Below, one piece after another: positions 1 to 64,000 of a stretch of DNA of 64,000 nucleotides. The notes beneath the pieces were generated by a model. The model was not told the origin of the DNA, made no database searches, and was given only the letters and a program-made list of their open reading frames with translations. The stretch is taken from positions 9,982,001-10,046,000 of the forward strand of contig NZ_CP092431.1 of assembly GCF_022385335.1 (NCBI RefSeq). Reading direction: 5' to 3'. Positions within the stretch are counted from its first letter, which is position 1, and each line of letters opens with the position of its first letter. The translations under genes and the position numbers were made by a program. The DNA comes from Streptomyces deccanensis (GTDB taxonomy: Bacteria; Actinomycetota; Actinomycetes; Streptomycetales; Streptomycetaceae).

Positions 1-1
1 T

Positions 2-100
2 CGTAAGGTCCGTGCCGCTTTCGGCGTGGTGGTGGCGGTCAGCGCAGAGTACGGCTGGTTGGTGACAAGGGAATTCCAGGCACTGTTCGAGGGCGAGTAG
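2..100 (+). CDS. C-terminal end of a truncated gene
   Basis: An open frame enters from the left edge and ends at a TAG at 98-100, giving 32 residues that finish with FQALFEGE. The third positions are mostly G or C, so it looks like real coding sequence. The start and nearly all of the protein lie outside the window and I do not recognise the family. The next gene starts 112 bases later on the same strand. Confidence 0.45.
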   Translation, partial: RKVRAAFGVVVAVSAEYGWLVTREFQALFEGE

Positions 101-212
101 ACGCAGCGTCAAAACGTTGTAGATCCAGTGATAACGACAGTGTCAGGACCCGCTCCGCATTCTGGTGGCGTGATGAGCACGTACGTTGCACCCGAATCGA
201 GAGAACTCCTCC

Positions 213-806
213 ATGGGTAGACCCTTCCGGATTCCCCTCGCCATGGCGGCCGTCGCCCTGCTGGCCGCGCCTGTCCTGACCGGATCGTCACTCACCGGCA
301 CGGCGACGGCGGCGGCGACCACCAACACCACCACGACCACCACCAGAACCACCAACACCACCACGACCGCGGCGGTCACCGCCGAGGCCGCGGCGGACCC
401 CGTCTACGCCCGGCTCTACAACCAGGGCACCGGAAAGTGCCTCGCCGTGCCGGGCCCCAACACGGACGTCGAAGGCGCCGAGCTGATCCAGTGGACGTGC
501 AGCACCAGCGAGACCCAGTACTGGGCGCTCATTCCCGTGACGGGTGGCTACCAGGTGAAGAACCTGGCGAGCGGAAGATGTCTCGCCGTGGCGAGCAACA
601 GCAAGGTCCAGGGCGCCATCTCCGTCCAGTCGACCTGTGACGGCGGTGGCGGCGGCGTGCAGGTCTGGGCACACGACTCCATCGACCGGCTGACGAACGC
701 CAACAGCAAGTTCTGCCTGGCCGTCCTCAGCACCGAAACGGCCAACGGAGTCAAGCCCGCTCAGTGGACCTGCGGCACGAACAAGGATCAGCAATGGCTC
801 TGGTAA
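213..806 (+). CDS. secreted ricin-type beta-trefoil lectin-domain protein
   Basis: Predicted exported carbohydrate-binding protein of 197 residues. I chose the ATG at 213, which gives a typical signal peptide (MGRPFRIPLA then a hydrophobic stretch ending near TATAAA). A threonine/asparagine-rich linker follows (about residues 35-58), then a ricin B-type beta-trefoil. Its three subdomains are marked by paired GKCLAV/GRCLAV/KFCLAV segments and the QxW motifs QYW, QVW and QQW, the last almost at the C terminus. Such modules bind galactose- or xylose-type polysaccharides; here there is no attached catalytic domain. The stop overlaps the start of the sialidase-like gene by 13 bases, so the two are probably co-translated and act together outside the cell. 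An in-frame start at 186 exists but would put charged residues ahead of the signal peptide. Confidence 0.85.
   Translation: MGRPFRIPLAMAAVALLAAPVLTGSSLTGTATAAATTNTTTTTTRTTNTTTTAAVTAEAAADPVYARLYNQGTGKCLAVPGPNTDVEGAELIQWTCSTSETQYWALIPVTGGYQVKNLASGRCLAVASNSKVQGAISVQSTCDGGGGGVQVWAHDSIDRLTNANSKFCLAVLSTETANGVKPAQWTCGTNKDQQWLW
318..368 (+). repeat. in-frame direct repeat coding the Thr-rich linker
   Basis: The 21-base unit ACCACCAACACCACCACGACC occurs at 318-338 and again at 348-368, a 30-base period that keeps frame. It encodes the threonine-rich linker between signal peptide and lectin domain; its length could vary between strains. Confidence 0.7.
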
Positions 807-1969
807 CGGAACAACGTGCCTCGCGACAGCCCCGGCCGGCCCTCCTGGCAGGTCTCCTCGGTCTCGTCGCCGCGCTGCTCGTGACCCTGCTCATCGCCCC
901 GGACCGCGCGTCCGCCGCGAGTATCTCCGCCCCGAAGGTCGCCTACCAGAACACGGCGACCGAGGGCGACGGGCCCCGCACCCCCGACATCATCAGCACG
1001 AGCGCGAACGACGCGGTCGTGGTGTGGCGGGAGGGCACCACCGCCACCGTGATCACCGACACCTCGGGACCCGTCGTGGACCACGGGTACATCCGGTACT
1101 CGTACACCACCGACGGCGGCGCGAGCTGGAGCCGTCCGCAGACGCTGGCGCAGGAGACCAGCGAACACTCCTGGCACTACGTCGAGCTCTACAAGACGGG
1201 CGACCGCATCCTCGCGTACATGGGCAGAACCTCGCCCGCCAACCGCAGAGGCCTGCCGATCGACGCCATCGTCGCCAAGGAGAGCACCGACGGGGGGCAC
1301 ACCTGGCACGACTTCACCGTCAATCTGCCGCTCGCCGACCACGGGAACCTCGCCCTCGCCGGACGTCCGGTCCAGATGGCCGACGGAAGATACGTCATGC
1401 CGGCCTGGTGGACAGGCAGGCAGGTCGGGGCGCTGTACTCCGACAACCTCCGCGACTGGACGGCCGGCACCGCCGCCCCGAACCCGACCGACCACCTGCC
1501 CGGCGAACCGCAGTTGGTCATCTCGCAGGACGACCCGAACAAACTGCTCATGGTCGCCCGCAGCAGTCCCCCTGACGGCACATCACCGACGTTCGCTCTG
1601 ACGGCCACCAGCACGAACGGCGGCGAGTCCTGGAGCAACCTCGCGTTGGACACCAACGTGCCCAACAACGACTCCAAGAGCTACTTCACCAAGGACAGCA
1701 CCGGCCGGTATCTGACCATCTACAACACCGACTCGGACCCGATCCGGCAGGTCCTGAACTACCGGACCAAGAACCCCGGTAGCGCCTGGTCGAGCAGCAA
1801 GCTGTTCGCCAACCCCGCCGGCCCCACCGACCCGACACCGGCCGGCACCGGCGCCGGCTGGGACACCTACCCGATGGGCGACGAGTACGCGCCCGGCAAG
1901 TACTTCATCGTCTGGGAGCACGACACCTCGGCCATCCTGGTGAGCAAGCTCGACATCTCCGACACGTAA
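794..1969 (+). CDS. secreted sialidase-like BNR-repeat protein
   Basis: 391-residue predicted secreted protein. The ATG at 794 is preferred over an in-frame ATG at 764 because it puts a short basic N-region before a hydrophobic core (about residues 16-40) ending in DRASAAS, a good signal peptide. Three Asp-box motifs of the BNR/sialidase beta-propeller are visible: TTDGGASW (105-112), STDGGHTW (164-171) and STNGGESW further on. The fold is therefore a six-bladed propeller of the exo-sialidase superfamily. The true substrate is open: sialidase, exo-arabinanase and other glycan hydrolases share this fold, and I did not locate a full arginine triad. It starts inside the end of the ricin-lectin gene, so a secreted hydrolase and its sugar-binding partner are probably made from one mRNA. 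Confidence 0.8.
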   Translation: MALVTEQRASRQPRPALLAGLLGLVAALLVTLLIAPDRASAASISAPKVAYQNTATEGDGPRTPDIISTSANDAVVVWREGTTATVITDTSGPVVDHGYIRYSYTTDGGASWSRPQTLAQETSEHSWHYVELYKTGDRILAYMGRTSPANRRGLPIDAIVAKESTDGGHTWHDFTVNLPLADHGNLALAGRPVQMADGRYVMPAWWTGRQVGALYSDNLRDWTAGTAAPNPTDHLPGEPQLVISQDDPNKLLMVARSSPPDGTSPTFALTATSTNGGESWSNLALDTNVPNNDSKSYFTKDSTGRYLTIYNTDSDPIRQVLNYRTKNPGSAWSSSKLFANPAGPTDPTPAGTGAGWDTYPMGDEYAPGKYFIVWEHDTSAILVSKLDISDT

Positions 1970-2240
1970 CCCGACCGGCTCCGCCGACCCGGTTGCTTCC
2001 GACGGGAGAGCAGCAGGGTCGGTGGAAGCCCACGAAGCAGTACGGCCCGCTCGCCTGCTCAGCCCGTTCACAGGCCCGGGTCCGGCCATCGCTCGTGCAG
2101 CACCGCCGCCGTTCCTTCGACATTTCACCTCACGGTGTCGCCGGGTCCGAAAACGCCGAAGTCGGTACGGACATGGCTGGTCTCAGAGGTCGTTGAGTCC
2201 GTTTCTGGTAGAGAGCCCCGTCTCTGAGTAGCACCGGACA

Positions 2241-2262
2241 GCGCGGGAGCCCTCGCCCGTGC
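2241..2262 (-). terminator. possible hairpin terminator of the oxidoreductase gene
   Basis: GCGCGGG at 2241-2247 can pair with CCCGTGC at 2256-2262 (seven pairs, one G-T). It abuts the stop codon of the minus-strand gene ending at 2263. There is no T run, as is common in this G+C-rich DNA. Confidence 0.3.
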
Positions 2263-2943
2263 TCAGGCCGTCACCAGTTCCGCCGTAAGGAACCCTTCCA
2301 CGGCCTTTCGCGCGCGGCGGTCGAACTCGGCATACTGCGCCTCGCGCTCGGCTCCCGCAACCGCGTCGCCAACCAGCAGATTGCCCTCGGCATCGATGCG
2401 CTGCGGGCGTTCCTCGGCGTCGGGGAGCAGGGCGACGGAGGAGTAGGAGAATCCGCAGTAATAGGCGATGCCCTCGCTCAGGTTGGTCTCCAGCACGGCC
2501 CGCATTCCCTCTGTGATGGGGTCGTCAGAGGTGGCGCCGGCCAGGCCCAGCCACAGCATGCGCTTGCCCGCGAGGCGGGGCTTGCTGCGGCCGTAGGCGA
2601 ATCCGTAGTTCCACACGCGATCGATCCAGCCCTTGAGGAGGGCGGGCACGCTCTGCCAGTACACGGGGAACACAGCGACGACGACATCGGCGTCGAGAAC
2701 ACGCTGCATATGGGCCTGGACTTCGTCCGAGTACGGCTTCTCCCGGTTGCCCCAGTCCGGCTGGTCCGCCTCGTTCATCCGCGGGTCGAACCCTTCGGCG
2801 TGCAGGTCGAGCAGGTCGACGCGGTATCCGGCGGTCTCGAGTCGCGCGGCGGTACGGCGGGCGGTGTGCGCGGTGAGGGAATCGGCCCGATGGTGTGCGA
2901 TGACCACAAGGGCGGTCCTGGCAGCGCTGCTGCGGTGCGACAC
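2263..2943 (-). CDS. flavodoxin-fold NAD(P)H oxidoreductase
   Basis: 226-residue soluble FMN or FAD oxidoreductase of the NAD(P)H:quinone reductase/MdaB-KefF superfamily, expected to reduce quinones or other electrophiles by two electrons. The N-terminal segment ALVVIAHHRADSLTAH is the phosphate-binding edge of the flavodoxin fold. VFPVYWQSVPALLKGWIDRV is the family signature around the flavin ring. The GTG at 2943 is chosen because AGGAGAAACC lies just upstream; an upstream in-frame ATG at 2988 lacks such a site. It is divergent from an AraC regulator only about 100 bases away, the usual arrangement for a regulator and its target, so induction by a small molecule bound to the AraC cupin is likely (inference). 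Confidence 0.85.
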   Translation of the reverse strand: MSHRSSAARTALVVIAHHRADSLTAHTARRTAARLETAGYRVDLLDLHAEGFDPRMNEADQPDWGNREKPYSDEVQAHMQRVLDADVVVAVFPVYWQSVPALLKGWIDRVWNYGFAYGRSKPRLAGKRMLWLGLAGATSDDPITEGMRAVLETNLSEGIAYYCGFSYSSVALLPDAEERPQRIDAEGNLLVGDAVAGAEREAQYAEFDRRARKAVEGFLTAELVTA

Positions 2944-3047
2944 GGTTTCTCCTGGCTGGTCTCGGTCAGTTCGACCAGTCCAGTACACCCGTGATCAATT
3001 AGATGATCCATGGGAGAAACGCTTCGCCGCATAGGAGTTCGTCTACG

Positions 3048-3992
3048 ATGGCATCCATGGATCCGTTGAGTGCGCTGCTCAGTGGCATCCGGGCCGAGCG
3101 CTCGGTCGTCAGCCACGCCGTGCTGGAAGCGCCCTGGAGCATCCGCTTCGCCGACGGCGCCCCGCTCACGATGGTCAGCGTGTTGCGGGGAGGGGGCATC
3201 CTGCTGCTGCCCGACGGCGCCGAACAAGCGGTCGGCGTCGGCGACACGGCCATCGTGCGCGGCTCCGACACATTTCACCTCGTGGACCAGCCGGCCACCC
3301 TCGACCGCCCACACATCGAGTACGAAATCGCGTGCTTCGCAGCGGATGCCGAATGCACTGCCCAAGACCTCGGCGGCATCCGCTGGGGCAACGAACCGTA
3401 CGGAGCAACCGCACTGATCGTGGGCGCCTACCGCGCGTCGGGCCATCGCCACGAACGACTGCTTCGCGCGTTGCCGCCCGTACTCGTGATCAACGAGGGC
3501 ACAGAGGTCTGCGCCTGGCTGGAGACGGCCGCCGCCGACGCCGCCCTGCGCTCGGCCGGCTCCCAGGCTCTGATGGACCGACTGCTGGACTGGGCCCTGG
3601 TGTGTACGCTGCGTACCTGGTTCGACCGGGCGGGCTCGGAAGCCCCCGACTGGTACCGCGGCCTGGGCGACCCGATCCTCGCCCCCGCCCTCGAAGCCTT
3701 CCACGCCCGGCCCTCCAAGGGATGGACGGTAGAGGCGCTCGCCACCGAATGCGGTGTCTCCCGAGCGCTCTTCGCCAAGCGCTTCACCGAGGTGATGGGT
3801 CGCCCGCCGCTGACCTACCTCACCGAATGCCGTATGGACGAGGCCGAGGCACTCCTGTCCGACACCGACTCCTCCATCGCTCTGATCGCCAAGTCTGTCG
3901 GCTACGCCGATGCCTTCGGCTTCAGCGCCGCCTTCAAACGCCATCGGGGCGTGAGCCCCAGCGCCTTCCGCGCCGCAACAGCCAGCCCCTGA
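3048..3992 (+). CDS. AraC-family transcriptional regulator with N-terminal cupin
   Basis: 314 residues. The N-terminal two thirds is a cupin ligand-binding domain of the AraC_binding/Cupin_6 kind (GGGILLLPDGAEQAVGVGDTAIV around residues 45-70). The C-terminal 90 residues hold the paired AraC helix-turn-helix, with WTVEALATECGVSRALFAKR and the second motif IALIAKSVGYADAFGFSAAF. The ATG at 3048 has AGGAG ten bases upstream; an ATG three codons later is equally possible. It faces the NAD(P)H oxidoreductase across a roughly 100-base divergent promoter region and probably controls it and itself. A short inverted repeat (GATCA, six bases, TGATC) at 2993-3008 lies in that gap. Confidence 0.9.
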   Translation: MASMDPLSALLSGIRAERSVVSHAVLEAPWSIRFADGAPLTMVSVLRGGGILLLPDGAEQAVGVGDTAIVRGSDTFHLVDQPATLDRPHIEYEIACFAADAECTAQDLGGIRWGNEPYGATALIVGAYRASGHRHERLLRALPPVLVINEGTEVCAWLETAAADAALRSAGSQALMDRLLDWALVCTLRTWFDRAGSEAPDWYRGLGDPILAPALEAFHARPSKGWTVEALATECGVSRALFAKRFTEVMGRPPLTYLTECRMDEAEALLSDTDSSIALIAKSVGYADAFGFSAAFKRHRGVSPSAFRAATASP

Positions 3993-4019
3993 AAGGGCGT
4001 TACCTCCCTTCCCTCTTGC

Positions 4020-4480
4020 GATGAGCGGCATGGAGCGAAGCCCCTACTCGCCACCGGTGCCCGGAACGCGATGACCGCCGTGAGTGCGAACGCGACCCAG
4101 CCCCAGGCGAGCAGTGCGTCGATGCGGTGTGGCCATGTGTCGTCGACGCGGAGGATGGATCGTCAGGGGCGCGGATCGTGTCGCCCTGGTAGGTGGTGAG
4201 GGTCAAAGCCAGGTCATGGTCGCCGGGTTCGGCGACCGACACGCTCCATGCCCAGGTGGCGGAGTCGCCGGGGCGGGCAGTCAACGGTCGAGTCCCCGTC
4301 GGCGAGCGGGCGGATGCGTACCGCGTCGCCGTCGGTGGCGGTGAGGCTGGCTCCCAGTGCTCCTCCCACCGGACCGTCTATCGCCATCTTGGCTGCCCCT
4401 GGGAGGAGAACCGCACCCGTCGAGCTTCGCGATGGATGCGAATGCGTCTCCCTGCGGCAGGAGTGGTGTACAGGTCATGA
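4020..4480 (-). pseudogene. frameshifted remnant of a membrane protein
   Basis: Three pieces of one protein can be read on the minus strand only by changing frame. They are GGALGASLTATDGDAVRIRPLADGD (about 4270-4390), then PGDSATWAWSVSVAEPGDHDLALTL (about 4180-4270), then HRIDALLAWGWVAFALTAVIAF (about 4050-4130), the last a clear transmembrane helix. The order suggests an extracytoplasmic beta-rich domain followed by a C-terminal membrane anchor. At least two frameshifts break it. I do not know the function of the ancestor. Confidence 0.5.
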
Positions 4481-4719
4481 GGCTGCGCATTCCCCGTACG
4501 GGGCGCTGTCCTGCTCGCGCTCGCGGTGTTGTCTCTATGGCTCGTGGAGCCATGAGGTGTGGTCGGGACGTGGACGGAGGATGTCGACGTAGAGCCTCCA
4601 GTCGATGACGCCGGTAAGTACGAACTGGCGAGCCCGATGTCGCATCTCGGTGCTTGTCTGCACTTCACTCGCAAAGTGAACGCCCCGGGTGCGGGCGCCG
4701 GGTAAAGGGGTCGCGGCCG

Positions 4720-5562
4720 GTGATCTGCCTCTGCAGACTGTGGCTCGTGGAGCGCTTGGTGGAGATCGCGAATCGGCTGGTCGGTGTCAGCGGCGTCGTC
4801 GCTGTGTGTCTGGGAGGGAGCCGGGCAACCGGTATGCACAGCCCCGATTCCGACTACGACCTGGGCCTGTACTACCGCCTACCACTGGATACCGCTGCCC
4901 TGCGTGTGCTCGCGGCCGAGCTGACCGGTGACCCGGTGGAGGTGACCGAGCCGGGCGGCTGGGGACCGTGGGTGGACGGTGGCGGCTGGCTGATTATCGA
5001 CGGTCACCGCGTCGACTGGATCTATCGCGACCTGGACCGAGTGCACCGCATCTGGCAAGAGTGCAGCGCTGGGCAGTTCGAGATCGGTGCCCAGCCCGGC
5101 CATCCCCTGGGGGTGTACTCACACGCCTATGCCGGTGAAGTGGCCCTGGGCCGTGTCCTCGCCGACCCCAGTGGCGAGCTTCAAACCCTGCAGAAGCAGA
5201 CCCGCCTCTATCCCGAGCCGCTGCGCCAAGCGCTTATCGACAACGCGCAATGGGAGGCGCCGTTCATCCTGGCCGGCGCCCGCAAAGGGGCAGCTCGTGG
5301 TGACGTCTTTCATGTCGCTGGCTGTCTCTTCCGCGCGGTCGGACTCCTCGTGCATGCCCTCCACGCCCATGCCAGGAGTTGGGTGCTCAACGAGAAGGGA
5401 GCGGTTCGGTCCGCAGGAGAACTCGCTGTCGCCCCTGCGGACTTCGCCGGACGGGCTCACGCGCTGTTCTCCACGCTCGGCACCACTCCGGACACGCTCA
5501 CTGCCGCCCTCGACGAGGCCGACAGGCTGGCCTCCGAGGTGTGCCATGTACTCGCACGGTGA
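4720..5562 (+). CDS. nucleotidyltransferase-domain protein (Pol beta superfamily)
   Basis: 280 residues. The minimal nucleotidyltransferase signature is clear near residues 25-46: GGSRATG, then SDYDLGLYY with the two catalytic carboxylates (DxD type) in the second part. A third acidic position is plausible in the DWIYRDLD segment. The remaining 180 residues are helical and may bind substrate. The ATP-dependent transfer of a nucleotidyl group to a small molecule, RNA or protein is known for the superfamily; the acceptor here is unknown. The GTG at 4720 follows AAAGGGG nine bases earlier; a later GTG at 4747 is an alternative. It stands alone between a degraded membrane gene and another remnant. 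Confidence 0.8.
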   Translation: MICLCRLWLVERLVEIANRLVGVSGVVAVCLGGSRATGMHSPDSDYDLGLYYRLPLDTAALRVLAAELTGDPVEVTEPGGWGPWVDGGGWLIIDGHRVDWIYRDLDRVHRIWQECSAGQFEIGAQPGHPLGVYSHAYAGEVALGRVLADPSGELQTLQKQTRLYPEPLRQALIDNAQWEAPFILAGARKGAARGDVFHVAGCLFRAVGLLVHALHAHARSWVLNEKGAVRSAGELAVAPADFAGRAHALFSTLGTTPDTLTAALDEADRLASEVCHVLAR

Positions 5563-5711
5563 CCAGGACCACCACGGTCGGGCTCGCGATCAAGGAGACA
5601 GTTAAGCCCAGAGGCGCATTCCTGCAGCGATCGGGTGGATGAGGGGCGCAGATCCATCGCACGAGGCGACGAATGGAGCCACGACCTCAAGGCAGTGGCT
5701 GCGGGCAGGGG

Positions 5712-6010
5712 CTACTCGCGGCAGTGACGGCGCAATTCCTCCCACTCGAAGCGCGCGTCTTCGTCGCGGGCTGGCGCTGACGCCGATGACCGACGCTCGC
5801 TGGTCGCGCCTGGAGACGAGCCCCAGATCCGGCGTACCCGTTCGGCGGTGGCGTCGCGCCCACCGATCGCCAGCCGGGTCCTGTCGGCGCTGTAGGCGAC
5901 CACGAACCCCTGACCGCGGACAGCAGGACGTACGGCACCCCGCCGAGTCCGGGGCCATGGCATGGGCGGCCAGCGCGTACACCACGCCCCGTGCCACAGG
6001 CCGCCGAGGG
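5712..6010 (-). pseudogene. fragmented gene cut off near the IS630 end
   Basis: On the minus strand GVVYALAAHAMAPD, GVPYVLLSAV and QGFVVAYSADRTRLAIGG occur one after another but in different frames, ending in a TGA at 5712. They read like one conserved protein with at least two frameshifts. Its upstream part is missing where the IS630-type transposase begins at about 6020. The family was not recognised. Confidence 0.4.
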
Positions 6011-6039
6011 TGACGAGGACGGTTACTGACTTCGGCTCG

Positions 6040-6650
6040 TCAGGGTGACGCTGGTTCGTCGAGGGCCAGGCCGGTGCCCGCTATGAAGCCGTCGAGGATG
6101 CCGGACCGGTACTGAAGGCGCTTGAGCCGGTTGCGTACGAGTGCTTCGAGCCGGTCGAGGGCAACGACTGCGAGGTTGGCCAGGCTGTGCTTGACGTGCG
6201 CCCATACCCACTCGACCGGGTTGAGGTCGGGTGAGTAAGCGGGCAGCAGGAATACCGTCAGCCACTCACGCTCGGCGATCAGCTCGCCCATGGCGCGGGA
6301 GACGTGGGTGTTCAGGCGGTCCCACACCAGCACGAGGGGCGCCTTGACGAGCTGGTGGACGCCGTCGATCAGCGCGATGAAGTCCCGCTCGCCCATGCTG
6401 CGACGTTTGCCTTTGCCCGCTCGGTGGGTGCGCAGGCGGTGGCACAGCCGGGTCCGGGAGCCGGGCCGCATGGCAATCATCCCGGCCACGGACAGTCGGC
6501 CCGAGCGTCGTCCGCTCACCGTCACCTGCGGGGTGTGGCCGCGCCGGCCCCAGGTGCGCCCCCTGGGCGGTCGGCGGGTGAAGCCTGCCTCGTCCTCGAA
6601 GCAGATGTAGCCCCCACAGGCCGCCCGGACTCTTTTACCTCCGCCCAGGT
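6040..6650 (-). pseudogene. IS630-family transposase, 5'-truncated
   Basis: The C-terminal DDE_3 domain of an IS630/Tc1-like transposase. All three catalytic acids are present in recognisable context: CFEDEAGF (first D), LVLVWDRLNTH (second D) and SPDLNPVEWVWAH (E). The N-terminal helix-turn-helix domain is gone because an IS3 element starts at 6654, and the missing part is not found on the other side of that IS3 copy. The open frame runs on artificially into IS3 sequence. It cannot make a complete transposase. Confidence 0.85.
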
Positions 6651-6691
6651 CGCGGGCCTTCCCCCGCGGAGGTGGACACGCGTCGGGGTGG

Positions 6692-7591
6692 TTATGCGGC
6701 CAGCGTGAGCTTATCGGACTCCTGCCGGTGCTGATTTTCGTAGGCCATGGGGCTGAGGTGTCCGTTGGCGGAGTGCCTGCGGCGGGTGTTGTAGCGGGTG
6801 AGCCACCGGAAGACGGTCCGTCGGCACAGTTCCGCTCCCGGGTAGTGGTGGGCGCCGCGCAGGGTCTCGCGCTTGAGGGTGGCGTGGAAGCTCTCGCAGG
6901 CGGCGTTGTCGGCGGAGGTGCCGACCGAGCCCATGGACTGGGTGACCCCCAACTCGCCGCACAAGTCGGCGAATTCACGCGATGTGTACTGGGCGCCGTG
7001 ATCGGAGTGGAAGATCGCGCCGCTCAGACCGCCGCGGGTGGCGGCTGCCATGTGCAGGGCGTCGGCGACGAGTTCGGTGCGCATGTGGGCGGCGATGGAC
7101 CAGCCGACCACCCGGCGGCTGAAGCAGTCCAGGACAGTGGCCAGATAGAGGAAGTCGCCGTCCCCGGTGGGAAGGTAGGTGATGTCGCCCATGTACTTGA
7201 TCCCGGGCGCGGGGGCGGTGAAGTCCCGCTGGAACAGGTCCGGGACCGGTGTCACCGACGGCTCCGGGATCGTGGTGCGGACCCGTCTTCGCAGGCGTAT
7301 GCCCGCTATGGAGAACTTGCGCATCACGCGGGCCACCCGTTTCTCATTGATCTTGCGGCCCTCGGCACGGAGCTCGGCGGTGATCCGCGGGGAGCCGTAG
7401 GCACCGTCGGAGTCGGCGTGGACGGCGCGGATCTGTTCGGCCAGGGCCCGGTCGGCGGCCTGCCGCGCGGTCCGCGCGTCGGCCGCGTCCCGCCACTTGT
7501 AGTAGCTGGAACGGTTCACGCCCAGCACCTGGCACAACCGCTTCACGCCGAAGGCGTCCCGGTGGTCGTGGACGAACTGGAAGCGGTTCAC
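6692..7591 (-). CDS. IS3-family transposase OrfB (DDE integrase core)
   Basis: 299 residues starting at a GTG at 7591 that overlaps the orfA stop by four bases (GTGA). An N-terminal HTH_21 region (VKRLCQVLGVNRSSYYKWRD, residues 15-34) precedes the rve integrase core. The catalytic acids lie in MGDITYLPTGDG, FHSDHGAQYTS and NAACESFHATLKRE. In the family OrfB is normally translated as an OrfAB fusion through -1 frameshifting; the reading frames here fit that arrangement. The protein is identical, as far as I can compare by eye, to the C-terminal part of the fused transposase in copy 2. Confidence 0.9.
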   Translation of the reverse strand: MNRFQFVHDHRDAFGVKRLCQVLGVNRSSYYKWRDAADARTARQAADRALAEQIRAVHADSDGAYGSPRITAELRAEGRKINEKRVARVMRKFSIAGIRLRRRVRTTIPEPSVTPVPDLFQRDFTAPAPGIKYMGDITYLPTGDGDFLYLATVLDCFSRRVVGWSIAAHMRTELVADALHMAAATRGGLSGAIFHSDHGAQYTSREFADLCGELGVTQSMGSVGTSADNAACESFHATLKRETLRGAHHYPGAELCRRTVFRWLTRYNTRRRHSANGHLSPMAYENQHRQESDKLTLAA

Positions 7592-7944
7592 CAGTTCGTC
7601 TCGCCGGCGAAATACTTGGCCGCCTTGCGCAGGATGTCCCGCTCGGTGGCCAGCTTCCGTTCGCTCGCCTCAAGCTCGGCCACCCGGGCCTCCAGCTGCC
7701 GGATCCGCTCGTCCGGGTCGGCGGACGGTGCCGGCTGTCCTGCCCGGGCCGGCGCTGCCCCACCTGACCGAGCGGCCGCGGGGGCGACGCCGCGACGCTC
7801 CCGGTCCCGCAGCACCCACTCACGCAGCGTCGCCCTGTTGATGCCCAGGTCAGCGGCGATGCTCTTGTAGGTCGCCCCGGGCGTGGACTCGTACAGGGCC
7901 ACGGCATCGGCCTTGAACTCGTCCGAGTAGTCCTTCATCGCCAT
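7588..7944 (-). CDS. IS3-family OrfA (helix-turn-helix/leucine zipper)
   Basis: 118 residues from an ATG at 7944 preceded by GGAAGCGAGA; a GTG 57 bases further upstream is also in frame. It has an HTH_Tnp_1 domain (KSIAADLGINRATLREWVL), an alanine/proline linker, and a heptad-type coiled coil (IRQLEARVAELEASERKL) used for dimerisation. It ends in KYFAGETNW, a common end for OrfA of this group, immediately before the orfB start. In copy 2 this end is altered so that OrfA and OrfB are one protein. Confidence 0.85.
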   Translation of the reverse strand: MAMKDYSDEFKADAVALYESTPGATYKSIAADLGINRATLREWVLRDRERRGVAPAAARSGGAAPARAGQPAPSADPDERIRQLEARVAELEASERKLATERDILRKAAKYFAGETNW

Positions 7945-8102
7945 CGGCGGTGTTCTCGCTTCCTCCGGATCAAGCAGATCCAGTATCAGCGTGTCCACCA
8001 CTCAGGGGGAGGCCCCTATCTCACACGCCATGGACTACCGACAACACCGCACCCACATCGGCAAGTTCAGCAAACATCACCCTAACGAGCCGAGATCAGT
8101 AA

Positions 8103-9138
8103 CGAGTTGGTGCGTGATAGCGGGTGAGGCGTCGTGCCTGGCCGGTGGCATGATCCGTCTGTGACGATCATGGTCAATCGGGCGGTGCTGGCCCACCGGC
8201 TGTTCACAGGGATCTCTCGGCGTCACCTCGCCTGCCTGATCGAGGAGTTGGCGGTGCCGTGGCAAGCCGGAGTCGAGGGTCGTCGCCATGCTGCACGAGG
8301 TGGGGCCAGGAAGCGGGCAGCGGGAGCCGGCGCCCGCCACCAGCTGGTCTTCGTCGACCGGCTGGTGGCCACACTGATCCATCTACGGCACGACCTGCCG
8401 CACTCAGTCCTGGGGCTGCTGTTCGGTGTCGACCGTTCGACCATCACCCGTGCGATCGCAGAGATACGTACGCTCCTGGCCACGCGGGGTGCGCGGTCCC
8501 CGACCGCCCCAGCCTGCGACTTCGGACATTGGCGGACGTCTTCGCCTACGCCCAGGCCGAGGGCATCGAGCTGCGCCTGGATGCCACTGAGATCCAGGTC
8601 CGCCGACCACCGGCCTAGCCGCGGCGGACGGCGCGCATTCGTCTCCGGGAAGAAGAAGCAGAACACCATGAAGGCCACCGTCATCGCCGACTGGCGGGGC
8701 CGCACGTTATGGACCGACACCCTGCGGCCTGGTCGTATGCACGATGCCACGGCCGCCCGCAACGAGGGCATCGCCGTCTGCTTCCAGCACTTCCCCGACG
8801 TCGAGGTCCTCTTGGACGACGGCTACCTCGGCCTGAGCCGCGACCACCGCGGACAAGCCATCACCCCACCCAGAAAACCCCGGCCCGGAGCACTGCCCGG
8901 CAGAGTCCAGCAGTGGGAACGCGACCGCCACGAACACTCCTCCGACCGCATCACCGTCGAACATGCCCTCGCCGACCACAAACGCTGGAAACAACTGACG
9001 CGCTGGACCCACCGCCGCGACTGCCTGCCCGACACCTACCGCGCCATTGCCAGCCTCGTCTCCGACCGCACCATCAACGTCTGAGTACAGGTCACGCCCA
9101 GGCCAAACACGCCTCACCCGCTATCACGCACCAACTCG
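8103..9138 (+). mobile_element. IS5-family insertion sequence (1036 bp)
   Basis: Perfect terminal inverted repeats of about 30 bases: CGAGTTGGTGCGTGATAGCG onward at 8103-8132 and its complement at 9109-9138. A 3-bp target duplication, TAA, is seen at 8100-8102 and 9139-9141, showing a simple insertion event. One transposase gene fills the element. It lies 86 bases right of IS3 copy 1. Confidence 0.9.
8161..9084 (+). pseudogene. IS5-family transposase with compensating frameshifts
   Basis: The open frame is continuous but its middle is translated in the wrong frame. Up to about 8485 it reads as a normal helix-turn-helix region (VLGLLFGVDRSTITRAIAEI). From about 8486 to 8615 the family sequence (LRTLADVFAYAQAEG, LRLDATEIQVRRP) sits in another frame. 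After that the original frame resumes with FVSGKKKQNTMKATVIAD and DDGYLGL. A one-base loss in the GGGG run near 8487 and a one-base gain near 8616 explain this. The out-of-frame part contains the first catalytic aspartate (LDATE), so the product should be inactive. A sequencing error is the alternative. Confidence 0.8.
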
Positions 9139-9425
9139 TAAGGGGCGGGCGGCGGCGACGAAACGACGCGGCAGCCGACGGGAGCGGCCCAGTGCCTGCG
9201 TGGCTTCACGCAGGTGCTCGCGCTGCTTGACGGTCACCGCCCTCGCCGGCTTCGGAATGTCTCGCGGATGTCCTCACGCCATCAACGCCACCCCGGGCTA
9301 ACCATTGACGAGGCCGTCGACGCCGAACTCGGAGAGCGGCTTGACCTTGACGCTGGGGCAACCCTTCATGCTTCCGGCAGGGAGCTTCCACGCAGTCGCC
9401 TGGAGCAGCTCCACGAAGGAGGCAG

Positions 9426-10241
9426 ATGACCATGACGGCCCAATCAAGCGCCGGCCCGGCGATTCGCGTGCAGGGTCTGGAGAAGTCGTACGGGAAGCTC
9501 GAAGTGCTGCGTGGTGTGGACTTCGAAGTGGCGCGGGGCAGCATCTTCGCCTTGCTCGGGTCCAACGGGGCGGGCAAGACCACGACCATGAGGATCCTCG
9601 CCACGCTCCTGAAGGCCGACGCGGGGACAGCAAGCGTCCATGGCTTCGACATCGCCGTGCGACCGGCGAACGTGCGGGAGTCCATCAGCCTCACCGGGCA
9701 GTTCGCGGCCGTCGACGAGATCCTCAGCGGTCGGGAGAACCTCGCCCTCGTCGCCAGACTGCGCCACCTCAAGAACCCGGGGGCGGTCGCGGATGACCTG
9801 TTGCGGCGTTTCTCGCTGACCGACGCCGGCCCGCGGAAGGTGTCCACGTATTCGGGCGGGATGCGCCGTCGGCTGGACATTGCGATGAGCCTCATCGGAG
9901 ATCCGTCGGTGATCTTCCTGGACGAGCCGACGGCCGGGCTCGACCCCGAGGCGCGCATCGAGGTGTGGCACGCCGTCAAGGAGCTCGCCGAGTACGGCAC
10001 GACGGTGCTGCTCACCACGCAGTACCTCGACGAGGCCGAGCAGCTCGCCGACCGGATCGCGATCCTCCACCAGGGTCGGATCATCGTGAACGGCACCCTT
10101 GCCGAGCTCAAGCAGCTCTTCCCGCCCGCCAGGGTCGAGTACGTCGAGAGGCAGCCGACTCTGGAGGAGGTCTTCCTCGCCGTCATCGGCGGTGGCGACA
10201 AGAGCGGCGTCACTGGCGCGACCAATGGGGGACAAGGATGA
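9426..10241 (+). CDS. DrrA-like ABC transporter ATP-binding protein
   Basis: 271 residues, cytoplasmic ATPase of a drug or glycan exporter of the daunorubicin-resistance (DrrA/CcmA) type. Walker A GSNGAGKTTT (about 46-55), signature YSGGMRRRLD, Walker B VIFLDEPTAGLD and the H-loop region LLTTQYLDEAEQ are all present. The C terminus (EYVERQPTLEEVFLAVIGG) is the usual DrrA-type extension. GAAGGAGG at 9415-9422 is three bases before the ATG at 9426 and nine before the ATG at 9432, so the second ATG may be the real start. The stop overlaps the permease start (ATGA). A MerR regulator follows in the same operon. Confidence 0.92.
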   Translation: MTMTAQSSAGPAIRVQGLEKSYGKLEVLRGVDFEVARGSIFALLGSNGAGKTTTMRILATLLKADAGTASVHGFDIAVRPANVRESISLTGQFAAVDEILSGRENLALVARLRHLKNPGAVADDLLRRFSLTDAGPRKVSTYSGGMRRRLDIAMSLIGDPSVIFLDEPTAGLDPEARIEVWHAVKELAEYGTTVLLTTQYLDEAEQLADRIAILHQGRIIVNGTLAELKQLFPPARVEYVERQPTLEEVFLAVIGGGDKSGVTGATNGGQG

Positions 10242-10999
10242 CCGCGTACTTCTTCAGCGACACGGCCGCGCTCACGGGGCGGACCCTGCGCCATGTCACA
10301 CGCAGCATGGACACCATCATCACGACCGTCATCACGCCGGTCGCCATGATGCTGATGTTCGTCTACGTGTTCGGAGGCGCGATTAGCACCGGGCCGGTTC
10401 CGTACGTGAACTACATGCTGCCCGGCATCCTGCTCATGACCATCGCATCGGGCATCTCCTACACCGCGTACCGGCTGTTCACCGATGTGAAGAGCGGGAT
10501 CTTCGAGCGATTCCAGTCCATGCCGATCGCACGCTCAGGTGTGCTGTGGGCGCATGTCGTCACCTCCCTGGTCGCCAACCTGATCGCGCTCGTCCTCGTC
10601 GTGGGCGTCGCCCTGCTCATGGGCTTCCGCTCAGGGGCGGGAGTGTGGGCATGGCTCGCGGTTGCCGGCATCCTGCTCCTGTTCACTCTGGCGCTGACCT
10701 GGCTCGCCGTGATTCCCGGGCTCTCCGCGTCGTCGGTCGAGGGAGCGGGCGCGTTCGCCTACCCGCTCATCTTCCTGCCGTTCGTGAGCTCGGCGTTCGT
10801 GCCCACAAGGACGATGCCGGGCCCCGTGCGCTGGTTCGCCGAGCATCAGCCGGTGACTTCGATCGTCAACACCATCCGTGCCCTTTTCACCGGCCGACCG
10901 GTCGGCGACGACATCTGGACCGCCCTCGCCTGGTGCGTCGGCATCCTCGTCGTGGCGTACGTCTTCGCGTTGGCCGCCTATCGCCGGAAGATCGCCTGA
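10238..10999 (+). CDS. ABC-2 type export permease (DrrB-like)
   Basis: 253-residue integral membrane partner of the preceding ATPase. About six hydrophobic segments are visible, including TTVITPVAMMLMFVYVFGG, YMLPGILLMTIASGISYTAY and LALVLVVGVALLMG-like stretches. The C-terminal third has the ABC2_membrane motif FLPFVSSAFVPTRTMPGPVRWFAEHQPVT, typical for DrrB-type drug efflux permeases. It starts at an ATG overlapping the ATPase stop codon by four bases, which implies translational coupling. The pair would form a homodimeric exporter; the substrate is unknown. Confidence 0.92.
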   Translation: MTAYFFSDTAALTGRTLRHVTRSMDTIITTVITPVAMMLMFVYVFGGAISTGPVPYVNYMLPGILLMTIASGISYTAYRLFTDVKSGIFERFQSMPIARSGVLWAHVVTSLVANLIALVLVVGVALLMGFRSGAGVWAWLAVAGILLLFTLALTWLAVIPGLSASSVEGAGAFAYPLIFLPFVSSAFVPTRTMPGPVRWFAEHQPVTSIVNTIRALFTGRPVGDDIWTALAWCVGILVVAYVFALAAYRRKIA

Positions 11000-11014
11000 G
11001 GCAGTCTGAGAACC

Positions 11015-11797
11015 ATGCTCACCATCAGCCAGCTTGCGGCGTACGCCGGGGTGACGGTACGGGCGGTACGCCACTACCACAAGGTCGGGCTGCTGCCCGA
11101 GCCCGAGCGCGACCGGTCCGGGTACCGGATCTACGGCGCCGCCGCGGTCGTGCGACTGATCAGGATCCGCACCCTGGCCGATGCAGGCGTGCCGCTGGCC
11201 AGGGTGCAGGAACTCCTCGACGCAGACCCAGAGGAGTTCGCCGGCGGTGTCCAGGAGATCGACAAGGATCTGCGCGCCGAGATCCGGCGGCTGCAGAGCA
11301 CCCGCCGCCGGCTCGCCCGACTCGCCGCCGGAGAGCACCTGGCGCTTCCGCAGTGCGTCGTGGGCTACCTCGACCGGTTGCGCGGTCTCGGCGTCGGGGA
11401 GCGGTACATCGAGCTTGAGCGGGATGCCTGGATCATGATTTCCGCACAGGTGCCGGACCTGATCGACTCCGTGATCGCCAAGAAGCATGAGGAGTTGGAC
11501 GACCCCGACATGGTGAGGCTCTACAGCTACTTCACCGGAGAGCCCGACTGGCCGGCAGGCGATCCACGGATCGTCGAGGTCGCCGACATCCTGGAGCGCC
11601 TGATGATTCGCGCCGTGGAGGCCGGCGAGGCGGGTGCCGACGGCTTCGACGATCAGTTCGTCGCCCTGATGGACTCAACCATGCTCGAGTCCGCACCGGG
11701 CGCCGAACTGGTGCTGGCGATTCTGAAGGAGCGCGGCTGGAGCGGCTGGACCCGCATCGAACGAGTACCTGCCGACAGACTCGACACGCACACGTGA
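11015..11797 (+). CDS. MerR-family transcriptional regulator
   Basis: 260 residues. An N-terminal MerR winged helix (LTISQLAAYAGVTVRAVRHY, with the GLLPEPERDRSGYRIY wing) is followed by a coiled coil and a C-terminal helical region of about 150 residues with no cysteine cluster, so it is not a metal sensor. It starts 15 bases after the permease stop and is probably co-transcribed with the drrAB-like exporter. By analogy to multidrug-sensing MerR proteins it may sense the exported compound and activate the operon (inference). Confidence 0.88.
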   Translation: MLTISQLAAYAGVTVRAVRHYHKVGLLPEPERDRSGYRIYGAAAVVRLIRIRTLADAGVPLARVQELLDADPEEFAGGVQEIDKDLRAEIRRLQSTRRRLARLAAGEHLALPQCVVGYLDRLRGLGVGERYIELERDAWIMISAQVPDLIDSVIAKKHEELDDPDMVRLYSYFTGEPDWPAGDPRIVEVADILERLMIRAVEAGEAGADGFDDQFVALMDSTMLESAPGAELVLAILKERGWSGWTRIERVPADRLDTHT

Positions 11798-11878
11798 CGC
11801 CACTCAGCCGTGCCCTCATGCCCGCCCGGGTCGGCAGTCCGCCACGCACACATCCAGCAGTAGGGTTTGGCGAGTTGA

Positions 11879-12319
11879 AAGCACAGGGTGCTGGTGTGGC
11901 ATGTGATGTGGTTGGAGCGCGTCGACCGCAAGATCGCCGGTCTGCGGCAGCGGGAAGCCGAGCAGGAGCGATGACAGCGCCCCCGACCGCCCCGGCCGGA
12001 CTGGATCGTCGAACTCGGCATCGGTACCGGACGCCCGCCCGTCACGGTCCACGCCGGCGACTGCTACGCCAACGGAGAGCGCAGCCTTCCCGCCGACCGG
12101 ACGAGGCTCCGCCGAGTGCTCGCCGCCGCGCTGCTCGCCTGCACCCACTGCCGCCCCGAACAGCACCTTGGCATCCTCGACGGACCAACCGCAGACACTG
12201 CGACGAGGCCGCTTCGACGCCGTCTTCCCCGCAGTCTCCGTCTCCGGGACGGCCAGCATGTCACTGCCCGCCCGCATGGCCTCGATGGCTGCCCCACAGC
12301 CTCGTATAGCGGTGGGTGA
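11879..12319 (+). pseudogene. DUF6233-family gene with in-frame stop
   Basis: One frame carries the whole family pattern. The N-terminal helical part is WLERVDRKIAGLRQREAEQE. A TGA at 11972-11974 follows, and then the typical core: PDWIVELGIGTGRPPVTVHA, GDCYANGERSL and ALLACTHCRPEQHLGILD. DUF6233 proteins are small Streptomyces proteins of unknown function that end soon after the CTHCRP motif. The stop codon and the absence of a good start make this copy a pseudogene. The sequence after LGILDG is arginine-rich run-on. Confidence 0.65.
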
Positions 12320-12666
12320 ACGGCGGACCTCATCGGGCCACATCCTCATGTGCAGCACGACCACGTCGTGACGGATGTGCAGCAGTCCCAGCCGCTGCAG
12401 GCAAGACAGAGTCCGGCAGGCTCGCCCCGGTCGGCCCGGACCGCCGGGGATCCCCAACCCGCACGTGGAGGCGCCCTCCCCGGCGCGTGCACTGAAACCC
12501 AGTCCGGGGAGTTCAGCCTGGCCCGAGTCGTGGCCGGAGCCGTCCTCGCCTGGGCGGTCGGTCCGGGGGGCGACGCTGATAGACCGTCAAGCGCCTCGCG
12601 ACCGCCACCGAACGTGACCAACAAGGTCAAAGCGCAAGCTCACCTTGCGCCTTGTGGTCTGAGCCC
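12320..12666. other. 347-bp gap without a recognisable gene
   Basis: Only arginine/proline-rich shadow frames are visible between the DUF6233 remnant and the phosphotransferase stop. The one structured element is the hairpin at 12632-12650. Confidence 0.5.
12632..12650 (-). terminator. hairpin terminator of the phosphotransferase gene
   Basis: GCGCAAG at 12632-12638 pairs with CTTGCGC at 12644-12650 across a five-base loop. It lies 17 bases beyond the stop of the minus-strand gene and is followed on that strand by TTTGACC. Confidence 0.45.
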
Positions 12667-13491
12667 TCACTTCAGCAGGACAGCGGTGAACAACTCGCAG
12701 TGTGCTGCCAGCCACCCCTCGATGCGGTCCCAGCGCTGCCAGCCACCACGCTCGGCCAGTACCCGCGTATAGGTGGGGTCACCGTCCGCCACTCGGTCAG
12801 CGACGAAGGCCCGGCAGGATGCGGTGGCCTGTTCGATGACGCCGGGCAGTTCGGCGCGCTGCTGCGGGGAGAGGCCGTAACTGTCGGCGAGGATCCGCAG
12901 TCGTGCCGGGGCATCCAGTCCCGCGGGGTAGAGAGCCGCCGCGGACGCGGGGTCGAGCATCGGAATCCAGTAGCGGGCGGTCATGGCGACGTCCCACAGC
13001 GGCCGGCCGGGGGCCGCCAGGTCGAAATCGATCAGAGCAGCCGCACGACCGTCGCGGAACACGACGTTGTCCGGACACACATCGTTGTGGCACAGCATCG
13101 TCCCTCCCTCCGGGTCGGCGAGGTCCCTGGGCCACTCGACACCTGTGTCGACCGCGATGACCGCGCTGGCATCGTGTAGGCGTCGCAGCATGCTTCCCAC
13201 CGATCTCAGCGCGGTCTCGGTCATCACCCAGCGCGGAAACGGTGGCAGAGCGACATCGCCCGGGATGAAGGTCAGCCGTTCGCGGCCGTCCGCGGTGAGA
13301 CCGACCGGCGTCGGAACCGCGTGGAAGCCGTGCTCTTTCAGCGCGAGGAAGTGAGCGTGGAGGGCCCGCGCGGTGCGCGGGGCTGGGCGTTCCACCAGGG
13401 AGCCCCGCCGGAAGACGGCGCCCGCGTTCACCATGCCGCCGACCAGTGCCTCGTCCTCTGTCGCTTCCCCCTCAGCCGTCATATCGATCAC
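12667..13491 (-). CDS. APH-family phosphotransferase
   Basis: 274-residue kinase-fold protein of the aminoglycoside phosphotransferase/choline kinase superfamily. The catalytic loop CHNDVCPDNVVF (about residues 143-154, HxDxxxxN) and the metal-binding DFDLA (about 164-168) are intact. The N-terminal lobe contains LVERPAPRTARALHAHFLAL. It should transfer the gamma phosphate of ATP to a hydroxyl of a small molecule; the family includes antibiotic-resistance enzymes but also housekeeping kinases, so resistance is only possible. A GTG at 13491 and an ATG at 13482 are both in frame near the start. It lies between two IS3 copies together with exporter genes. Confidence 0.82.
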   Translation of the reverse strand: MIDMTAEGEATEDEALVGGMVNAGAVFRRGSLVERPAPRTARALHAHFLALKEHGFHAVPTPVGLTADGRERLTFIPGDVALPPFPRWVMTETALRSVGSMLRRLHDASAVIAVDTGVEWPRDLADPEGGTMLCHNDVCPDNVVFRDGRAAALIDFDLAAPGRPLWDVAMTARYWIPMLDPASAAALYPAGLDAPARLRILADSYGLSPQQRAELPGVIEQATASCRAFVADRVADGDPTYTRVLAERGGWQRWDRIEGWLAAHCELFTAVLLK

Positions 13492-13584
13492 GCTAGCGTC
13501 AGGTCGGCTGGGTGCGGGACGTTCTCGAAAACATGATCTGTGACGTTCAGGGGTAGATGCGTGTACACCCTGCGCATCACTGCC

Positions 13585-13940
13585 CTATCGCACCGCTCGG
13601 CTACGGGTGAGACTGACCGGCTTGCGCGGCCGCGGCTGTGGAGTCGTAGGCAGTTCGGGCCTGGGCGATGGAACCACGATGTTGCTCCGCCCGTTCCACG
13701 AGGCCGGTGTGAGGTATGAGTGCAACTCTCGTGCCATGGAAGTGAGGTTGTACTCGACCTTCGGCGGCACGGCGGGATGAACGGTCCTCGTCAACAGGCC
13801 GTCGCGTTCAAGTCTGCGCAGATTCAAGTTGAGCATTCGTCGGCTGATGCCTTCGATGGAGCGTTCCAGCTCGGTGAACCTGACGGGGCCATGCGCGGCA
13901 GCGACCAGGATGCTGATGCTCCACGGGCCCGCCACGTGAT
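13585..13940 (-). pseudogene. HxlR-family regulator, N terminus deleted
   Basis: The winged helix of an HxlR-type regulator is readable: AGPWSISILVAAAHGPVRFT, then LERSIEGISRRMLNLNLRRL, then GLLTRTVHPAVPPKVEYNLT. About 25 N-terminal residues including the start are missing; the frame runs directly into the reverse complement of an MFS gene at about 13941. The junction removed the start codons and the shared promoter of what was very probably a divergent regulator/efflux pair. Confidence 0.75.
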
Positions 13941-13942
13941 CG

Positions 13943-14775
13943 CTCGGCGGCGCTCTCACCGATCTGCTCAGCTGGCACTGGATCTTCTTCATCAACGCAC
14001 CGATCGGTGCCGTCCTCGTTCTGGTCGGTGTGCGAGTGCTCCCTCGGGAACGCGGCGAGGGGATGGGCAAGGGCACTGACTTCCTGGGAGCCTTGTTGGT
14101 CATGGCCGGCATGATGCTCTTGGTGTACACCGTCGTGGACGCTGGGCGTGTCGGCTGGGGAGCGCTCCAGACCTTGCTGCTCGGACCGGTGTCTTCCCTG
14201 TTGCTGATCGGGTTCGTCGCCCGCCAGGCCACAGCTGTCAAGCCGCTCCTGCCGCTGGCTCGCTCCAGGCCGGTATGGGTTCGTGCCCGTCGCTGTGGTG
14301 ATCGCGGTGGCGTCCCTCGGCCTTTCAACCCGTCTCATCACCAGGATCGGCCGGCGCGCGATGCTCCTGCTGGGACTCGCCCTCATTGGCGGGGCGTTCG
14401 TCATGCTGTCGGGATGGGGCTGGGCTTCGGCCTGGCCGCGCCCGCCATCATGGGGCTCGGTATGTCTGCCGTTACGCTCGCCGAGCCAGGCATCGCCTCG
14501 GGGCTGTTCACCACCACTCAGCAGCGGGGGGGGGGGGCGCCATTGGCCTGACCGTACTGAGCGCTTTCGTCAGCGCGCGTACGAACAGCCTCACCGCCGC
14601 GGGGAAGACCGAGGCGGGATCGCTGGCCAGCGGCTACCACGCGGCCTTCCTCGCCGCGGCCGGATCCACGCTGACCGCCCTGATCATTGGCACCGTCCTG
14701 CTCAAGGCGACCCCGCGCATAGGCGTGGAGCAACAAAGCATCGCGCCTTCCGGAGAAAACGCACCTGCCTCCTGA
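13943..14775 (+). pseudogene. DHA2-type MFS drug-efflux transporter, badly degraded
   Basis: Pieces of an EmrB/QacA-type transporter follow each other in changing frames. First come LGGALTDLLSWHWIFFINAP and MGKGTDFLGALLVMAGMMLL (13943-14270). Then VPVAVVIAVASLGLSTRLIT (14283-14405), GLGFGLAAPAIMGLGMSAVT (14410-14525) and GLTVLSAFVSARTNSLTAAG to a stop at 14775. The first four or so helices and a stretch near 14270 are deleted and there are three frame changes, one at a run of twelve G. No functional protein can result. Confidence 0.85.
14526..14537 (+). repeat. homopolymer run of 12 G
   Basis: Twelve consecutive G residues lie inside the MFS remnant where the family sequence QQVGGAIGLT is expected. 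Thirteen or ten would join the frames on the two sides; twelve does not. Confidence 0.9.
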
Positions 14776-14818
14776 CCAGCCTTGGTTCAGCAGGGCGACC
14801 GCGTGATCATGCGAGGGT

Positions 14819-16182
14819 GGGCCTTCCCCCGCGGAGGTGGACACGCGTCGGGGTGGTTATGCGGCCAGCGTGAGCTTATCGGACTCCTGCCGGTGCTGAT
14901 TTTCGTAGGCCATGGGGCTGAGGTGTCCGTTGGCGGAGTGCCTGCGGCGGGTGTTGTAGCGGGTGAGCCACCGGAAGACGGTCCGTCGGCACAGTTCCGC
15001 TCCCGGGTAGTGGTGGGCGCCGCGCAGGGTCTCGCGCTTGAGGGTGGCGTGGAAGCTCTCGCAGGCGGCGTTGTCGGCGGAGGTGCCGACCGAGCCCATG
15101 GACTGGGTGACCCCCAACTCGCCGCACAAGTCGGCGAATTCACGCGATGTGTACTGGGCGCCGTGATCGGAGTGGAAGATCGCGCCGCTCAGACCGCCGC
15201 GGGTGGCGGCTGCCATGTGCAGGGCGTCGGCGACGAGTTCGGTGCGCATGTGGGCGGCGATGGACCAGCCGACCACCCGGCGGCTGAAGCAGTCCAGGAC
15301 AGTGGCCAGATAGAGGAAGTCGCCGTCCCCGGTGGGAAGGTAGGTGATGTCGCCCATGTACTTGATCCCGGGCGCGGGGGCGGTGAAGTCCCGCTGGAAC
15401 AGGTCCGGGACCGGTGTCACCGACGGCTCCGGGATCGTGGTGCGGACCCGTCTTCGCAGGCGTATGCCCGCTATGGAGAACTTGCGCATCACGCGGGCCA
15501 CCCGTTTCTCATTGATCTTGCGGCCCTCGGCACGGAGCTCGGCGGTGATCCGCGGGGAGCCGTAGGCACCGTCGGAGTCGGCGTGGACGGCGCGGATCTG
15601 TTCGGCCAGGGCCCGGTCGGCGGCCTGCCGCGCGGTCCGCGCGTCGGCCGCGTCCCGCCACTTGTAGTAGCTGGAACGGTTCACGCCCAGCACCTGGCAC
15701 AACCGCTTCACGCCGAAGGCGTCCCGGTGGTCGTGGACGAACTGGAAGCGGTTCACCAGTTCGTCTCGCTGAGCGAAATACTTGGCCGCCTTGCGCAGGA
15801 TGTCCCGCTCGGTGGCCAGCTTCCGTTCGCTCGCCTCAAGCTCGGCCACCCGGGCCTCCAGCTGCCGGATCCGCTCGTCCGGGTCGGCGGACGGTGCCGG
15901 CTGTCCTGCCCGGGCCGGCGCTGCCCCACCTGACCGAGCGGCCGCGGGGGCGACGCCGCGACGCTCCCGGTCCCGCAGCACCCACTCACGCAGCGTCGCC
16001 CTGTTGATGCCCAGGTCAGCGGCGATGCTCTTGTAGGTCGCCCCGGGCGTGGACTCGTACAGGGCCACGGCATCGGCCTTGAACTCGTCCGAGTAGTCCT
16101 TCATCGCCATCGGCGGTGTTCTCGCTTCCTCCGGATCAAGCAGATCCAGTATCAGCGTGTCCACCACTCAGGGGGAGGCCCC
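14819..16182 (-). mobile_element. IS3-family insertion sequence, copy 2 (1364 bp)
   Basis: Same inverted-repeat ends as copy 1. A 3-bp target duplication GGT is present at 14816-14818 and 16183-16185, so this is a clean transposition event, landing just after the MFS remnant and five bases from the stop of an SMI1-type gene. It differs from copy 1 at the orfA/orfB junction, where it is one base longer, and elsewhere looks identical by eye. Confidence 0.92.
14857..16110 (-). CDS. IS3-family transposase, OrfA and OrfB fused in one frame
   Basis: A single 417-residue protein combining HTH_Tnp_1, the coiled coil, HTH_21 and the DDE integrase core. The joint reads KYFAQRDELVNRFQF, while copy 1 has KYFAGETNW followed by a stop and a separate orfB. 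The change is CGCTGAGCG here against CGCCGGCG in copy 1 (plus-strand reading), which supplies one extra base and removes the need for -1 frameshifting. All catalytic motifs are intact, so this copy may be the source of transposase for both. The ATG at 16110 is the counterpart of the orfA start in copy 1. Confidence 0.9.
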   Translation of the reverse strand: MAMKDYSDEFKADAVALYESTPGATYKSIAADLGINRATLREWVLRDRERRGVAPAAARSGGAAPARAGQPAPSADPDERIRQLEARVAELEASERKLATERDILRKAAKYFAQRDELVNRFQFVHDHRDAFGVKRLCQVLGVNRSSYYKWRDAADARTARQAADRALAEQIRAVHADSDGAYGSPRITAELRAEGRKINEKRVARVMRKFSIAGIRLRRRVRTTIPEPSVTPVPDLFQRDFTAPAPGIKYMGDITYLPTGDGDFLYLATVLDCFSRRVVGWSIAAHMRTELVADALHMAAATRGGLSGAIFHSDHGAQYTSREFADLCGELGVTQSMGSVGTSADNAACESFHATLKRETLRGAHHYPGAELCRRTVFRWLTRYNTRRRHSANGHLSPMAYENQHRQESDKLTLAA

Positions 16183-16187
16183 GGTTA

Positions 16188-16847
16188 TCAGCCTGTCCGG
16201 CCCATGCTCAGGTGAGTGACGGCGTACGACTCACCATCCGAGCCCGGATTCTGTTGAGCGAACCCGGTGCTCAGCACCTCCTCGGGCTGTGCCAGAACGT
16301 CACCCCATACGTTGCCTCCGTCTGCCCACGTCCACAGCCACTGGCGCAGCGACGGTGCCGCGTATCGCAAGCCGTCGTGAGGGTCCTGGCCCCAGTCCGG
16401 TTCCCAGCCGTCGGCATCCCAGAGCAGCACTGGGTGATCAACCGCTATCAGCGAGACGTACCACTCCATGGTGCAACCCCCGCCCGTCAGGAAGAACCAC
16501 GACGCGGGCGGTGCCCACCCCGGGCGCTGGTCATGGATGGTTGTGGCGCAAGACCAGTCCGGCACATGCCAGTGAGGGATACGGCGCGGTGCCAGTGACG
16601 CCAGGCCGCCTTCGGGCCCGAATCCTCCGTCACCGATCTCGGTGTAGATGCGCCGCAGCAACGTCGGCAGCCGGTACCCGAGTTTCCCCTCTGCGCGCTC
16701 GACGTCGAGCATCGTGAGCGGTGGGAAAGGCTGGTCCGGGAGACAGCCAGGCGACGGAGGCACTTCTGCTGCACCCCAAGCAAGGGCGTGCAGCCGCTCG
16801 AGAAGCGCGTCGTCATCCGCAGCAGTGCGGTGGGCAGCATCGGTCAC
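16188..16847 (-). CDS. SMI1/KNR4-family protein
   Basis: 219 residues with the SMI1/KNR4 (SUKH) core: LDVERAEGKLGYRLPTLLRR, then IYTEIGDGGFGPEGGLASL and a tryptophan-rich second half (DADGWEPDWGQDPHDG). In bacteria SUKH proteins often act as immunity proteins to polymorphic toxins, but no toxin gene is adjacent, so the role is open. The GTG at 16847 lacks a Shine-Dalgarno sequence; TACAGT about eight bases upstream could be a -10 box for a leaderless transcript (inference). The stop is five bases from the IS3 insertion, which therefore spared the coding region but cut off its downstream DNA. Confidence 0.75.
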   Translation of the reverse strand: MTDAAHRTAADDDALLERLHALAWGAAEVPPSPGCLPDQPFPPLTMLDVERAEGKLGYRLPTLLRRIYTEIGDGGFGPEGGLASLAPRRIPHWHVPDWSCATTIHDQRPGWAPPASWFFLTGGGCTMEWYVSLIAVDHPVLLWDADGWEPDWGQDPHDGLRYAAPSLRQWLWTWADGGNVWGDVLAQPEEVLSTGFAQQNPGSDGESYAVTHLSMGRTG

Positions 16848-17094
16848 GAGCCGGCACTGTAGTACGGGAGACTGACAATCATCGGCCGCAGGCCCTGCAC
16901 AGGCGCAGACGTGAAAGAACAAGCCCAGAGCAGCTGGGACAGCCCGCGAAGAAGGCCCCTACCCTCGTTCGGTCCCGGGCCTTCCTGTCGGCGCTCAGAG
17001 AACTCGATCTGGCGAACGTTCCTGGTCACAGCACTGGCAAGGACGGCGTCTACCAGGCGGCCGCCCGGTGGCCTGCCGCCCCTAGGATGACAGC

Positions 17095-17550
17095 GTGTTC
17101 AAGAACCACCTGAGGGCCGGCCCCATTGCTGCCATCGTCTTGCTTCCCCTTTTGCTGGCGGCGGCGTGCGACGGCACCGGGGATACGGCGAAGGTCCCGG
17201 CAGAGCGCATCGTCGGGAATTGGAAGGGACCGGACGGCGAAAGGATCTCCTTCTCCGCCGATCGGGAGTTCACCGCCACGGGCCTCGATTCCAAGAAGCT
17301 CGCCACGGCCGACTGCCCCGGCGGGAAATCCGGCGGCAGTTGGGGCTTCTTCGTCGACGACGCCAACGGAAGCCACACAGACAAGACGGCGAGCTCGGGT
17401 TCCTGGATCGGCCTCGGGCTGGCCCGCACATACTGGGACTGGAACTGCGCGCTCGGCTTCGCGGTCGTGGACGGCGGCAAGACCCTCTGCGCGACCTACG
17501 ACCCCGACGACCCCTGCAGCCTCGACGTCCGCTTCACCCGGGAGAAGTGA
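17095..17550 (+). CDS. small secreted lipoprotein
   Basis: 151 residues from a GTG. The N terminus is a lipoprotein signal: basic FKNHLRAG, a hydrophobic core, and the lipobox LAAAC with the cysteine at about residue 24. The mature part is beta-rich (IVGNWKGPDGERISFSADRE, then GSWIGLGLARTYWDWNCALG) with three further cysteines and resembles Streptomyces proteins of unknown function that fold like lipocalin-type barrels (weak inference). It stands alone after the SMI1 gene. Confidence 0.75.
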   Translation: MFKNHLRAGPIAAIVLLPLLLAAACDGTGDTAKVPAERIVGNWKGPDGERISFSADREFTATGLDSKKLATADCPGGKSGGSWGFFVDDANGSHTDKTASSGSWIGLGLARTYWDWNCALGFAVVDGGKTLCATYDPDDPCSLDVRFTREK

Positions 17551-17589
17551 CCCAGGGGGAGATACGTCTCAGCTCGTAGCCCGTATCGG

Positions 17590-17944
17590 CCCCAGCGCTC
17601 GCGTAATCGACGCCAAGTGACGCTCCCGGCCGACAAGATGGCCTTTGCCAGGGTCGCTGAGGACGCCGTGGCCGCCGTCCGGTGCCACACGATGTGGCCA
17701 GCGCCGAGCACTGTCGCCGGGCCGTACTGCCACCTCGCGCGACCGGTCCGGTGCCCAGATCAAGCACGAAGGCATCCAAGACGACGCGGCGGAAGCGTCG
17801 ACGCTGGGTGGGGGTGAGGTGCTGGAGGTCGCGTGCCGCTTGCGGGCGCCTGAGGAAGGAAGTTCGGCCGGTGCTCCCGCCGAGAGGGGCGTACCGCTGA
17901 TCGGTCTTGTCTCGCAGATCAGAGCTGTGTGGCGTGGTCGACAT
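17590..17944 (-). pseudogene. toxin-like (RelE-type) gene remnant
   Basis: An ATG at 17944 opens a readable stretch, with RDLQHLTPTQRRRFRRVVLD and AFVLDLGTG. The continuation expected for this actinobacterial family (WQYGPATVLGAGHIVWHRTA) is found in another frame. The pattern of an N-terminal basic helix followed by a beta sheet ending in HIVWHR resembles RelE-like toxins. With the frameshift it is not functional. No antitoxin gene is seen beside it. Confidence 0.35.
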
Positions 17945-17966
17945 GGCAGTATGCCTCCTTCCGCGT

Positions 17967-19427
17967 TCAGCTTTCTCGAGGCTGGCCGAGTACGCGGTGC
18001 AGGCCCGGCTCGATGTCCGGGGCGCTGATCGAGCCGTAGCCGAAGACGAAGCCCGGGCAGGCGGACCGGTTCGCGGCGACCTCCGCCAGGGTGTAGACCG
18101 CCACTCCGGATGCCCGGGCCCGGACGGCCAGGTCCGCGAGGGCGTCCGGCTCGGTGAGGTGGCCCCGGGTGAACGCGGTCACGTGGAGGCCCGCGGCTGA
18201 CGGCACCAACGTGGTCAGGTCCGCGAAGTGGTCGGTGAGCGCCTCGGTGATGGCTCGGTGCCGGCTCGCGTACGTGTGCTGCATCCGGCGGACGTGCCGG
18301 GCGAGCAACCCGTCGTCGACGAACCGGGCGAGCGCCGCCTGCGTGGGGACCGCTGTGTGCCAGTCGACGGTGTACTTGGCGGTGCGCAGCGCTGTGCGCA
18401 GCGGGGCGGGCGCCACCAGGAAGCCGACGCGCAGGGAGGGCAGCATCACCTTGGAGAACGAACCCACATAGATGACGTGTCCGTCCCGGTCCAGACTCTG
18501 CAGCGTTTCGACCGGCCGCCCGCCGAACCGGAACTCGCTGTCGTAGTCGTCCTCGATCACCGCCGCGCCGTGCCGCCGCGCCCACTGCAGCAGCGCCGCT
18601 CTGCGCCGCAGGGACATCGCCATGCCGAGCGGGAACTGGTGGGCAGGGGTGACGTACACGGCGCGGGTGTCCGGCGGGATGGCGTCCACCAGCAGACCCT
18701 CGGCGTCCACCGGTACGCCCGTTACCTCGGCGCCCTGCGCCAGGAACGGCAACCGGGCGGGTGGGTAGCCGGGTTCCTCGACGGCCACCCGATCACCCGG
18801 GTCCAGCAGCACCCGCCCGATGAGGTCCAGAGCCTGCTGCGTGCCGGTGGTCACCAGCACGTCGTCCGGACCGGTCCGCACACCGCGGGAGAGTCCGATG
18901 TGCCGGGCGAGCGCGGCGCGTAGCCCGGCGTGGCCGGCCGGATCACCGTATCCGACCGTTCCGGCGGCCGAAAAGCGCAGTTCCCGGGCGATCAGGGGAC
19001 GCCAGGCGTCGTACGGGAAGAGCCGGGCGTCCGGCAGGCCGACCCGGAAGTCGTGGGCCGCCGTAGTCGGTCCCGAGGTCTCCGGAGCCGCCCATGGGGA
19101 CAAGTCCGCCCAGAGGGCACGTGGGCGAAGCCCCGAGGGGGTTGGGGTGTCGGTGTCGGTGTCGGTCGCCGTCCCGCCCGCGGGCAGGCCCGTCGTACGT
19201 ACGTAGGTCCCGGAGCCGACCCTGCTGTCCGCGTAGCCCTCGGCGACGAGCCGTTCGTAGGCGACGCCGACCGTGTTGCGGGCCACCTCGAGGCGGCGCC
19301 CCAACTCCCGGGTCGGGGGCAGCCGATCACCGGGCCGCAGCAACCCGTCGTGGATCGCGGTGCGCAGTTGGCGATAGATCTGGCCGGACAGGTCACGCTG
19401 CCCGTCAAGCCTGACGTGCACGTCCAT
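17967..19427 (-). CDS. MocR-type GntR regulator with PLP aminotransferase domain
   Basis: 486 residues. The N-terminal GntR winged helix (QIYRQLRTAIHDGLLRPGDR, LPPTRELGRRLEVARNTVGV) is joined by an acidic/proline linker containing a (TD)n run to a fold-type I aminotransferase domain. PLP-binding features are visible: TGTQQALDLIGRVLLDPGD, then IEDDYDSEFRF, and the Schiff-base lysine in YVGSFSKVMLPSLRVGF. MocR proteins use PLP as a ligand to control vitamin B6 or amine metabolism. I chose the ATG at 19427 because the GntR domain begins directly after it. It is divergent from two small enzymes and very likely regulates them. Confidence 0.9.
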   Translation of the reverse strand: MDVHVRLDGQRDLSGQIYRQLRTAIHDGLLRPGDRLPPTRELGRRLEVARNTVGVAYERLVAEGYADSRVGSGTYVRTTGLPAGGTATDTDTDTPTPSGLRPRALWADLSPWAAPETSGPTTAAHDFRVGLPDARLFPYDAWRPLIARELRFSAAGTVGYGDPAGHAGLRAALARHIGLSRGVRTGPDDVLVTTGTQQALDLIGRVLLDPGDRVAVEEPGYPPARLPFLAQGAEVTGVPVDAEGLLVDAIPPDTRAVYVTPAHQFPLGMAMSLRRRAALLQWARRHGAAVIEDDYDSEFRFGGRPVETLQSLDRDGHVIYVGSFSKVMLPSLRVGFLVAPAPLRTALRTAKYTVDWHTAVPTQAALARFVDDGLLARHVRRMQHTYASRHRAITEALTDHFADLTTLVPSAAGLHVTAFTRGHLTEPDALADLAVRARASGVAVYTLAEVAANRSACPGFVFGYGSISAPDIEPGLHRVLGQPRES

Positions 19428-19476
19428 CTTCGGCTTCCCGCTCCCGGCTCGGCTGCTGTCGGCTTTCAGTCCGGTG

Positions 19477-19506
19477 ATTGGCTCAATCATTTGGCAGCCT
19501 ATTGGC
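19477..19506. promoter_or_regulatory. three spaced CCAAT-type direct repeats, candidate MocR operator
   Basis: ATTGGC at 19477, ATTTGGC at 19489 and ATTGGC at 19501 lie 11-13 bases apart in the 117-base gap between the MocR gene and its divergent neighbour. MocR/PdxR regulators commonly bind direct repeats in such gaps. The stretch is also unusually A+T-rich for this DNA. Confidence 0.4.
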
Positions 19507-19544
19507 CCTGGGACCGAACCGCTGGGGGATCCTACGCTCGGGCC

Positions 19545-20138
19545 ATGGACATACGACGACTGGACCGCCAGGCACTGTTGCTGACCGGGGAGCTGGTCTC
19601 CCATGTGAAGCCCGACCACTTGAGGTTGGCGACACCGTGCGCGGACTGGACCCTGTACGGCCTGCTTCGCCATCTGGTCAGCCAGAACGAGGGGTTCGCC
19701 GCCTCCGCCCGCGGCGCGGGTGAGCCGTGGGCCGTATGGCGCGACGGCGACCTCGGCGACGATCCGGCGGGAGCGTATGAGGCGTCGGTGGGCGAGGTCA
19801 CCGAGGCGTTCGCGGAAGACGACGTGCTGGAACGGCGCTTCGCGCTGCCGGAGGTGGGCGAGGGCTTCTCTGTCTCCGGGCGGACGGCGATCGGCTTCCA
19901 CCTGCTCGACTACGTGGTGCACGCCTGGGATGTCGCGGTGACGATCGGCGCCCCCTGGGTGCCGACCGCCGAACTCACCACCGCCGCGCTGCGCGTCGCC
20001 ACCCTGATCCCGGACGAGGGCCGCGGAGCCGGCGCCGCGTTCCGCCGGCGGATCAATGTCCCCGACGACGCTCCGCAGGGCGACCGTTTGCTCGCCCTGC
20101 TCGGCCGCGACCCGTCCTGGAGGCCGGGGCCATGCTGA
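19545..20138 (+). CDS. TIGR03086-type metal-binding (DinB/maleylpyruvate isomerase-like) protein
   Basis: 197-residue four-helix protein of the mycothiol-dependent maleylpyruvate isomerase N-terminal/DinB superfamily (TIGR03086 group). The opening LLTGELVSHVKPDHLRLATP, CADWTLYGLLRHLV is characteristic (TPCxxW motif), and a conserved histidine lies in YVVHAWDVAVTIG; these would hold the metal with the first histidine near HLV. Family members often use mycothiol, but this one is not assigned to a reaction. The gene is divergent from the MocR regulator and its stop overlaps the next gene, so the two are a regulated operon. Confidence 0.8.
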   Translation: MDIRRLDRQALLLTGELVSHVKPDHLRLATPCADWTLYGLLRHLVSQNEGFAASARGAGEPWAVWRDGDLGDDPAGAYEASVGEVTEAFAEDDVLERRFALPEVGEGFSVSGRTAIGFHLLDYVVHAWDVAVTIGAPWVPTAELTTAALRVATLIPDEGRGAGAAFRRRINVPDDAPQGDRLLALLGRDPSWRPGPC

Positions 20139-20611
20139 GGAGCCGCTGGTGCCCGGGCCCCGCCGGGGATTCCCTGGTCGACCGCGCCGCAGCGAACGGA
20201 GTCGACCGCCGTACGAGCGGTCGCCGGAGCGGCTCGCTGATCGTCAGCATCACCGACTTCACCAGCCACGCGTACCGAGACTTGCCCGGCATCGCGCGTC
20301 GCGGCTTCGCGCTGCGGCGCAGCTGGCCGCAGCTCGACGGAGCGGTCGGCATGTGGTTATGGGGTGCGCCCTTGGTCCGGCGCTGCGGATCGATCTCGGT
20401 ATGGACCGGGCGGCGAGCCCTGGGGGAGTTCGTACGGCTGCCGGAACATGTTGCGATCATGGACGAGTACCGCGATCGAGGCACGATCAGGTCGGTGATC
20501 CGCGAGTACGAGAGTTTCGACGCGGCACGGATCCGGCGCGACGCGGAGGGGTGGTTGGCGTCGGACGATCGCCGCCGTGCTGTGCGGCGGGCACCACGAT
20601 CACGCGGCTGA
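20132..20611 (+). CDS. small monooxygenase-like hypothetical protein
   Basis: 159 residues starting at an ATG that overlaps the previous stop. The first 35 residues are arginine/serine-rich and may not be translated; the conserved part begins with SLIVSITDFTSHAYRDLPGI. It continues with GFALRRSWPQLDGAVGMWLW, CGSISVWTGRRALGEFVRLP and EHVAIMDEYRDRGTIRSV. This is a ferredoxin-like alpha/beta barrel seen in actinobacterial proteins annotated as DUF3291- or antibiotic-monooxygenase-like. No cofactor or active site is assigned. A GTG or other start around residue 35 is possible. Confidence 0.65.
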   Translation: MLRSRWCPGPAGDSLVDRAAANGVDRRTSGRRSGSLIVSITDFTSHAYRDLPGIARRGFALRRSWPQLDGAVGMWLWGAPLVRRCGSISVWTGRRALGEFVRLPEHVAIMDEYRDRGTIRSVIREYESFDAARIRRDAEGWLASDDRRRAVRRAPRSRG

Positions 20612-20635
20612 CAACGGCTGCTCAGCCGACCAAGA

Positions 20636-20972
20636 TCATGAGACGGAATCAGATGGCACGTGACCGCCGTCGACGACGGCGGTGAGCCGAAGTCTCCTGC
20701 CCGTGATCTCTGCACGGCCCGTGCCACACGGAACCAGTTCGCCGCCCGCAAGGCTCGCCCGCCAAGTGGCGGGCGGCGGTGTTGTCGTGGGTGCGGCCGG
20801 GGGGAGCGGGATCAGCAGTACTGGCCGGCCGCCAACCTGCCCCGGGCACCGCATGAGTGAGAGACGTTCCTCGGCGAGCTGACCGGTCATGCGTTCAAGG
20901 CCCGTTCGGCGAGGGCGAGTTCGTCCCGCTTGGCCTGCGCTTCCACAAGCTGTTTGGCCAGCTGTTCTTTGC
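20636..20972 (-). pseudogene. remnant of an actinobacterial coiled-coil hypothetical
   Basis: RKEQLAKQLVEAQAKRDELA and LAERALNA end at a stop near 20889; TGQLAEERLSL and QVGGRPVLLIPLPPA continue one frame over. Together they match a Streptomyces family that has this coiled coil followed by an IPxR segment and a C-terminal winged helix. Here the helix is missing and the frame is shifted. Function of the family is not known to me. Confidence 0.4.
20756..20775. terminator. strong hairpin downstream of the MocR-linked operon
   Basis: CGCCCGCC at 20756-20763 and GGCGGGCG at 20768-20775 form a perfect 8-bp stem with a four-base loop, 145 bases beyond the stop at 20611. No T run follows. Confidence 0.35.
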
Positions 20973-21402
20973 GTTAGTGCCGCCCCCGTCAGGCCGGCCC
21001 GTGGACGACAAGCCGGTTCTGCTCTCCGTCGAAGGTGCTGGAGTCAAAGGGCATGCGCAGCATCAGCCCTGCTGACGGATGATCTTCCCCCTGGGCGCCC
21101 GCCCACAAGCAGCCGGGGACGGTGCGCACCGCGCTCTCGCGCCGTCGGCCGCACCGGGTGCCCGCCCATCCCCTCAGTGGTGCCGCTGCCGGTGGCGGAG
21201 TGCACCGCGTGAGCTGAGACGGGCCACAGCATCCACGGTGCGACGAGGCCGGGAAACGCCCGACAACGGTTGGGCCTGACCAATATGGAGTCGGCGTTCC
21301 AACTTCCACGGAAGGGCGCCGACTCGTGTTCGCTCGGCGCTCCGCCACATCACCTGCGACCACGGGCTCCAAGCGTGCAACGCTCAGGGCCCGTGCGCGT
21401 AT
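20973..21402. other. 430-bp gap without a recognisable gene
   Basis: Only proline/arginine-rich shadow frames are present between the coiled-coil remnant and the MarR stop codon. I see no repeat or operator. Confidence 0.5.
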
Positions 21403-21936
21403 TCAGCAGCCCGCGGTCGGCGGGACGTCGCAGTTGCCGTCGTGGGTGGTGCGGATACGGGCCAGGAGTGAGCGCAGGGTGTCGCGCTCCTGCGGGGTGA
21501 GCTCGGCGAAGAGCTCGTCCTCGACCTGGCCGATGGCGGCGTCGAGCTTGGCGGCGGCGGCCTTGCCCGCTTCGGTGATCTCGACGATGTGACGGCGGCG
21601 GTCGGCGGGATCACGGCGCCGTTTTACGAGGTCGCTGTCCTCCAAGGCGTTGAGGAGAGTGACCAGGACGCTGGGGTCGACGCGCAGCCGGGCACCGAGG
21701 TCGCGCTGCCCGAGCTGACCGCCGTCGAGGTGCATCAGCACGACCGCGTGGCGGGGCGTCACCCCGGATGAGGTGAGTGCCTCACGGATCCAGGCGTCGG
21801 TGACACCTCCGTGCCGCGCCAGGAGCAGGGCGAGGCGGGAGTCGGGTCCGGCGGATCCGGGGCCGTCGTCGCAGGTGGGGGAGGTTTCGTGAGCGCTGGT
21901 GGCGGGTGCGGTGCCGCCGGGTCGTTCGCTGGCCAT
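21403..21936 (-). CDS. MarR-family transcriptional regulator
   Basis: 177 residues. A flexible 35-residue N terminus precedes the MarR winged helix: VTPRHAVVLMHLDGGQLGQR, then DLGARLRVDPSVLVTLLNAL and the wing KRRRDPADRRRHIVEITEAG. C-terminal helices ending NCDVPPTAGC complete the dimerisation part; the two C-terminal cysteines could make it redox-sensitive (inference). It starts at an ATG at 21936 and is divergent from a DoxX-type gene 138 bases away, a frequent pairing in actinomycetes, and should repress both genes. Confidence 0.88.
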   Translation of the reverse strand: MASERPGGTAPATSAHETSPTCDDGPGSAGPDSRLALLLARHGGVTDAWIREALTSSGVTPRHAVVLMHLDGGQLGQRDLGARLRVDPSVLVTLLNALEDSDLVKRRRDPADRRRHIVEITEAGKAAAAKLDAAIGQVEDELFAELTPQERDTLRSLLARIRTTHDGNCDVPPTAGC

Positions 21937-21971
21937 GGTCTGACCGTAGCAAGCAACGAAATAGTCGGTTG

Positions 21972-21984
21972 CAATTAATCATTG
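21972..21984. promoter_or_regulatory. candidate MarR operator
   Basis: CAAT, five bases, ATTG in an A+T-rich patch (TTGCAATTAATCATTGAGG) between the divergent MarR and DoxX genes. Position and symmetry fit a MarR site overlapping the promoters; the arms are short. Confidence 0.35.
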
Positions 21985-22074
21985 AGGTACTTACATTATT
22001 TGCCGCAGCTCACCGTTTGCTGCTTTGTGCCCCCGGACCGATCGACGGTCCCCCTTCTCTCTCCGGAGTTCTCC

Positions 22075-22425
22075 GTGTTCATCGCCTATGTCGTCCTCGC
22101 TGTCCTGCTGTCCCTGCTGCTGCTCGTCTCTGCCCGCGGCGACATCGTCCGCGACCCGAAGATCACGGACGGGCTCAAGGCGCTCGGAGTCCCCGACAAC
22201 TGGTTCGTGCCGCTCGGCCTGGTCAAGATCGCGGGCGCTGTGGGGCTGCTCGTCGGCATCGCCTACCGCCCCCTCGGCATCGCCGCGGCGATCGGGGTCG
22301 TCCTGTACTTCCTGGGCGCCGTGATCACGCACATCCGAGCGGGCGACAAGAAGGGAATGGGCACCCCGGCCGTCATCATGCTCATCTCCGTGGTGCCTGC
22401 GGTGCTTGGCTTCGCAACGGTCTGA
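22075..22425 (+). CDS. DoxX-family membrane protein
   Basis: 116-residue protein with four predicted transmembrane helices (VFIAYVVLAVLLSLLLLVSA, NWFVPLGLVKIAGAVGLLVG, GIAAAIGVVLYFLGAVITHI, IMLISVVPAVLGFAT) in the DoxX pattern, including the DP..G.K..G.P..W segment after helix 1 and the GDKKGM loop before helix 4. DoxX proteins act in quinone-linked or thiol-stress membrane chemistry. The GTG at 22075 with CGGAG upstream is chosen; longer frames add an unlikely cysteine-rich leader. Probably repressed by the divergent MarR protein. Confidence 0.82.
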   Translation: MFIAYVVLAVLLSLLLLVSARGDIVRDPKITDGLKALGVPDNWFVPLGLVKIAGAVGLLVGIAYRPLGIAAAIGVVLYFLGAVITHIRAGDKKGMGTPAVIMLISVVPAVLGFATV

Positions 22426-23067
22426 TCGCGCTCCACCGCGACCTCCTCGGCGCGCCGCTCCTGCGATTCGCCGCCGCCCTCGTCCGTCGCTTCGCCGATA
22501 CGGACAAGCCTGCCCGTGTCGGGGGAGCCGGCCTTCTCCCCTCCTGGCTGGGTCCGCGCGCATGGCGCGGCGAGTTCGCGCCGGTCGAGTCTTGCTCCGA
22601 CGTGAACCCGCGCACAACGGAGTGCTCGGCGAGCCCAGTTCAGGGTGGCCGAGAGCCCCTCGGACGTCGGCGGCGACAGGTTGATCATCGACGGCATCGA
22701 GTCCAGCCCTCCGCTCGCCACCATATGTGACGCGCGCCATATTCGATGCGGGAAATAAGTGGACTGGTCGATCCACTTATGTAGATCAGCAAGAAGAGCC
22801 AGTCGGCGCGCCTCCGGATGACGCGCCCGTGACCGATCAGGAGGCTGCCGTGATCCAGCCCGTATCGGCGCGGAATGGCGCATCCCCGTCGCCGAACACG
22901 ACGAAGCAGAAGACCGCACGGGTCATGCCGCTGTGGGAAGCGGCGAGGACGCTGCGTCCGAGCAGCGCGGCGCACGATGCCGGACGGACCCGGTGAGTTG
23001 CGTGGCCGCCTGCGGCCGACGCGCCCGCGCTACTCGGCGGGCACCGCTTCTCAGCCGGATCCAGCCG
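22426..23067. other. 642-bp gap with a large palindrome but no clear gene
   Basis: No frame on either strand looks convincingly coding; a minus-strand frame around 22600-22800 (MINLSPPTSEGLSATLNWAR) may be a decayed fragment. The notable element is the inverted repeat at 22755-22780. The last part is the presumed leader of the membrane operon. Confidence 0.5.
22755..22780. promoter_or_regulatory. perfect 9-bp inverted repeat, TetR-type operator
   Basis: ATAAGTGGA at 22755-22763 and TCCACTTAT at 22772-22780 with eight bases between them. Size, symmetry and the AAGTGGA core are like operators of TetR-family repressors. No tetR gene is adjacent. It lies about 290 bases before the membrane operon starting at 23068. 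Confidence 0.5.
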
Positions 23068-23127
23068 ATGCAGGCCCCCGTCATGCAGGCCCCCGTCATG
23101 GAGGCCCCCGTCATCGAGACCCCCATC
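23068..23127 (+). repeat. 15-bp tandem repeat at the gene start, four units
   Basis: ATGCAGGCCCCCGTC occurs twice, then with one change (ATGGAG...), then a diverged fourth unit. The units are in frame, encode MQAPV-type pentapeptides, and the first three each contain a possible start codon. Confidence 0.8.
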
Positions 23128-23916
23128 CGGCGAAACCTGCGGCGCGCGGTGGCAGGCCTGGCCGTGGTTCTGCTCGTGTACGCCGGGCTCCTCGCCACGG
23201 CCGTCCGTGGCGAGGAGCCCGTGGTCGAGGCCGGCTGGACATCATCCGCCGCCGAACGCCTCCGCCCCTACGGGACCGTCGCAGCGGAGACAGGAACGGC
23301 GTTCGTCCACGATGCGGCACAGCTACTGACCTCGATCCTTGCCTTCGCCCCGCTGCCCCTGGCGGTGCTGAGCCTGCTCTGGCTGGCCCGGCGGGATGAG
23401 AGGGTCTACCTGCGCCTCGCCGTCGCGCTGTTGTTGTCCGGCACGGCCGGGCTCGGTGTCTTCGCCGAGGTGCGGGGCGTGCGTGAGGCGTCCCTGTTCG
23501 GTGACTACCTGGCGCTGCCTGGTGTCCGTGTCGGCTGGTACGTGCTGATGGCACTGGCGGTGGTCGCCACCACCTCGAAGACCTGGCCGCGGGCGGCCGT
23601 ACTGCTGCTCGCGGTGCTCGCGGCAGTGTCGGGGGCGTCGAACGGGGGAGGGGGAGACCTGTGGCTCGCGGCGCTGCCGGCCGTGGTCGTACCCCTTCTG
23701 GCGTGGTACGTCGCAGGACACCTGCCGGACGAGAAGGGTGAGCATGCTCGCGGGGACGCGGACGCTTCACCTGCCGGGGAGTCCCGGGGACGGGTGCTGT
23801 CGTTCCAGCCCCGGCCCTGGCCCCTGCCCCAAGCCTGGCCCCGTTCCCTTGCGCGTGCCCGCGCGCCTGAGTCGACGGGCACCCCAGGACCCGCCCCGCT
23901 GCGAGAAGCTGGCTGA
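23068..23916 (+). CDS. multi-pass membrane protein of unknown function
   Basis: About 282 residues. After the MQAPV repeats comes a basic stretch (RRNLRRAV) and a first helix (AVAGLAVVLLVYAGLLATAV). Next are an extracytoplasmic loop of about 45 residues and four more helices, including LLTSILAFAPLPLAVLSLLW, LAVALLLSGTAGLGVFAEV, VGWYVLMALAVVATT and LWLAALPAVVVPLLAWYVAG. A proline-rich cytoplasmic tail ends the protein. I recognise no family. The upstream start is uncertain because three in-frame ATGs lie in the repeat and none has a strong ribosome-binding site. First gene of a tightly packed four-gene operon with DedA and a PEP-utilising enzyme; five bases separate it from dedA. Confidence 0.7.
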   Translation: MQAPVMQAPVMEAPVIETPIRRNLRRAVAGLAVVLLVYAGLLATAVRGEEPVVEAGWTSSAAERLRPYGTVAAETGTAFVHDAAQLLTSILAFAPLPLAVLSLLWLARRDERVYLRLAVALLLSGTAGLGVFAEVRGVREASLFGDYLALPGVRVGWYVLMALAVVATTSKTWPRAAVLLLAVLAAVSGASNGGGGDLWLAALPAVVVPLLAWYVAGHLPDEKGEHARGDADASPAGESRGRVLSFQPRPWPLPQAWPRSLARARAPESTGTPGPAPLREAG

Positions 23917-23921
23917 CGGCC

Positions 23922-24614
23922 ATGGACTTCGGTGCTCTCGTCGAGGCGGCCGGATGGTGGTCGTACGTCATCGTGTTCGCCCTGACGGCCGGTGAGACCA
24001 GCGCCTTCGTCGGTGTGCTGCTGCCCGGCGAGACCGTCATCCTCCTCGCGTCGGCGATCGCGGGCCGAGGCGACCTCGACCCCGTGCTCCTCGCCACCCT
24101 CGTCGTGACCGGTGGGATGACCGGCGACAGTCTCGGTTACGCCCTGGGGCATTGGTACGGGCGACGCCCGAACTCCCGACTGAGCCGCTGGGTACGGGGC
24201 AACAGCCGGATCGGCAGGGCTCATGACTTCCTGACGCGTCATGGCGGGACGGCGGTGGTCGGGGGCCGGTTCATCGGCATCGTACGGACGTTCCTGCCGT
24301 TCGCCGCCGGGGCGTCCGGCATGCCGTACCGCCGCTTCTTCCTCTTCAGCACGCTCGCCTCGCTGATCTGGGGGATCGGGAACGTGCTCCTGGGCTACTT
24401 CGCCGGTGCCGCCGCCATCGACTTCTTGCACGCGGCCGGACTGATCGGCGCGGCCGTGCTCGCCGCCGTGACGGTGGCGCTGTTCGGTCTCGTGTGGTTG
24501 CTCAGGCGTCGCCGAGGCGACGCGCGGACGCCGTCCGCCGTGGTGGCTGCCGGTGCGGCCTTTCGGCGCCCTGAACAGGAGCCGAGCCACCTCATCACCT
24601 CATCGAAGGAGTAG
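23922..24614 (+). CDS. DedA-family membrane protein
   Basis: 230 residues of the DedA/SNARE-associated (VTT) family, which includes undecaprenyl-phosphate and phosphatidyl lipid translocases. Family features are clear: VGVLLPGETVILLASAIAGR after helix 1, GDSLGYALGHWYGRR (re-entrant loop region), then FLTRHGGTAVVGGRFIGIVR with the conserved F/GRF...R segment and TFLPFAAGASGMPYRRF. Two C-terminal helices follow and a basic tail. Coupled to the upstream membrane protein (5 bases) and followed six bases later by the PEP-utilising enzyme. The neighbours suggest that lipid flipping is linked with a phosphoryl-transfer reaction, which is inference. Confidence 0.88.
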   Translation: MDFGALVEAAGWWSYVIVFALTAGETSAFVGVLLPGETVILLASAIAGRGDLDPVLLATLVVTGGMTGDSLGYALGHWYGRRPNSRLSRWVRGNSRIGRAHDFLTRHGGTAVVGGRFIGIVRTFLPFAAGASGMPYRRFFLFSTLASLIWGIGNVLLGYFAGAAAIDFLHAAGLIGAAVLAAVTVALFGLVWLLRRRRGDARTPSAVVAAGAAFRRPEQEPSHLITSSKE

Positions 24615-24620
24615 TGACCC

Positions 24621-26759
24621 ATGGGATTCGAGGGTGCGGAACTGGCGGTCGTACCGCTGGACGCAGTACAGGCCGATGACGCGACCGTCACCGGTGCCAA
24701 GGCCGCCAACCTGGCCCGAGCCGCCATGGCGGGGCTGCCCGTGCTGCCCGGGTTCGTGTTGGTACCCGCCGACCGGGCACCAGGGGCGGCCGCAGGGGAG
24801 GACGCGGTGCGCTCCGCCTGGCAGGCACTTGCCGGCCCCCAGGAACGGGCGTTGGTCGTGCGCTCCTCCTCCGCGCACGAGGACACCGAGGACTCCTCGA
24901 TGGCGGGGCGGTTCGAGTCGGTGCTGGATGTACGAGGCTGGGAGGAGTTCACCCTCGCGGTGCGGATCGTCCTCGACTCGGCCGGAGTGGTCAGGCCGCT
25001 GCGCCCACCGGAGGAGACCCCCGACCGCGACGGGATGGCGGTGCTGGTGCAGCCGATGCTCCAATCCACCATCGGCGGCGTGATGTTCGGCGCCGATCCG
25101 GTCGAGGGCCGCACCGACCGGATCCTCGTCAGCGCGGTGCCCGGCGGACCGCATCAGCTCGTCGACGGCAGCACTCAAGGCGTGCGCTATCAACTGACCC
25201 GTCTCGCCCGCCTGGTGCGCACCGACCCGGCCGAAGCACGTGGCCGCCGGCTGCTGTCCCACCGGCGGCAGGTGAGGCTGGTGGACCTGGCCAAGAAGAC
25301 CGAGCGGGCGTTCGGCGGGCCCCAGGACATGGAGTTCGGCTTCGACGCCGACGGAAAGCTTTGGCTGTTCCAGGCCCGGCCCATCACCGCGATGGCGGCC
25401 CGACCGCTGCCCGGAGCGCGCCTGCTGGGCCCCGGTCCGATCGCCGAGACCCTGCCCGGGGTGCTCCAACCGCTGGAGGAGGACCTGTGGGTGGCGCCGA
25501 TGTCCCACGGCCTCACCCTCGCCCTCGACATCGCAGGCGCCGCGCCCCGGCGACACCTGCGCAGACTGCCGGTGGTGACCACAGTGGAGGGACGGGCCGC
25601 CGCCGATCTGCGGCTGCTGGGCGCCATCCCGTCGGCCCATCCGGTCCTGGACTTCGTCAACCCGGCGCCGGGGGCTCGCCGGGCGGGGGCTGCCTGGCGG
25701 ATCGGGCGGCTGCGTTCGGCGCTGCCGCTGCTGGCCGTCGACCTGATGGCCGACGTGGACCGGCAGCTGTCCGACTTTCCCCCGCCCCGGGAGATGCTCA
25801 GCGGCCAGTTGTTGGACGCCGTCGCCTGGGGTCGGCACGTCCTGTCGTCCCTCCACGCCCAGGAGTCCCTGGCGGGCGCGCTGCTCGGCGCGGGCAGCGG
25901 CGCCACCGCGGCCGGCGAAGCGCTCGCGGAACTGACAGAAGGCCGCAGGCGGGGCCTGAGCGACGAGCAACTCCTGGAACGCCACCCCGTCCTGCTGGCC
26001 CTGCTGCCCCCGACGCTCGGCGATCGCCCCCCGCTGCCCGCACAGACCGGGTGGACCACGGCGCCCCGGGGCGTGGGCGCGCTGCCCGTACGGGAAGGGC
26101 TGCGGCTGCGGATCCGCTGGGTGCAGGAGATGCAGGCCCAGCTGGTGCGGGAACTCGCCGAGCGGATCGACGCCGGTGAGTGCGGGTTCGGGGCCTCCCG
26201 TCTGATGCTGCTGCGATGGGAGGAACTGGTCGAGGCTGCGGACGGCAAGGGGCTGCCGGCCGATCTCGGCGCGCGGCTGCCCCGGGAGGACACCGGTCCG
26301 CTGCCCGCCGTCTTCCGCCTGGCCGACGGCCGTCCCGTGGCCCAACTCCCGCCCGGACACCGGGCCTCGGGCGAGGGGCAGGGGGCCGGCGGCGGCTTCG
26401 GCACCGGCACGGCCTGGGACGGCCACGGCGAGCGCCCCGACCGTCCCGTGCTCGTGGTCCGCTCCCTCGACCCCGCCCTGGCCCCGCTGCTCCCGGGCCT
26501 TGCCGGTCTCGTGGCGGAGACGGGCAGCGCCCTGTCGCACCTCGCGGTGCTGGCACGCGAATACCGCGTCCCCACCGCGGTCGGCGTACCGGCAGCCGTC
26601 GACCGCTTCCTCTCCGGAACGCCGCTCACCGTGGACGGCGGGGCGGGAGAAGTCGCTGTGCGCGACACCGTGGACGGCGGGACAGGAGGGTTGGCCGTGC
26701 GCGACACCGTCGGCGCGGCATCGGGACCTGCTTCGACACGTGAGGAGTCGGCGGCATGA
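24621..26759 (+). CDS. PEP/pyruvate-binding phosphohistidine enzyme
   Basis: 712 residues with the domain plan of PEP synthase and rifampin phosphotransferase. The N-terminal ATP-grasp (PPDK_N) is shown by VTGAKAANLARAAMAGLPVL, ALVVRSSSAHEDTEDSSMAG and EFGFDADGKLWLFQARPIT (ending about residue 260). A helical linker of about 300 residues follows. The C-terminal swivelling domain has ETGSALSHLAVLAREYRVPT, with the presumed phospho-accepting histidine near residue 640. It is shorter than rifampin phosphotransferases (about 860 residues) and its acceptor is unknown. A short duplicated segment (VRDTVDGGxGG/VDGGxGEVAVRDTV) lies at the C terminus. It starts six bases after dedA and overlaps the next gene by four. 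Confidence 0.85.
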   Translation: MGFEGAELAVVPLDAVQADDATVTGAKAANLARAAMAGLPVLPGFVLVPADRAPGAAAGEDAVRSAWQALAGPQERALVVRSSSAHEDTEDSSMAGRFESVLDVRGWEEFTLAVRIVLDSAGVVRPLRPPEETPDRDGMAVLVQPMLQSTIGGVMFGADPVEGRTDRILVSAVPGGPHQLVDGSTQGVRYQLTRLARLVRTDPAEARGRRLLSHRRQVRLVDLAKKTERAFGGPQDMEFGFDADGKLWLFQARPITAMAARPLPGARLLGPGPIAETLPGVLQPLEEDLWVAPMSHGLTLALDIAGAAPRRHLRRLPVVTTVEGRAAADLRLLGAIPSAHPVLDFVNPAPGARRAGAAWRIGRLRSALPLLAVDLMADVDRQLSDFPPPREMLSGQLLDAVAWGRHVLSSLHAQESLAGALLGAGSGATAAGEALAELTEGRRRGLSDEQLLERHPVLLALLPPTLGDRPPLPAQTGWTTAPRGVGALPVREGLRLRIRWVQEMQAQLVRELAERIDAGECGFGASRLMLLRWEELVEAADGKGLPADLGARLPREDTGPLPAVFRLADGRPVAQLPPGHRASGEGQGAGGGFGTGTAWDGHGERPDRPVLVVRSLDPALAPLLPGLAGLVAETGSALSHLAVLAREYRVPTAVGVPAAVDRFLSGTPLTVDGGAGEVAVRDTVDGGTGGLAVRDTVGAASGPASTREESAA

Positions 26760-27673
26760 AGTCCATCAGACTGGTCGGCTACACCTTCGGCGGGCTGTCC
26801 GCCGCCTACGCCGGCTACTACACCGTGCTCTACCTGACCCGTTGGGAATGGCAGCGAGCCCTCATCTCCGCCGCCCTGCTGATCGTCGTCGAGGTCTTCC
26901 TCGCCACCGTCCTGCTGCTCACCCGCCTGAGCCGTCTGGAGGACCGGCTGGAGCGGTCCGACGCCCGTGTCGAGGAGGTTCGCAAGCGGCTCGAACAGAG
27001 CCGCGATCCGGTGCCGAACCGCTTCAACTGGCTTGCCGCCGTGGACAGGACGGAGCTGAACGGCACGCATCGGACGTTCGTCTTCGTCCCCGTCCTCATG
27101 GTGGCCGGCGCGGCCCTGTCCGGGATCGCCTTGGTCATCCAGAAGGTGGCGGGAGCCACCGCTCGGCCAGGCGCCGAGCGCCGCCTGGCCGGACGCCTGG
27201 CGGCACTGACCGCCCCGCCGCTCACCGCGACCGCTCCTTTGGAAAGCCGCCCGGCGGTACCGCCGAATCACACCGGTCGAAAAGCCCTCGCCGTCGCGGC
27301 GGCTGTCGGCGGCCTGCTCCTGGTGCCCGTGCTGTGGTCCGCCCTGGCCGACGCGACCCAGACCCGGGCCGAGCAACGGCCGGACGCGGCGAGCACGACC
27401 ATGGTCTTCCGCGTCGAGACGTACGGCGACCGGAGCGAGGGGGCCGTTCAACTCGCCGCGCGGGATCTGTGGGAGACCTGCCGCCGCTCCACCGCGGCCA
27501 CGAACGACGACGCCACGCTGAACCGGATGAACGACGGCGTGTACACCGGCGTCATCCGCCCCGCCCTGCCGTCGCACGACGTGCTGCGCCTGCGCGGCTG
27601 CCTCCAGGACGCCAACACCAACCGCACCACCGCCGTCGTCCTGGGCGAAGGACAGGCCGAACACCGGAGCTGA
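26756..27673 (+). CDS. membrane protein of unknown function, operon-linked
   Basis: 305 residues. Two N-terminal helices (GYTFGGLSAAYAGYYTVLYL and ISAALLIVVEVFLATVLLL) are followed by a charged coiled coil (RLSRLEDRLERSDARVEEVR KRLEQ, about 58-83). Two more helices are VFVPVLMVAGAALSGIALVI (about 112-131) and ALAVAAAVGGLLLVPVLWSA, and an extracytoplasmic C-terminal domain of about 100 residues contains two cysteines. The stop/start overlap ATGA with the PEP-utilising enzyme shows translational coupling. I know no function for it; its topology would allow it to anchor or sense for the upstream enzyme. Confidence 0.75.
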   Translation: MKSIRLVGYTFGGLSAAYAGYYTVLYLTRWEWQRALISAALLIVVEVFLATVLLLTRLSRLEDRLERSDARVEEVRKRLEQSRDPVPNRFNWLAAVDRTELNGTHRTFVFVPVLMVAGAALSGIALVIQKVAGATARPGAERRLAGRLAALTAPPLTATAPLESRPAVPPNHTGRKALAVAAAVGGLLLVPVLWSALADATQTRAEQRPDAASTTMVFRVETYGDRSEGAVQLAARDLWETCRRSTAATNDDATLNRMNDGVYTGVIRPALPSHDVLRLRGCLQDANTNRTTAVVLGEGQAEHRS

Positions 27674-27689
27674 GCATCTGCCAGGGAGG

Positions 27690-27989
27690 CACCGGCGAGC
27701 TGGGGAGGTCTACGCCTTGGCGAGCGCCATGGGTGCGGGTGCGGGACCGCCTTCTGTTTGACGACGCTGCGGTGACCGCCCAACGAGTAGCTGAGCAGCC
27801 GGAGCCGGCTCCGACCTCCCGGCCCAGTTCGACGAGCGTCCGGTTGTCCGACGGGTCGGTGCGCAGCAGGTCGCAGACCTTTCGCAGCAGCGGATTGCTC
27901 GGGGTGGGCAGGTGCAGGGGTTGCTGCACCGAGATCCGCAGCTGGTCGAGACGCACCGCGCGCAGCCGTGTCTGTTGGCGGCACTCCAT
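27690..27989 (-). pseudogene. AraC-family regulator remnant
   Basis: The minus strand encodes RLDQLRISVQQPLHLPTPSN, then LLRKVCDLLRTDPSDNRTLV, ELGREVGAG, which is the linker and first helix of an AraC-family DNA-binding domain. The frame then runs into unrelated sequence and the second helix-turn-helix is missing; the upstream ligand domain is also absent. It is a truncated fragment downstream of the membrane operon. Confidence 0.6.
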
Positions 27990-28186
27990 ATCTTCGGAAG
28001 CGCTCGCTGGTCCGCGGCGTTGCGTGGCCGTGGCGGTGCCTACGCCTCGGGGCTGACACGGCCGCGACGCGGTTACGCCGTGTGGTGGATGGTGTTCATG
28101 CCGTGGCCGGACGCGGGCGGCGGGGGGCCTGCGAAAGCATCAAGGGCATCGAACGCAGGGCCCGTGCTGATCGAGGAGTGTGCCGT

Positions 28187-28753
28187 ATGCCCACGACCGT
28201 TGCCTTATCCGACAACGCGCCGACCGAACGAAAGCACTTATCCGGCCGCGCATCAGATCGGACGGTCCCGGGCGTCCCGGTTTGGGCGCGACGTGCGGCG
28301 GTCGCGGTCGTCTGGGTGTCTCTGCCATCGGCTTTGTGGCGCCTCGCTGTCGTGCTGGGTGTTCCGCTCGGACTCGGACAGTCCGAGTATGATGCGATGC
28401 TCCTGCCCGGCTGGGGCCTGCTGGTGCTGCCTTTGCTGTCGCTGGCCCAAGAAGGTCTGGCCTGGCTGACCCTCGGGTTGGTGCGGCCGTGGGGAGAAGT
28501 GTGGCCGCGCTGGATGCCGTATCTCGGAGGCCGTCCGGTCCCGGTACTTGCTGCGGTTGTCCCGGCGGCGTTTGGCGCGCTCGCGTGCAGCATCTATGGA
28601 GTATTGCTTGTCTGGACGACCCTGCACGCTCAGATGGACATCACGCCGTGGGGCAACTGGCTCCTGACCGTCTGCTATCTGCCTGTGGCCGCCTGGGGGC
28701 CGCTGCTGGGCGCGGTGACCGTGCACTACTACCGGCGCCGCACGCGCCGGTGA
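28187..28753 (+). CDS. small integral membrane protein
   Basis: 188 residues from the ATG at 28187, preceded by GAGGAG. Four hydrophobic helices can be seen (AAVAVVWVSLPSALWRLAVV, LLPGWGLLVLPLLSLAQEGL, PVLAAVVPAAFGALACSIYG, LLTVCYLPVAAWGPLLGAVT), with a basic C terminus YYRRRTRR. Streptomyces contains many such proteins of unknown role. Monocistronic by position. Confidence 0.65.
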   Translation: MPTTVALSDNAPTERKHLSGRASDRTVPGVPVWARRAAVAVVWVSLPSALWRLAVVLGVPLGLGQSEYDAMLLPGWGLLVLPLLSLAQEGLAWLTLGLVRPWGEVWPRWMPYLGGRPVPVLAAVVPAAFGALACSIYGVLLVWTTLHAQMDITPWGNWLLTVCYLPVAAWGPLLGAVTVHYYRRRTRR

Positions 28754-28770
28754 GGGGCGGAACCCCGTGA

Positions 28771-28895
28771 GGCGACGCTCCCGCCGCGATCCAGGTCGCC
28801 GACCGGTTCCACCTGTGGCAGGGCGTCGACCGAGCCGTGGAAATCTGTGCACGGCCCACCGCGAATGCCTGAACGGACCAACAGCGCCAATGCGA
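28771..28895 (+). pseudogene. ISL3-family transposase remnant
   Basis: APAAIQVADRFHLWQGVDRA matches the conserved DRFHLW region of ISL3 transposases (DDE_Tnp_ISL3). The next conserved piece, AHRECLNGPTAP, is in another frame. Nothing else of the element, including its ends, could be found, so this is a small relic. Confidence 0.6.
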
Positions 28896-29129
28896 AGCGA
28901 CGTTGGGGCGTCGCCCGATGACTCGGTGCGCGGCGGACCGGACCTTGATGGCCGGGGGACCAGCGCAAGGAGGCCGCGCGTGGCCTGGTCCACGAGTTAC
29001 GTGCTGCCACCTGCCAGGACATCCTCCGAGAAAACCGCTCCCGGCCAAGTTGTCTCCGCCCGGCACAGCTCGCCCATGTGACCCTGCCTCGCAGCAGCCG
29101 CGCGTGGATCCGGCTCCGACGCGAAGAAG

Positions 29130-29154
29130 GCCCCGGGGCTCGTGGCCCCGGGGC
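29130..29154 (-). terminator. hairpin terminator of the acid-degradation operon
   Basis: GCCCCGGGG at 29130-29138 and CCCCGGGGC at 29146-29154 form a perfect 9-bp stem with a seven-base loop, about 90 bases beyond the last gene's stop at 29243. No other gene ends nearby. Confidence 0.5.
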
Positions 29155-29226
29155 ATTGACGGGCGCGGTCCACCGCCGGGCGCCGCGTCTCGGCGCGGTC
29201 GTTCCCCCGCCGGTGGGGGCCCTTCC

Positions 29227-29258
29227 TCACACGAAGGCGCTCTCACACGAAGGCGCTC
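29227..29258 (-). repeat. 16-bp tandem duplication across a stop codon
   Basis: TCACACGAAGGCGCTC is present at 29227-29242 and 29243-29258. The second copy carries the last codons and stop of the acyl-CoA dehydrogenase; the first is a duplicate lying just outside the gene. Confidence 0.8.
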
Positions 29259-30460
29259 TGCCCGGTGATCGACTTGCCCACGATCAGGGTGTTCATCTCG
29301 CGGGTGCCCTCGAAGGAGCAGATCGCCTCGGCGTCGGCGAAGAACCGGAAGATGTCGTGGTCCAGGAGGATGCCGTTGCCGCCGAAGATCTCACGGCTCC
29401 AGCCCACGACCTCGCGCATGCGCGAGGTGACGAACGCCTTGGCCAGGGAGGAGTGTTCGTCGCGGTAGATACCGGCGTCCTGGAGGCGGGCGAGCTGCGT
29501 GAGCATCGCCCAGGAGGCGGTGACGTTGCCGAGGCTCTTGACCAGGAGGTCCTGCACGAGCTGGAAGCCACCGATGGGTCGGCCGAACTGCTCGCGCTCC
29601 CGGGCGTAGTCCAGGGCCAGTTCATAGGCGCCGATCATGACGCCGAGCGCCTGCCAGGCCACCCCGGCGCGGGTCGCGCGCAGGATCTCGGCGACGTCGC
29701 GGAAGGAGTCGATGCGCTGGAGGCGGTTGCCCTCCGGGACGCGGACGTCGGTCAGGGTGATCTCGGCGTTCTCGACGATGCGGAAGGCGACCTTGTGCTC
29801 GATCTTCGCCGGGGCGAAGCCGGGGGTGCCCTTCTCGACGACGAAGCCCTTGACGTGGTTGTCGTCGACGTCCCGCGCCCACACGACGACGTAGTCGGCG
29901 AACGTGGCGTTGCCGATCCACTTCTTTGCGCCGTTCAGGACCCAGCTGTCGCCCTCGCGCCGGGCGGTGGTGCGCATACCGCCGGCGACGTCGGAGCCGC
30001 CGAGGGGCTCGGTCATCGCGAAGGCGCCGATCTTGTCCATCGCGGCCATCGCCGGCAGCCAGCGGTCGCGCTGCTTCTGGTCGCCGCCGGAGTGGATGGA
30101 GTACATGGCCAGGCCGTTGTGGACGCCGAAGAAGGTCGACACCGAGGCGTCGGTACGGGCCAACTCCAGGGCGAGCATGCCCGACAGGAGGTTGCTCGTG
30201 GCGGGCTGGTGCGCGCCGTAGCCCTCGTAGGGCAGGCCGGCCAGGCCGCTGTCGCGGAAGAGGCCGATGAGCTGCATGGGGAACTCGCCCTTGGCCCAAC
30301 TGTCGTTCACCAGCGGCTTGACCTCGTCGCGCATGAGGGCCCGGGCCTTGAGGAGGATCTTGCGCTCGTCGTCCGGGAGCAGCGACTCGAAGTGGTAGAA
30401 ATCGGCGGTCAGTTCGTCGGCGATCGGACCGGGGGCCGTGGGCTGTGTGGTGGTGGTCAT
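29243..30460 (-). CDS. acyl-CoA dehydrogenase, glutaryl-CoA dehydrogenase-like
   Basis: 405-residue flavoenzyme. ACAD signatures are intact: AFAMTEPLGGSDVAGGMRTT (FAD/substrate loop), WVLNGAKKWIGNATFADYVV, and REQFGRPIGGFQLVQDLLVK. The C-terminal segment CSFEGTREMNTLIVGKSITG carries the catalytic glutamate in the EGT(R/H)(D/E)xxxLI(V/L)G context typical of glutaryl-CoA dehydrogenases. Such enzymes oxidise and may decarboxylate a dicarboxyl-CoA to an enoyl-CoA. It is the last gene of a five-gene operon, one base after the hydroxyacyl-CoA dehydrogenase gene. The substrate assignment to glutaryl-CoA is likely but not proven by sequence alone; crotonobetainyl-CoA reductases are relatives. Confidence 0.85.
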   Translation of the reverse strand: MTTTTQPTAPGPIADELTADFYHFESLLPDDERKILLKARALMRDEVKPLVNDSWAKGEFPMQLIGLFRDSGLAGLPYEGYGAHQPATSNLLSGMLALELARTDASVSTFFGVHNGLAMYSIHSGGDQKQRDRWLPAMAAMDKIGAFAMTEPLGGSDVAGGMRTTARREGDSWVLNGAKKWIGNATFADYVVVWARDVDDNHVKGFVVEKGTPGFAPAKIEHKVAFRIVENAEITLTDVRVPEGNRLQRIDSFRDVAEILRATRAGVAWQALGVMIGAYELALDYAREREQFGRPIGGFQLVQDLLVKSLGNVTASWAMLTQLARLQDAGIYRDEHSSLAKAFVTSRMREVVGWSREIFGGNGILLDHDIFRFFADAEAICSFEGTREMNTLIVGKSITGQSAFV

Positions 30461-30461
30461 C

Positions 30462-31496
30462 TCAGTTCTCCTCCTTCGGGGTGGTCGTCCGGGTCGCGCC
30501 GTCCAGCGCGTCCAGGACCGCCAGTTGCTTGCGGTCGCGCGTCTCGGCGAGTTCCGAGGACGTGGAGGAGCCGTAAGCCTTCTCCACGGCTTGGATGAGC
30601 CGTTCCTGTTGGTCGGGGGTCTGCGCGGGGTGGCGGCCGGGGGTGTCTTCCAGGGCCCCCATCGACGCGCCGATGTGTGCGACGAGGTGCCGGTAGCCGC
30701 CGGGTCCTCCGCCGAGGTGGGCGCCGAGGAACGGGCCGACCGTGGCCCAGCGCGGGCCCAGCGAGTTGGTCATGACGCGGTCCAGGTCCTCGGGGGTCAC
30801 CACGCCCTGCTCGACGAGGTGAACCGCCTCGCGGCTGAGCGCGTTCTGCAGACGGTTGCCGACGAAGCCAGGGATCTCCTTGCGCTCGACGACCGGGGTG
30901 CGGCCGAGGAAGGTGTAGAAGTCCAGCGCGGCCTGTACGGCGTCCTCGCGGGTGCGTTCGCCGGGGACGACCTCGACCAGGGGGAGCAGGTGCGGCGGGT
31001 TGAAGGGGTGGCCGATCAGGACGCGGGCGGCGTCCTCGTCGGCCAGCTCACCTGTGAACGCCGTGGAGGGGATCGCCGACGAGGAGCTGAGCAGCAGCGC
31101 GTGCGCGGGCGCCTCACGTACGACGGCGGCGAACAAGTCCTGCTTGAACCCAACGCGTTCGGGCCCGTTCTCCTGGACGACGTCCGCGTCCCGGACCGCC
31201 TCCGTCACGTCGGCCGCCAGGTGTACCCGGTCGGCGAGACCGCGCACGTCCAGGCCACGGGCGGCCAGATGCGGGGCGTACCGCGCCAGGGCGTCCGCGA
31301 CGGCTTCGGCGAGGTCCTCGCGCGGGTCGCTCACCCGCACGGTCAGGCCGTGTGCGGCGAACAGGGTCGTCCACGACAGTCCGATGGTTCCGGCGCCGAT
31401 GACGGCGGCCGTCCGGAAGACAGGAGTGCGGAAGGCCGGAGTGCGAAGGGCGGGGGAGCGGAGGGCGGGGGTGCGGAGGGCAGGGGTGCGGTTCAT
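30462..31496 (-). CDS. 3-hydroxyacyl-CoA dehydrogenase family protein (carnitine dehydrogenase-like)
   Basis: 344 residues. After an unusual N-terminal array of TPALR-type pentapeptides comes the NAD-binding Rossmann motif AAVIGAGTIGLSWTTLFAAH. LIGHPFNPPHLLPLVEVVPG is the family active-site segment, with the catalytic histidine, and VERKEIPGFVGNRLQNALSR begins the helical C-terminal domain. The overall pattern (SSSSAIPSTAF, GPRWATVGPF) is closer to L-carnitine dehydrogenase/lambda-crystallin relatives that act on free hydroxy acids than to fatty-acid FadB. The start overlaps the acetoacetate decarboxylase stop by four bases. It likely oxidises a beta-hydroxy acid or its CoA ester to the beta-keto compound. 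Confidence 0.85.
   Translation of the reverse strand: MNRTPALRTPALRSPALRTPAFRTPVFRTAAVIGAGTIGLSWTTLFAAHGLTVRVSDPREDLAEAVADALARYAPHLAARGLDVRGLADRVHLAADVTEAVRDADVVQENGPERVGFKQDLFAAVVREAPAHALLLSSSSAIPSTAFTGELADEDAARVLIGHPFNPPHLLPLVEVVPGERTREDAVQAALDFYTFLGRTPVVERKEIPGFVGNRLQNALSREAVHLVEQGVVTPEDLDRVMTNSLGPRWATVGPFLGAHLGGGPGGYRHLVAHIGASMGALEDTPGRHPAQTPDQQERLIQAVEKAYGSSTSSELAETRDRKQLAVLDALDGATRTTTPKEEN
31413..31487 (-). repeat. 15-bp tandem repeat in the N terminus, five units
   Basis: Codons 4-28 of the dehydrogenase encode TPALR, TPALR, SPALR, TPAFR, TPVFR from near-identical 15-base units. The Rossmann fold begins directly after the array, so the repeats are an extra N-terminal tail. Confidence 0.85.
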
Positions 31497-32242
31497 GACG
31501 CGACGACTCCCTTCAGGTAGTCGTGGACCGGCTCCACGCGGTTGAGCGTCAGGTCGGTGAGGATGTGGCTGGCGGAGACGACCTCCAGCACCGGCAGGTC
31601 CGCAAGCGGCGCGAGCACATGCTGGAACAGCTGGAGCCGGGCGGGGCCGGTCCAGGCCCCCTTGACCGTGAGTTCGGTGATGCGGGTCCGGACGAGTTCC
31701 TGCACGCGCGGCAGACCGTCGTAACCGGGGACGGTCTTGAGCATGAAGGTCGGTACGGAGATCTGCGCCTCGGCCTCGCGCAGGTCCAGTTCATGGTGCT
31801 TGTAGCCCATGGTGGCCGTGGCGACCCGCAGCGAGCCGTGATCGAGGGTGCCGACGAGCGCGCCGGAGTCGACGAAGAGCGCCGGGGAGCCGATGACCTT
31901 CGGGTAGGCGGAGACCTCGCGGCCGGAGGCGGTGGCCGGGAAGTTGTCGAGATACATGGCGTGCAGGTACTCGCCCCGCTCGCCCTCGAAGCTGACCGGG
32001 ATCGCCTGGCCGGCCTCCGTGTAGGGGCCGAAGCCGCTGACGTCGCCCATCTTCATCACCTCGAACCGGACGAGCGGCTCGTCGATCCGCAGCGGTTCGG
32101 GGACTACGGCCCGCAGGGCTTCGGGGTCGGTGCGGTAGACGATGTTGAGGTACTCGCGGTCGGTGAACCGCGGGACCGTCGGCGCGTACGCCGGGCGAGT
32201 GAGCGGGGTGGTGAGGTGCTGTCGTACGTCCTCGGTCCTCAT
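31493..32242 (-). CDS. acetoacetate decarboxylase family protein
   Basis: 249 residues. The Schiff-base lysine is at residue 115 in GREVSAYPKVIGSPALF, exactly the numbering of the clostridial enzyme, and GTLDHGSLRVATATMGYK is the other conserved strand pair. The second lysine of the clostridial YPKK pair is valine here. The enzyme should decarboxylate acetoacetate or another beta-keto acid to a ketone and CO2 in the cytoplasm. It sits between the enoyl-CoA hydratase gene (seven-base gap) and the hydroxyacyl dehydrogenase (four-base overlap), so it is an integral step of the operon's pathway. Confidence 0.9.
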   Translation of the reverse strand: MRTEDVRQHLTTPLTRPAYAPTVPRFTDREYLNIVYRTDPEALRAVVPEPLRIDEPLVRFEVMKMGDVSGFGPYTEAGQAIPVSFEGERGEYLHAMYLDNFPATASGREVSAYPKVIGSPALFVDSGALVGTLDHGSLRVATATMGYKHHELDLREAEAQISVPTFMLKTVPGYDGLPRVQELVRTRITELTVKGAWTGPARLQLFQHVLAPLADLPVLEVVSASHILTDLTLNRVEPVHDYLKGVVAS

Positions 32243-32249
32243 GCCGGCC

Positions 32250-33038
32250 TCACCGTCCCGTCCAGCGCGGCGAGCGGCGCTCGGCGAAGGCCGTCATGCC
32301 CTCGCGTACGTCGTCCGAGGCCATCAGGGTCTTCATCTCGCCGCGTTGGAAAGCGAAGGCCTCGGCGTCCGGGACACCGTCAGCGGCGCGGACGACGCGC
32401 TTGACGGCGGCCAGCGCCAACGGGGCGTTCGTGGCCAGCTGTTCGGCCAGCCGCAGGGCCTCGGCGACGGCCTGTCCCTTGCCGACGACCCGGTTGACCA
32501 GGCCCAGCTCCCCTGCGCGGCGCCCATCGACGGGCTCCCCGGTCAGGAGCAGCTCCATCGCCAGGTGGTGCGGGATCCGCTTGGGCAGCCGGATCACTCC
32601 GCCGCCCGCCGCGATCAGGCCGCGCTTGACCTCGGGCAGTCCGAACCGGGCGTCCTCGGCGGCGACGATCAGATCGCAGGCCAGGGCGAGTTCGAAGCCG
32701 CCGCCCATGGCGAAGCCCTCGACGGCGGCGATGAGGGGCTTGGTCGGCTCGGCTTCCGTCAGGCCGCCGAAGCCGCGGCCCTTCACCTCGGGTGATTCGC
32801 CGCGCAGCGCGGCCTTGAGGTCCATGCCGGCGCTGAAGGTGCCGCCCTCGCCGGTCAGGACGCCGGCCCGCAGCTCCGGGGCGGCCTCCAACTCCTCGAG
32901 GACAGAAGTCAGTTCGGCGGCGACGGCCGCGTTGACGGCGTTGCGGGCCTCGGGGCGGTCGAGGGTGATGAGCAGAGCGGAGCCGATGCGCTCGGTGCGG
33001 ACGACGGGAGAGACAGAACTGTTCATGAGGGTGTTCAT
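32250..33038 (-). CDS. enoyl-CoA hydratase/isomerase (crotonase)
   Basis: 262 residues of the crotonase fold. The CoA-binding segment FSAGMDLKAAL forms part of the oxyanion hole, and both catalytic glutamates are present: MGGGFELALACDLIVAAEDA and FGLPEVKRGLIAAGGG. It would hydrate an enoyl-CoA such as crotonyl-CoA to the 3-hydroxyacyl-CoA. Two in-frame ATGs near the start (33038 and four codons later) are possible. Second gene of the operon, 18 bases after the CoA-transferase. Confidence 0.88.
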   Translation of the reverse strand: MNTLMNSSVSPVVRTERIGSALLITLDRPEARNAVNAAVAAELTSVLEELEAAPELRAGVLTGEGGTFSAGMDLKAALRGESPEVKGRGFGGLTEAEPTKPLIAAVEGFAMGGGFELALACDLIVAAEDARFGLPEVKRGLIAAGGGVIRLPKRIPHHLAMELLLTGEPVDGRRAGELGLVNRVVGKGQAVAEALRLAEQLATNAPLALAAVKRVVRAADGVPDAEAFAFQRGEMKTLMASDDVREGMTAFAERRSPRWTGR

Positions 33039-33056
33039 GGGGGGTCTCCTGTCCGG

Positions 33057-34238
33057 TCAGCGGGTGGTGGCGGCGAGTTCGGCGAGGACGTCCTCGGTGT
33101 CCTGGCCCGCGACCGGGGCCAGGCGGCGGATCGAGCCGGGGGTGGCGGAGAACCGCACCGGGATGCCGATCGTGCGGACCGTGCCCTCGGTGGGGTGCTC
33201 GACGGTGTCGAGGAGATGGCCGTCCTGGACGTACGGGTCCTCGTGCGCACGGTCCAGTTCCAGCACCGGAGCCATGGGGATGCTGTGCTTGGCGCACACC
33301 TCGGCCCACTCCTCAGTGGTGAGCTCCGGGGCGCACAGGGCGACCAGCTGGGCCAGATCCTCCTGGTCGGCGCCGTCGATGGTCTCTCCGCCCACGCGCG
33401 GGTCCTCGGCGAGGTCCGGGCGTCCGGCGGCGGTGAAGAAGTCCCGGTAGTTGGGAGGGTTGTAGGGGATGACGCAGGCGAGGCCGTCCTTGGTGCGCAC
33501 CGCCCTGTGCCCCTTGAGCATCGACAGACGGAAGCCGGTGGGGCCCGTCTCGGGCACATGGGTGTGGCCCGCGAGGTGCTCGACCATGTTGAACGCGATC
33601 ATCGTGTCGGTCATCGGGATCTCGACGAGCTGCCCCTGGCCGGTCCTGTCGCGGTGCAGCAGAGCGGCGAGCACGCTGTAGGCGATGGTGAGCGAGGAGA
33701 CCTTGTCGCCGATGATCGTCGGCAGGTAGACGGGCTCGCCCAACGCCCGGTCGGCGATGTCGACCAGGCCGGACGCGGCCTGCACGCTCTCGTCGTAGGC
33801 GGCGTTGCCGGCTCGGTCCGAGTCGCTGCGGAAGCCCTGGGCGTGCGCGTAGACGAGTGCGGGATTGCGGGCGGCGATGTCGTCGTAGGACAGGCCGAGG
33901 CGGTGCAGCGCGCCGGGGCGCATGTTGGTGATCAGCACATCCGCCGTGTCGATCAGCCCGAGCGCCCGCTCGCGGTCGGTGTCGTCCTTGAGGTTGAGGG
34001 AGACGCTGCGCTTGTTGCGGTTGACGTTGAGGTTCAGCGGGGTCATGCCCGGCGTGGTGCGGTAGTCGCCGACGCGGACGGTGTCGGCAGGCGACTCGAT
34101 CTTGATCACCTCGGCGCCGAGGTCCCCGAGGATCTGGGCGGCGTACGGGCCCATCACCACGGTTGACAGGTCGATCACGCGGGTGCCCGCCAAGGGGCCG
34201 GTGACGGTGGCGGTGACGGTGTCTGAGAGGTCCGTCAT
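33057..34238 (-). CDS. class III CoA-transferase (CaiB/BaiF family)
   Basis: 393 residues from the ATG at 34238, chosen over an in-frame ATG at 34265 because the homologous N terminus (PLAGTRVIDLSTVVMGPYAA) follows closely and AAGGAG lies upstream. The conserved aspartate that forms the acyl anhydride is in AAYDESVQAASGLVD. Other family marks are GDLGAEVIKIESP, RNKRSVSLNLKD and VYAHAQGF. It activates a carboxylic acid with CoA from a donor such as succinyl-CoA. In mammals and many bacteria a relative (SUGCT) acts on glutarate next to glutaryl-CoA dehydrogenase, which would fit this operon; CaiB acting on carnitine is the alternative. First gene of the operon. Confidence 0.9.
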   Translation of the reverse strand: MTDLSDTVTATVTGPLAGTRVIDLSTVVMGPYAAQILGDLGAEVIKIESPADTVRVGDYRTTPGMTPLNLNVNRNKRSVSLNLKDDTDRERALGLIDTADVLITNMRPGALHRLGLSYDDIAARNPALVYAHAQGFRSDSDRAGNAAYDESVQAASGLVDIADRALGEPVYLPTIIGDKVSSLTIAYSVLAALLHRDRTGQGQLVEIPMTDTMIAFNMVEHLAGHTHVPETGPTGFRLSMLKGHRAVRTKDGLACVIPYNPPNYRDFFTAAGRPDLAEDPRVGGETIDGADQEDLAQLVALCAPELTTEEWAEVCAKHSIPMAPVLELDRAHEDPYVQDGHLLDTVEHPTEGTVRTIGIPVRFSATPGSIRRLAPVAGQDTEDVLAELAATTR

Positions 34239-34287
34239 GACTTCTCTCACTCCTTGCCTCATCAAGATGTCCGTGTATCTGCCAACT

Positions 34288-34296
34288 AAGTTACTT
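34288..34296. promoter_or_regulatory. short palindrome upstream of the acid-degradation operon
   Basis: AAGTTACTT lies 50 bases before the CoA-transferase start in the only A+T-rich part of the gap. It could be half of a LysR or TetR operator; evidence is limited to position and symmetry. Confidence 0.25.
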
Positions 34297-34339
34297 CGGA
34301 AGGCGTCGGAGATGAAGCTGAGGGAATGACCGATCGACG

Positions 34340-34374
34340 AAAGGCGGTATGACCGCAGCGGTCATACCGCCTTT
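34340..34374 (-). terminator. intrinsic terminator of the LysR gene
   Basis: A perfect 16-bp stem (AAAGGCGGTATGACCG at 34340-34355 with its complement at 34359-34374) and a three-base loop, with T runs on both flanks. It begins 20 bases after the LysR stop on the minus strand and separates LysR transcription from the operon starting at 34238. Confidence 0.85.
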
Positions 34375-34393
34375 TCCGGGGAATGCGTGGTGG

Positions 34394-35305
34394 TTATGAA
34401 CGGAGCGGCTCGGTGAACACCTCGCGGACCGCGCGCACGACTTCTTGCAGGTCGCCGCCCTCGCCTCGATCCTTGCGCCAGAGCAGCCCGGTCTCCAGGC
34501 GCGGATGAAAATCGGTGATCGGCAGGATCGTCACATTATCCAGATGGAAATTCCTGACCGGGCTCCTGTCGTCCAGCATGGAAATGGAGAAAGCGAGCCC
34601 ACTGGACACTATCTCGGAGATTCCGTCGAATGTGGTGCTGCTGATTTCGATACGCTTTTTGATGCCGAGCTCGGACAGTTGCTGGTCGAGTCCGCGAAAG
34701 TACGCCGTAGTCGCTCCCGCGGGGGAGACCACGTAGGAGAGGTCGGCCAGCTCTGTCAGGGCGATGGACTCCCGCCCGGCGAACCGGCTCCGGGGGACGA
34801 CCGCTCCGAGCCGCTCGGACATCACCGGCAGCAGCTCCAGCGCCGGGTCGCCGCCGGCCGGGAGGCGTGCCAGGGTCAACGCGAGCCTGCCGTCGCAGAC
34901 CGCGTCGACGAGACGGTCGTTGCCGCCGGGCCAGCGCTTGATCTCGTACCGGTCGCCGAGGCGCTCGGCCAGGGTGTCCATCCGCTCCCGCAGATCCGGA
35001 TGGATGCCGGTGGGCACCCCGACCAGCAGGGTGGTCCGCTGCGGCCGTGCTGTCTCGTCCAGCCTCCAACGGATGGAGTCCACCTGCTCCAGCACACCGC
35101 GCGCGATCGGCAGCAGCGCGTCACCGGCCGGCGTGAGGGCCACGTGGTGGGTGCTGCGGTCGAAGAGGCGGTGCCCGAGTTCGTTTTCGAGATCCTTGAT
35201 CCGTCTGCTGAGGGGGGAGGCCGCCATGTGCAGCTTGCGGGCCGCGGTGGAGAAGTTCAGTTCCTGGGCGACAGCGACGAAGTAACGCAGATGCAGGAGT
35301 TCCAC
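34394..35305 (-). CDS. LysR-family transcriptional regulator
   Basis: 303 residues from a GTG at 35305. N-terminal winged helix: ELLHLRYFVAVAQELNFSTA, ARKLHMAASPLSRRIKDLEN, ELGHRLFDRSTHHVALTPAG. The rest is the two-lobed effector domain (TTLLVGVPTGIHPDLRERMD onward). It precedes the five-gene acid-degradation operon on the same strand with a strong terminator between them, and probably activates that operon in response to a pathway acid or CoA ester. A GTG at 35311 is an alternative start. Confidence 0.88.
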   Translation of the reverse strand: MELLHLRYFVAVAQELNFSTAARKLHMAASPLSRRIKDLENELGHRLFDRSTHHVALTPAGDALLPIARGVLEQVDSIRWRLDETARPQRTTLLVGVPTGIHPDLRERMDTLAERLGDRYEIKRWPGGNDRLVDAVCDGRLALTLARLPAGGDPALELLPVMSERLGAVVPRSRFAGRESIALTELADLSYVVSPAGATTAYFRGLDQQLSELGIKKRIEISSTTFDGISEIVSSGLAFSISMLDDRSPVRNFHLDNVTILPITDFHPRLETGLLWRKDRGEGGDLQEVVRAVREVFTEPLRS

Positions 35306-35809
35306 GGTGCCCACCGTAGAGGGCTGCCGGGTGGGAGTGATCAAGGGCGGTGCCGGGCGGGCAGGGGCGTGCCGGTACGGCCGCTTGATGGCTGATGGCC
35401 GTTGGCCGATGGCCGACGGCGGGCGACCGCGGACGGCGGCCCGGGACCGAAGGCCGCCGACCGCCGTGCCTGCCGCCCTCGCCACGACGTCGTTGCTGTG
35501 GGCTGGCACCTGGACTGGGGTCGTCGCGTGGCGTGGCCGCTGGTCGGCGCGCGACCCGCCCGCCGCGCGTCCCACCGCGCTCGGCTGGGTCCAACAGGCC
35601 GAGGTCGAGGGACGAAGACAGCGCAGGCGGTGGCTCATCACCGGGTCCCGCGCCGGCATCGCGTCCTCCAGCGGCCCGCAACCGGCGAGCCGGTGCTCGA
35701 CGAACGGGCGCAGCGCGGCCAGCGCCTTACGCCGGGAGGCGGGGGCGGGCGGCGGGAGGCAGCCGAGGGCCGTCAGTGATGGCCCTTCCTGTCGTCCTCG
35801 CCCGGCTCC
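35306..35809. other. 504-bp gap without a recognisable gene
   Basis: No convincing frame. A low-complexity patch around 35385-35425 repeats GATGGCCG-like words. The right end runs into the toxin-antitoxin operator. Confidence 0.5.
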
Positions 35810-35839
35810 CCAACATGGTAACGGCTGTTACCATGTTGG
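35810..35839. promoter_or_regulatory. perfect 13-bp inverted repeat: antitoxin operator
   Basis: CCAACATGGTAAC at 35810-35822 and GTTACCATGTTGG at 35827-35839, four bases apart, end one base before the antitoxin ATG. Position and perfect symmetry fit autorepression by a ribbon-helix-helix antitoxin. No Shine-Dalgarno fits between operator and ATG, so the mRNA may be leaderless. Confidence 0.75.
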
Positions 35840-35840
35840 T

Positions 35841-36080
35841 ATGGCGAAGACACAGCTGGGTGCCCGTGTGGACGAGGACGTCGCGGAACTCGCGAGGAAG
35901 CGTGCCGCCGATCTGGGGCTGAGTATCGGGGACTACCTCGCCAGGCTGGTGCAGGACGACACCAGCGGGCTGCGCGCCCGCGCGGTGGACGCGGCCGCTC
36001 GTTTCCTTGCCGAGCACCAGGCGGTCTTCGACGAAGCCGAGGACAACCAGCAGCCGGTGCGCGGAGCTCACGCGGCCTGA
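35841..36080 (+). CDS. ribbon-helix-helix antitoxin
   Basis: 79 residues. The N-terminal part (MAKTQLGARVDEDVAELARK, RAADLGLSIGDYLARLVQDD) has the beta-strand/helix/helix pattern of an RHH DNA-binding domain, and the acidic C-terminal tail (FLAEHQAVFDEAEDNQQ) is the likely toxin-neutralising part. The toxin gene begins inside the stop codon (TGATG), as in typical type II modules. A perfect inverted repeat directly upstream is its probable operator. Confidence 0.82.
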   Translation: MAKTQLGARVDEDVAELARKRAADLGLSIGDYLARLVQDDTSGLRARAVDAAARFLAEHQAVFDEAEDNQQPVRGAHAA

Positions 36081-36457
36081 TGGACCTGCACATCGACGTC
36101 CCCTGGATCCTGCAGGTCGCCGAGGCCGCGGGGGCCGACGACCCCGCCCCCGACGACTATGGCGTGCCCGTCTCCGCGGTGGCCCGCCACCGGGCCGAGC
36201 TGTTCGAGCAGCCTGTCTACGACAGTCCCTACGCCAAGGCCGCCGCCCTGGTGCACACGCTAGGCCGGTGCCGCTGGCTAGAGCGCTCCAACATGGCTGT
36301 CGCCGCCGCGTCCGGTGTCATGTACTTGGAGGCCGCCGGAATCACCGTCAAACCCGGCCGCGAGGACGCCGTCGCCCTCAAGGACCTGCTCCTCGACCCC
36401 GCCTGCACGGCCGGGAGGATCGCCGCTCTGCTGCGGACCTGGCCCACTACCACCTGA
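36080..36457 (+). CDS. Fic/Doc-type toxin with degenerate active site
   Basis: 125 residues. It matches the group of actinobacterial toxin components annotated as Fic family: DVPWILQVAEAAGADDPAPD, then a helix AKAAALVHTLGRCRWLERSN where Doc has the HPFxxGNKR loop, and AVAAASGVMYLEAAGITVKP. The histidine, the phenylalanine and the glycine-rich anion loop of true Fic enzymes are replaced; only an arginine/asparagine pair (ERSN) remains. It may therefore use a different chemistry or be a binding-only inhibitor. Translationally coupled to the antitoxin. Confidence 0.75.
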   Translation: MDLHIDVPWILQVAEAAGADDPAPDDYGVPVSAVARHRAELFEQPVYDSPYAKAAALVHTLGRCRWLERSNMAVAAASGVMYLEAAGITVKPGREDAVALKDLLLDPACTAGRIAALLRTWPTTT

Positions 36458-36549
36458 GACTGCACGGCAACGGACACCCGGGCCCGGTGATCCGAACCGG
36501 CGCCTGCTCGGCACTGCTACAGCAACGCCACCAGCTACGCCTGTCTGCC

Positions 36550-37896
36550 TCAGACCTGAGTCGTTCGGCCGGACGGCACCGCGCTGCGCCCGACCTGAGA
36601 GCTGAGGACGGTGCCGAAGGCGGCCAGCGCCGTGCGAGCCGCAGGGTAGACGTCTGCCGGGAAGCACCGATCGGACAACAGGGTCGCTTCGAGCAGAGGC
36701 GCCGCGGTGGAGGCGGGGGTGCCGATCTGGGCGACGTACCGGAGTGCCGCGCGGCAGGGCTCGTCGGCATCACCCCACTTCAGAGGTTCCAGGGCCGCCA
36801 GCAGGACCGGGACGGCGGCGTCCGTGTCGCCGGTGATCCGCCACCAGGCATAGGCGGCCTGGACACGGGTCCACGGCCCGGGGGACCGCAGCAACGGCCG
36901 AACAGCGGCGGCGTACCTCGTCGCCTGCGGCCCCAGTTCCGCCAACCGGCCGAGGTCGGCGTTCACCAAGCCCCGCGATGCCGCGTCCTCCAGGAAAGTC
37001 AGGAAGACGCTTGCGTCACCGGTGATGCGCCAATGGGCCCACGCGGCGTTCTGGGCACCGTGCCATCGTCGTCTGCCGTTCGACACCAGGGCGCTGCCGT
37101 CATGACGCGGGGGCTGCCTGACGCCGCGGACGAAGCTGCTGAGGATGTCCGCCGCGGGCGCCGCCGCCGCGCCGATACCGCCGAGCGCATCGCAGGCCCA
37201 TCGTGCGTTGCGGGTGGTGAGTGCCGACACCAGCTCCGGAACCGTCGCACTCGCGACGGGACCCCATGCGGACAGTGCGGCGAGGACCGAACGCAGCCCT
37301 TCGTCGTCGGCCGAGTCGACGAGCATGCGACGGATTCCGGGGAGCAACTCGTCGGCATGCCCGACCAGCTGTTGTAGGACCTGCCCCAGTGAGGTCACGT
37401 GGAAGTACGGGGGTCGGCTGCTTGACGCCAGCCATCGGTGCACCGCGTCCAGAGCTTCCGGACGGTCGAGACGGGCGAGAGCCAGCGCCGCCGGTCCGGC
37501 AACCTGGTCGTGGGAGTTGTTGGCGGCCACGATCAGTGCGGGAACGGCCGACGTGATGTCCTGCGTGGAGTCCGCCGACACGAGCCGCGCCAGCACCATC
37601 GCGGCGTCGCTTCGGGCATAAAGATGATCGAACTCCAGGCAACGCACCAGGCCGGCCACCAACTCCGGCCGGGGCGTACGCCATCGCCGCAGAATGTCCG
37701 AGGCGATGGAGACCGCGCCCTCGACCAGTTCGGGGCGCTTGGACTCGAACCCGACCATGGCGAGCGCGACGCCGCGGTCCACGTGTGCGGGAACGTCCAG
37801 CCGCAGATCGTCCGGATCCACACCCGCGTCCGCGAGCAACTTCCGCGCCCAGAAGCCGTGTGGCGTCCCGGTCCCAGCCCCTGTCCCCGGCGTCAT
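36550..37896 (-). CDS. HEAT-repeat protein
   Basis: 448 residues made almost entirely of helical repeats of 35-45 residues. Examples are RSDAAMVLARLVSADSTQDI, VAGPAALALARLDRPEALDA, VLAALSAWGPVASATVPELV and WTRVQAAYAWWRITGDTDAA. These form an alpha-solenoid, usually a protein-binding scaffold; Streptomyces has several such proteins of unknown partner. No catalytic motif or export signal is visible. It converges with the toxin gene (stop 36457) across 90 bases. Confidence 0.75.
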   Translation of the reverse strand: MTPGTGAGTGTPHGFWARKLLADAGVDPDDLRLDVPAHVDRGVALAMVGFESKRPELVEGAVSIASDILRRWRTPRPELVAGLVRCLEFDHLYARSDAAMVLARLVSADSTQDITSAVPALIVAANNSHDQVAGPAALALARLDRPEALDAVHRWLASSSRPPYFHVTSLGQVLQQLVGHADELLPGIRRMLVDSADDEGLRSVLAALSAWGPVASATVPELVSALTTRNARWACDALGGIGAAAAPAADILSSFVRGVRQPPRHDGSALVSNGRRRWHGAQNAAWAHWRITGDASVFLTFLEDAASRGLVNADLGRLAELGPQATRYAAAVRPLLRSPGPWTRVQAAYAWWRITGDTDAAVPVLLAALEPLKWGDADEPCRAALRYVAQIGTPASTAAPLLEATLLSDRCFPADVYPAARTALAAFGTVLSSQVGRSAVPSGRTTQV

Positions 37897-38045
37897 GCTC
37901 GCAGGCTACAGCTGGGGGACGACGCGAGATCACCCTGGGTCGCGTCCGCGGCGTCGGCCGGCATCGGTTCGCCCGCCGACACCACTGCCGCAGGCCAGGA
38001 AGCGGGCTGCCGGAGTGGTACCCGCGCCGAGAAGTCTCCCGGTGA

Positions 38046-38879
38046 TCAGCGCAGACCGGCGAAGAGGTCGTTCTCGGGTACGGCCGCGCCGGTGGGGTCC
38101 TGGACGCGTACGAAGGTCTCCATGCCCATCAGCTCGCCGAACCTCTCCTTGCCCATCCTGAGGAAGAAGATGTTCTCGCCCTGACTGGCGTGCGCCGCCA
38201 ACGCGTCGAACTTCTGACCGCTGAACGCGGTGGTGTCCACCCACGTGGTGATCTCGTCGTCGGGGAGGCCGATCTCGGCCAGCGCGGCGGCCTCGGCAGG
38301 GTCCGGCTCCGGCATGTCCTCGTGGAACTCGCGCATGACCTCACCGAACCGCCGCATCATCGAGCGGGGCGCCGTGGTCCAGTACACCTTGGGCGTCAGC
38401 TCGGTCATCTCCACCGCCGCCATCGTGATGCGGTGGGCCTGGATGTGGTCGGGGTGGCCGTAGAAGCCGTTCTCGTCATAGGTGACGACCACGTCAGGCT
38501 GGTAGTGCCGCATGAGTTCCGCGAGTCGGGCCGCGCCTTCCCGCACGGGTGTCTGCCAGAAGGAGTCGGGGGCGTCGTTGCTGGGCCAGCCCGCCATTCC
38601 GGAGTCGGCGTAGTCCAGCGTCACCAGATCGCTGACCTTCAGGACGTCACAGCTCGCCCGGAGTTCTTGACGGCGCATCGCGGCGACGGCCGAGGGATCG
38701 TGCCCGGGGTCGCCCGGCTTGACGCCTCCCGGTCCGTCGCCGCAACCGCCGTCGGTACACGTCACGAGAACCGTCCGGATGCCCTCCGCCGCGTACCGCG
38801 CGAGGACCCCTCCGGTTCCGGTGGCCTCGTCGTCGGGGTGGGCGTGCACTGCCATGAGCGTCAGCGGCCGGTCAGCCAT
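38046..38879 (-). CDS. PIG-L/LmbE zinc deacetylase (MshB/Mca-like)
   Basis: 277 residues. The zinc-binding AHPDDEATGTGG (about residues 12-23) and YGHPDHIQAHR (about 131-141) are both intact, and the length fits mycothiol-pathway enzymes (MshB deacetylase or mycothiol S-conjugate amidase Mca). Whether it acts on mycothiol, on its conjugates or on another N-acetylglucosamine-type compound cannot be told from sequence; MshB and Mca are normally encoded once each elsewhere. The ATG at 38879 is preceded by GGAGG and is preferred to an in-frame ATG at 38960. Confidence 0.85.
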   Translation of the reverse strand: MADRPLTLMAVHAHPDDEATGTGGVLARYAAEGIRTVLVTCTDGGCGDGPGGVKPGDPGHDPSAVAAMRRQELRASCDVLKVSDLVTLDYADSGMAGWPSNDAPDSFWQTPVREGAARLAELMRHYQPDVVVTYDENGFYGHPDHIQAHRITMAAVEMTELTPKVYWTTAPRSMMRRFGEVMREFHEDMPEPDPAEAAALAEIGLPDDEITTWVDTTAFSGQKFDALAAHASQGENIFFLRMGKERFGELMGMETFVRVQDPTGAAVPENDLFAGLR

Positions 38880-39280
38880 GAACAAGTCCTCCTGCGGAAA
38901 TGCGTCGGGGTCTCCTTGCGTAACCGTGCTGACCGGACCGGCTGTTCCCAGCACGGCCACTCGTTTCGATCACATTCTTGCCATGGGCACGCAAGAAAGA
39001 CCGTCGCATCGCCGAAAGAGGTGGGCAAGGGGCGAGGACCCCGCTGGTGCTTGGCCCTCCCGGCCCGCCGGTCCGCTCGCAGCAGGCAGGCAGCTGATAT
39101 TGCACGTCCTTGCCCTCAGTCTGCTTCCCCACGACGCCGGCGCGCACCACCTGGTGCAACCGCTTGGACGGCAGCGTGGGCGGCATCCACGCCGCGGCCG
39201 GCCGTGGGTCGTCGCGGCCTCAACCGTGAGGACGGCAATGCCTCTCACACCTACCACCGGGCGCCACCGACCGGCGCCGC
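38880..39280. other. 401-bp gap with a possible winged-helix fragment
   Basis: On the minus strand near 39090-39190 LPSKRLHQVVRAGVVGKQTE, GKDVQYQLP resembles the wing of an ArsR-type regulator. It has no start and no first helices, so at best it is a relic. Nothing else is visible. Confidence 0.3.
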
Positions 39281-42271
39281 TTACCGCCCCGCCGTGCCCG
39301 GCAGCCCCAGCGCGTCCTCCGGCGCGGGATCGGGGTTGAAGGAGCGGTGGTAACTCTCCGGAGGTGCGAGGTAGGTGATGGGCAGCCCGCCGGTGTCGAT
39401 GACGATCTGATCCACGGCGATCGCGGGGTCGACCATGAAGAGCCTCAGGACGTGCTCGCCGGGTTCCGTGACGGTCACGGTGGTGGTCAGTTTCTCGATG
39501 CCGTCCTCGACGTTGCGGGCCCAGGCGTCGCCACGGTTGCCGGTGGCGACGGCCTGTCCCGTCAGGACGGTGACGGGCTGGTCGTCGAGGGCGAGCGCGA
39601 CCCGGCGTCGGCCCCGCTCGTCGAGGGAGGGGAGCCGGAACACGGTGACCCGGAAGTTTCCGCTGCCCGCGAAACGGACCCGGTAGCGCAACTCCGGTGC
39701 CCGCGTGGTGATGTCCTCGGTGATCGGCGCCGCCGTCGAAGGCGTCGTCTCCATGGCGGCCGTACGGCGGCCGAGCCCGCGTACCGTCCGCCAACGCGCC
39801 CCGCCGCGCGCCACGCGATGCTCGTGGTGCGCGGCGTCGATCGAGACGTACCCGTGGGCCTCGACGAAGCCGCGCGCCCGCTCGCGCGCCCGCCTTCCGT
39901 CGTTGTGCACCCGCAGGGGCACGTCGAAGCTGTTCCCCGCACCGGTGACGGTCACCGTGGCGTCGTGTGCGCCCTGGGGCACCCGCTCCCAGTCGATCTC
40001 GACCGACACCCGGGTCTGCTCGGTCATCGTGCCGCCCGAGGTGCTCAGCCGCACCCAGGGGTGGCTCGTCTCGGCGGCCCAGTCCAAGGGGAGGAAGCCG
40101 GTGTTGAACACGTCGACGAAGCGCCGGTCACGGGTGTAGGAGGAGAAGGAGAGCGGCCGCGCGGTGCCGGTCTCGTTGCCCTCGGCCGCCACGCCCAGAC
40201 CCGAGGTCTCTTTCCGGGCGACCCTGGTGACGCTCGGACGGCCCGGCGCCTTGGGGATCTCCGTGGGGTACGGGTTGACGATCCCGTTCCATTTGCCGCC
40301 GGCCACCTCGGTGTTGTAGCGCTTGGTGAGCGCCGCCTCCTCGGCGTGGGCGGCGTCGGACAGGTCCGCGAAACGGTTCGCGCCGGCCCCGCGCCCCTGG
40401 CGGACCGCGAGTGCGCTGCGCTCCGCCCAGTAGAACTTCAGATTCATCAAGTAGGCGCCGTGGACCGGGTATTCGACGAGTTCGTAGAAGGCGTCCCGGT
40501 AGGCCTCCGGCAGCTTGGCGCCGAGCGCCCGGACCCGCTGCAGGAGACGGTCGTACGCGGCCATCCGGCGACCCGCCTCGTCACCGTGATGGACCACGGA
40601 GAGCAGACCGCGGGCGACGAACTCCGGGCGCAGCTCGGCCGCGAGACGGTAGTACTCGGTGCGGATCGCGGCGATCTCCGCGCCGTGGCGGCGTCCGAAC
40701 TGCCGCCCGGCCCATTCGACGAGGAACGCCTCCACATCGCCGGCGCCCCACCGGTCCACGTCCCAGGCCATGTCCATGCAGAAGGACAGTCCGGTCTCGA
40801 TGGACTTGATGTCTCCCACGTTGAAGATCCACATACGGTCGGCGCCGTGCTCGTACACCCGCCGCAACTCCTGCCAGATTTTGGCGAGTTGGGTGGTGTC
40901 CAGCCACAGATAGCTCTTGGGTCGGCCCCAGTAGGAGAGGTGGTAGTAGATGCCGTTGCCGCCCGGCCGCCGCCGCTCCGCCTCGTCGGGCAGTTGGCGC
41001 ATGTTGCCGTGGTTGTCGTCCGGCCAGATCAGTGTGACGTCGTCGGGCACCTGGACACCGGCGTTGTACAGGTCCAGGACCTCCTTGTACGGGATGAAGA
41101 TCTGAGGCTCGGCCGCGGAGCCCACCTCCTCGGCCAGCAGGCGACGCTGGTCCGCGATGATGTCGTTCATCACCACGACCTTCTCCGCGAGGGTGGTGGC
41201 GTGCTTCGTCTCCAGCGCGCTGTCGTGCAGACCGCGCATCCCCAGGGTCCAACTGCTCTCGTAGCCGGCGTTCTGCCGCGCCCTCGCCCGCCAGTACTCG
41301 GAGATGACGGCGGGGTTCACCGTGTAGTCGTACACCGGCAGGCTGCCGTCGGCGGCCGGGTGCTCCTTGGCCCAGGGGTCCCACTCGTGGACGCCGTTGC
41401 GCAGCATGGCCTCGGGGTGGCTGGATCCGACGACGATGCCGTAGTGGTCGGCCAGTTCGGGGTTGGCGCGGTGTTCGTTGAAGAAGTCGGAGTACGGATG
41501 CATGGCGGGCCACAGGTAGTTGGCCTTGAGGCGGAGCAGCAGCTCGAAGACGCGTCGGTAGGTCTCCGGGCCGATGTTCTTGTCCGGTTCCTGCGTCCGG
41601 AGGGACCAGGTGGTGAGGTTCTGTTCGTCGTTGATGAAGATGCCCCGGTAGCGCACGGAAGGCTCGTACCGCTTCCGCGTGCCCGACGGGACAGTCACCG
41701 TGTCGCGGCGTTCGACCGGAACGTCGGCCCACCAGTGCCACGGCGACACCCCGATACGCTCCGAGGTGTCGTAGACGCCGTAGACGGTGCCGCGCCTGTC
41801 GCTGCCGGCGATCACGAGGGCGCGTTCCACGCCGGGCAGTGGGCGTTCCACGACCTGCGTCACGGACGCCTCCCAGCGGCCCTTCACCCGGGAGACGTCC
41901 AGCCGCCGGTCCGCGACGAGCCGGTCGATGGCCGGGCTCGCGCCGATGGTGCCCACCAGGACGAGGAGCCGGGCCTGCTCCGGCAGGGCGCGCAGCAGCC
42001 GCGGACGCACCCCGCCGACCCGCTCCAGGTCCGTCTGGAGATCCCCGGCCGCGCGGGCGACGGCGGGATCGTCGGCCGGATCGACGAACAGGTCGACGAC
42101 CACTCCGTCCCGCAGCAGCGGGAAGCCTCCGGCACCGTCCGACGAGGCGGCCCGGGCCGTCGAGGGCAGCACCCCGGGAAGTAGCGGGGCCACACCGACG
42201 GCCGCCATTCCCCGGAGGAACGACTTGCGGGTCCACGCGGGCGACGGGCTCTGTGGTTGGTCGTGCGGCAC
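39281..42271 (-). CDS. GH115 family alpha-glucuronidase, secreted
   Basis: 996-residue glycoside hydrolase of family 115, which removes (4-O-methyl) glucuronic acid from polymeric glucuronoxylan. Family landmarks include YDTSERIGVSPWHWWADVPV, YRGIFINDEQNLTTWSLRTQ, LLLRLKANYLWPAMHPYSDF, DVTLIWPDDNHGNMRQLPDE and MWIFNVGDIKSIETGLSFCM. A C-terminal beta domain of about 300 residues completes the enzyme. The GTG at 42271 is chosen because a Tat-like signal (TRKSFLRGMAAVGVAP, then a hydrophobic stretch to ARAA) follows; the pair is RK rather than RR. A LacI-type palindrome 160 bases upstream suggests xylan-linked control. Confidence 0.88.
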   Translation of the reverse strand: MPHDQPQSPSPAWTRKSFLRGMAAVGVAPLLPGVLPSTARAASSDGAGGFPLLRDGVVVDLFVDPADDPAVARAAGDLQTDLERVGGVRPRLLRALPEQARLLVLVGTIGASPAIDRLVADRRLDVSRVKGRWEASVTQVVERPLPGVERALVIAGSDRRGTVYGVYDTSERIGVSPWHWWADVPVERRDTVTVPSGTRKRYEPSVRYRGIFINDEQNLTTWSLRTQEPDKNIGPETYRRVFELLLRLKANYLWPAMHPYSDFFNEHRANPELADHYGIVVGSSHPEAMLRNGVHEWDPWAKEHPAADGSLPVYDYTVNPAVISEYWRARARQNAGYESSWTLGMRGLHDSALETKHATTLAEKVVVMNDIIADQRRLLAEEVGSAAEPQIFIPYKEVLDLYNAGVQVPDDVTLIWPDDNHGNMRQLPDEAERRRPGGNGIYYHLSYWGRPKSYLWLDTTQLAKIWQELRRVYEHGADRMWIFNVGDIKSIETGLSFCMDMAWDVDRWGAGDVEAFLVEWAGRQFGRRHGAEIAAIRTEYYRLAAELRPEFVARGLLSVVHHGDEAGRRMAAYDRLLQRVRALGAKLPEAYRDAFYELVEYPVHGAYLMNLKFYWAERSALAVRQGRGAGANRFADLSDAAHAEEAALTKRYNTEVAGGKWNGIVNPYPTEIPKAPGRPSVTRVARKETSGLGVAAEGNETGTARPLSFSSYTRDRRFVDVFNTGFLPLDWAAETSHPWVRLSTSGGTMTEQTRVSVEIDWERVPQGAHDATVTVTGAGNSFDVPLRVHNDGRRARERARGFVEAHGYVSIDAAHHEHRVARGGARWRTVRGLGRRTAAMETTPSTAAPITEDITTRAPELRYRVRFAGSGNFRVTVFRLPSLDERGRRRVALALDDQPVTVLTGQAVATGNRGDAWARNVEDGIEKLTTTVTVTEPGEHVLRLFMVDPAIAVDQIVIDTGGLPITYLAPPESYHRSFNPDPAPEDALGLPGTAGR

Positions 42272-42430
42272 GGGGCGCTGCCTTTCCGCGTCGGGCCGCA
42301 CCGATGCCACGTCCGGGCCGTCGGGCAGGGCTGACGCATGACTCGCTGGCGGAGGCGGGGGAGCGGTGCTGTCGGCGCGGGACGTGGGCGTGGGGCACGG
42401 CCCGGTCACGGGTTTGGCATGACCAGGCCA

Positions 42431-42442
42431 GAAAGCGCTTAC
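42431..42442. promoter_or_regulatory. LacI-family type operator upstream of GH115
   Basis: GAAAGCGCTTAC, core AAGCGCTT, about 160 bases before the GH115 start. LacI-family sugar regulators of Streptomyces bind palindromes with this GCGC centre. No lacI gene is in the window. Confidence 0.45.
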
Positions 42443-43096
42443 TGCGTACCCTAGGTCAGGCATGCGGACGCGTCCAGACACGGGCGACCCTTCTCGCACG
42501 ACCGCCGTCGTACGCCCCGCACGGGGGACGAGCGCGCGGACCGCCTGTCGCCGAACTCGGTTGTGCCGCGCGGCACTTACCCGATCGCGCGTGGTCGGCG
42601 CGCGGCAGCTCGGGTCCGCATGGAAGGCGACGGCGGGCGGACCGGCGTACACCTCGGCGCGCAGGCGGGCCCCTGACGGGGCAGCCGGCCGGCTTGCTGT
42701 CCATGCCGAGACCTGCGGCCAGTTGACCGGCGGCGAGGAGCGATCTGCCTCAACGGACCCGTCTGTTCCCGCTGTTCAGACCACGGCGAGGTAGGGGATC
42801 GGGGACGATGATGCGATGAATGGCGACATCGGAGGTGCCGGCCCGGGCCCTGCGGAGAGTCCGAAGCGGCCGTGGCAGCGACAGCGACAGCGGCCGCTGA
42901 AGCGGGTGTGCGCGGGGTGGCCGGTGCTGCTGCGGACGGCTTCGGCTTCGGATTTGCGGAGCCGCAGTTCGCGCCCACTCCAGTCGCCACCTCGCCCACC
43001 CATCGGCCCTCGGTCTTCCGGCAGAAACGCCACTCTGTCGATCCGTCACTCCCTGTCGGCCTGTTCCAGGCCGCCCCTCAGCGCAAGGAAGTACGC
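42443..43096. other. 654-bp divergent intergenic region
   Basis: Between the GH115 promoter region and the kinase start no frame looks coding; arginine-rich shadows dominate. A CAGCGA triplet-pair repeat lies near 42870-42895. It presumably contains the kinase promoter. Confidence 0.5.
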
Positions 43097-45115
43097 GTGA
43101 GCGCAATCGGCTCCGGCGCAAGAGTCCAACCGGCGCGTCCCGGCGATCCCTCCCGTATAGGCCCCTACCGCATCGTCGGACGTCTCGGCGCGGGCGGCAT
43201 GGGCACAGTCCACGCCGGAGTCACCTCGGACGGAACACGCGTGGCGGTCAAGGTGATCCATCCCGAGCAGGCGCAGGAACCGGAGTTCAGGGCCCGTTTC
43301 ACACGTGAGGTGGCACTGTCCTCCCGTGTCACGGGCCCGTATCTGATTCCGTTGCTCGCCGCCGACACCGATGCGGCGACCCCGTGGCTGGCCACCGCCT
43401 ACGTCCCCGGTCCGACCCTGGACCAGCATGTGCGCGAGCGTGGGCCGCTCGCCGAAGGAAGCTCGCACGCTTTCGCGGCGGCCACCGCGCAGGCCCTGGC
43501 CGCGATCCATGCCGCAGGCGTGGTGCACCGCGATGTGAAACCTCAGAACGTCATTCTGACGCCCGCCGGCCCCCGCATTCTGGACTTCGGTATCGCGCAC
43601 ACCTTCGACGGCACCAGTGTCACCCGTACCGGCGTCATGACCGGGACACCGGGCTGGATCAGCCCCGAGCAGTACCGGCAGGGCTCCGCGGGCCCGGCGG
43701 GCGACATGTTCGCGTGGGGAGCGCTCGTGGCCTACGCGGCGACCGGAAGACTGCCCTTCGGCGCCGGCACACCCGACGTGGTCGCCTTCCGCGTGATGTC
43801 GGAGGAACCGGACCTGGACGGCGTAGCCCCGTCCCTGCGCGGGATCCTGGAGAAGGCGCTGGCGAAGGAACCGGGGGATCGCCCCACGGCCGCCGAAGTG
43901 GCCCAGCTGTGCGGGGCGTTGCTGGCCTCGGAGGCCACACAGATCGTGGGCGTCCACGCGCTGCCGACCCAGGCCGGTGACATGGTCGCCCAACTCTGGA
44001 ATGTGCCGGCCGGAGACGACCCGGCATGGCAGGCGCCGCCGGGCCGGTCGGCGAAGCGCCGGGCGGTCGCCGTGCTCGTGGCGGCGGCGGCGATCGGCGG
44101 CCTGGTCGGCGGAGTGACGGCTCTGATGCCCGACACCACCGCCGACAGGAAGCGCGAGGCATCGACTTCATCCTCGGCCCCCGCCGGGCCTGGCCCGCGG
44201 GCCGAGAACACCGACGAGGAGGGCACGGCGGCGGAGCGGGGCACAACCGTGAGCGACGGCGCGGCGAGCGCCGTGAGCTGGGCGGAAGCCCGTACGGCCC
44301 GGGGGCAGGCCGAACACGACGTGGCCCGGTCCGTCCTGCATGACCAGAGCGTTCTGTCCGGGGAGATGAGCGACGTCCGGCTCTCTCCGGGGAGCGTGAC
44401 GTTCCATGAGGCACGCCGGGAGGTCTACTTCTCGTACAGCCTGGACACCGACACCGACACCGACGCCCACGGAACGCTGATCGCGGAGACGGAGATCGCC
44501 AGAGCGATGTGTCTCGCGTTGCGCGATTCGGTCCTCAACGGCCACCCGGATCTGCCGTATCGCAGCTACGTCACGGTGCGCGAGGAGGCGGGCCGCGACC
44601 CGCAGGTGACATGGCAGGAGGACTTCGTCGCCGACGAAGAGTGTAGCTCGGCAGCCGAGGACGGCCCAGCGCAGAGCCACGACACCGATGCGGAGCCGGA
44701 GCCGGATTGGGAGCCGGACGAGAACGGCCTCGGGGCGGCGATGGTTCCCAGCACCGACGGCGACGAGATCCGTGTCGCGGACCGTGCCGCCAAGAAGGTC
44801 ATCGAGCGGAGCAACGAGATGCGCCCGACGCTCGGCACCGGTCAGGTCCTCGGCCACGACGAGATCAAGGTGGGCTTCGACCCTGCGAACTCGGCCATGT
44901 ACGTGTGGTCGGACTACCTGATGTGGAACCAGGGGCAGGTCGAGACCTGGGCCGACATGGCCGCGGGGGAGGCGTGCCGTGCCCTGGTGACAGAGCGGCA
45001 GAACGCGGGCTCTGGCTGGCCGTACACGCGCTACGCCGTGGCCGAGATCGGCGGGACGGGCTATCTCATGATCCGTTGGGGCACGGCCACGACGCTCGCC
45101 GAGTGTCCCACCTGA
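43097..45115 (+). CDS. membrane Ser/Thr protein kinase (Hanks type)
   Basis: 672 residues. Cytoplasmic kinase domain 24-275: P-loop GRLGAGGMGTVHAG, ATP lysine K52 in VAVKVI, catalytic VVHRDVKPQN (D146), magnesium DFG (163-165), and activation segment TGTPGWISPEQYRQG. One transmembrane helix at about 322-345 follows, then an acidic, low-complexity stretch and an extracytoplasmic domain of about 250 residues with cysteines but no PASTA repeats. The GTG at 43097 has AAGGAA six bases upstream. The sensor domain contains a (TD)n run. Downstream lies the MerR-clamp gene on the same strand, 130 bases away, but with its own promoter. Confidence 0.9.
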   Translation: MSAIGSGARVQPARPGDPSRIGPYRIVGRLGAGGMGTVHAGVTSDGTRVAVKVIHPEQAQEPEFRARFTREVALSSRVTGPYLIPLLAADTDAATPWLATAYVPGPTLDQHVRERGPLAEGSSHAFAAATAQALAAIHAAGVVHRDVKPQNVILTPAGPRILDFGIAHTFDGTSVTRTGVMTGTPGWISPEQYRQGSAGPAGDMFAWGALVAYAATGRLPFGAGTPDVVAFRVMSEEPDLDGVAPSLRGILEKALAKEPGDRPTAAEVAQLCGALLASEATQIVGVHALPTQAGDMVAQLWNVPAGDDPAWQAPPGRSAKRRAVAVLVAAAAIGGLVGGVTALMPDTTADRKREASTSSSAPAGPGPRAENTDEEGTAAERGTTVSDGAASAVSWAEARTARGQAEHDVARSVLHDQSVLSGEMSDVRLSPGSVTFHEARREVYFSYSLDTDTDTDAHGTLIAETEIARAMCLALRDSVLNGHPDLPYRSYVTVREEAGRDPQVTWQEDFVADEECSSAAEDGPAQSHDTDAEPEPDWEPDENGLGAAMVPSTDGDEIRVADRAAKKVIERSNEMRPTLGTGQVLGHDEIKVGFDPANSAMYVWSDYLMWNQGQVETWADMAAGEACRALVTERQNAGSGWPYTRYAVAEIGGTGYLMIRWGTATTLAECPT

Positions 45116-45185
45116 TCGAGAAAGGCCGACTGTCCCGCGTGATCGAGAAAGACCGGCCGTCGCGCCTGATCGAAAAAGGGGGAGG
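45113..45185 (+). repeat. 27-bp tandem repeats starting at the kinase stop
   Basis: TGATCGAGAAAG begins units at 45113 and 45140, and TGATCGAAAAAG at 45167, giving an exact 27-base period. The TGA of the first unit is the kinase stop codon. The third unit breaks down after twelve bases into a G-rich run. Confidence 0.85.
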
Positions 45186-45195
45186 GGGGCCCAGG

Positions 45196-45226
45196 TTGAC
45201 CCTCGACATGGTCGAGGCACCAGAGT
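45196..45226 (+). promoter_or_regulatory. MerR-type promoter with dyad in a 19-bp spacer
   Basis: TTGACC at 45196-45201 is a good -35; CAGAGT at 45221-45226 is a possible -10, 19 bases away. The spacer begins with the perfect dyad CCTCGAC, three bases, GTCGAGG (45201-45217). Elongated 19-base spacers covered by a dyad are the hallmark of promoters switched by MerR proteins, and the gene that follows encodes one. Confidence 0.6.
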
Positions 45227-45245
45227 CCTGGGTGTGGAGAGCGAG

Positions 45246-46337
45246 ATGCACAGCATTGGAGAGATGGCCCGGGACAGCGGGCTCGGGGTGAGCGCCCTGA
45301 GGTTCTACGACCGTGCCGGAGTGCTGGTTCCGGCCTGGGTGGACCCGGTGAGCGGTTATCGCTGGTACGAACCCGAGCAGCTCGAAGAGGCCCGGCTGCT
45401 GGCCCGGTTGCGTCGGGCGGGCATGCCGCTGGCCGACATCCGGCTCGTCCTGGCCGGCTGGGGCGGCGCGGACATGGAACTGGTGCGCGGACTTCTTCAG
45501 GCGCACCTGCGCCGTCTCGAACTGGGGCTGTCCGATGCCCGCAGTGAGTTCTCCACGCTCCGAGCCCTACTCGATCACAGGGAGACAGCCCCCATGACCT
45601 CGCTTCACACCGCCACGGCCACCGCCCGGTTCTCCGTGCCCGCGCCGGAGTTGGCCGCCGCGCTGGACGCGGTCCGGTTCGCCGCCGGTACCGACGCGGA
45701 GCTGCCGATGCTCGGCGGGATCCTGTTCGACATCGAGGGCGAACTGCTGCGTCTCGTGGCCACCGATCGCTACCGCATGGCGGTCGCGGGGGCACGTACG
45801 ACCGGGCACGGCGAGCGTCGAACGCAGGTGGTCGTGCCTCTTCCCCTCGCCGACGCGATGCGGGCCCTGCTGACCGGCGATGAGCCCGCCGAGTTCATCG
45901 TGGACGGTGACCGCGTGACGCTCGAGACCGGGGACCGGCAGGTGGCCGGGCAGAACCTCGGTGGCGAGTTCCCCGACTACCGTCGCCTCGTCCACCTTCC
46001 AGCCGGACGACGGGCCCGCGTCGAGACGGCGGCCTTCCGCCAGGCCCTGGAGACCGGCCCGGTCCGCGCGAGCGAAACGCGTGAGCAGGACGGTGAGCCG
46101 TACGACCTGAGCGTGCTCCGGGTGGCGGAGGACGGGACCGTGATCGTCTGCGACGACGGTGACGACGACCAGGACAACGTGGCCGTCAACCGTGAGTTCC
46201 TGCTGCACGCGCTGACCGCCGGAGCCCGGCACGAACTGATCCTGGAGGTGGGCGCGCCCACGGCACCGCTCGCGATCCGCCGCCCCGACGACGAGGACGC
46301 CTTCTCGCTTCTGATGCCGATCCGATTGGAGGGCTAG
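45246..46337 (+). CDS. MerR regulator fused to a DNA sliding-clamp-like domain
   Basis: 363 residues from the ATG at 45246, which has GGAGAG four bases upstream; an in-frame GTG lies 12 bases earlier. Residues 1-70 are a MerR winged helix (HSIGEMARDSGLGVSALRFY, then GVLVPAWVDPVSGYRWYEPE). A coiled coil of about 40 residues follows. Residues 125-363 resemble the last two domains of DNA polymerase III beta subunit: LPMLGGILFDIEGELLRLVA, then TDRYRMAVA and QNLGGEFPDYRRL. NREFLLHALTAG and a C-terminal LLMPIRLEG, close to the MPxRL end of true clamps, complete the match. The promoter dyad suggests autoregulation. What ligand or partner the clamp-like part recognises is unknown. Confidence 0.82.
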   Translation: MHSIGEMARDSGLGVSALRFYDRAGVLVPAWVDPVSGYRWYEPEQLEEARLLARLRRAGMPLADIRLVLAGWGGADMELVRGLLQAHLRRLELGLSDARSEFSTLRALLDHRETAPMTSLHTATATARFSVPAPELAAALDAVRFAAGTDAELPMLGGILFDIEGELLRLVATDRYRMAVAGARTTGHGERRTQVVVPLPLADAMRALLTGDEPAEFIVDGDRVTLETGDRQVAGQNLGGEFPDYRRLVHLPAGRRARVETAAFRQALETGPVRASETREQDGEPYDLSVLRVAEDGTVIVCDDGDDDQDNVAVNREFLLHALTAGARHELILEVGAPTAPLAIRRPDDEDAFSLLMPIRLEG

Positions 46338-46422
46338 TGTCCTGAGTCGGAGCTTCGTCGGCAGTAGGCGGCGACTCTGTCGAGGTCTCGTCGGCGGTCG
46401 CGGTCCCTCCGGCAGCACATCG

Positions 46423-46450
46423 AGGAGGCCCGCCAACTGGCGGGCCTCCT
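46423..46450 (+). terminator. strong hairpin terminator after the MerR-clamp gene
   Basis: AGGAGGCCCGCC at 46423-46434 pairs perfectly with GGCGGGCCTCCT at 46439-46450 over a four-base loop, 85 bases downstream of the stop. Confidence 0.6.
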
Positions 46451-46510
46451 GCGGATCCGCATGGCGAGAGAGGGGCATCCGCCGGGGCGGGAGCGCCCTC
46501 GGGCGTGGCA

Positions 46511-46710
46511 TCAGGCACCGCACCGCCCGCTGGCTCGTCTGCTGATGTGGGCCTGCAGCAGTTTCATCGCCAGGTCGTGGGCATAGTGATCGGCCACGTC
46601 GATGGGGGTGCCGCCGTCTAGGTCTGCGAGCTCCGGAACGGCCCCATGGCCAGCAAGCGGGCGACCTCCTGCCGACGAGCCCTCAACGAGCAGAGCCCTC
46701 AACAAGTCGA
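46511..46710 (-). pseudogene. ankyrin-repeat gene fragment
   Basis: AVPELADLDGGTPIDVADHY, AHDLAMKLLQAHI is the last ankyrin repeat and cap of a small ankyrin protein, ending at 46511. The preceding repeat (EVARLLAMG) is in another frame and the rest is lost. A direct repeat (GAGGGCTC) near the break may have caused the slip. Confidence 0.5.
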
Positions 46711-46785
46711 GAGCGCGACCCCGTTGGCCCGGTGGCGTGGCGAAAGCCCGTGACGGTGCGGCAGTGGGTCCGGCATCATCGCCGT

Positions 46786-47427
46786 GTGATCGTGATGCAA
46801 CCCGTCCTGGAGATCGTCGCCGCCGACGGCTTCGCGCTCTGGCCGATCGGCGAGCACGAATCCCACGGCTACCTCGCGCTGCACGGGCAGCTGACACCGG
46901 AGCAGGTCGGGACGGCGATCATGCGGATCGCCGAGTGCAACGACTTCGAGCCGGAGGAGGAGCACGGGCCGTGCCCGAGCGACCCGATCGGCGAGTTCCT
47001 GCACGGGATGCTCACCATGCCCGACCTCTTCGCCGCCGGCGGATTCCGGGTGACCGACGACGCCACCGGCACCGTCCACATCGACCCGGGCTGCTGCAAC
47101 GGCCTGGAGACATGGCGGGAATGGGCGGAGGTGCTCGACTGCACCGGTTGCGCCTCCTTCGGCCACGACCCGTCCTCGATGGCCGAACGCGTCGGCGACA
47201 CCGTCCGGTTGACGCTCGACGTCTACGCGGTGGACGGCAGCCCGGTGGTCGAGCTGCCGGTGGACGAGGTGCGCGCCCTGGTCACCGGAGCTCAGCAGGA
47301 CCTGCGGGACTTCCACGACCTCGCCGGAAGCTGGGCCGAGGACCACCTGCCCCCGTACGCCACGGCCGTCACCGCCGCCCTGGCCCGGGCCTTGGACCTG
47401 GAACTCACACAGTGGCCAGCTTCCTGA
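46786..47427 (+). CDS. conserved hypothetical protein
   Basis: 213 residues from a GTG at 46786; an ATG at 46795 is also suitable. Acidic soluble protein with readable conserved blocks GFALWPIGEHESHGYLALHG, IDPGCCNGLETWREWAEVLD and VRLTLDVYAVDGSPVVELPV; four cysteines lie in two groups (CC and CTGC). Third-position composition is strongly coding. No family was recognised. Its end overlaps the next gene by 16 bases, so the two products are made together. Confidence 0.7.
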   Translation: MIVMQPVLEIVAADGFALWPIGEHESHGYLALHGQLTPEQVGTAIMRIAECNDFEPEEEHGPCPSDPIGEFLHGMLTMPDLFAAGGFRVTDDATGTVHIDPGCCNGLETWREWAEVLDCTGCASFGHDPSSMAERVGDTVRLTLDVYAVDGSPVVELPVDEVRALVTGAQQDLRDFHDLAGSWAEDHLPPYATAVTAALARALDLELTQWPAS

Positions 47428-48149
47428 CCCACCGGGCGTACGTGCACGACGCCCGGCTCCCCCTGCACCGCCGGCACAGCGCGCTGCGGACCTGTCTCAC
47501 CGTCTTCGCGCCCTACGGACTGAGGGCCACGTACCACCACCTCACGCGCAGCGCCGCGATTCCCCGGCGGCTGGAAGCCGACCCGGACGCGCTGGTGCGG
47601 GCGGTGGAGGAACTGCACGAGGCGCGGGTGCTGTGGCTCGCGCGGGCCAGGGAGTATGCCGGGCAACGCCGGGCGGAGAAGCGCGCCGGTCGGCGGGCTG
47701 TGCCGGACCCTCGGCCGTGGTGGCTGCGGAGCTGGTGGGAGGGTTCGGAGCGCGCCTGGTACGACGACCCGTTCCGCCACCCGCCTCTGCGGCTGCCCGC
47801 GTACGTCCGGCGGCAGAACGCGCTGCTCGACGGCGCTGAGCTGCCGGGCTGCCCGGCGTGCGGGGACGAGGGACCGCTGGAGCCGCATGCGACCGGGCAC
47901 GGACAGGTGGAGCTGTGCGGCCGCTGTGCGTGGGCGCCGACGCCGTGTCCGTGCGGGCGGCGCCACCAGCTCGTGCCGGAGACCCCGTACAGCTGGAAGG
48001 GAGTGTGGCGGCGGGCGCACATGAACGATGACGGCACTCCGAACCCCCATTGGCCCGTGGGTCAGAAAGCCGCATGCGGCGCGGCGGACACTTGGGAAGC
48101 ACAGGTGCCCGACGCCTCGGTCCCGGCACGGCAGCGACCCCGTCCGTGA
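47412..48149 (+). CDS. hypothetical protein with zinc ribbon
   Basis: 245 residues starting at a GTG inside the end of the preceding gene. The N-terminal 150 residues are basic and helical (RAVEELHEARVLWLARAREY). A zinc-ribbon cluster follows at about 150-190: CPACGDEGPLEPH, then CGRCAWAPTPCPCGRRH, with seven cysteines. The last 50 residues are polar. The metal-binding cluster suggests nucleic-acid or protein binding. Coupled translation with the upstream hypothetical indicates a two-protein unit of unknown role. Confidence 0.7.
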   Translation: MASFLTHRAYVHDARLPLHRRHSALRTCLTVFAPYGLRATYHHLTRSAAIPRRLEADPDALVRAVEELHEARVLWLARAREYAGQRRAEKRAGRRAVPDPRPWWLRSWWEGSERAWYDDPFRHPPLRLPAYVRRQNALLDGAELPGCPACGDEGPLEPHATGHGQVELCGRCAWAPTPCPCGRRHQLVPETPYSWKGVWRRAHMNDDGTPNPHWPVGQKAACGAADTWEAQVPDASVPARQRPRP

Positions 48150-48293
48150 ATCAGACAGCGCGTCCACGGCACCCCGTGCAAAGGGGAAACGGCGTTTGCT
48201 GAGTGCTCATCGGCCGGGAGCAGTTGGCGCTGACTCGGCGTCGGTCCGATGGGTGCTCGAAGAGGGCCCCGGTAGCGCTCGCGTCCTCATTTG

Positions 48294-49253
48294 CTAAGGG
48301 CCGGCCACCGCTGCCGTGAACCGTGTCACGAGCGCCGCGACCGCCGCACGCAGTTCTTCGCCGCCCTCGACCCGGAACGCGAACGGCAGCCTCGCGAGCC
48401 ATTCCTGCGCGTACATGTCCGGGTTGCGCGTGCTGCCCACCAGCACGCACCCGTTCCCCAAGGGTTCGAGCCGTCCCATGGGCGGCCGGATCCAGGGGAC
48501 CACCTCGGTCAGCGGGAGGTCGAACACCACCCGCGTGGAGAACTCCCATCCGAGGCCCAGGTTCTCCTCCAACACCGCCACCGGATCGAGACCTTCCGGC
48601 GGTTCGAACCCGTGCCCCGTCCTCCGGACGGCGTGGACCCGGTCGACCCGGTACGTGCGTATCGCGTCCGCGCGGTGGGAGTGGCACAGCAGGTACCAGC
48701 GCCCGTAACGGACGACGAGGGACCAGGGATCGACCTCCGCCTCCCACTCGTCGCCCGCCCCGCTGCGGTACGTGACCGACACACGTTCCCGGGCGGCGAC
48801 GGCGTCGACGAGCGCGCCGGTGACAGCCGGATCCGGGCGGGCCGAGTACGGGTCCGGTGCGGCCGACGCGTACTCCCGCAGCATCGCCGCGTGGTGGCCG
48901 ACGCTCTCCGGCAGAGCCTTGACGACCTTGCCCAGGGCGGTGCTGACCAGGTCGTCGGCGTCGGCCGCACCCAGCTGGCCGCTGAGTACGGCCATCACCA
49001 GGCCGAGGGCCTCCGCCTGCGTGAAGTGCACTGGGGGCAACCTCGTCCCGCGCCCCAGCCGGTAGCCGCCGTGCGGCCCCCGTGTCGACTCCACTGGGAT
49101 GTCGGCCTCCCGGAGTATCCCGACGTAGCGGCGCGCGGCCCGCTCCGTGACGCCCAGCCGTTCGGCGAGTTCACCGGCTGTCGTAACGGGCCGGGTCTGG
49201 ATGATCTCCAGAGCGCGCAGGGCTCGCGCGGTGGGGCTGAGATCGTTCGGCAC
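48294..49253 (-). CDS. WYL-domain transcriptional regulator (YafY-type)
   Basis: 319 residues. N-terminal HTH_11 (ALRALEIIQTRPVTTAGELA, ERLGVTERAARRYVGILREA), then the WYL domain with RVSVTYRSGAGDEWEAEVDP, WSLVVRYGRWYLLCHS and RTYRVDRVHAV, and the WCX C-terminal extension. WYL regulators often sense nucleic acids or small ligands and control a divergent gene. Here the alpha/beta hydrolase 254 bases away is the probable target. The gap carries a heptamer repeat. Confidence 0.9.
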   Translation of the reverse strand: MPNDLSPTARALRALEIIQTRPVTTAGELAERLGVTERAARRYVGILREADIPVESTRGPHGGYRLGRGTRLPPVHFTQAEALGLVMAVLSGQLGAADADDLVSTALGKVVKALPESVGHHAAMLREYASAAPDPYSARPDPAVTGALVDAVAARERVSVTYRSGAGDEWEAEVDPWSLVVRYGRWYLLCHSHRADAIRTYRVDRVHAVRRTGHGFEPPEGLDPVAVLEENLGLGWEFSTRVVFDLPLTEVVPWIRPPMGRLEPLGNGCVLVGSTRNPDMYAQEWLARLPFAFRVEGGEELRAAVAALVTRFTAAVAGP

Positions 49254-49375
49254 GCGATCAGGCTAGTCCGCCCCGGCGAGCCCGGGGCAGAAGAGTCCGT
49301 GGAATCCGCCGGCCCCTTGGGGCGCGGTCGCGCCCGGGACGTTCGTTCCCCCTTGGCCCTACGGGACTTCGCCGG

Positions 49376-49410
49376 GTGCTCGGTGCTCGGTGCTCCGTGC
49401 TCGGTGCTGG
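49376..49410. repeat. 7-bp tandem repeat, five units
   Basis: GTGCTCG repeated five times with two single-base changes, ending 97 bases before the hydrolase start in the divergent gap with the WYL regulator gene. It could be a multimeric binding site or a neutral slippage tract. Confidence 0.8.
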
Positions 49411-49507
49411 GGTGATCGCCTCGCAAACCGGCAGTGGATCGTCCGGAACTCCTCCTACGGTGACCTTCGTGCGGCACAAGAGTGCGGCGGAAGAAGGGGA
49501 ACTGACC

Positions 49508-50200
49508 ATGAACATCCTGCTCATCGGCGGCCTGTGGCTGGACGGCTCCGTGTGGGGCCGTGTCGCCTCCGCGCTGGAGGCGCTCGGCCATCGCCCCGTG
49601 CCCCTCACCCTGCCGGGCCAGGGGACCGGCTCCGCGTCCGCCACGCTCGACGACCAGCTGGAGGCGGTGCTCGCCGCAGTGGACGCCGCGCCCGGCAGGC
49701 TCATGGTGGTGGGGCATTCCGCCGCCTGTTCGCTGAGCTGGATGGCCGCCGACCGACGGCCGGGGCGGCTGGCCAAGGTCGCCCTGATCGGCGGCTTGCC
49801 GTCCTCCCACGGTCAGGTGTACGCCGACTTCTTCAAGGTGAAAGATGGCGTCATGCCCTTCCCGGGCTGGGGCCCGTTCGAGGGGCCGGACGCCGCCGAC
49901 CTCGACCACGAGGCCCGGCAAGAGTTTGCGGCTGCCGCGATCCCCGTACCCGTGGGTGTGGCCCAGGGCGTGGTGCGGCTGGCGGACGACCGGCGGTTCG
50001 ACGTCCCGGTCGTGCTCGTATGCCCGGAGTTCACGCCCGCGCAGGCTCAGGAGTGGATCGACGCCGGCGACATCCCGGAACTCGCCCGGGCCAAGCACGT
50101 CGACGTCGCCGACATCGACTCGGGCCACTGGCCCATGATCACCAAGCCTGCCGAGCTGGCCCGGATCCTGGCCACGGCAGCGGACGCGGCCGACGGATGA
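49508..50200 (+). CDS. alpha/beta hydrolase
   Basis: 230 residues from the ATG at 49508 with AAGGGGA upstream. The fold is clear: MNILLIGGLWLDGSVWGRVA (oxyanion strand), nucleophile elbow VVGHSAACSLSW (serine near residue 71), acid after strand 7 (VLVCPEFTP), and the catalytic histidine in DSGHWPMITKP. The elbow reads GHSAA rather than GxSxG. Esterase, lactonase and small-molecule hydrolase functions are all possible. Divergent from the WYL regulator, which probably controls it. Confidence 0.85.
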   Translation: MNILLIGGLWLDGSVWGRVASALEALGHRPVPLTLPGQGTGSASATLDDQLEAVLAAVDAAPGRLMVVGHSAACSLSWMAADRRPGRLAKVALIGGLPSSHGQVYADFFKVKDGVMPFPGWGPFEGPDAADLDHEARQEFAAAAIPVPVGVAQGVVRLADDRRFDVPVVLVCPEFTPAQAQEWIDAGDIPELARAKHVDVADIDSGHWPMITKPAELARILATAADAADG

Positions 50201-50257
50201 CCTGGGGCCCAGATCAATCCGACTGCACTACGCCTTGCTCATCCCGAAGCGCACGGC

Positions 50258-50290
50258 AGACAACTCGCTTGGCGGCGCGCCGAGTTGTCT
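50258..50290. terminator. hairpin between convergent genes (first of two)
   Basis: AGACAACTCG at 50258-50267 and CGAGTTGTCT at 50281-50290, a perfect 10-bp stem with a 13-base loop, 58 bases after the hydrolase stop. Confidence 0.5.
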
Positions 50291-50308
50291 CGTTCGCACG
50301 CACGTGCC

Positions 50309-50344
50309 GCGGAGGACGGGGACGGCCGCCACCCCGTCCTCCGC
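50309..50344. terminator. hairpin between convergent genes (second of two)
   Basis: GCGGAGGACGGGG at 50309-50321 pairs perfectly with its complement at 50332-50344 over a ten-base loop, 20 bases from the stop of the minus-strand acyl-CoA dehydrogenase. With the first hairpin it forms a bidirectional terminator. Confidence 0.65.
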
Positions 50345-50363
50345 CGGCGTGTCCGTCAAAGCG

Positions 50364-52088
50364 TCACGGCATCATCTCGTACGCCGCCGACAGAGCCTCC
50401 ACGCGCTGCCAGACCCGCTCCGAACGTGCCCCGTCGACGACCGGGCGCCGGACCGCGCCGAGCGCCCAGTGCTGCTGCTCCTCGGTCGCGGAGTCCTTGC
50501 CGTGCAGTTCGACGGCATGGGCGGAGAAGTCCCGCACGAGGACGGCGAACAGCTCGTCCAGCACGTCCTCGTCGAGGTCCGCCAGGGCCGACTGCTCCAG
50601 GACCAGCTGCCCGTGCACGACGAGCGCGAAGAGCTGCCCGACGGCGAGGAGCAGGTCGAGGTCCCGGCTCTGCTTCTCGTCGGGCGCGGCCGTGAGGACG
50701 AACTCGCAGAGCGCGTCGGCCTGTTCACGGAACCGAGCGACGTTGGGCAGGTGGGCGTACGTGTCGAAGGCCGGCCGCCAGTCGTGGAAGCGCACCGAGC
50801 CGAGACCGCGGGCCGGGCCCTGCCGGAAGAGGAAGGCGTCGTCGGCCGCGTCGAGGCGCGTCGGGACGGGCTCGTACGCCACCGGGTCGAGGAGGTGGTT
50901 GCGCATGAACTTCAGGATCAGCGCCAGGTTGACGTGGACGGTGCCCTCCAGCTTCGGCAGGCCGCGGATCTCGACGGCGGCCTGGGCGAAGTAGTTGTCC
51001 TTCTCGAAACCCTTGGCGGCGATGACGTCCCACATCAGGTCGATGACCTTCTCGCCCTCGGTGGTCACCTTCATCTTCGTCATCGGGTTGAAGAGGAGGT
51101 AGCGGCGGTCGTCGGGGCCGGCGGTGCGGAAGTAGTCGACGGCGCGGTCGCTGAACAGCTTCATCCCGACGAGCCGGACGTACGCGTCGGCCAACTCCCG
51201 CCGCACGTGCGGGAAGGCGGTCACGGGGCGGCCGTAGAGGATACGGTTCTGCGCGTGAGTGACGGCCTCGTACATGGCGTGCTCGCAGATACCGATCGAC
51301 GCGGTGCACAGATTGAACTTGCCCACGTTGACGGTGTTGAGGGCGGCGTCGAAGGCGGCGCGGCCGGTGTGCAGGACGTCGTCCGGGGCTACGGGGTAGT
51401 TCTCCAGGCGGAACTCGCTGACGAACTTCGACGAGTCGACGACGTTCTTGACCAGGTGGTACGCCGGGTGACGGCTGTCGGCGGCGAAGAAGACATAACC
51501 GTCGGGGCCCTCGATGTCGGTGCGGCGGCCGAAGACCGAGACGAGCCCGGCGGCGTTGCCGTTGCCGATGTAGTACTTGGAGCCGGTGGCCCGGAAACCG
51601 CCCGTGCCGTCGGGCTCCAGGAGCATGTCGGTGGAGTAGATGTCGGCGCCGTGCGCCTTCTCGGACAGGCCGAAGGCGAACACCTCCCCCTGGGAGAGCA
51701 GTTCGGCGGCGCGGGCACGGGCGGCGGGGTTGTCGCTCTGCCAGACCGGGCCGAGTCCGAGGATGGTGACCTGCCAGGCGTACCAGTAGTCGAGGCCGTA
51801 GAAGCCGAGTATCTCGTTGAGCGCGGCAATGCGGGCGGTGTCCCAGCGCTTGTCGTCCTCGCCCGCCGCGGCGGCGGAAGCGGGCGTGAGGAACGTCGCG
51901 AAGAGCCCTTCCTTGGCGGCGAAGGCGAGGAAGTCGCCGAGCCAGGCACGGGTCCGGTAGTCCTCGATCAGTCGGCGCTTGCCCCGTTCCTCGAACCAGT
52001 CCACGGTGGCGCGCAGCAGCCTGCGGGTCTCCGGGTCGAAGTGCGCGGGGTCGTAGGTCCGCGGGTTGAAGAGCAGCGCGTCGGCCAT
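50364..52088 (-). CDS. acyl-CoA dehydrogenase (long, PadR-linked)
   Basis: 574 residues, longer than a standard ACAD (about 380-400), with an N-terminal extension of about 100 residues and a helical C-terminal extension. The core has FAFGLSEKAHGADIYSTDML, FRATGSKYYIGNGNAAGLVS, QNRILYGRPVTAFPHVRREL and the likely catalytic glutamate in LPKLEGTVHVNLALILKFM. Size and domain plan resemble acyl-CoA oxidase/ACAD11-like actinobacterial enzymes; substrate not predictable. It lies 153 bases downstream of a PadR regulator on the same strand and is probably part of its regulon. Confidence 0.85.
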   Translation of the reverse strand: MADALLFNPRTYDPAHFDPETRRLLRATVDWFEERGKRRLIEDYRTRAWLGDFLAFAAKEGLFATFLTPASAAAAGEDDKRWDTARIAALNEILGFYGLDYWYAWQVTILGLGPVWQSDNPAARARAAELLSQGEVFAFGLSEKAHGADIYSTDMLLEPDGTGGFRATGSKYYIGNGNAAGLVSVFGRRTDIEGPDGYVFFAADSRHPAYHLVKNVVDSSKFVSEFRLENYPVAPDDVLHTGRAAFDAALNTVNVGKFNLCTASIGICEHAMYEAVTHAQNRILYGRPVTAFPHVRRELADAYVRLVGMKLFSDRAVDYFRTAGPDDRRYLLFNPMTKMKVTTEGEKVIDLMWDVIAAKGFEKDNYFAQAAVEIRGLPKLEGTVHVNLALILKFMRNHLLDPVAYEPVPTRLDAADDAFLFRQGPARGLGSVRFHDWRPAFDTYAHLPNVARFREQADALCEFVLTAAPDEKQSRDLDLLLAVGQLFALVVHGQLVLEQSALADLDEDVLDELFAVLVRDFSAHAVELHGKDSATEEQQHWALGAVRRPVVDGARSERVWQRVEALSAAYEMMP

Positions 52089-52241
52089 GGATGCCGCCTT
52101 TCGGCTGAGGGGTGAGGGTGGGTGCGGACGGACACGAGTTCCGGCTCACGCTCCCGGTGATGACCGGGGGCGTCTGCTCGGGCCGTTGTCCTGGAGTCGA
52201 GTCGTTGGGTTGATTCCTGGCGGCCGGCTCGGGCCGGCCGG

Positions 52242-52799
52242 TCAATGACGGGAGGCGAAGCGGGCGAGTGTGGCGAGCACGTCGTCGAGCCAGGCGATCA
52301 TCATGCGCTCGTACGCGATGCCGCCGCGCAGCACGACGTGCTGGAGTTCCCGTTCGGCGTCGAGCGGGCCGTCCGCCGGGGGGTCTCCGAAGTCACGGGC
52401 CGCGCCCGCGAGGTAGTGGTCCAAGCGGTCCGTGTGCGCCTGCCGGTGCCGTTCGACCTCGCTGATCAGGGCGGCCGGATCGTCGAAGGCGGCGCCGCGG
52501 ATCTTCACCGCGAGGTCGTGGCGGACGCTGTCGGGCTCGGTCGGTTCGTGGAGCCACCCGGAGAGCGCGTCCCGTCCGGGCCCCGCGACGGAGTACTCCT
52601 TCTTGTCCGGACGGCCGTACTGCGGGACCTCCCGGACGTCGACCCAGCCGTCGCCCTCCATCCGCTTGAGTACGCGGTAGATCTGCTGGTGGGTGGCGGT
52701 CCAGAAGTACCCGATGGACCGCTCGAACCGCCGGGCCAGCTCATAGCCGGAGCCCGGCTTCTCCAGCAGGGAGACGAGGATCGCGTGCTCGAGCGCCAT
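52242..52799 (-). CDS. PadR-family transcriptional regulator
   Basis: 185 residues from the ATG at 52799. The winged helix is textbook PadR: MALEHAILVSLLEKPGSGYE, LARRFERSIGYFWTATHQQI, YRVLKRMEGDGWVDVREVPQ, with the wing GRPDKKEYSVAGPGR. The C-terminal helical domain (Vir_act_alpha_C) is used for dimerisation. A perfect 9-bp inverted repeat 12 bases upstream is its probable operator. By analogy to PadR it should be a repressor released by an aromatic or fatty compound, controlling the acyl-CoA dehydrogenase downstream. Confidence 0.9.
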   Translation of the reverse strand: MALEHAILVSLLEKPGSGYELARRFERSIGYFWTATHQQIYRVLKRMEGDGWVDVREVPQYGRPDKKEYSVAGPGRDALSGWLHEPTEPDSVRHDLAVKIRGAAFDDPAALISEVERHRQAHTDRLDHYLAGAARDFGDPPADGPLDAERELQHVVLRGGIAYERMMIAWLDDVLATLARFASRH

Positions 52800-52810
52800 G
52801 TGCACGATCC

Positions 52811-52834
52811 TGCTATGCACCTCGTTGCATAGCA
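52811..52834. promoter_or_regulatory. PadR operator (perfect inverted repeat)
   Basis: TGCTATGCA at 52811-52819 and TGCATAGCA at 52826-52834, six bases apart, directly upstream of the PadR start. The ATGCA...TGCAT core resembles known PadR boxes. Confidence 0.7.
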
Positions 52835-52981
52835 ACGCCGCGGCGGTGAGACACCGCTCACCCGCGCGGGCCCGGCCCGAGGTGGGCCCGCATGCCGGCA
52901 CCGCCCCACAGACCGGAGTGCCGCTCCCGCTCCCTGTCGACGGTCACACCGGGTGCGGGCCGAGTCGGCCCGGACACAGAG

Positions 52982-53224
52982 ATGCAGGAACGCAAACCGA
53001 AGCACCACACGATGAGGCTGGGTAGCGGCCCGCACCTGTGCGACGTGTGGAACATCGACGGTGGCACCACGAGCAAGTGGGACCGGACCGAGTGCGAGCA
53101 GCAGTCGTTCAACAGGGGGACGCGAGGCGGCAACGACACCGGCCAGGACGTCGACGGCGCGGGCAGCTGGTCCGCGCCCGTACGGAGCCGGACGCACTGT
53201 GGGCCGAGCGGGCGCGGTGGATAA
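52982..53224 (+). CDS. short hypothetical protein
   Basis: 80 residues (MQERKPKHHTMRLGSGPHLC, DVWNIDGGTTSKWDRTECEQ ...). Third positions are strongly G/C and the stop is nine bases before the next gene, which argues for a real gene. A longer frame from 52892 exists but its N terminus is low-complexity. It may be the end of a larger lost protein. No family recognised. Confidence 0.35.
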   Translation: MQERKPKHHTMRLGSGPHLCDVWNIDGGTTSKWDRTECEQQSFNRGTRGGNDTGQDVDGAGSWSAPVRSRTHCGPSGRGG

Positions 53225-53233
53225 GTTGCTCTG

Positions 53234-53920
53234 ATGAAGCTGCCTGCGTACTGGATGACGCGCCCCGCTCCGCCTCCGGACCGTAGAACGTCGGGGGCCT
53301 TCGACCGACTGCTGGAGCAAGCGCTCGCGAACGGCGCGGATGAACCCATCGACTACCGGCTCGAGGCGCCGAAGTGGCAGTTCCTGTGCCATGTGGCGGA
53401 CCGCGGCAGACTGCTGCTGCACGGCTCGGGCGACCCGGCGATCAGCCGCTTCGAACCCCGGCAGCCGGACGACAGCAGCGAGTTCGGCAACCGGCGCGCG
53501 GTCTTCGCCGCCGGTGACGGGCTCTGGCCGATGTACTACGCGGTCCTGGACCGGGACCGTCACCCGATGTCGTTGCTCAATGGCTGCGCTCGCCCCACTG
53601 ACGGCAGCGAACGCCTCGGCGAACCGCACTACTACTTCTCCATCAGCGCGCAGGCGCTGAAGCAGCGGCCCTGGCGTCCCGGCATGGTGTACCTGCTGCC
53701 CGCCGACACCTTCGAGTTGCAGCCGCGGATGCGGGTCGGCGACGTCACTGTGCAGTCGGCGCAATGGGCAAGTCCCTCATCGGTAAACCCCGTTGCCAAA
53801 CTGGCCGTGCAGCCGGAGGACTTTCCGTTCCTGGAGCAGATCCGCGGTCATGACGATGAGCGCGTCTGGACCCGCGCCGCCGCGGATCCGCATGGCTTCC
53901 CCTGGCACGAAAAGGCGTGA
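53234..53920 (+). CDS. conserved hypothetical protein
   Basis: 228 residues, soluble, with aromatic-rich conserved blocks: PIDYRLEAPKWQFLCHVADR, LLLHGSGDPAISRFEPRQPD and GDGLWPMYYAVLDRDRHPMS. FELQPRMRVGDVTVQSAQWA and a C-terminal WTRAAADPHGFPWHEKA follow. Similar proteins are common in Streptomyces without assigned function. Coding statistics are strong. No ribosome-binding site stands out before the ATG at 53234. Confidence 0.7.
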   Translation: MKLPAYWMTRPAPPPDRRTSGAFDRLLEQALANGADEPIDYRLEAPKWQFLCHVADRGRLLLHGSGDPAISRFEPRQPDDSSEFGNRRAVFAAGDGLWPMYYAVLDRDRHPMSLLNGCARPTDGSERLGEPHYYFSISAQALKQRPWRPGMVYLLPADTFELQPRMRVGDVTVQSAQWASPSSVNPVAKLAVQPEDFPFLEQIRGHDDERVWTRAAADPHGFPWHEKA

Positions 53921-53968
53921 CGTGCTGGATCGGGCCGTGCGTGAAAGGAGGAAGAGGGAGCAACCAGC

Positions 53969-54090
53969 ATGGCCATTCAACGGATGGACAACTTCGGCGG
54001 CATTCTCGTCGAGGACTTGGATGCCGCCATCGCGTTCTTCAGGGCATCATCGTCGGACTGGCCGAGCAACTGGGCCAGCAGCGAGCAGAA
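53969..54090 (+). pseudogene. VOC/glyoxalase gene with its middle deleted
   Basis: The ATG starts MAIQRMDNFGGILVEDLDAA IAFF, the first strand and helix of a VOC-family protein. Directly afterwards GIIVGLAEQLGQQR, the normal last strand of the same family, appears in another frame. The roughly 100 residues between them are gone. The product would be non-functional. Confidence 0.65.
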
Positions 54091-54398
54091 GGCCGCACCT
54101 CACCAGATTGCGCACGCTTTCTATGGGGCTCATGATGGAGACAGGGCGAGTGTGGCGGAAAGCAGCGCACACCCCAGAGCCGTGCACCTTCCTGGCAGGC
54201 TTACCCATTGACGGCCTCCAACGCTTCCAAGGAACCAAGGCCGTTCCGACGGCGCTGAGAGCAACCGGAATGAAAACCACTGAGTTGACGGTAATTCGGG
54301 ACTCCGTTGGTGAGGCCGCGGCCCGGCGCGCTTGCCGAGCAGGGCGTGCGACGCGACCCATTCACCGACCCGGTCCCTCACTGAAAGGAGGGGGCGCT
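54091..54398. other. 308-bp gap without a recognisable gene
   Basis: No convincing frame on either strand. The last 20 bases contain AAAGGAGG, the ribosome-binding site of the peptidase gene that follows. Confidence 0.5.
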
Positions 54399-55049
54399 AT
54401 GTGCGCGTTGGCGCCCTTCCCAGGAGCGGCATTCTTCCACAAGGGACAACGCAGTCCCGTGATCAGCGCGATGGGTAAACGCCTGGTAGCGGAAGGGTGT
54501 GGGAAGTACCGGGAGGGCCCCGGCCCCGTGTGGACCGAGGTCGATCAACAGTCGTACGCCGCCTGGCAACGCAAGCTCAAATTCGCGGGAGCCGATGCCA
54601 ACGGCATTCCAGGAAAGACCTCCTGGGACCGGCTCCGCGTCCCGACGGGCCCCCCGCCTCCAACTCCTGGTGGCCGCGTCGCATCCCCCGTACCGGGAAA
54701 GGGAGTCACCACCCCCTACCGGAAGAAAGGGTCCCGTTGGAGCCTCGGTTACCACACCGGCGCGGACTACGCCGCTCCGAAGGGCACGCCATGCGTCGCG
54801 GTGCGCAGCGGTTCCATTGTCCGCAGCGGGGACGACGTCAGTTTCGGCCTCTTCCTCGTGCTACGCGTCGGCGGATTCGACTTCTGGTACTGCCACCTCT
54901 CCAAGAAGACGGTGACCCGGGGCTCCGTGAAAGCCGGCGACAAGATCGGAGAGGTCGGTTCCACGGGAAATTCCACCGGCCCTCATCTGCACTTCGAGAA
55001 GCGCCCGGCTGGAGGCGGCTTCGGATCCGACGTGGCCCCCACCTGGTAG
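54399..55049 (+). CDS. M23 peptidase with lysin-type peptidoglycan-binding domain
   Basis: 216 residues from an ATG with AAAGGAGG upstream. Residues 10-75 (FHKGQRSPVISAMGKRLVAE, then GPVWTEVDQQSYAAWQRKLK, GIPGKTSWDRLRVP) form a wall-binding module common in actinophage lysins. A proline linker leads to the M23 LytM domain (about 105-205), with zinc ligands in YHTGADYAAPKG (HxxxD) and GPHLHFE (HxH) plus the catalytic histidine in WYCHLSKK. There is no signal peptide, so release would need lysis, a holin or a non-classical route. It probably cleaves peptidoglycan cross-bridges. Confidence 0.88.
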   Translation: MCALAPFPGAAFFHKGQRSPVISAMGKRLVAEGCGKYREGPGPVWTEVDQQSYAAWQRKLKFAGADANGIPGKTSWDRLRVPTGPPPPTPGGRVASPVPGKGVTTPYRKKGSRWSLGYHTGADYAAPKGTPCVAVRSGSIVRSGDDVSFGLFLVLRVGGFDFWYCHLSKKTVTRGSVKAGDKIGEVGSTGNSTGPHLHFEKRPAGGGFGSDVAPTW

Positions 55050-55074
55050 ATCCGACGTGGCCCCCACCTGGTAG
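55025..55074 (+). repeat. 25-bp tandem duplication across a stop codon
   Basis: A 25-base segment (beginning ATCCGACGTGGC, ending ACCTGGTAG) occurs at 55025-55049 and 55050-55074. The stop of the M23 gene is at the end of the first copy, so the second is untranslated. Confidence 0.9.
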
Positions 55075-55262
55075 AGGTCGGCCGAGGAGGTCCGGCCACC
55101 GTGGTGGCCCGCAGCATGGGCGGCACGGTGCTGACGGTGAGGCCCAGTCGACTTCGAGAAGCACCTGCGCTCGTTCTATCGCCACAGGACCCGGCGACGG
55201 CTCCTACGCTCCCGTTCCACAACTTGCCGTTGTTGTCAGTGCCGCATGGCATGGTTCGGATC

Positions 55263-57422
55263 ATGTTCGAGGGACTTGATGACATCGACTGGGCGTCGAT
55301 GGAGCACGCGTACGGAACCGCCGAGGAGATACCAGCTCTGCTGTGGGCGCTTCGCTCCCCGCACACCGACGAACGCCGCACGGCTCTCGACCGCTTCTAC
55401 GGCGAGGTCCACCATCAGGGCGACGTGTACCCGTGCACGGCGGCCAGTCTGCCTTTCCTGTTCGAGCTGACCGCCGACAGCGCTACGCCCGACCGGGCCG
55501 CCGTCGTCGAGTTGCTGGTCAGCATCGGCCGGGAGTCCCTCGAGAGGGGTTTCGAGGACGACGGCACCGAGATCGAGTACTACCCACCGTCGGGCTACGC
55601 GGAGGCCGTCGCCTTCCTGCGCGAGCGGGGCGGAAAGTTCGCCGAACTCGTCCGCGACAGCGACCCGGACGTGCGCCTGGCCGCGATACCCGGGCTCGGG
55701 CTCTTCCTCGACGACGCCGACCGGGCCGCCACAGCGCTGCGCGAACTGCTGGCCGCCGAGCAAGGTATGGCGGGGCGGCTGCGGACCGTGGAGACGGCGG
55801 CCACCCTGGCACTACGCCTTCCGGCGGCCACGCACCAGGTGATGGACTGGCTCGCCGGGCTGGCCGCCGACCCGGCGGAGGACCCGGCGACCCGGCTCGC
55901 GGCCCTTGTCCAGCGGGCCCGCTGCTCCCCGGACGAGATCGGCGAGGACGACGTCCCGGCCGCCGTGGGCTTGCTGCGCGAGATCGCCCGCACCCTACCC
56001 GTGCGGCCGATCGCACCGGCCCCGACCCACTCGGCAGCCACGGACACGGTGGCACCCCAGGTCGTCGCCGCCTTCGCCGATCTCGACCGACACACGCGCG
56101 TGTACGCACCGACCACGGCCCTGCTGCGTACGCTCCACGAAGCCCTGGGCGCCCGGCTACCCGAGCGCACTGCGGTGCTGGCCGAGCAACTGAGCAGCCC
56201 CGACCCCGGCTCGCGCCTGGACGCGGTCCGGATGAGCGGGGAGCTGATGCGCACCTGGCGCGGGGACCACACCCGCCTCCTCCTGCTGGTCGCCGACCAG
56301 CTCACCACGGACGACGAGGAGGTCGCCGCCGAGGCCGCGGCCGTCCTGGAAGCCTGCCACCCGATCGCCGCCCCGGCCCGGGAGGCACTCGCCGCGCACA
56401 TCGACGCCCAACGCGCGACCCACGGCCCCGAGGTGTGGGCCGCACCCCAGGCACGGCTGCGCAGAAGCCACCAGGAGGCCGTCCGGGCCCTGGCGCGCCT
56501 CGGCGACACACGCGCGGTGCCGAGTCTGCTGGCCGCGCTGGACAGCGACGCCGACGCCTGGCGCGCGATCGAGGTCGTAGGGCATCTGCCGCAGGCGGCG
56601 GAGGAGTTGGTGCCCCTGCTCTGCGACCACCTGCGCCGGCTCGACCTCTCCCAGCAACGGACCGAGATGAGCGCCAACGCGATCCTGAACGCGCTGGCCG
56701 CGCTGGGCGATCCGGCCGCGGTTCCCCTGGTGGTGGACACCCTTGGCGCCGCGGTGCGCCATGAGCAGCACGGCGTCACGCGATCAGCGCTGAAGGCACT
56801 GGGGGCGTTCGGCCCGGCCGCAGCCGGCGCACGGGATGTGATCCGCTCGCTGACCACCGCCACCGACGCGCTCGTACAACCTGCCGCCGTCACCGCACTG
56901 TGGGCCGTCGGCGCTGACCTGACTGAGGTCATGCCACTCCTGCTCGGCCTCCTCGACGACCCGATCACCTTCCGCATCAGTGACGCGGCTGATGTGCTCG
57001 GCGAGATAGGCCCGCCCGCCTTCGTCGCACTGCCGCGCCTGCGCAACCTCCTGACGCACGACTACGAATGGGTGCGGGTGCATTGCGCGGCCGCGCTGTG
57101 GGAGATCGGCGGCGAGACCGAGGCAACGGCCGTCCTGGACGCCCTGCTGCAGGCCATGACCAAAAACCCCGCGACGGCCAACCACGTCGTTGCCTGCCTG
57201 GACCGCATGGGCCCCCTCGCGGCCCCGGCCCTGCCCCTGCTCCGCGAGCAACTGGCCCCACCCCGCCGCGGCGGCAGATTCCAGAGCATCGACCACGACG
57301 AAGAACTCCAACGGCTCGTCCGCACCCTCCTCACCCGACTCGATCCCCCAGCGCCGTCGGCCCTCGTTCGCCCAACAGCAGTCGACCTAATACGCGGCCT
57401 GGACGGCGCTTGTGGGGGTTGA
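55263..57422 (+). CDS. large HEAT-repeat protein
   Basis: 719 residues; the ATG at 55263 is preferred, with another in-frame ATG four codons earlier. Helical repeats run through the whole length, for example DVRLAAIPGLGLFLDDADRA, SRLDAVRMSGELMRTWRGDH, AVPSLLAALDSDADAWRAIE and VTRSALKALGAFGPAAAGAR. The last example is FRISDAADVLGEIGPPAFVA. The fold is an alpha-solenoid for protein-protein contacts. Similar proteins in Streptomyces begin with the same DDIDWASMEHAYGTAEEIPA motif; function unknown. It follows the M23 gene on the same strand after 213 bases. Confidence 0.82.
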   Translation: MFEGLDDIDWASMEHAYGTAEEIPALLWALRSPHTDERRTALDRFYGEVHHQGDVYPCTAASLPFLFELTADSATPDRAAVVELLVSIGRESLERGFEDDGTEIEYYPPSGYAEAVAFLRERGGKFAELVRDSDPDVRLAAIPGLGLFLDDADRAATALRELLAAEQGMAGRLRTVETAATLALRLPAATHQVMDWLAGLAADPAEDPATRLAALVQRARCSPDEIGEDDVPAAVGLLREIARTLPVRPIAPAPTHSAATDTVAPQVVAAFADLDRHTRVYAPTTALLRTLHEALGARLPERTAVLAEQLSSPDPGSRLDAVRMSGELMRTWRGDHTRLLLLVADQLTTDDEEVAAEAAAVLEACHPIAAPAREALAAHIDAQRATHGPEVWAAPQARLRRSHQEAVRALARLGDTRAVPSLLAALDSDADAWRAIEVVGHLPQAAEELVPLLCDHLRRLDLSQQRTEMSANAILNALAALGDPAAVPLVVDTLGAAVRHEQHGVTRSALKALGAFGPAAAGARDVIRSLTTATDALVQPAAVTALWAVGADLTEVMPLLLGLLDDPITFRISDAADVLGEIGPPAFVALPRLRNLLTHDYEWVRVHCAAALWEIGGETEATAVLDALLQAMTKNPATANHVVACLDRMGPLAAPALPLLREQLAPPRRGGRFQSIDHDEELQRLVRTLLTRLDPPAPSALVRPTAVDLIRGLDGACGG

Positions 57423-57467
57423 GCGGTCCGGTTGTGCGGGAAGGGGTTGTGCGGTTGGGGTCTGTTT

Positions 57468-57489
57468 CCCCACGCCAGCGGGCGTGGGG
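57468..57489 (+). terminator. hairpin terminator after the HEAT-repeat gene
   Basis: CCCCACGCC at 57468-57476 and GGCGTGGGG at 57481-57489 form a perfect 9-bp stem with a four-base loop, 46 bases beyond the stop at 57422. A single copy, so not a CRISPR repeat. The rest of the gap to 57735 shows nothing. Confidence 0.5.
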
Positions 57490-57734
57490 GCGCTGGACGT
57501 GGCCGCGATGGTCTGCAAGCCGGTGGAGTTCGCTAGGCCCGCTGGTGGGCCGTGAACGCACCCCACCTCTGCGCCTTTGTCCGGGCAGGTGCCCGCTTCG
57601 ATGGCGGCCAGCTCGTTGAGCGCCCTACCACCGTGGCGGCACGACTGACTTCGGCCCAGCGCCCGCTGACATGAGAAGCCGGCGAGATACCTTTCGACAG
57701 GTATGCGGACGGCTCTCAGTTGGCCACACCTCGT

Positions 57735-58136
57735 CTACGCCTGAATCCACCGCCTCAGCGCCTCGACCGTGTCCTCCGGCGTCGTGTTGAAGCAGAGCCG
57801 GATCCCGGGCGCCGCCTCGATGAGGAGGTTGACCAGCCGTTCGAACAGCAGCGTGTTCTCCGGCAGCATCCGCACGCCACCGCCGATCATCGCCAAGCCG
57901 AACGCGTGCTCCTGGAGCTGCTCCAGGACAGTCGCCTCGGCGCGGTCCGGAGAGACGTCGATCAGGCACGGAACAACGTCGAAGCCCGCTTCGCGCAGCG
58001 CCGCGTTCGCCGCCTCGATCCGGGCAGTGAACACCGCCTCGTCGACACCGTCGGGCATCCGGCTGTAGTCAAGCGCACTCGGGTGCAGACCGATGGAGAG
58101 TACCTTCGTTTCGCCCAGCACGGGAGTCGAGGTCAT
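57735..58136 (-). CDS. conserved hypothetical protein
   Basis: 133 residues from the ATG at 58136; a start four codons upstream is possible. Alternating strands and helices (VLSIGLHPSALDYSRMPDGV, FTARIEAANAALREAGFDVV, AFGLAMIGGGVRMLPENTLL, FERLVNLLIEAAPGIRLCFN) suggest a small alpha/beta Rossmann-like domain of the kind found in receiver- or macro-like folds. The aspartate pattern of response regulators is not evident. Similar small proteins occur in actinomycetes; the function is not known to me. Confidence 0.7.
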   Translation of the reverse strand: MTSTPVLGETKVLSIGLHPSALDYSRMPDGVDEAVFTARIEAANAALREAGFDVVPCLIDVSPDRAEATVLEQLQEHAFGLAMIGGGVRMLPENTLLFERLVNLLIEAAPGIRLCFNTTPEDTVEALRRWIQA

Positions 58137-58653
58137 CGGTCGGCCCATGGACGGTGTCCTATCTGCTCACGTCATGCTGATCTTCCCGGTGTATCACGGA
58201 AGTTGGGCAGAGGGCCCGCTCGGTTCGACATCGGTAGACGATCTCGGCCGGCTGCCCCGGCACCTCGGCGCCGACGACCCGCTGATACGCGGACGGCTTC
58301 CGAGCGCAGCTCAGATCCACAGATCTTGACAGTCACTCTGCCGAAGCCGGGGCGCGAGACGCTGCCCGCGCGGAACGCGCGGGTGGAGCCAGCTCATTGC
58401 CTACGGTGGTGCGGTGACACCGCACAGACGCCGCCGCCGCGCCACCGCTTCAGCGGGGCGGGCGCTGGTACCCGGGGTCGGTGCCGCCCCGGATACTCGC
58501 GCCATGCCGAACACACGGCTTGATGCCCCCGCTCCATCAGCGGCAGAAGCGCGGCGACGGCTGTGCGAGGACCGCTTGCTGCTCGGCCGCAGCGAGGTCG
58601 ACGATGGGACGAGGGTTTTGAAGGTGACGTGTTGTCTGAGATGAGGGGGGCTC
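58137..58653. other. 517-bp gap without a recognisable gene
   Basis: Plus-strand fragments such as LIFPVYHGSWAEGPLGSTSV and AEARRRLCEDRLLLG may be relics, but none has a start, a stop and coding statistics together. No repeats or strong hairpins were seen. Confidence 0.4.
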
Positions 58654-59121
58654 GTGGCTGAGCTTGTCCGAAAGCAGCATGTGGATGCCTATGTGGGGTT
58701 TCACGCCTTCGGGCTGCAGGAAAGCGATGACGCCGACCTGCCCGCCCCGTTCCCGGACGACTTCGACTTCGATGCTTTTCTCAGTACTCACCCCGGGCGG
58801 CTGGACATCACCAGCGGCGGTCACACTCACACCGCCGCTGTCGCGGTCGAGGTTTGGGACGGGCCCCCGGCAGCGCCGGATCCGGCCGGCTGGGACGAGC
58901 AGGCCGAAGCCGACTTCGCCTCCACCAGTGGTGAGGTGGCCGTGTGGTCCATGCACACCGGCCGGACTGATGCCGTGATCACGCTGGCTGATGTCGGCGG
59001 ATCGTGGCGGGCGCGTGTCAGCTGTGCGGGCCGCGCCGCCGCTGCGGCTCTGTCGGAGGGCGAGGGCACCGGACATGGTGTCGAGCGCTACCTCGTGCAG
59101 TTCTGGCCGGCCCGATCGTGA
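58654..59121 (+). CDS. conserved hypothetical protein
   Basis: 155 residues from a GTG with GAGGGGGG just upstream. Conserved-looking blocks are DAYVGFHAFGLQESDDADLP, APFPDDFDFDAFLSTHPGRL, DITSGGHTHTAAVAVEVWDG and GTGHGVERYLVQFWPARS. It looks like a soluble beta-sandwich or immunity-type protein of the sort scattered in Streptomyces genomes. No assigned family. Confidence 0.7.
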   Translation: MAELVRKQHVDAYVGFHAFGLQESDDADLPAPFPDDFDFDAFLSTHPGRLDITSGGHTHTAAVAVEVWDGPPAAPDPAGWDEQAEADFASTSGEVAVWSMHTGRTDAVITLADVGGSWRARVSCAGRAAAAALSEGEGTGHGVERYLVQFWPARS

Positions 59122-59179
59122 ACAGACGGCGGCAGCGGGTCCCTGCCAGTGGCCCGCTGCCGCCGCATTCTGAACTGGA

Positions 59180-59860
59180 TCAGCTGACGATCTTCACGAT
59201 GAAGCCGTCGACGCCGTCGAGGATGCGGTTCTTGTCGATGCGGGCGGCGCTCACCGTCCTGTGCTGGGCCTCGGAACGCTCGTCGGCTCCTGCCTTGTCG
59301 CTCAGGGCGAGCGTCGGCACGTAGCTGAAGGTGGCCGCGGCCTTCTTGTCCGGTTGCCGCCGCCGGTGGAGTTGGCCAGGTACGGCGCAGCGTCTTGCCC
59401 TTCAGGCCCCTTCCCTTCCGGCCCTGCCCCGACTTGGCGTTCACCGTCTCGCTGAACGTGCGCAGCGCTTTCAGCTGGATGAACGTCTGCGTGCCCGGCT
59501 TGTTGCCGCCGCGGGCGTAGCGTGCTCCGGCCGGGCAGCTCTGCGGGATGTTGCCCTTCGTTGTGATCGGCATCGAGGCCGCGCCAGTCGTGCCGGTCGT
59601 GACGAAGTCGGTGAAGCAGTACTGCAAGTTGATCGTGCGGCTGTTCTTGGCGATCGTGCCGACCACTCGGACGTTGAACATGCTCTTGCCGACGGGCTGG
59701 TTGCCGGAATCCGACGCCACTTGTCGCTCAGGGCGGCGATGCCGTACCGGGCCTTGGCGCGTGAGTACGGAGTCGGGTTCCGCACGGTGAAGGCCGCGTT
59801 GGAGTCGGTCTGGCAGGAGCCGCGGATGAAGCCGAGGCCTCGCGGGACCTGACTGGACGC
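59180..59860 (-). pseudogene. frameshifted hypothetical gene
   Basis: Three consecutive pieces in different frames form one protein. They are FIRGSCQTDSNAAFTVRNPT to YGIAALSDK, then VVGTIAKNSRTINLQYCFTD to FSETVNAKSGQG, then AAATFSYVPTLALSDKAGAD to DGVDGFIVKIVS and a stop at 59180. A lost G at about 59725 (AAG-TGGCG for AAGGTGGCG) explains the first break; a second lies near 59370. Ancestor unknown. Confidence 0.6.
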
Positions 59861-60373
59861 CTACAAGCCGTTGGGAGAGTTCGGGGCTTTCGGATGGCCG
59901 TCGGGCAAAGACAGGCTGGCGACGACCTCGTCACCGGAAGAGATTGCCGTCGGCTGGAAGCCCACGGAGGCGTACAGGCTCGCGGCCACGGCGTTGTCCG
60001 GGTGATAGGACAGACGAAGCTCCTGACAGCTCTCACGTTGGGCCAGCCACTCCATGAGGGTTCGCACCGCCGCCCGCCCGACCCCCTGGCCCTGCTCGGT
60101 GCCATCGATCACCATGCCCCCGAGCCAGTAGGAGCCGTCTTCATCACGACCCCACATGATGTGACCCACCACGGTGTCATCGGCGCAGACCGCCATCGAG
60201 TGCCAGATGCCTTCCCGCAGTGACAGAAGCAGGTAGCGAGCCGCCAACGCGGGCACGTATCTGCGCTGGTCGTCCAGCGGAGCGACGTCCGCGACAGCAC
60301 GCCAGTTCTCGTCATTCACGTCATGCAGGACGACACGTCGGCCCGCCCTGTCAGAAAGCCCTAGGGTGATCAC
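59861..60373 (-). CDS. GNAT-family N-acetyltransferase
   Basis: 170 residues from a GTG at 60373; a longer frame reaches 60460 but the conserved part begins with RRVVLHDVNDENWRAVADVA. The acetyl-CoA binding motif A is GTEQGQGVGRAAVRTLMEWL, preceded by DGSYWLGGMVID; motif B includes LRLSYHPDNAVAASLYASVG F. The helix-rich middle (YVPALAARYLLLSLREGIWH) is typical of a Streptomyces group related to spermidine- or amino-acid-type acetyltransferases. Substrate unknown. Monocistronic. Confidence 0.85.
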   Translation of the reverse strand: MITLGLSDRAGRRVVLHDVNDENWRAVADVAPLDDQRRYVPALAARYLLLSLREGIWHSMAVCADDTVVGHIMWGRDEDGSYWLGGMVIDGTEQGQGVGRAAVRTLMEWLAQRESCQELRLSYHPDNAVAASLYASVGFQPTAISSGDEVVASLSLPDGHPKAPNSPNGL

Positions 60374-60757
60374 GGAGATCAGGCTACGAACCAAACGGTT
60401 GATCCGCGAACCATTTGGCTTCGTGGCCACACCACCGCAGGCTCCGCTGCCGACTTCCACCGGGTGCGCTGGTGTTGTCAGTTCGCATCGACATTTCTGA
60501 CCTGCATGATCGCTAAGTGCTGCCGGAAACCGGCGATAAACGTTGCCCGCTCCCGCCTACGAAACCACGAGGAGGATGCCGAGCCCGATCCCGCCGCGCC
60601 GCGGTTGTTGGAGAAAGCTTCCAGGTCGTCGGCCCCTTGCGCTGCCAGTGCCTGGCTCAGGGCCTCCGGTGTCCCGGAGAGCCCGAACCGCCGACGGTGA
60701 GCGAACTGCCCGCCGTGATGTCGGCGACCGCCCCGGCGGCCGAGGACACCGTCTTGC
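60374..60757. other. 384-bp gap without a recognisable gene
   Basis: No convincing frame. A weak hairpin (CTCCGG, four bases, CCGGAG at 60664-60679) lies about 80 bases after the fumarylacetoacetase stop and could help end that transcript. Confidence 0.4.
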
Positions 60758-61954
60758 TCAGCACGCCTCCCGCTTGCTGCTGGTGATCCGGCCGCGGGCC
60801 TCGCCGAAGCCGATCCGCGTTCCGTCGGCGCCCGGAGCGGTGGCGGTCAGGACGACCTCGTCCCCGTCCTCCAGAAACGTGCGCTGCTGACCGTTGACGG
60901 TGACGGGCTCCCGGCCGCCCCAGGTCAGTTCGATGAAGGCACCGCGCTGCTCCTTCTCCGGACCGGAGACGGTGCCGGACGCGAACAGGTCACCGGTGCG
61001 CGAGGGCGCGCCGTTGACGGTCTGGTGCGCCAGCATCTGGGCGGGGGACCAGTACATCGCGGAGTACGGCGGCCGGGAGACCACCTGACCGTTCCAGGCG
61101 ACCGTGAGGTCGACGTCGAGGCCCCACGGCCGTGCCATCCGCAGATACGGCAGCACGGCCGGCTCCTGGGCCGGCACCGGAACCCGGGCGGCGTCCAGGG
61201 CGAGCAGCGGCACCACCCACGGCGAGATCGTCGAGGCGAACGACTTGCCCAGGTTGGGGCCGAGCGGGACGTACTCCCAGGCCTGGATGTCGCGCGCGGA
61301 CCAGTCGTTGAAGAGCACCACCCCGAAGATGTGCCGGTCCGCGTCCTCGGCGCCGATGGAGTCGCCCATGGCGCTGCCGGTGCCGACGACGAAGCCGAGC
61401 TCGGCCTCGATGTCGAGGCGGGTCGAGGGCCCGAAGACCGGCACGGGGTCCTGGGGGCCCTTGCGCTGCCCGGAGGGCCTGACGATGTCGGTGCCCGAGA
61501 CGACGACGGAGGCCGCCCGGCCGTGGTAGCCGACCGGGAGGTGCTTCCAGTTGGGCATCAGCGGGTCGGGGTTGTCGGGCCGGAAGAGCCGCCCGAGGTT
61601 CGACGCGTGGTGCTCGGAGGCGTAGAAGTCGACGTAGTCGGCGACCTCGAACGGCAGGTGCAGGGTCACCGCGCCCAGATCGTGGACGGCCTCCATGGGG
61701 ATCTCGCCCTGGAGTCGCTGAGTGATCTCGGCCCGGGTCTCGATCCAGCGGGCGTGGCCCCGCGCCATGAAGGCGTTGAGGCTCGGCCGGGCGAAGACGG
61801 AGTCCTCCAGCAGGAGGGCCAGATCGATGACGTGGTCGCCGTAGCGGGTCGCCACGCGCGGTTCGTGGCCGGGCACCGAGTAGACGCCGTAGGGCAGATT
61901 GGCCAGGCCGAACAACGATGCGGCCGGGGCGGTCAACTGGATGGTGCTGGTCAT
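60758..61954 (-). CDS. fahA: fumarylacetoacetase
   Basis: 398 residues. Last step of tyrosine/homogentisate degradation: fumarylacetoacetate to fumarate and acetoacetate (EC 3.7.1.2). Family marks include DFYASEHHASNLGRLFRPDN (catalytic histidine), PVGYHGRAASVVVSGTDIVR, DIEAELGFVVGTGSAMGDSI (metal-binding glutamates), GVVLFNDWSARDIQAWEYVP and the C-terminal TFLEDGDEVVLTATAPG. The length is that of bacterial FAH enzymes. Its start overlaps the stop of the middle gene by four bases, so it is co-translated with the rest of the homogentisate operon. Confidence 0.93.
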   Translation of the reverse strand: MTSTIQLTAPAASLFGLANLPYGVYSVPGHEPRVATRYGDHVIDLALLLEDSVFARPSLNAFMARGHARWIETRAEITQRLQGEIPMEAVHDLGAVTLHLPFEVADYVDFYASEHHASNLGRLFRPDNPDPLMPNWKHLPVGYHGRAASVVVSGTDIVRPSGQRKGPQDPVPVFGPSTRLDIEAELGFVVGTGSAMGDSIGAEDADRHIFGVVLFNDWSARDIQAWEYVPLGPNLGKSFASTISPWVVPLLALDAARVPVPAQEPAVLPYLRMARPWGLDVDLTVAWNGQVVSRPPYSAMYWSPAQMLAHQTVNGAPSRTGDLFASGTVSGPEKEQRGAFIELTWGGREPVTVNGQQRTFLEDGDEVVLTATAPGADGTRIGFGEARGRITSSKREAC

Positions 61955-62829
61955 GCGGACACCTCGGTCAGGTCGGCGGTCGTCGCGGCGGGCAGCAGAC
62001 CCAACTGGGCCGCTTCGACGGTGGGTTCGGCGATGGAGCAGGTGCCGAACGAACGGAACAGCTCACGGACCCGGGGGGAGAGGGCGCGTACCCGCTCGGC
62101 GATCCGGTCGCCGTCGCGGTCGGCCAGCAATGCGGCCACCGTCGCCTCCTCGGCACCCCGGAGGGCGGCGTCGGTGGCCACGAGCAGGTTGAGGAACCCG
62201 TGTTGTTCGAAGCCGGTCTCGAGGTCGGTGTTGCGCAGCGCGTGGTGCAGCCCCGCGGTTGCCTTGAACGCGACCCCGGACCGCACTGCGGCCACAATGG
62301 ACGCGGCGAGTTCGCGCTCGTCGGGGTGAAGGTCGGCGCGTACACCTCCGGTGCGGAACTTGGCCAGGTAAGGGGTCCCGGCGAGCGCGGCGAGCAGCGC
62401 TTCGCGCCGGGTGTCGCGCGGCACTTCGACGTAGACGGTGAGGTCGGTGTCGTCGTCGATTGCCTCGGTCAGGGCGGGTACGACCGTGCCGGCGGCGACG
62501 GTGTCCGGGACGGCGACCTCGAGCCCGACGAGCCGTACGGCCGGGATCCGGCGCGCGGCGGCGAGGGCGTCGGAGACGTCCGGCAGCGGTACGGTCACGG
62601 AGAGGCCGAAGGAACCTTGGGGGAGGCCGGTGGTCAGCTCGGCGAGCCGGTCGAGGTCCTTGGCGGCGAGGACGAACGCACCGACCAACCGGGCATGGGC
62701 GCTCTGCTGGTGCGCAACGTGGGCCGGGACGGCCTCCTCGATCGGCAGGCTGCCGGGCGGGAAGACGGCCGCGTCGTCGAACAGGCCGACGAGTACCGGG
62801 GGGATCTCCGGTGTCGGGCGGGCGCTCAT
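61951..62829 (-). CDS. uncharacterised protein of the homogentisate operon
   Basis: 292 residues lying between homogentisate dioxygenase and fumarylacetoacetase with four-base overlaps on both sides. Strand/helix alternation (PPVLVGLFDDAAVFPPGSLP, LVGAFVLAAKDLDRLAELT, YLAKFRTGGVRADLHPDERE) and the segment VAFKATAGLHHALRNTDLET suggest a TIM-barrel-like fold with a lysine and paired histidines at the strand ends. This is the position where maleylacetoacetate isomerase would be needed. Whether it performs that isomerisation is unknown; the glutathione-type isomerase fold is not seen. Confidence 0.75.
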   Translation of the reverse strand: MSARPTPEIPPVLVGLFDDAAVFPPGSLPIEEAVPAHVAHQQSAHARLVGAFVLAAKDLDRLAELTTGLPQGSFGLSVTVPLPDVSDALAAARRIPAVRLVGLEVAVPDTVAAGTVVPALTEAIDDDTDLTVYVEVPRDTRREALLAALAGTPYLAKFRTGGVRADLHPDERELAASIVAAVRSGVAFKATAGLHHALRNTDLETGFEQHGFLNLLVATDAALRGAEEATVAALLADRDGDRIAERVRALSPRVRELFRSFGTCSIAEPTVEAAQLGLLPAATTADLTEVSA

Positions 62830-64000
62830 CGGTTCTGCTCCCAGGAGTAGACGTACGTTCCGTCGTCCGTCGCGCGGGCGGCCTCGCCGAGTTGCAGCGG
62901 GCGGAAGGTGTCGACCATGACCGCGAGTTCGTCGAAGAACTCTGCCCCGATCGACCGTTCCATGGCGCCCGGTTGGGGGCCGTGGGGGTGGCCGCCGGGG
63001 TGCAGGGAGATCGAGCCCTGCCCGATGCCGGAGCCCTTGCGGGCCTCGTAGTCCCCGCCGCAGTAGAACATCACCTCGTCGGAGTCGACGTTGGAGTGGT
63101 AGTACGGCACCGGGACGGACAGCGGGTGGTAGTCCACCTTGCGCGGGACGAAGTTGCAGATCACGAAGTTGTGGCCCTCGAAGACCTGGTGGGCCGGCGG
63201 CGGCTGGTGGACCCGGCCCGTGATCGGTTCGAAGTCACGGATGTTGAAGACGTACGGGTAGAGGCAGCCGTCCCAGCCGACGACGTCGAACGGGTGGTTC
63301 GGCAGCGTGTGGACGGTCCCCACGACACCGCCAGGCCCCCGGTGCTTGATGTACACCTCGACGTCCTCGCCCTCGACGGGCTTCGGCCCGTCCGGGAGGC
63401 GGAAGTCGCGCTCGCAGTAGGGCGCGTGCTCCAGCAACTGGCCGTTCCTGGACAGGTAGCGCCGCGGCGGGCCCATGTGCGAGTTGGCCTCGATCGCGTA
63501 GATCCGTACGGGCCCGTCCGGGACGATCCTGTACGTGGTCGCCCGGGGGACGATCACATAGTCCCCGTCGCCGGCCTCCAGGTCTCCGAAGACCGTCTCC
63601 ACGCGGGCCCGGCCGTCCTCGACGTAGAGACACTCGTCGCCGATGGCGTTGCGGTAGTAGGGACTGACCGTGTCGGCCACGACGTACGCCAGCCGTACGT
63701 CCTCGTTGCCCAGCAGCAGCCTGCGACCGGTCACCGCGTCGATGCCGGACCCGCCGTCCGCGAACAGCTTGTGCGTGGAGAGATGGCGGGGGACCAAGGG
63801 GTGGTTGGGGGCGAGGGACTGGTCGCCGACGTCCCACACCCGGAACTCCCGCACCGCTGACGGGATGTGCCGGTGGTAGAGCAGCGAGGAGTCCGAGGAG
63901 AAGCCCTCCTCGCCCATCAACTCCTCGTAGTAGAGGTTCCCGTCCGGGTCCCGGTGCTGGGTGTGACGTTTCGGCGGAACCGCGCCCGCCCGGTGGTAGT
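62826..64000 (-). CDS. hmgA: homogentisate 1,2-dioxygenase, 5' end beyond window
   Basis: At least 390 residues; the frame is open to the right edge with RAGAVPPKRHTQHRDPDGNL, YYEELMGEEGFSSDSSLLYH near the N terminus, so only a few codons are missing. It is a double-cupin iron enzyme that opens the ring of homogentisate to maleylacetoacetate. Likely iron ligands lie in YYHSNVDSDEVMFYCGGDYE and GSISLHPGGHPHGPQPGAME in the C-terminal cupin. The start is outside the window. First known gene of the operon with the 292-residue protein and fahA. Confidence 0.9.
   Translation of the reverse strand, partial: YHRAGAVPPKRHTQHRDPDGNLYYEELMGEEGFSSDSSLLYHRHIPSAVREFRVWDVGDQSLAPNHPLVPRHLSTHKLFADGGSGIDAVTGRRLLLGNEDVRLAYVVADTVSPYYRNAIGDECLYVEDGRARVETVFGDLEAGDGDYVIVPRATTYRIVPDGPVRIYAIEANSHMGPPRRYLSRNGQLLEHAPYCERDFRLPDGPKPVEGEDVEVYIKHRGPGGVVGTVHTLPNHPFDVVGWDGCLYPYVFNIRDFEPITGRVHQPPPAHQVFEGHNFVICNFVPRKVDYHPLSVPVPYYHSNVDSDEVMFYCGGDYEARKGSGIGQGSISLHPGGHPHGPQPGAMERSIGAEFFDELAVMVDTFRPLQLGEAARATDDGTYVYSWEQNR

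Follow-up and report, generated by a model that had tools for sequence, protein, structure and literature searches.

In the window analysed here, a stretch of 64,000 nucleotides from the genome of Streptomyces deccanensis, we found a gene in which a MerR-type DNA-binding domain is fused to domains II and III of a sliding clamp. We propose that this may be a self-induced gene of the TipA type, which would sense and sequester a ligand, and in which the binding part would be the pocket-bearing two thirds of the clamp; we regard this proposal as evenly balanced. It is based on four observations: the fusion together with its predicted fold, a single operator that lies before the gene itself, a conserved internal ribosome-binding site (RBS) and start codon, and the preserved residues of the clamp pocket.

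For the working of the system we infer the following course, by analogy with known regulators. Firstly, the long product, which comprises the MerR part and clamp domains II-III, would sit on its own promoter with a 19-bp spacer. Secondly, once a ligand occupied its clamp pocket, the long form would switch this promoter on, as is the case with MerR activators. Thirdly, the mRNA would be translated from two starts, yielding more of the long sensor and, starting from Met117, a free clamp-pocket protein of 247 amino acids (aa), which would bind the ligand away from the essential DnaN. Candidate ligands are peptide antibiotics directed at the clamp, griselimycin and mycoplanecin among them, and clamp-binding peptides. 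In the former case, this one gene would be enough for a defence against clamp-directed natural products, with a decoy of the antibiotic's target serving as both sensor and sponge and the internal start flooding the cell with free clamp-pocket protein, a possibility that we put forward tentatively and hold with less than even belief. The features on which the analysis is based are the following (positions are those of the window).

42872-45115, co-directional, just upstream of the fusion gene: Ser/Thr protein kinase gene (PF00069, 1.5e-38)
45196-45226, + strand: MerR-type promoter/operator (-35 TTGACC at 45196-45201; 19-bp spacer; -10 CAGAGT at 45221-45226)
45236-45248, + strand: primary RBS and start (GGAG, 6 nt, ATG at 45246)
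45246-45455, + strand: MerR winged-helix DNA-binding domain, residues 1-70 (Pfam MerR_1; AlphaFold2 helices 4-11, 15-23, 43-57 and 62-74)
45474-45587, + strand: long MerR-type helix, residues 77-114 (AlphaFold2 helix 77-114)
Residues 115-124: disordered linker (AlphaFold2 pLDDT <50)
45579-45596, + strand: internal RBS and start (AGGGAG at 45579-45584, 9 nt, ATG at 45594-45596, Met117), in the disordered linker
45594-46337, + strand: predicted short product of 247 aa, clamp-like and without the DNA-binding part, inferred from the internal start
45618-45989, + strand: clamp domain II-like region, residues 125-248, limits approximate (TIGR00663, VIA-align)
45993-46328, + strand: clamp domain III-like region, residues 250-361, limits approximate, with the MPIRL end (TIGR00663, VIA-align; Pfam match below threshold)

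Domain layout and clamp fold

The open reading frame was confirmed at 45246-46337 on the + strand, with an ATG start and a length of 363 aa; an in-frame GTG at 45234, 12 nt 5' of this ATG, would give a form of 367 aa. An earlier note on this DNA had assigned residues 1-70 to a MerR winged helix, and this assignment was borne out by a Pfam match to MerR_1 (E=2.3e-12, residues 3-70 from the ATG) and by a score of 47.3 bits for PF13411 (MerR), which is above the curated cut-off of 21.6. By analogy with the MerR family, the long helix at residues 77-114 is expected to be a coiled coil for dimerisation.

The same note had likened the C-terminal 240 or so residues to the last two domains of DnaN, and both the profile matches and the modelled fold agree with this. 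Thus, Pfam reported DNA_pol3_beta_2 (E=8.2e-18) and, below its cut-off, DNA_pol3_beta_3 (E=0.021) on the fusion protein; the NCBIfam profile TIGR00663 (dnaN) matched residues 124-365 of the 367-aa form, which are residues 120-361 from the ATG, with E=4.8e-29 and a score of 101.4 bits, short of the equivalog cut-off of 137.65; and the top match in a sequence search of the PDB was the clamp 7rzm (E=3.5e-17). The profile search returned DnaN and no unrelated ligand-binding family. AlphaFold2 gave the processivity-clamp fold (domains II and III) for residues 123-361, and VIA-align, which re-ranks Foldseek's own matches, aligned these residues with residues 122-366 of E. coli DnaN, covering domains II-III only. 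NREFLLHAL falls on a helix (316-326) and MPIRL forms a conserved C-terminal end, both as the note had it, whereas TDRYRM, which had been read as one strand, lies across the turn between strands 167-173 and 177-184.

A protein search scored 7999 candidates, of which 2743 were homologues at E<=1e-3; Streptomyces avermitilis is among the species listed. Since all 120 listed of these 2743 matches carry both MerR PF13411 and clamp PF02767, the fusion is, by comparison of related sequences, not an artefact of the S. deccanensis assembly. The fusion itself is already visible to annotators, because such proteins are covered by database names: those among the matches listed are "MerR family transcriptional regulator" and "DNA polymerase III subunit beta family protein". 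In the open-licence PMC literature, no MerR-clamp fusion was evident from the titles and abstract openings listed; in PMC6344877, the MerR and clamp terms concern separate genes.

The three-domain make-up of DnaN is not found here, as the MerR part replaces domain I in this 363-aa protein. Six clamp domains make up a ring, and the two-domain subunits of PCNA form trimers. It could thus be imagined that the two-domain short form is a working alternative clamp, assembled into a PCNA-like trimeric ring on DNA, and the domain folds are indeed predicted to be intact. However, we consider this highly improbable, because domain I is absent and because, by hand alignment, Ile272 and Leu273, which form an interface pair in E. 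coli DnaN, correspond to Pro272-Val273 in the fusion protein. In canonical DnaN, domain I makes up half of the dimer interface (PMC11139829). The short form has a negative net charge (mean -13, 64 sequences), and domains II-III of the host DnaN are likewise negative (22 K/R, 35 D/E), so that charge does not discriminate between the two.

The operator and the internal start

MerR promoters have a dyad operator in an overlong spacer of 19 bp. Upstream of the fusion gene, TTGACC and CAGAGT are 19 bp apart, with the dyad CCTCGAC-ATG-GTCGAGG at 45201-45217 in the spacer, an arrangement that we take to be the shape of a MerR-activated promoter; a dyad operator in a 19-bp spacer is present at 78 of the 79 genes of the close family. 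When up to 3 mismatches in its 25 specified bases were allowed, the full pattern had one site in the 10.1-Mb genome of S. deccanensis. A slightly degenerate pattern (<=1 mismatch), run against 295 genomes of the genus, matched in 78 of them with one site in each, and the reversed-pattern control at the same stringency had none in the 295 genomes. All 78 operator sites are at the 5' end of a close-family gene and on the same strand, exactly 19 nt before the start in 69 cases; at <=1 mismatch, the 295 genomes contained no operator before any other gene, nor any in a genome without a close-family gene. The odd distance in G061 (-406) concerns a decayed copy; what is left of its first codons ends 19 nt away from the operator. 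G290 holds the lone gene of the 79 without an operator at <=1 mismatch. In 53 of 55 distinct upstream regions of the close family (identity >60%), TTGACC or TTGACA stands 19 bp before a hexamer, which is CAGAGT in 36, CAGGGT in 12 and a near-variant in 5, and the hexamer ends 19 nt before the start in 49 of the 55.

Because the 78 operators occur one per genome and always at the fusion gene, the regulator appears, in terms of strong sites, to have its own gene as sole target. It would then be a MerR regulator that, across 78 sampled species, has apparently one strong target, namely itself. Weak further targets may exist: with a looser pattern of 19 specified bases, at up to 3 mismatches, the S. 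deccanensis genome had 39 matches versus 9 for the reversed control, with one exact match (the fusion gene itself), none at 1 mismatch and three at 2.

For the analysis of the start codons, 82 homologous genes were extracted; the 74 of 340-400 aa were aligned, and 8 were dropped for their length (L027, L057, L059, L071, L074, L097, L098 and L099). The close-family set, with an identity >60%, consisted of 56 rows, 51 of them distinct. The primary start, GGAG-N6-ATG, is found in 50 of these 51 relatives, and the internal GGAG with its start codon in all 51, with a spacing of 6 nt (42) or 9 nt (9) and with ATG (50) or GTG (1) as the start codon. The linker is otherwise variable, and an indel separates the two spacings. 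Such a conserved start signal should, in addition to the long product, yield the clamp part alone. The codon usage around it points in the same direction. Arg112 is encoded by AGG in 44 of 50 relatives and by CGG in 6, and AGG elsewhere in the same genes makes up 56 of 1995 Arg codons (Fisher P 6e-56, a nominal value since the sequences are related), while the lone relative with Gln112 uses CAG; GGAG is intact in all 51 because the change of Arg112 to Gln (CAG) and that of AGG to CGG both preserve it. The five columns of the gene with the strongest conservation of rare codons (108, 112, 97, 106 and 119) all lie around the internal start. Among relatives at 41-50% identity, the internal start is present in 4 of 6 (ATG in three and GTG in one, with GGAG), and in a distant group (29-35% identity) an internal ATG is found in 0 of 12 and a GTG in 1 of 12.

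It might be argued that the gene encodes a regulator with a single product, in which the clamp-derived domain is the ligand pocket and the internal start is not used. MerR regulators carry varied, unrelated ligand domains, and BmrR, TipAS and AlbA have been contrasted in this respect (PMC6078987). Moreover, pairs of GGAG and ATG or GTG within a gene also arise by chance: GGAG precedes 127 of 971 in-frame ATG/GTG codons, of which 51 are the internal site and the other 76, out of 920, are at scattered positions. We nevertheless think it quite unlikely that there is one product only, given the preference for AGG at Arg112, the invariance of GGAG within a variable linker, and the retention of the start as GTG in one relative.

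As to RNA structure, the accessibility of the internal start is not raised (0.35 vs 0.42 for synonymous shuffles), and the region around it folds more weakly than the shuffles do (-18.2 vs -25.8 kcal/mol). A conserved RNA structure at the internal start was considered and discarded, as RNAalifold gave energies no stronger there than for the gene's 5' end. Three candidates for genes split at the domain boundary (G046, G074 and G156) proved to be full-length genes with long linkers. The rare codons GAT97, CGA106 and CTA108 (45534-45602), conserved 5' of the internal start, are not explained by the RBS, and no consensus -10 of an internal promoter was seen by eye near these codons.

TipA (TipAL/TipAS of Streptomyces lividans; class SkgA) resembles the fusion in having a MerR head, a linking helix, a C-terminal binding domain and its own promoter. 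Two alternative start codons are reported for it (PMC7762955; PMC6078987), and its second in-frame start yields a domain-only product, whereas in the fusion gene the start signal is conserved and the product is predicted. TipA has been described as an autoregulated minimal system for drug resistance, in which the drug is sequestered by the short product (PMC7762955). TipAL reportedly activates multiple genes (PMC7762955), whereas one strong operator was found for the fusion regulator. As a positive control, we collected 30 TipAS-domain loci from 31 genomes, 25 of which were parsed: in all 15 loci of the FEVF type, an ATG preceded by GGAG is located where the long helix ends, and the other 10 have varied, looser signals. 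The binding domain of TipA is TipAS (PF07739) and that of the fusion protein is a sliding-clamp fold, on which Pfam found no PF07739 match at E<=1. AlbA (AlbAL/AlbAS of Klebsiella oxytoca) is also a MerR-like regulator with a drug-trapping C-terminal domain, and its authors assume that a short form is made as well; it differs from the fusion in that, as described in the excerpts of PMC6078987, albicidin is trapped by two tandem TipAS-like domains, with no clamp fold. DnaN, on the other hand, shares the fold and the pocket of domains II-III, and differs in that the fusion has a DNA-binding regulator in place of domain I. Hence, the fusion protein is not TipA, because it lacks a PF07739 match, and it is not DnaN, because it has two domains and falls below the equivalog cut-off; it is, in terms of our proposal, a protein that works like TipA with a piece of DnaN.

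The clamp pocket and its candidate ligands

The pocket residues are those listed for E. coli DnaN in PMC11139829, mapped by hand via the alignment with the PDB hit; of these residues, Val344 was placed with the least certainty. Fifteen of the 18 residues are identical to those of the host DnaN, versus 60 of 219 elsewhere in residues 125-361 (nominal P 4e-6); overall, 75 of 237 positions are identical. Both subsites of the pocket that receives clamp-binding motifs are kept, and the pocket columns have an information content of 3.81 bits versus 3.03 for the rest (64-sequence alignment; permutation P 5e-5, which is the floor of the test). In the 12 proteins of the distant group, most of subsite I and the Met-Pro pair are kept, but subsite II lacks Asn320 and Tyr323. 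Judged by its residues, then, the fusion protein has preserved the region of the clamp to which ligands and drugs attach, and it has no domain I, which the canonical ring requires. In DnaN, both subsites of the pocket are filled by griselimycins and mycoplanecins (PMC10817943); every known partner docks its clamp-binding motif in this pocket, where single-stranded DNA (ssDNA) has also been seen (PMC11139829).

Three functions had been floated in the earlier note: reading the state of replication, binding clamp-interacting peptides, and serving as a ligand pocket. Because both subsites were retained while the rest of the domain diverged, the evidence favours the pocket as a site for a ligand or peptide, and does not tell drug from peptide; its conservation is as compatible with any clamp-binding peptide or protein as it is with a drug. 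GriR and MypR, the second DnaN copies of griselimycin and mycoplanecin producers, are like the fusion in being extra clamp-type proteins tied to clamp-directed antibiotics; they differ in that they are described as DnaN genes near or in the producer's cluster, with a proposed role in self-resistance, and the excerpts of PMC10817943 mention no MerR part.

The main rival to the TipA-like proposal is an endogenous signal, in the form of free clamp-binding proteins or peptides at stalled forks. The pocket would then read the clamp-binding motifs of the cell's own polymerase and repair proteins, or ssDNA under replication stress, and the short product would compete for clamp partners, like beta* of E. 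coli. The latter is a UV-inducible product of an internal start, consisting of DnaN domains II-III. A sensor of this kind is consistent with the retention of both subsites and with the binding of partner motifs and ssDNA to the pocket (PMC11139829). Furthermore, clustering of the neighbouring genes placed a dnaB helicase gene upstream in 7 of the 20 distant-group stretches (3 of the 7 confirmed by Pfam; the 20 include two closer-group ones, L127 and L128, the distant ones being L109-L126). On the other hand, no gene other than the fusion gene is preceded by the operator, and the patchy distribution (79 of 295 genomes), together with some decayed copies, is more in keeping with an accessory defence than with a core sensor of replication. 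We therefore consider such a sensor rather unlikely, and the competition for clamp partners by its short product equally so.

If the TipA-like proposal is true, the fold of a replication protein has been taken over to do the sensing and sequestering in a circuit of the TipA type. The gene would then offer a ready reporter for antibiotics that bind the clamp, which as a class are of interest against tuberculosis, and a route to unknown clamp inhibitors in soil bacteria, as well as a resistance principle to bear in mind.

Distribution and neighbourhood

The genome of S. deccanensis has one copy of the fusion gene, about 73 kb from the end of the contig, and its sole other PF02767 gene is the true DnaN. 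Matches at E<=1e-20 are present in 114 of 295 genomes of the genus and in 31 of 394 genomes of the class (11 of 137 genera); the genus is taken to be Streptomyces, to which the nearest proteins and the named loci belong. The close family, mostly at 50-100% identity and with decayed copies counted, occurs in 79 of the 295. If the defence reading is true, this presence in about a quarter of the genus genomes would suggest that clamp-directed soil antibiotics are far commoner than the few that are known. Decayed copies, with frameshifts, stops and a deletion, are found in G250 (L106), G061 (L107) and G043 (L108), and these three genomes still keep the operator. The existence of decayed copies with the operator still present suggests that the fusion gene is dispensable. 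A search of viral contigs for close relatives found no homologue.

The distant group, at about 30-40% identity, has the same MerR and clamp make-up (Pfam on three of its proteins), and its operator differs, being TTGACCTTC in 12 of 12 genes examined. Just downstream, a protein of 158-316 aa is encoded in 9 of the 20 distant-group stretches mentioned above; one such protein has a weak, sub-threshold TPR match and another has none.

In 26 stretches (the window and 25 relatives), no neighbouring gene recurs in more than 5, as far as gene calls with a crude GC-position filter go, which missed genes, including the fusion gene itself in 7 of the 26. The commonest neighbour is the Ser/Thr kinase upstream, present in 5 of 26 (the window, L076, L077, L081 and L099). 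Since a homologue is upstream in only 4 of the 25 relatives, the kinase is probably not a partner. Of the other clusters of neighbours, one occurs in 4 stretches and several in 3, mostly in the same few relatives. The lack of a recurrent neighbour fits a one-gene system.

Two minor observations concern the surroundings of the gene. Three copies of a 27-bp tandem repeat (45098-45179) cover the end of the kinase gene and the spacer before the operator, and one relative (L019 and L076, which are identical in sequence) has, by eye, a single copy of this repeat. Further downstream, at 48294-49253 on the minus strand, the window encodes a WYL-domain regulator (PF13280, 3.6e-19).
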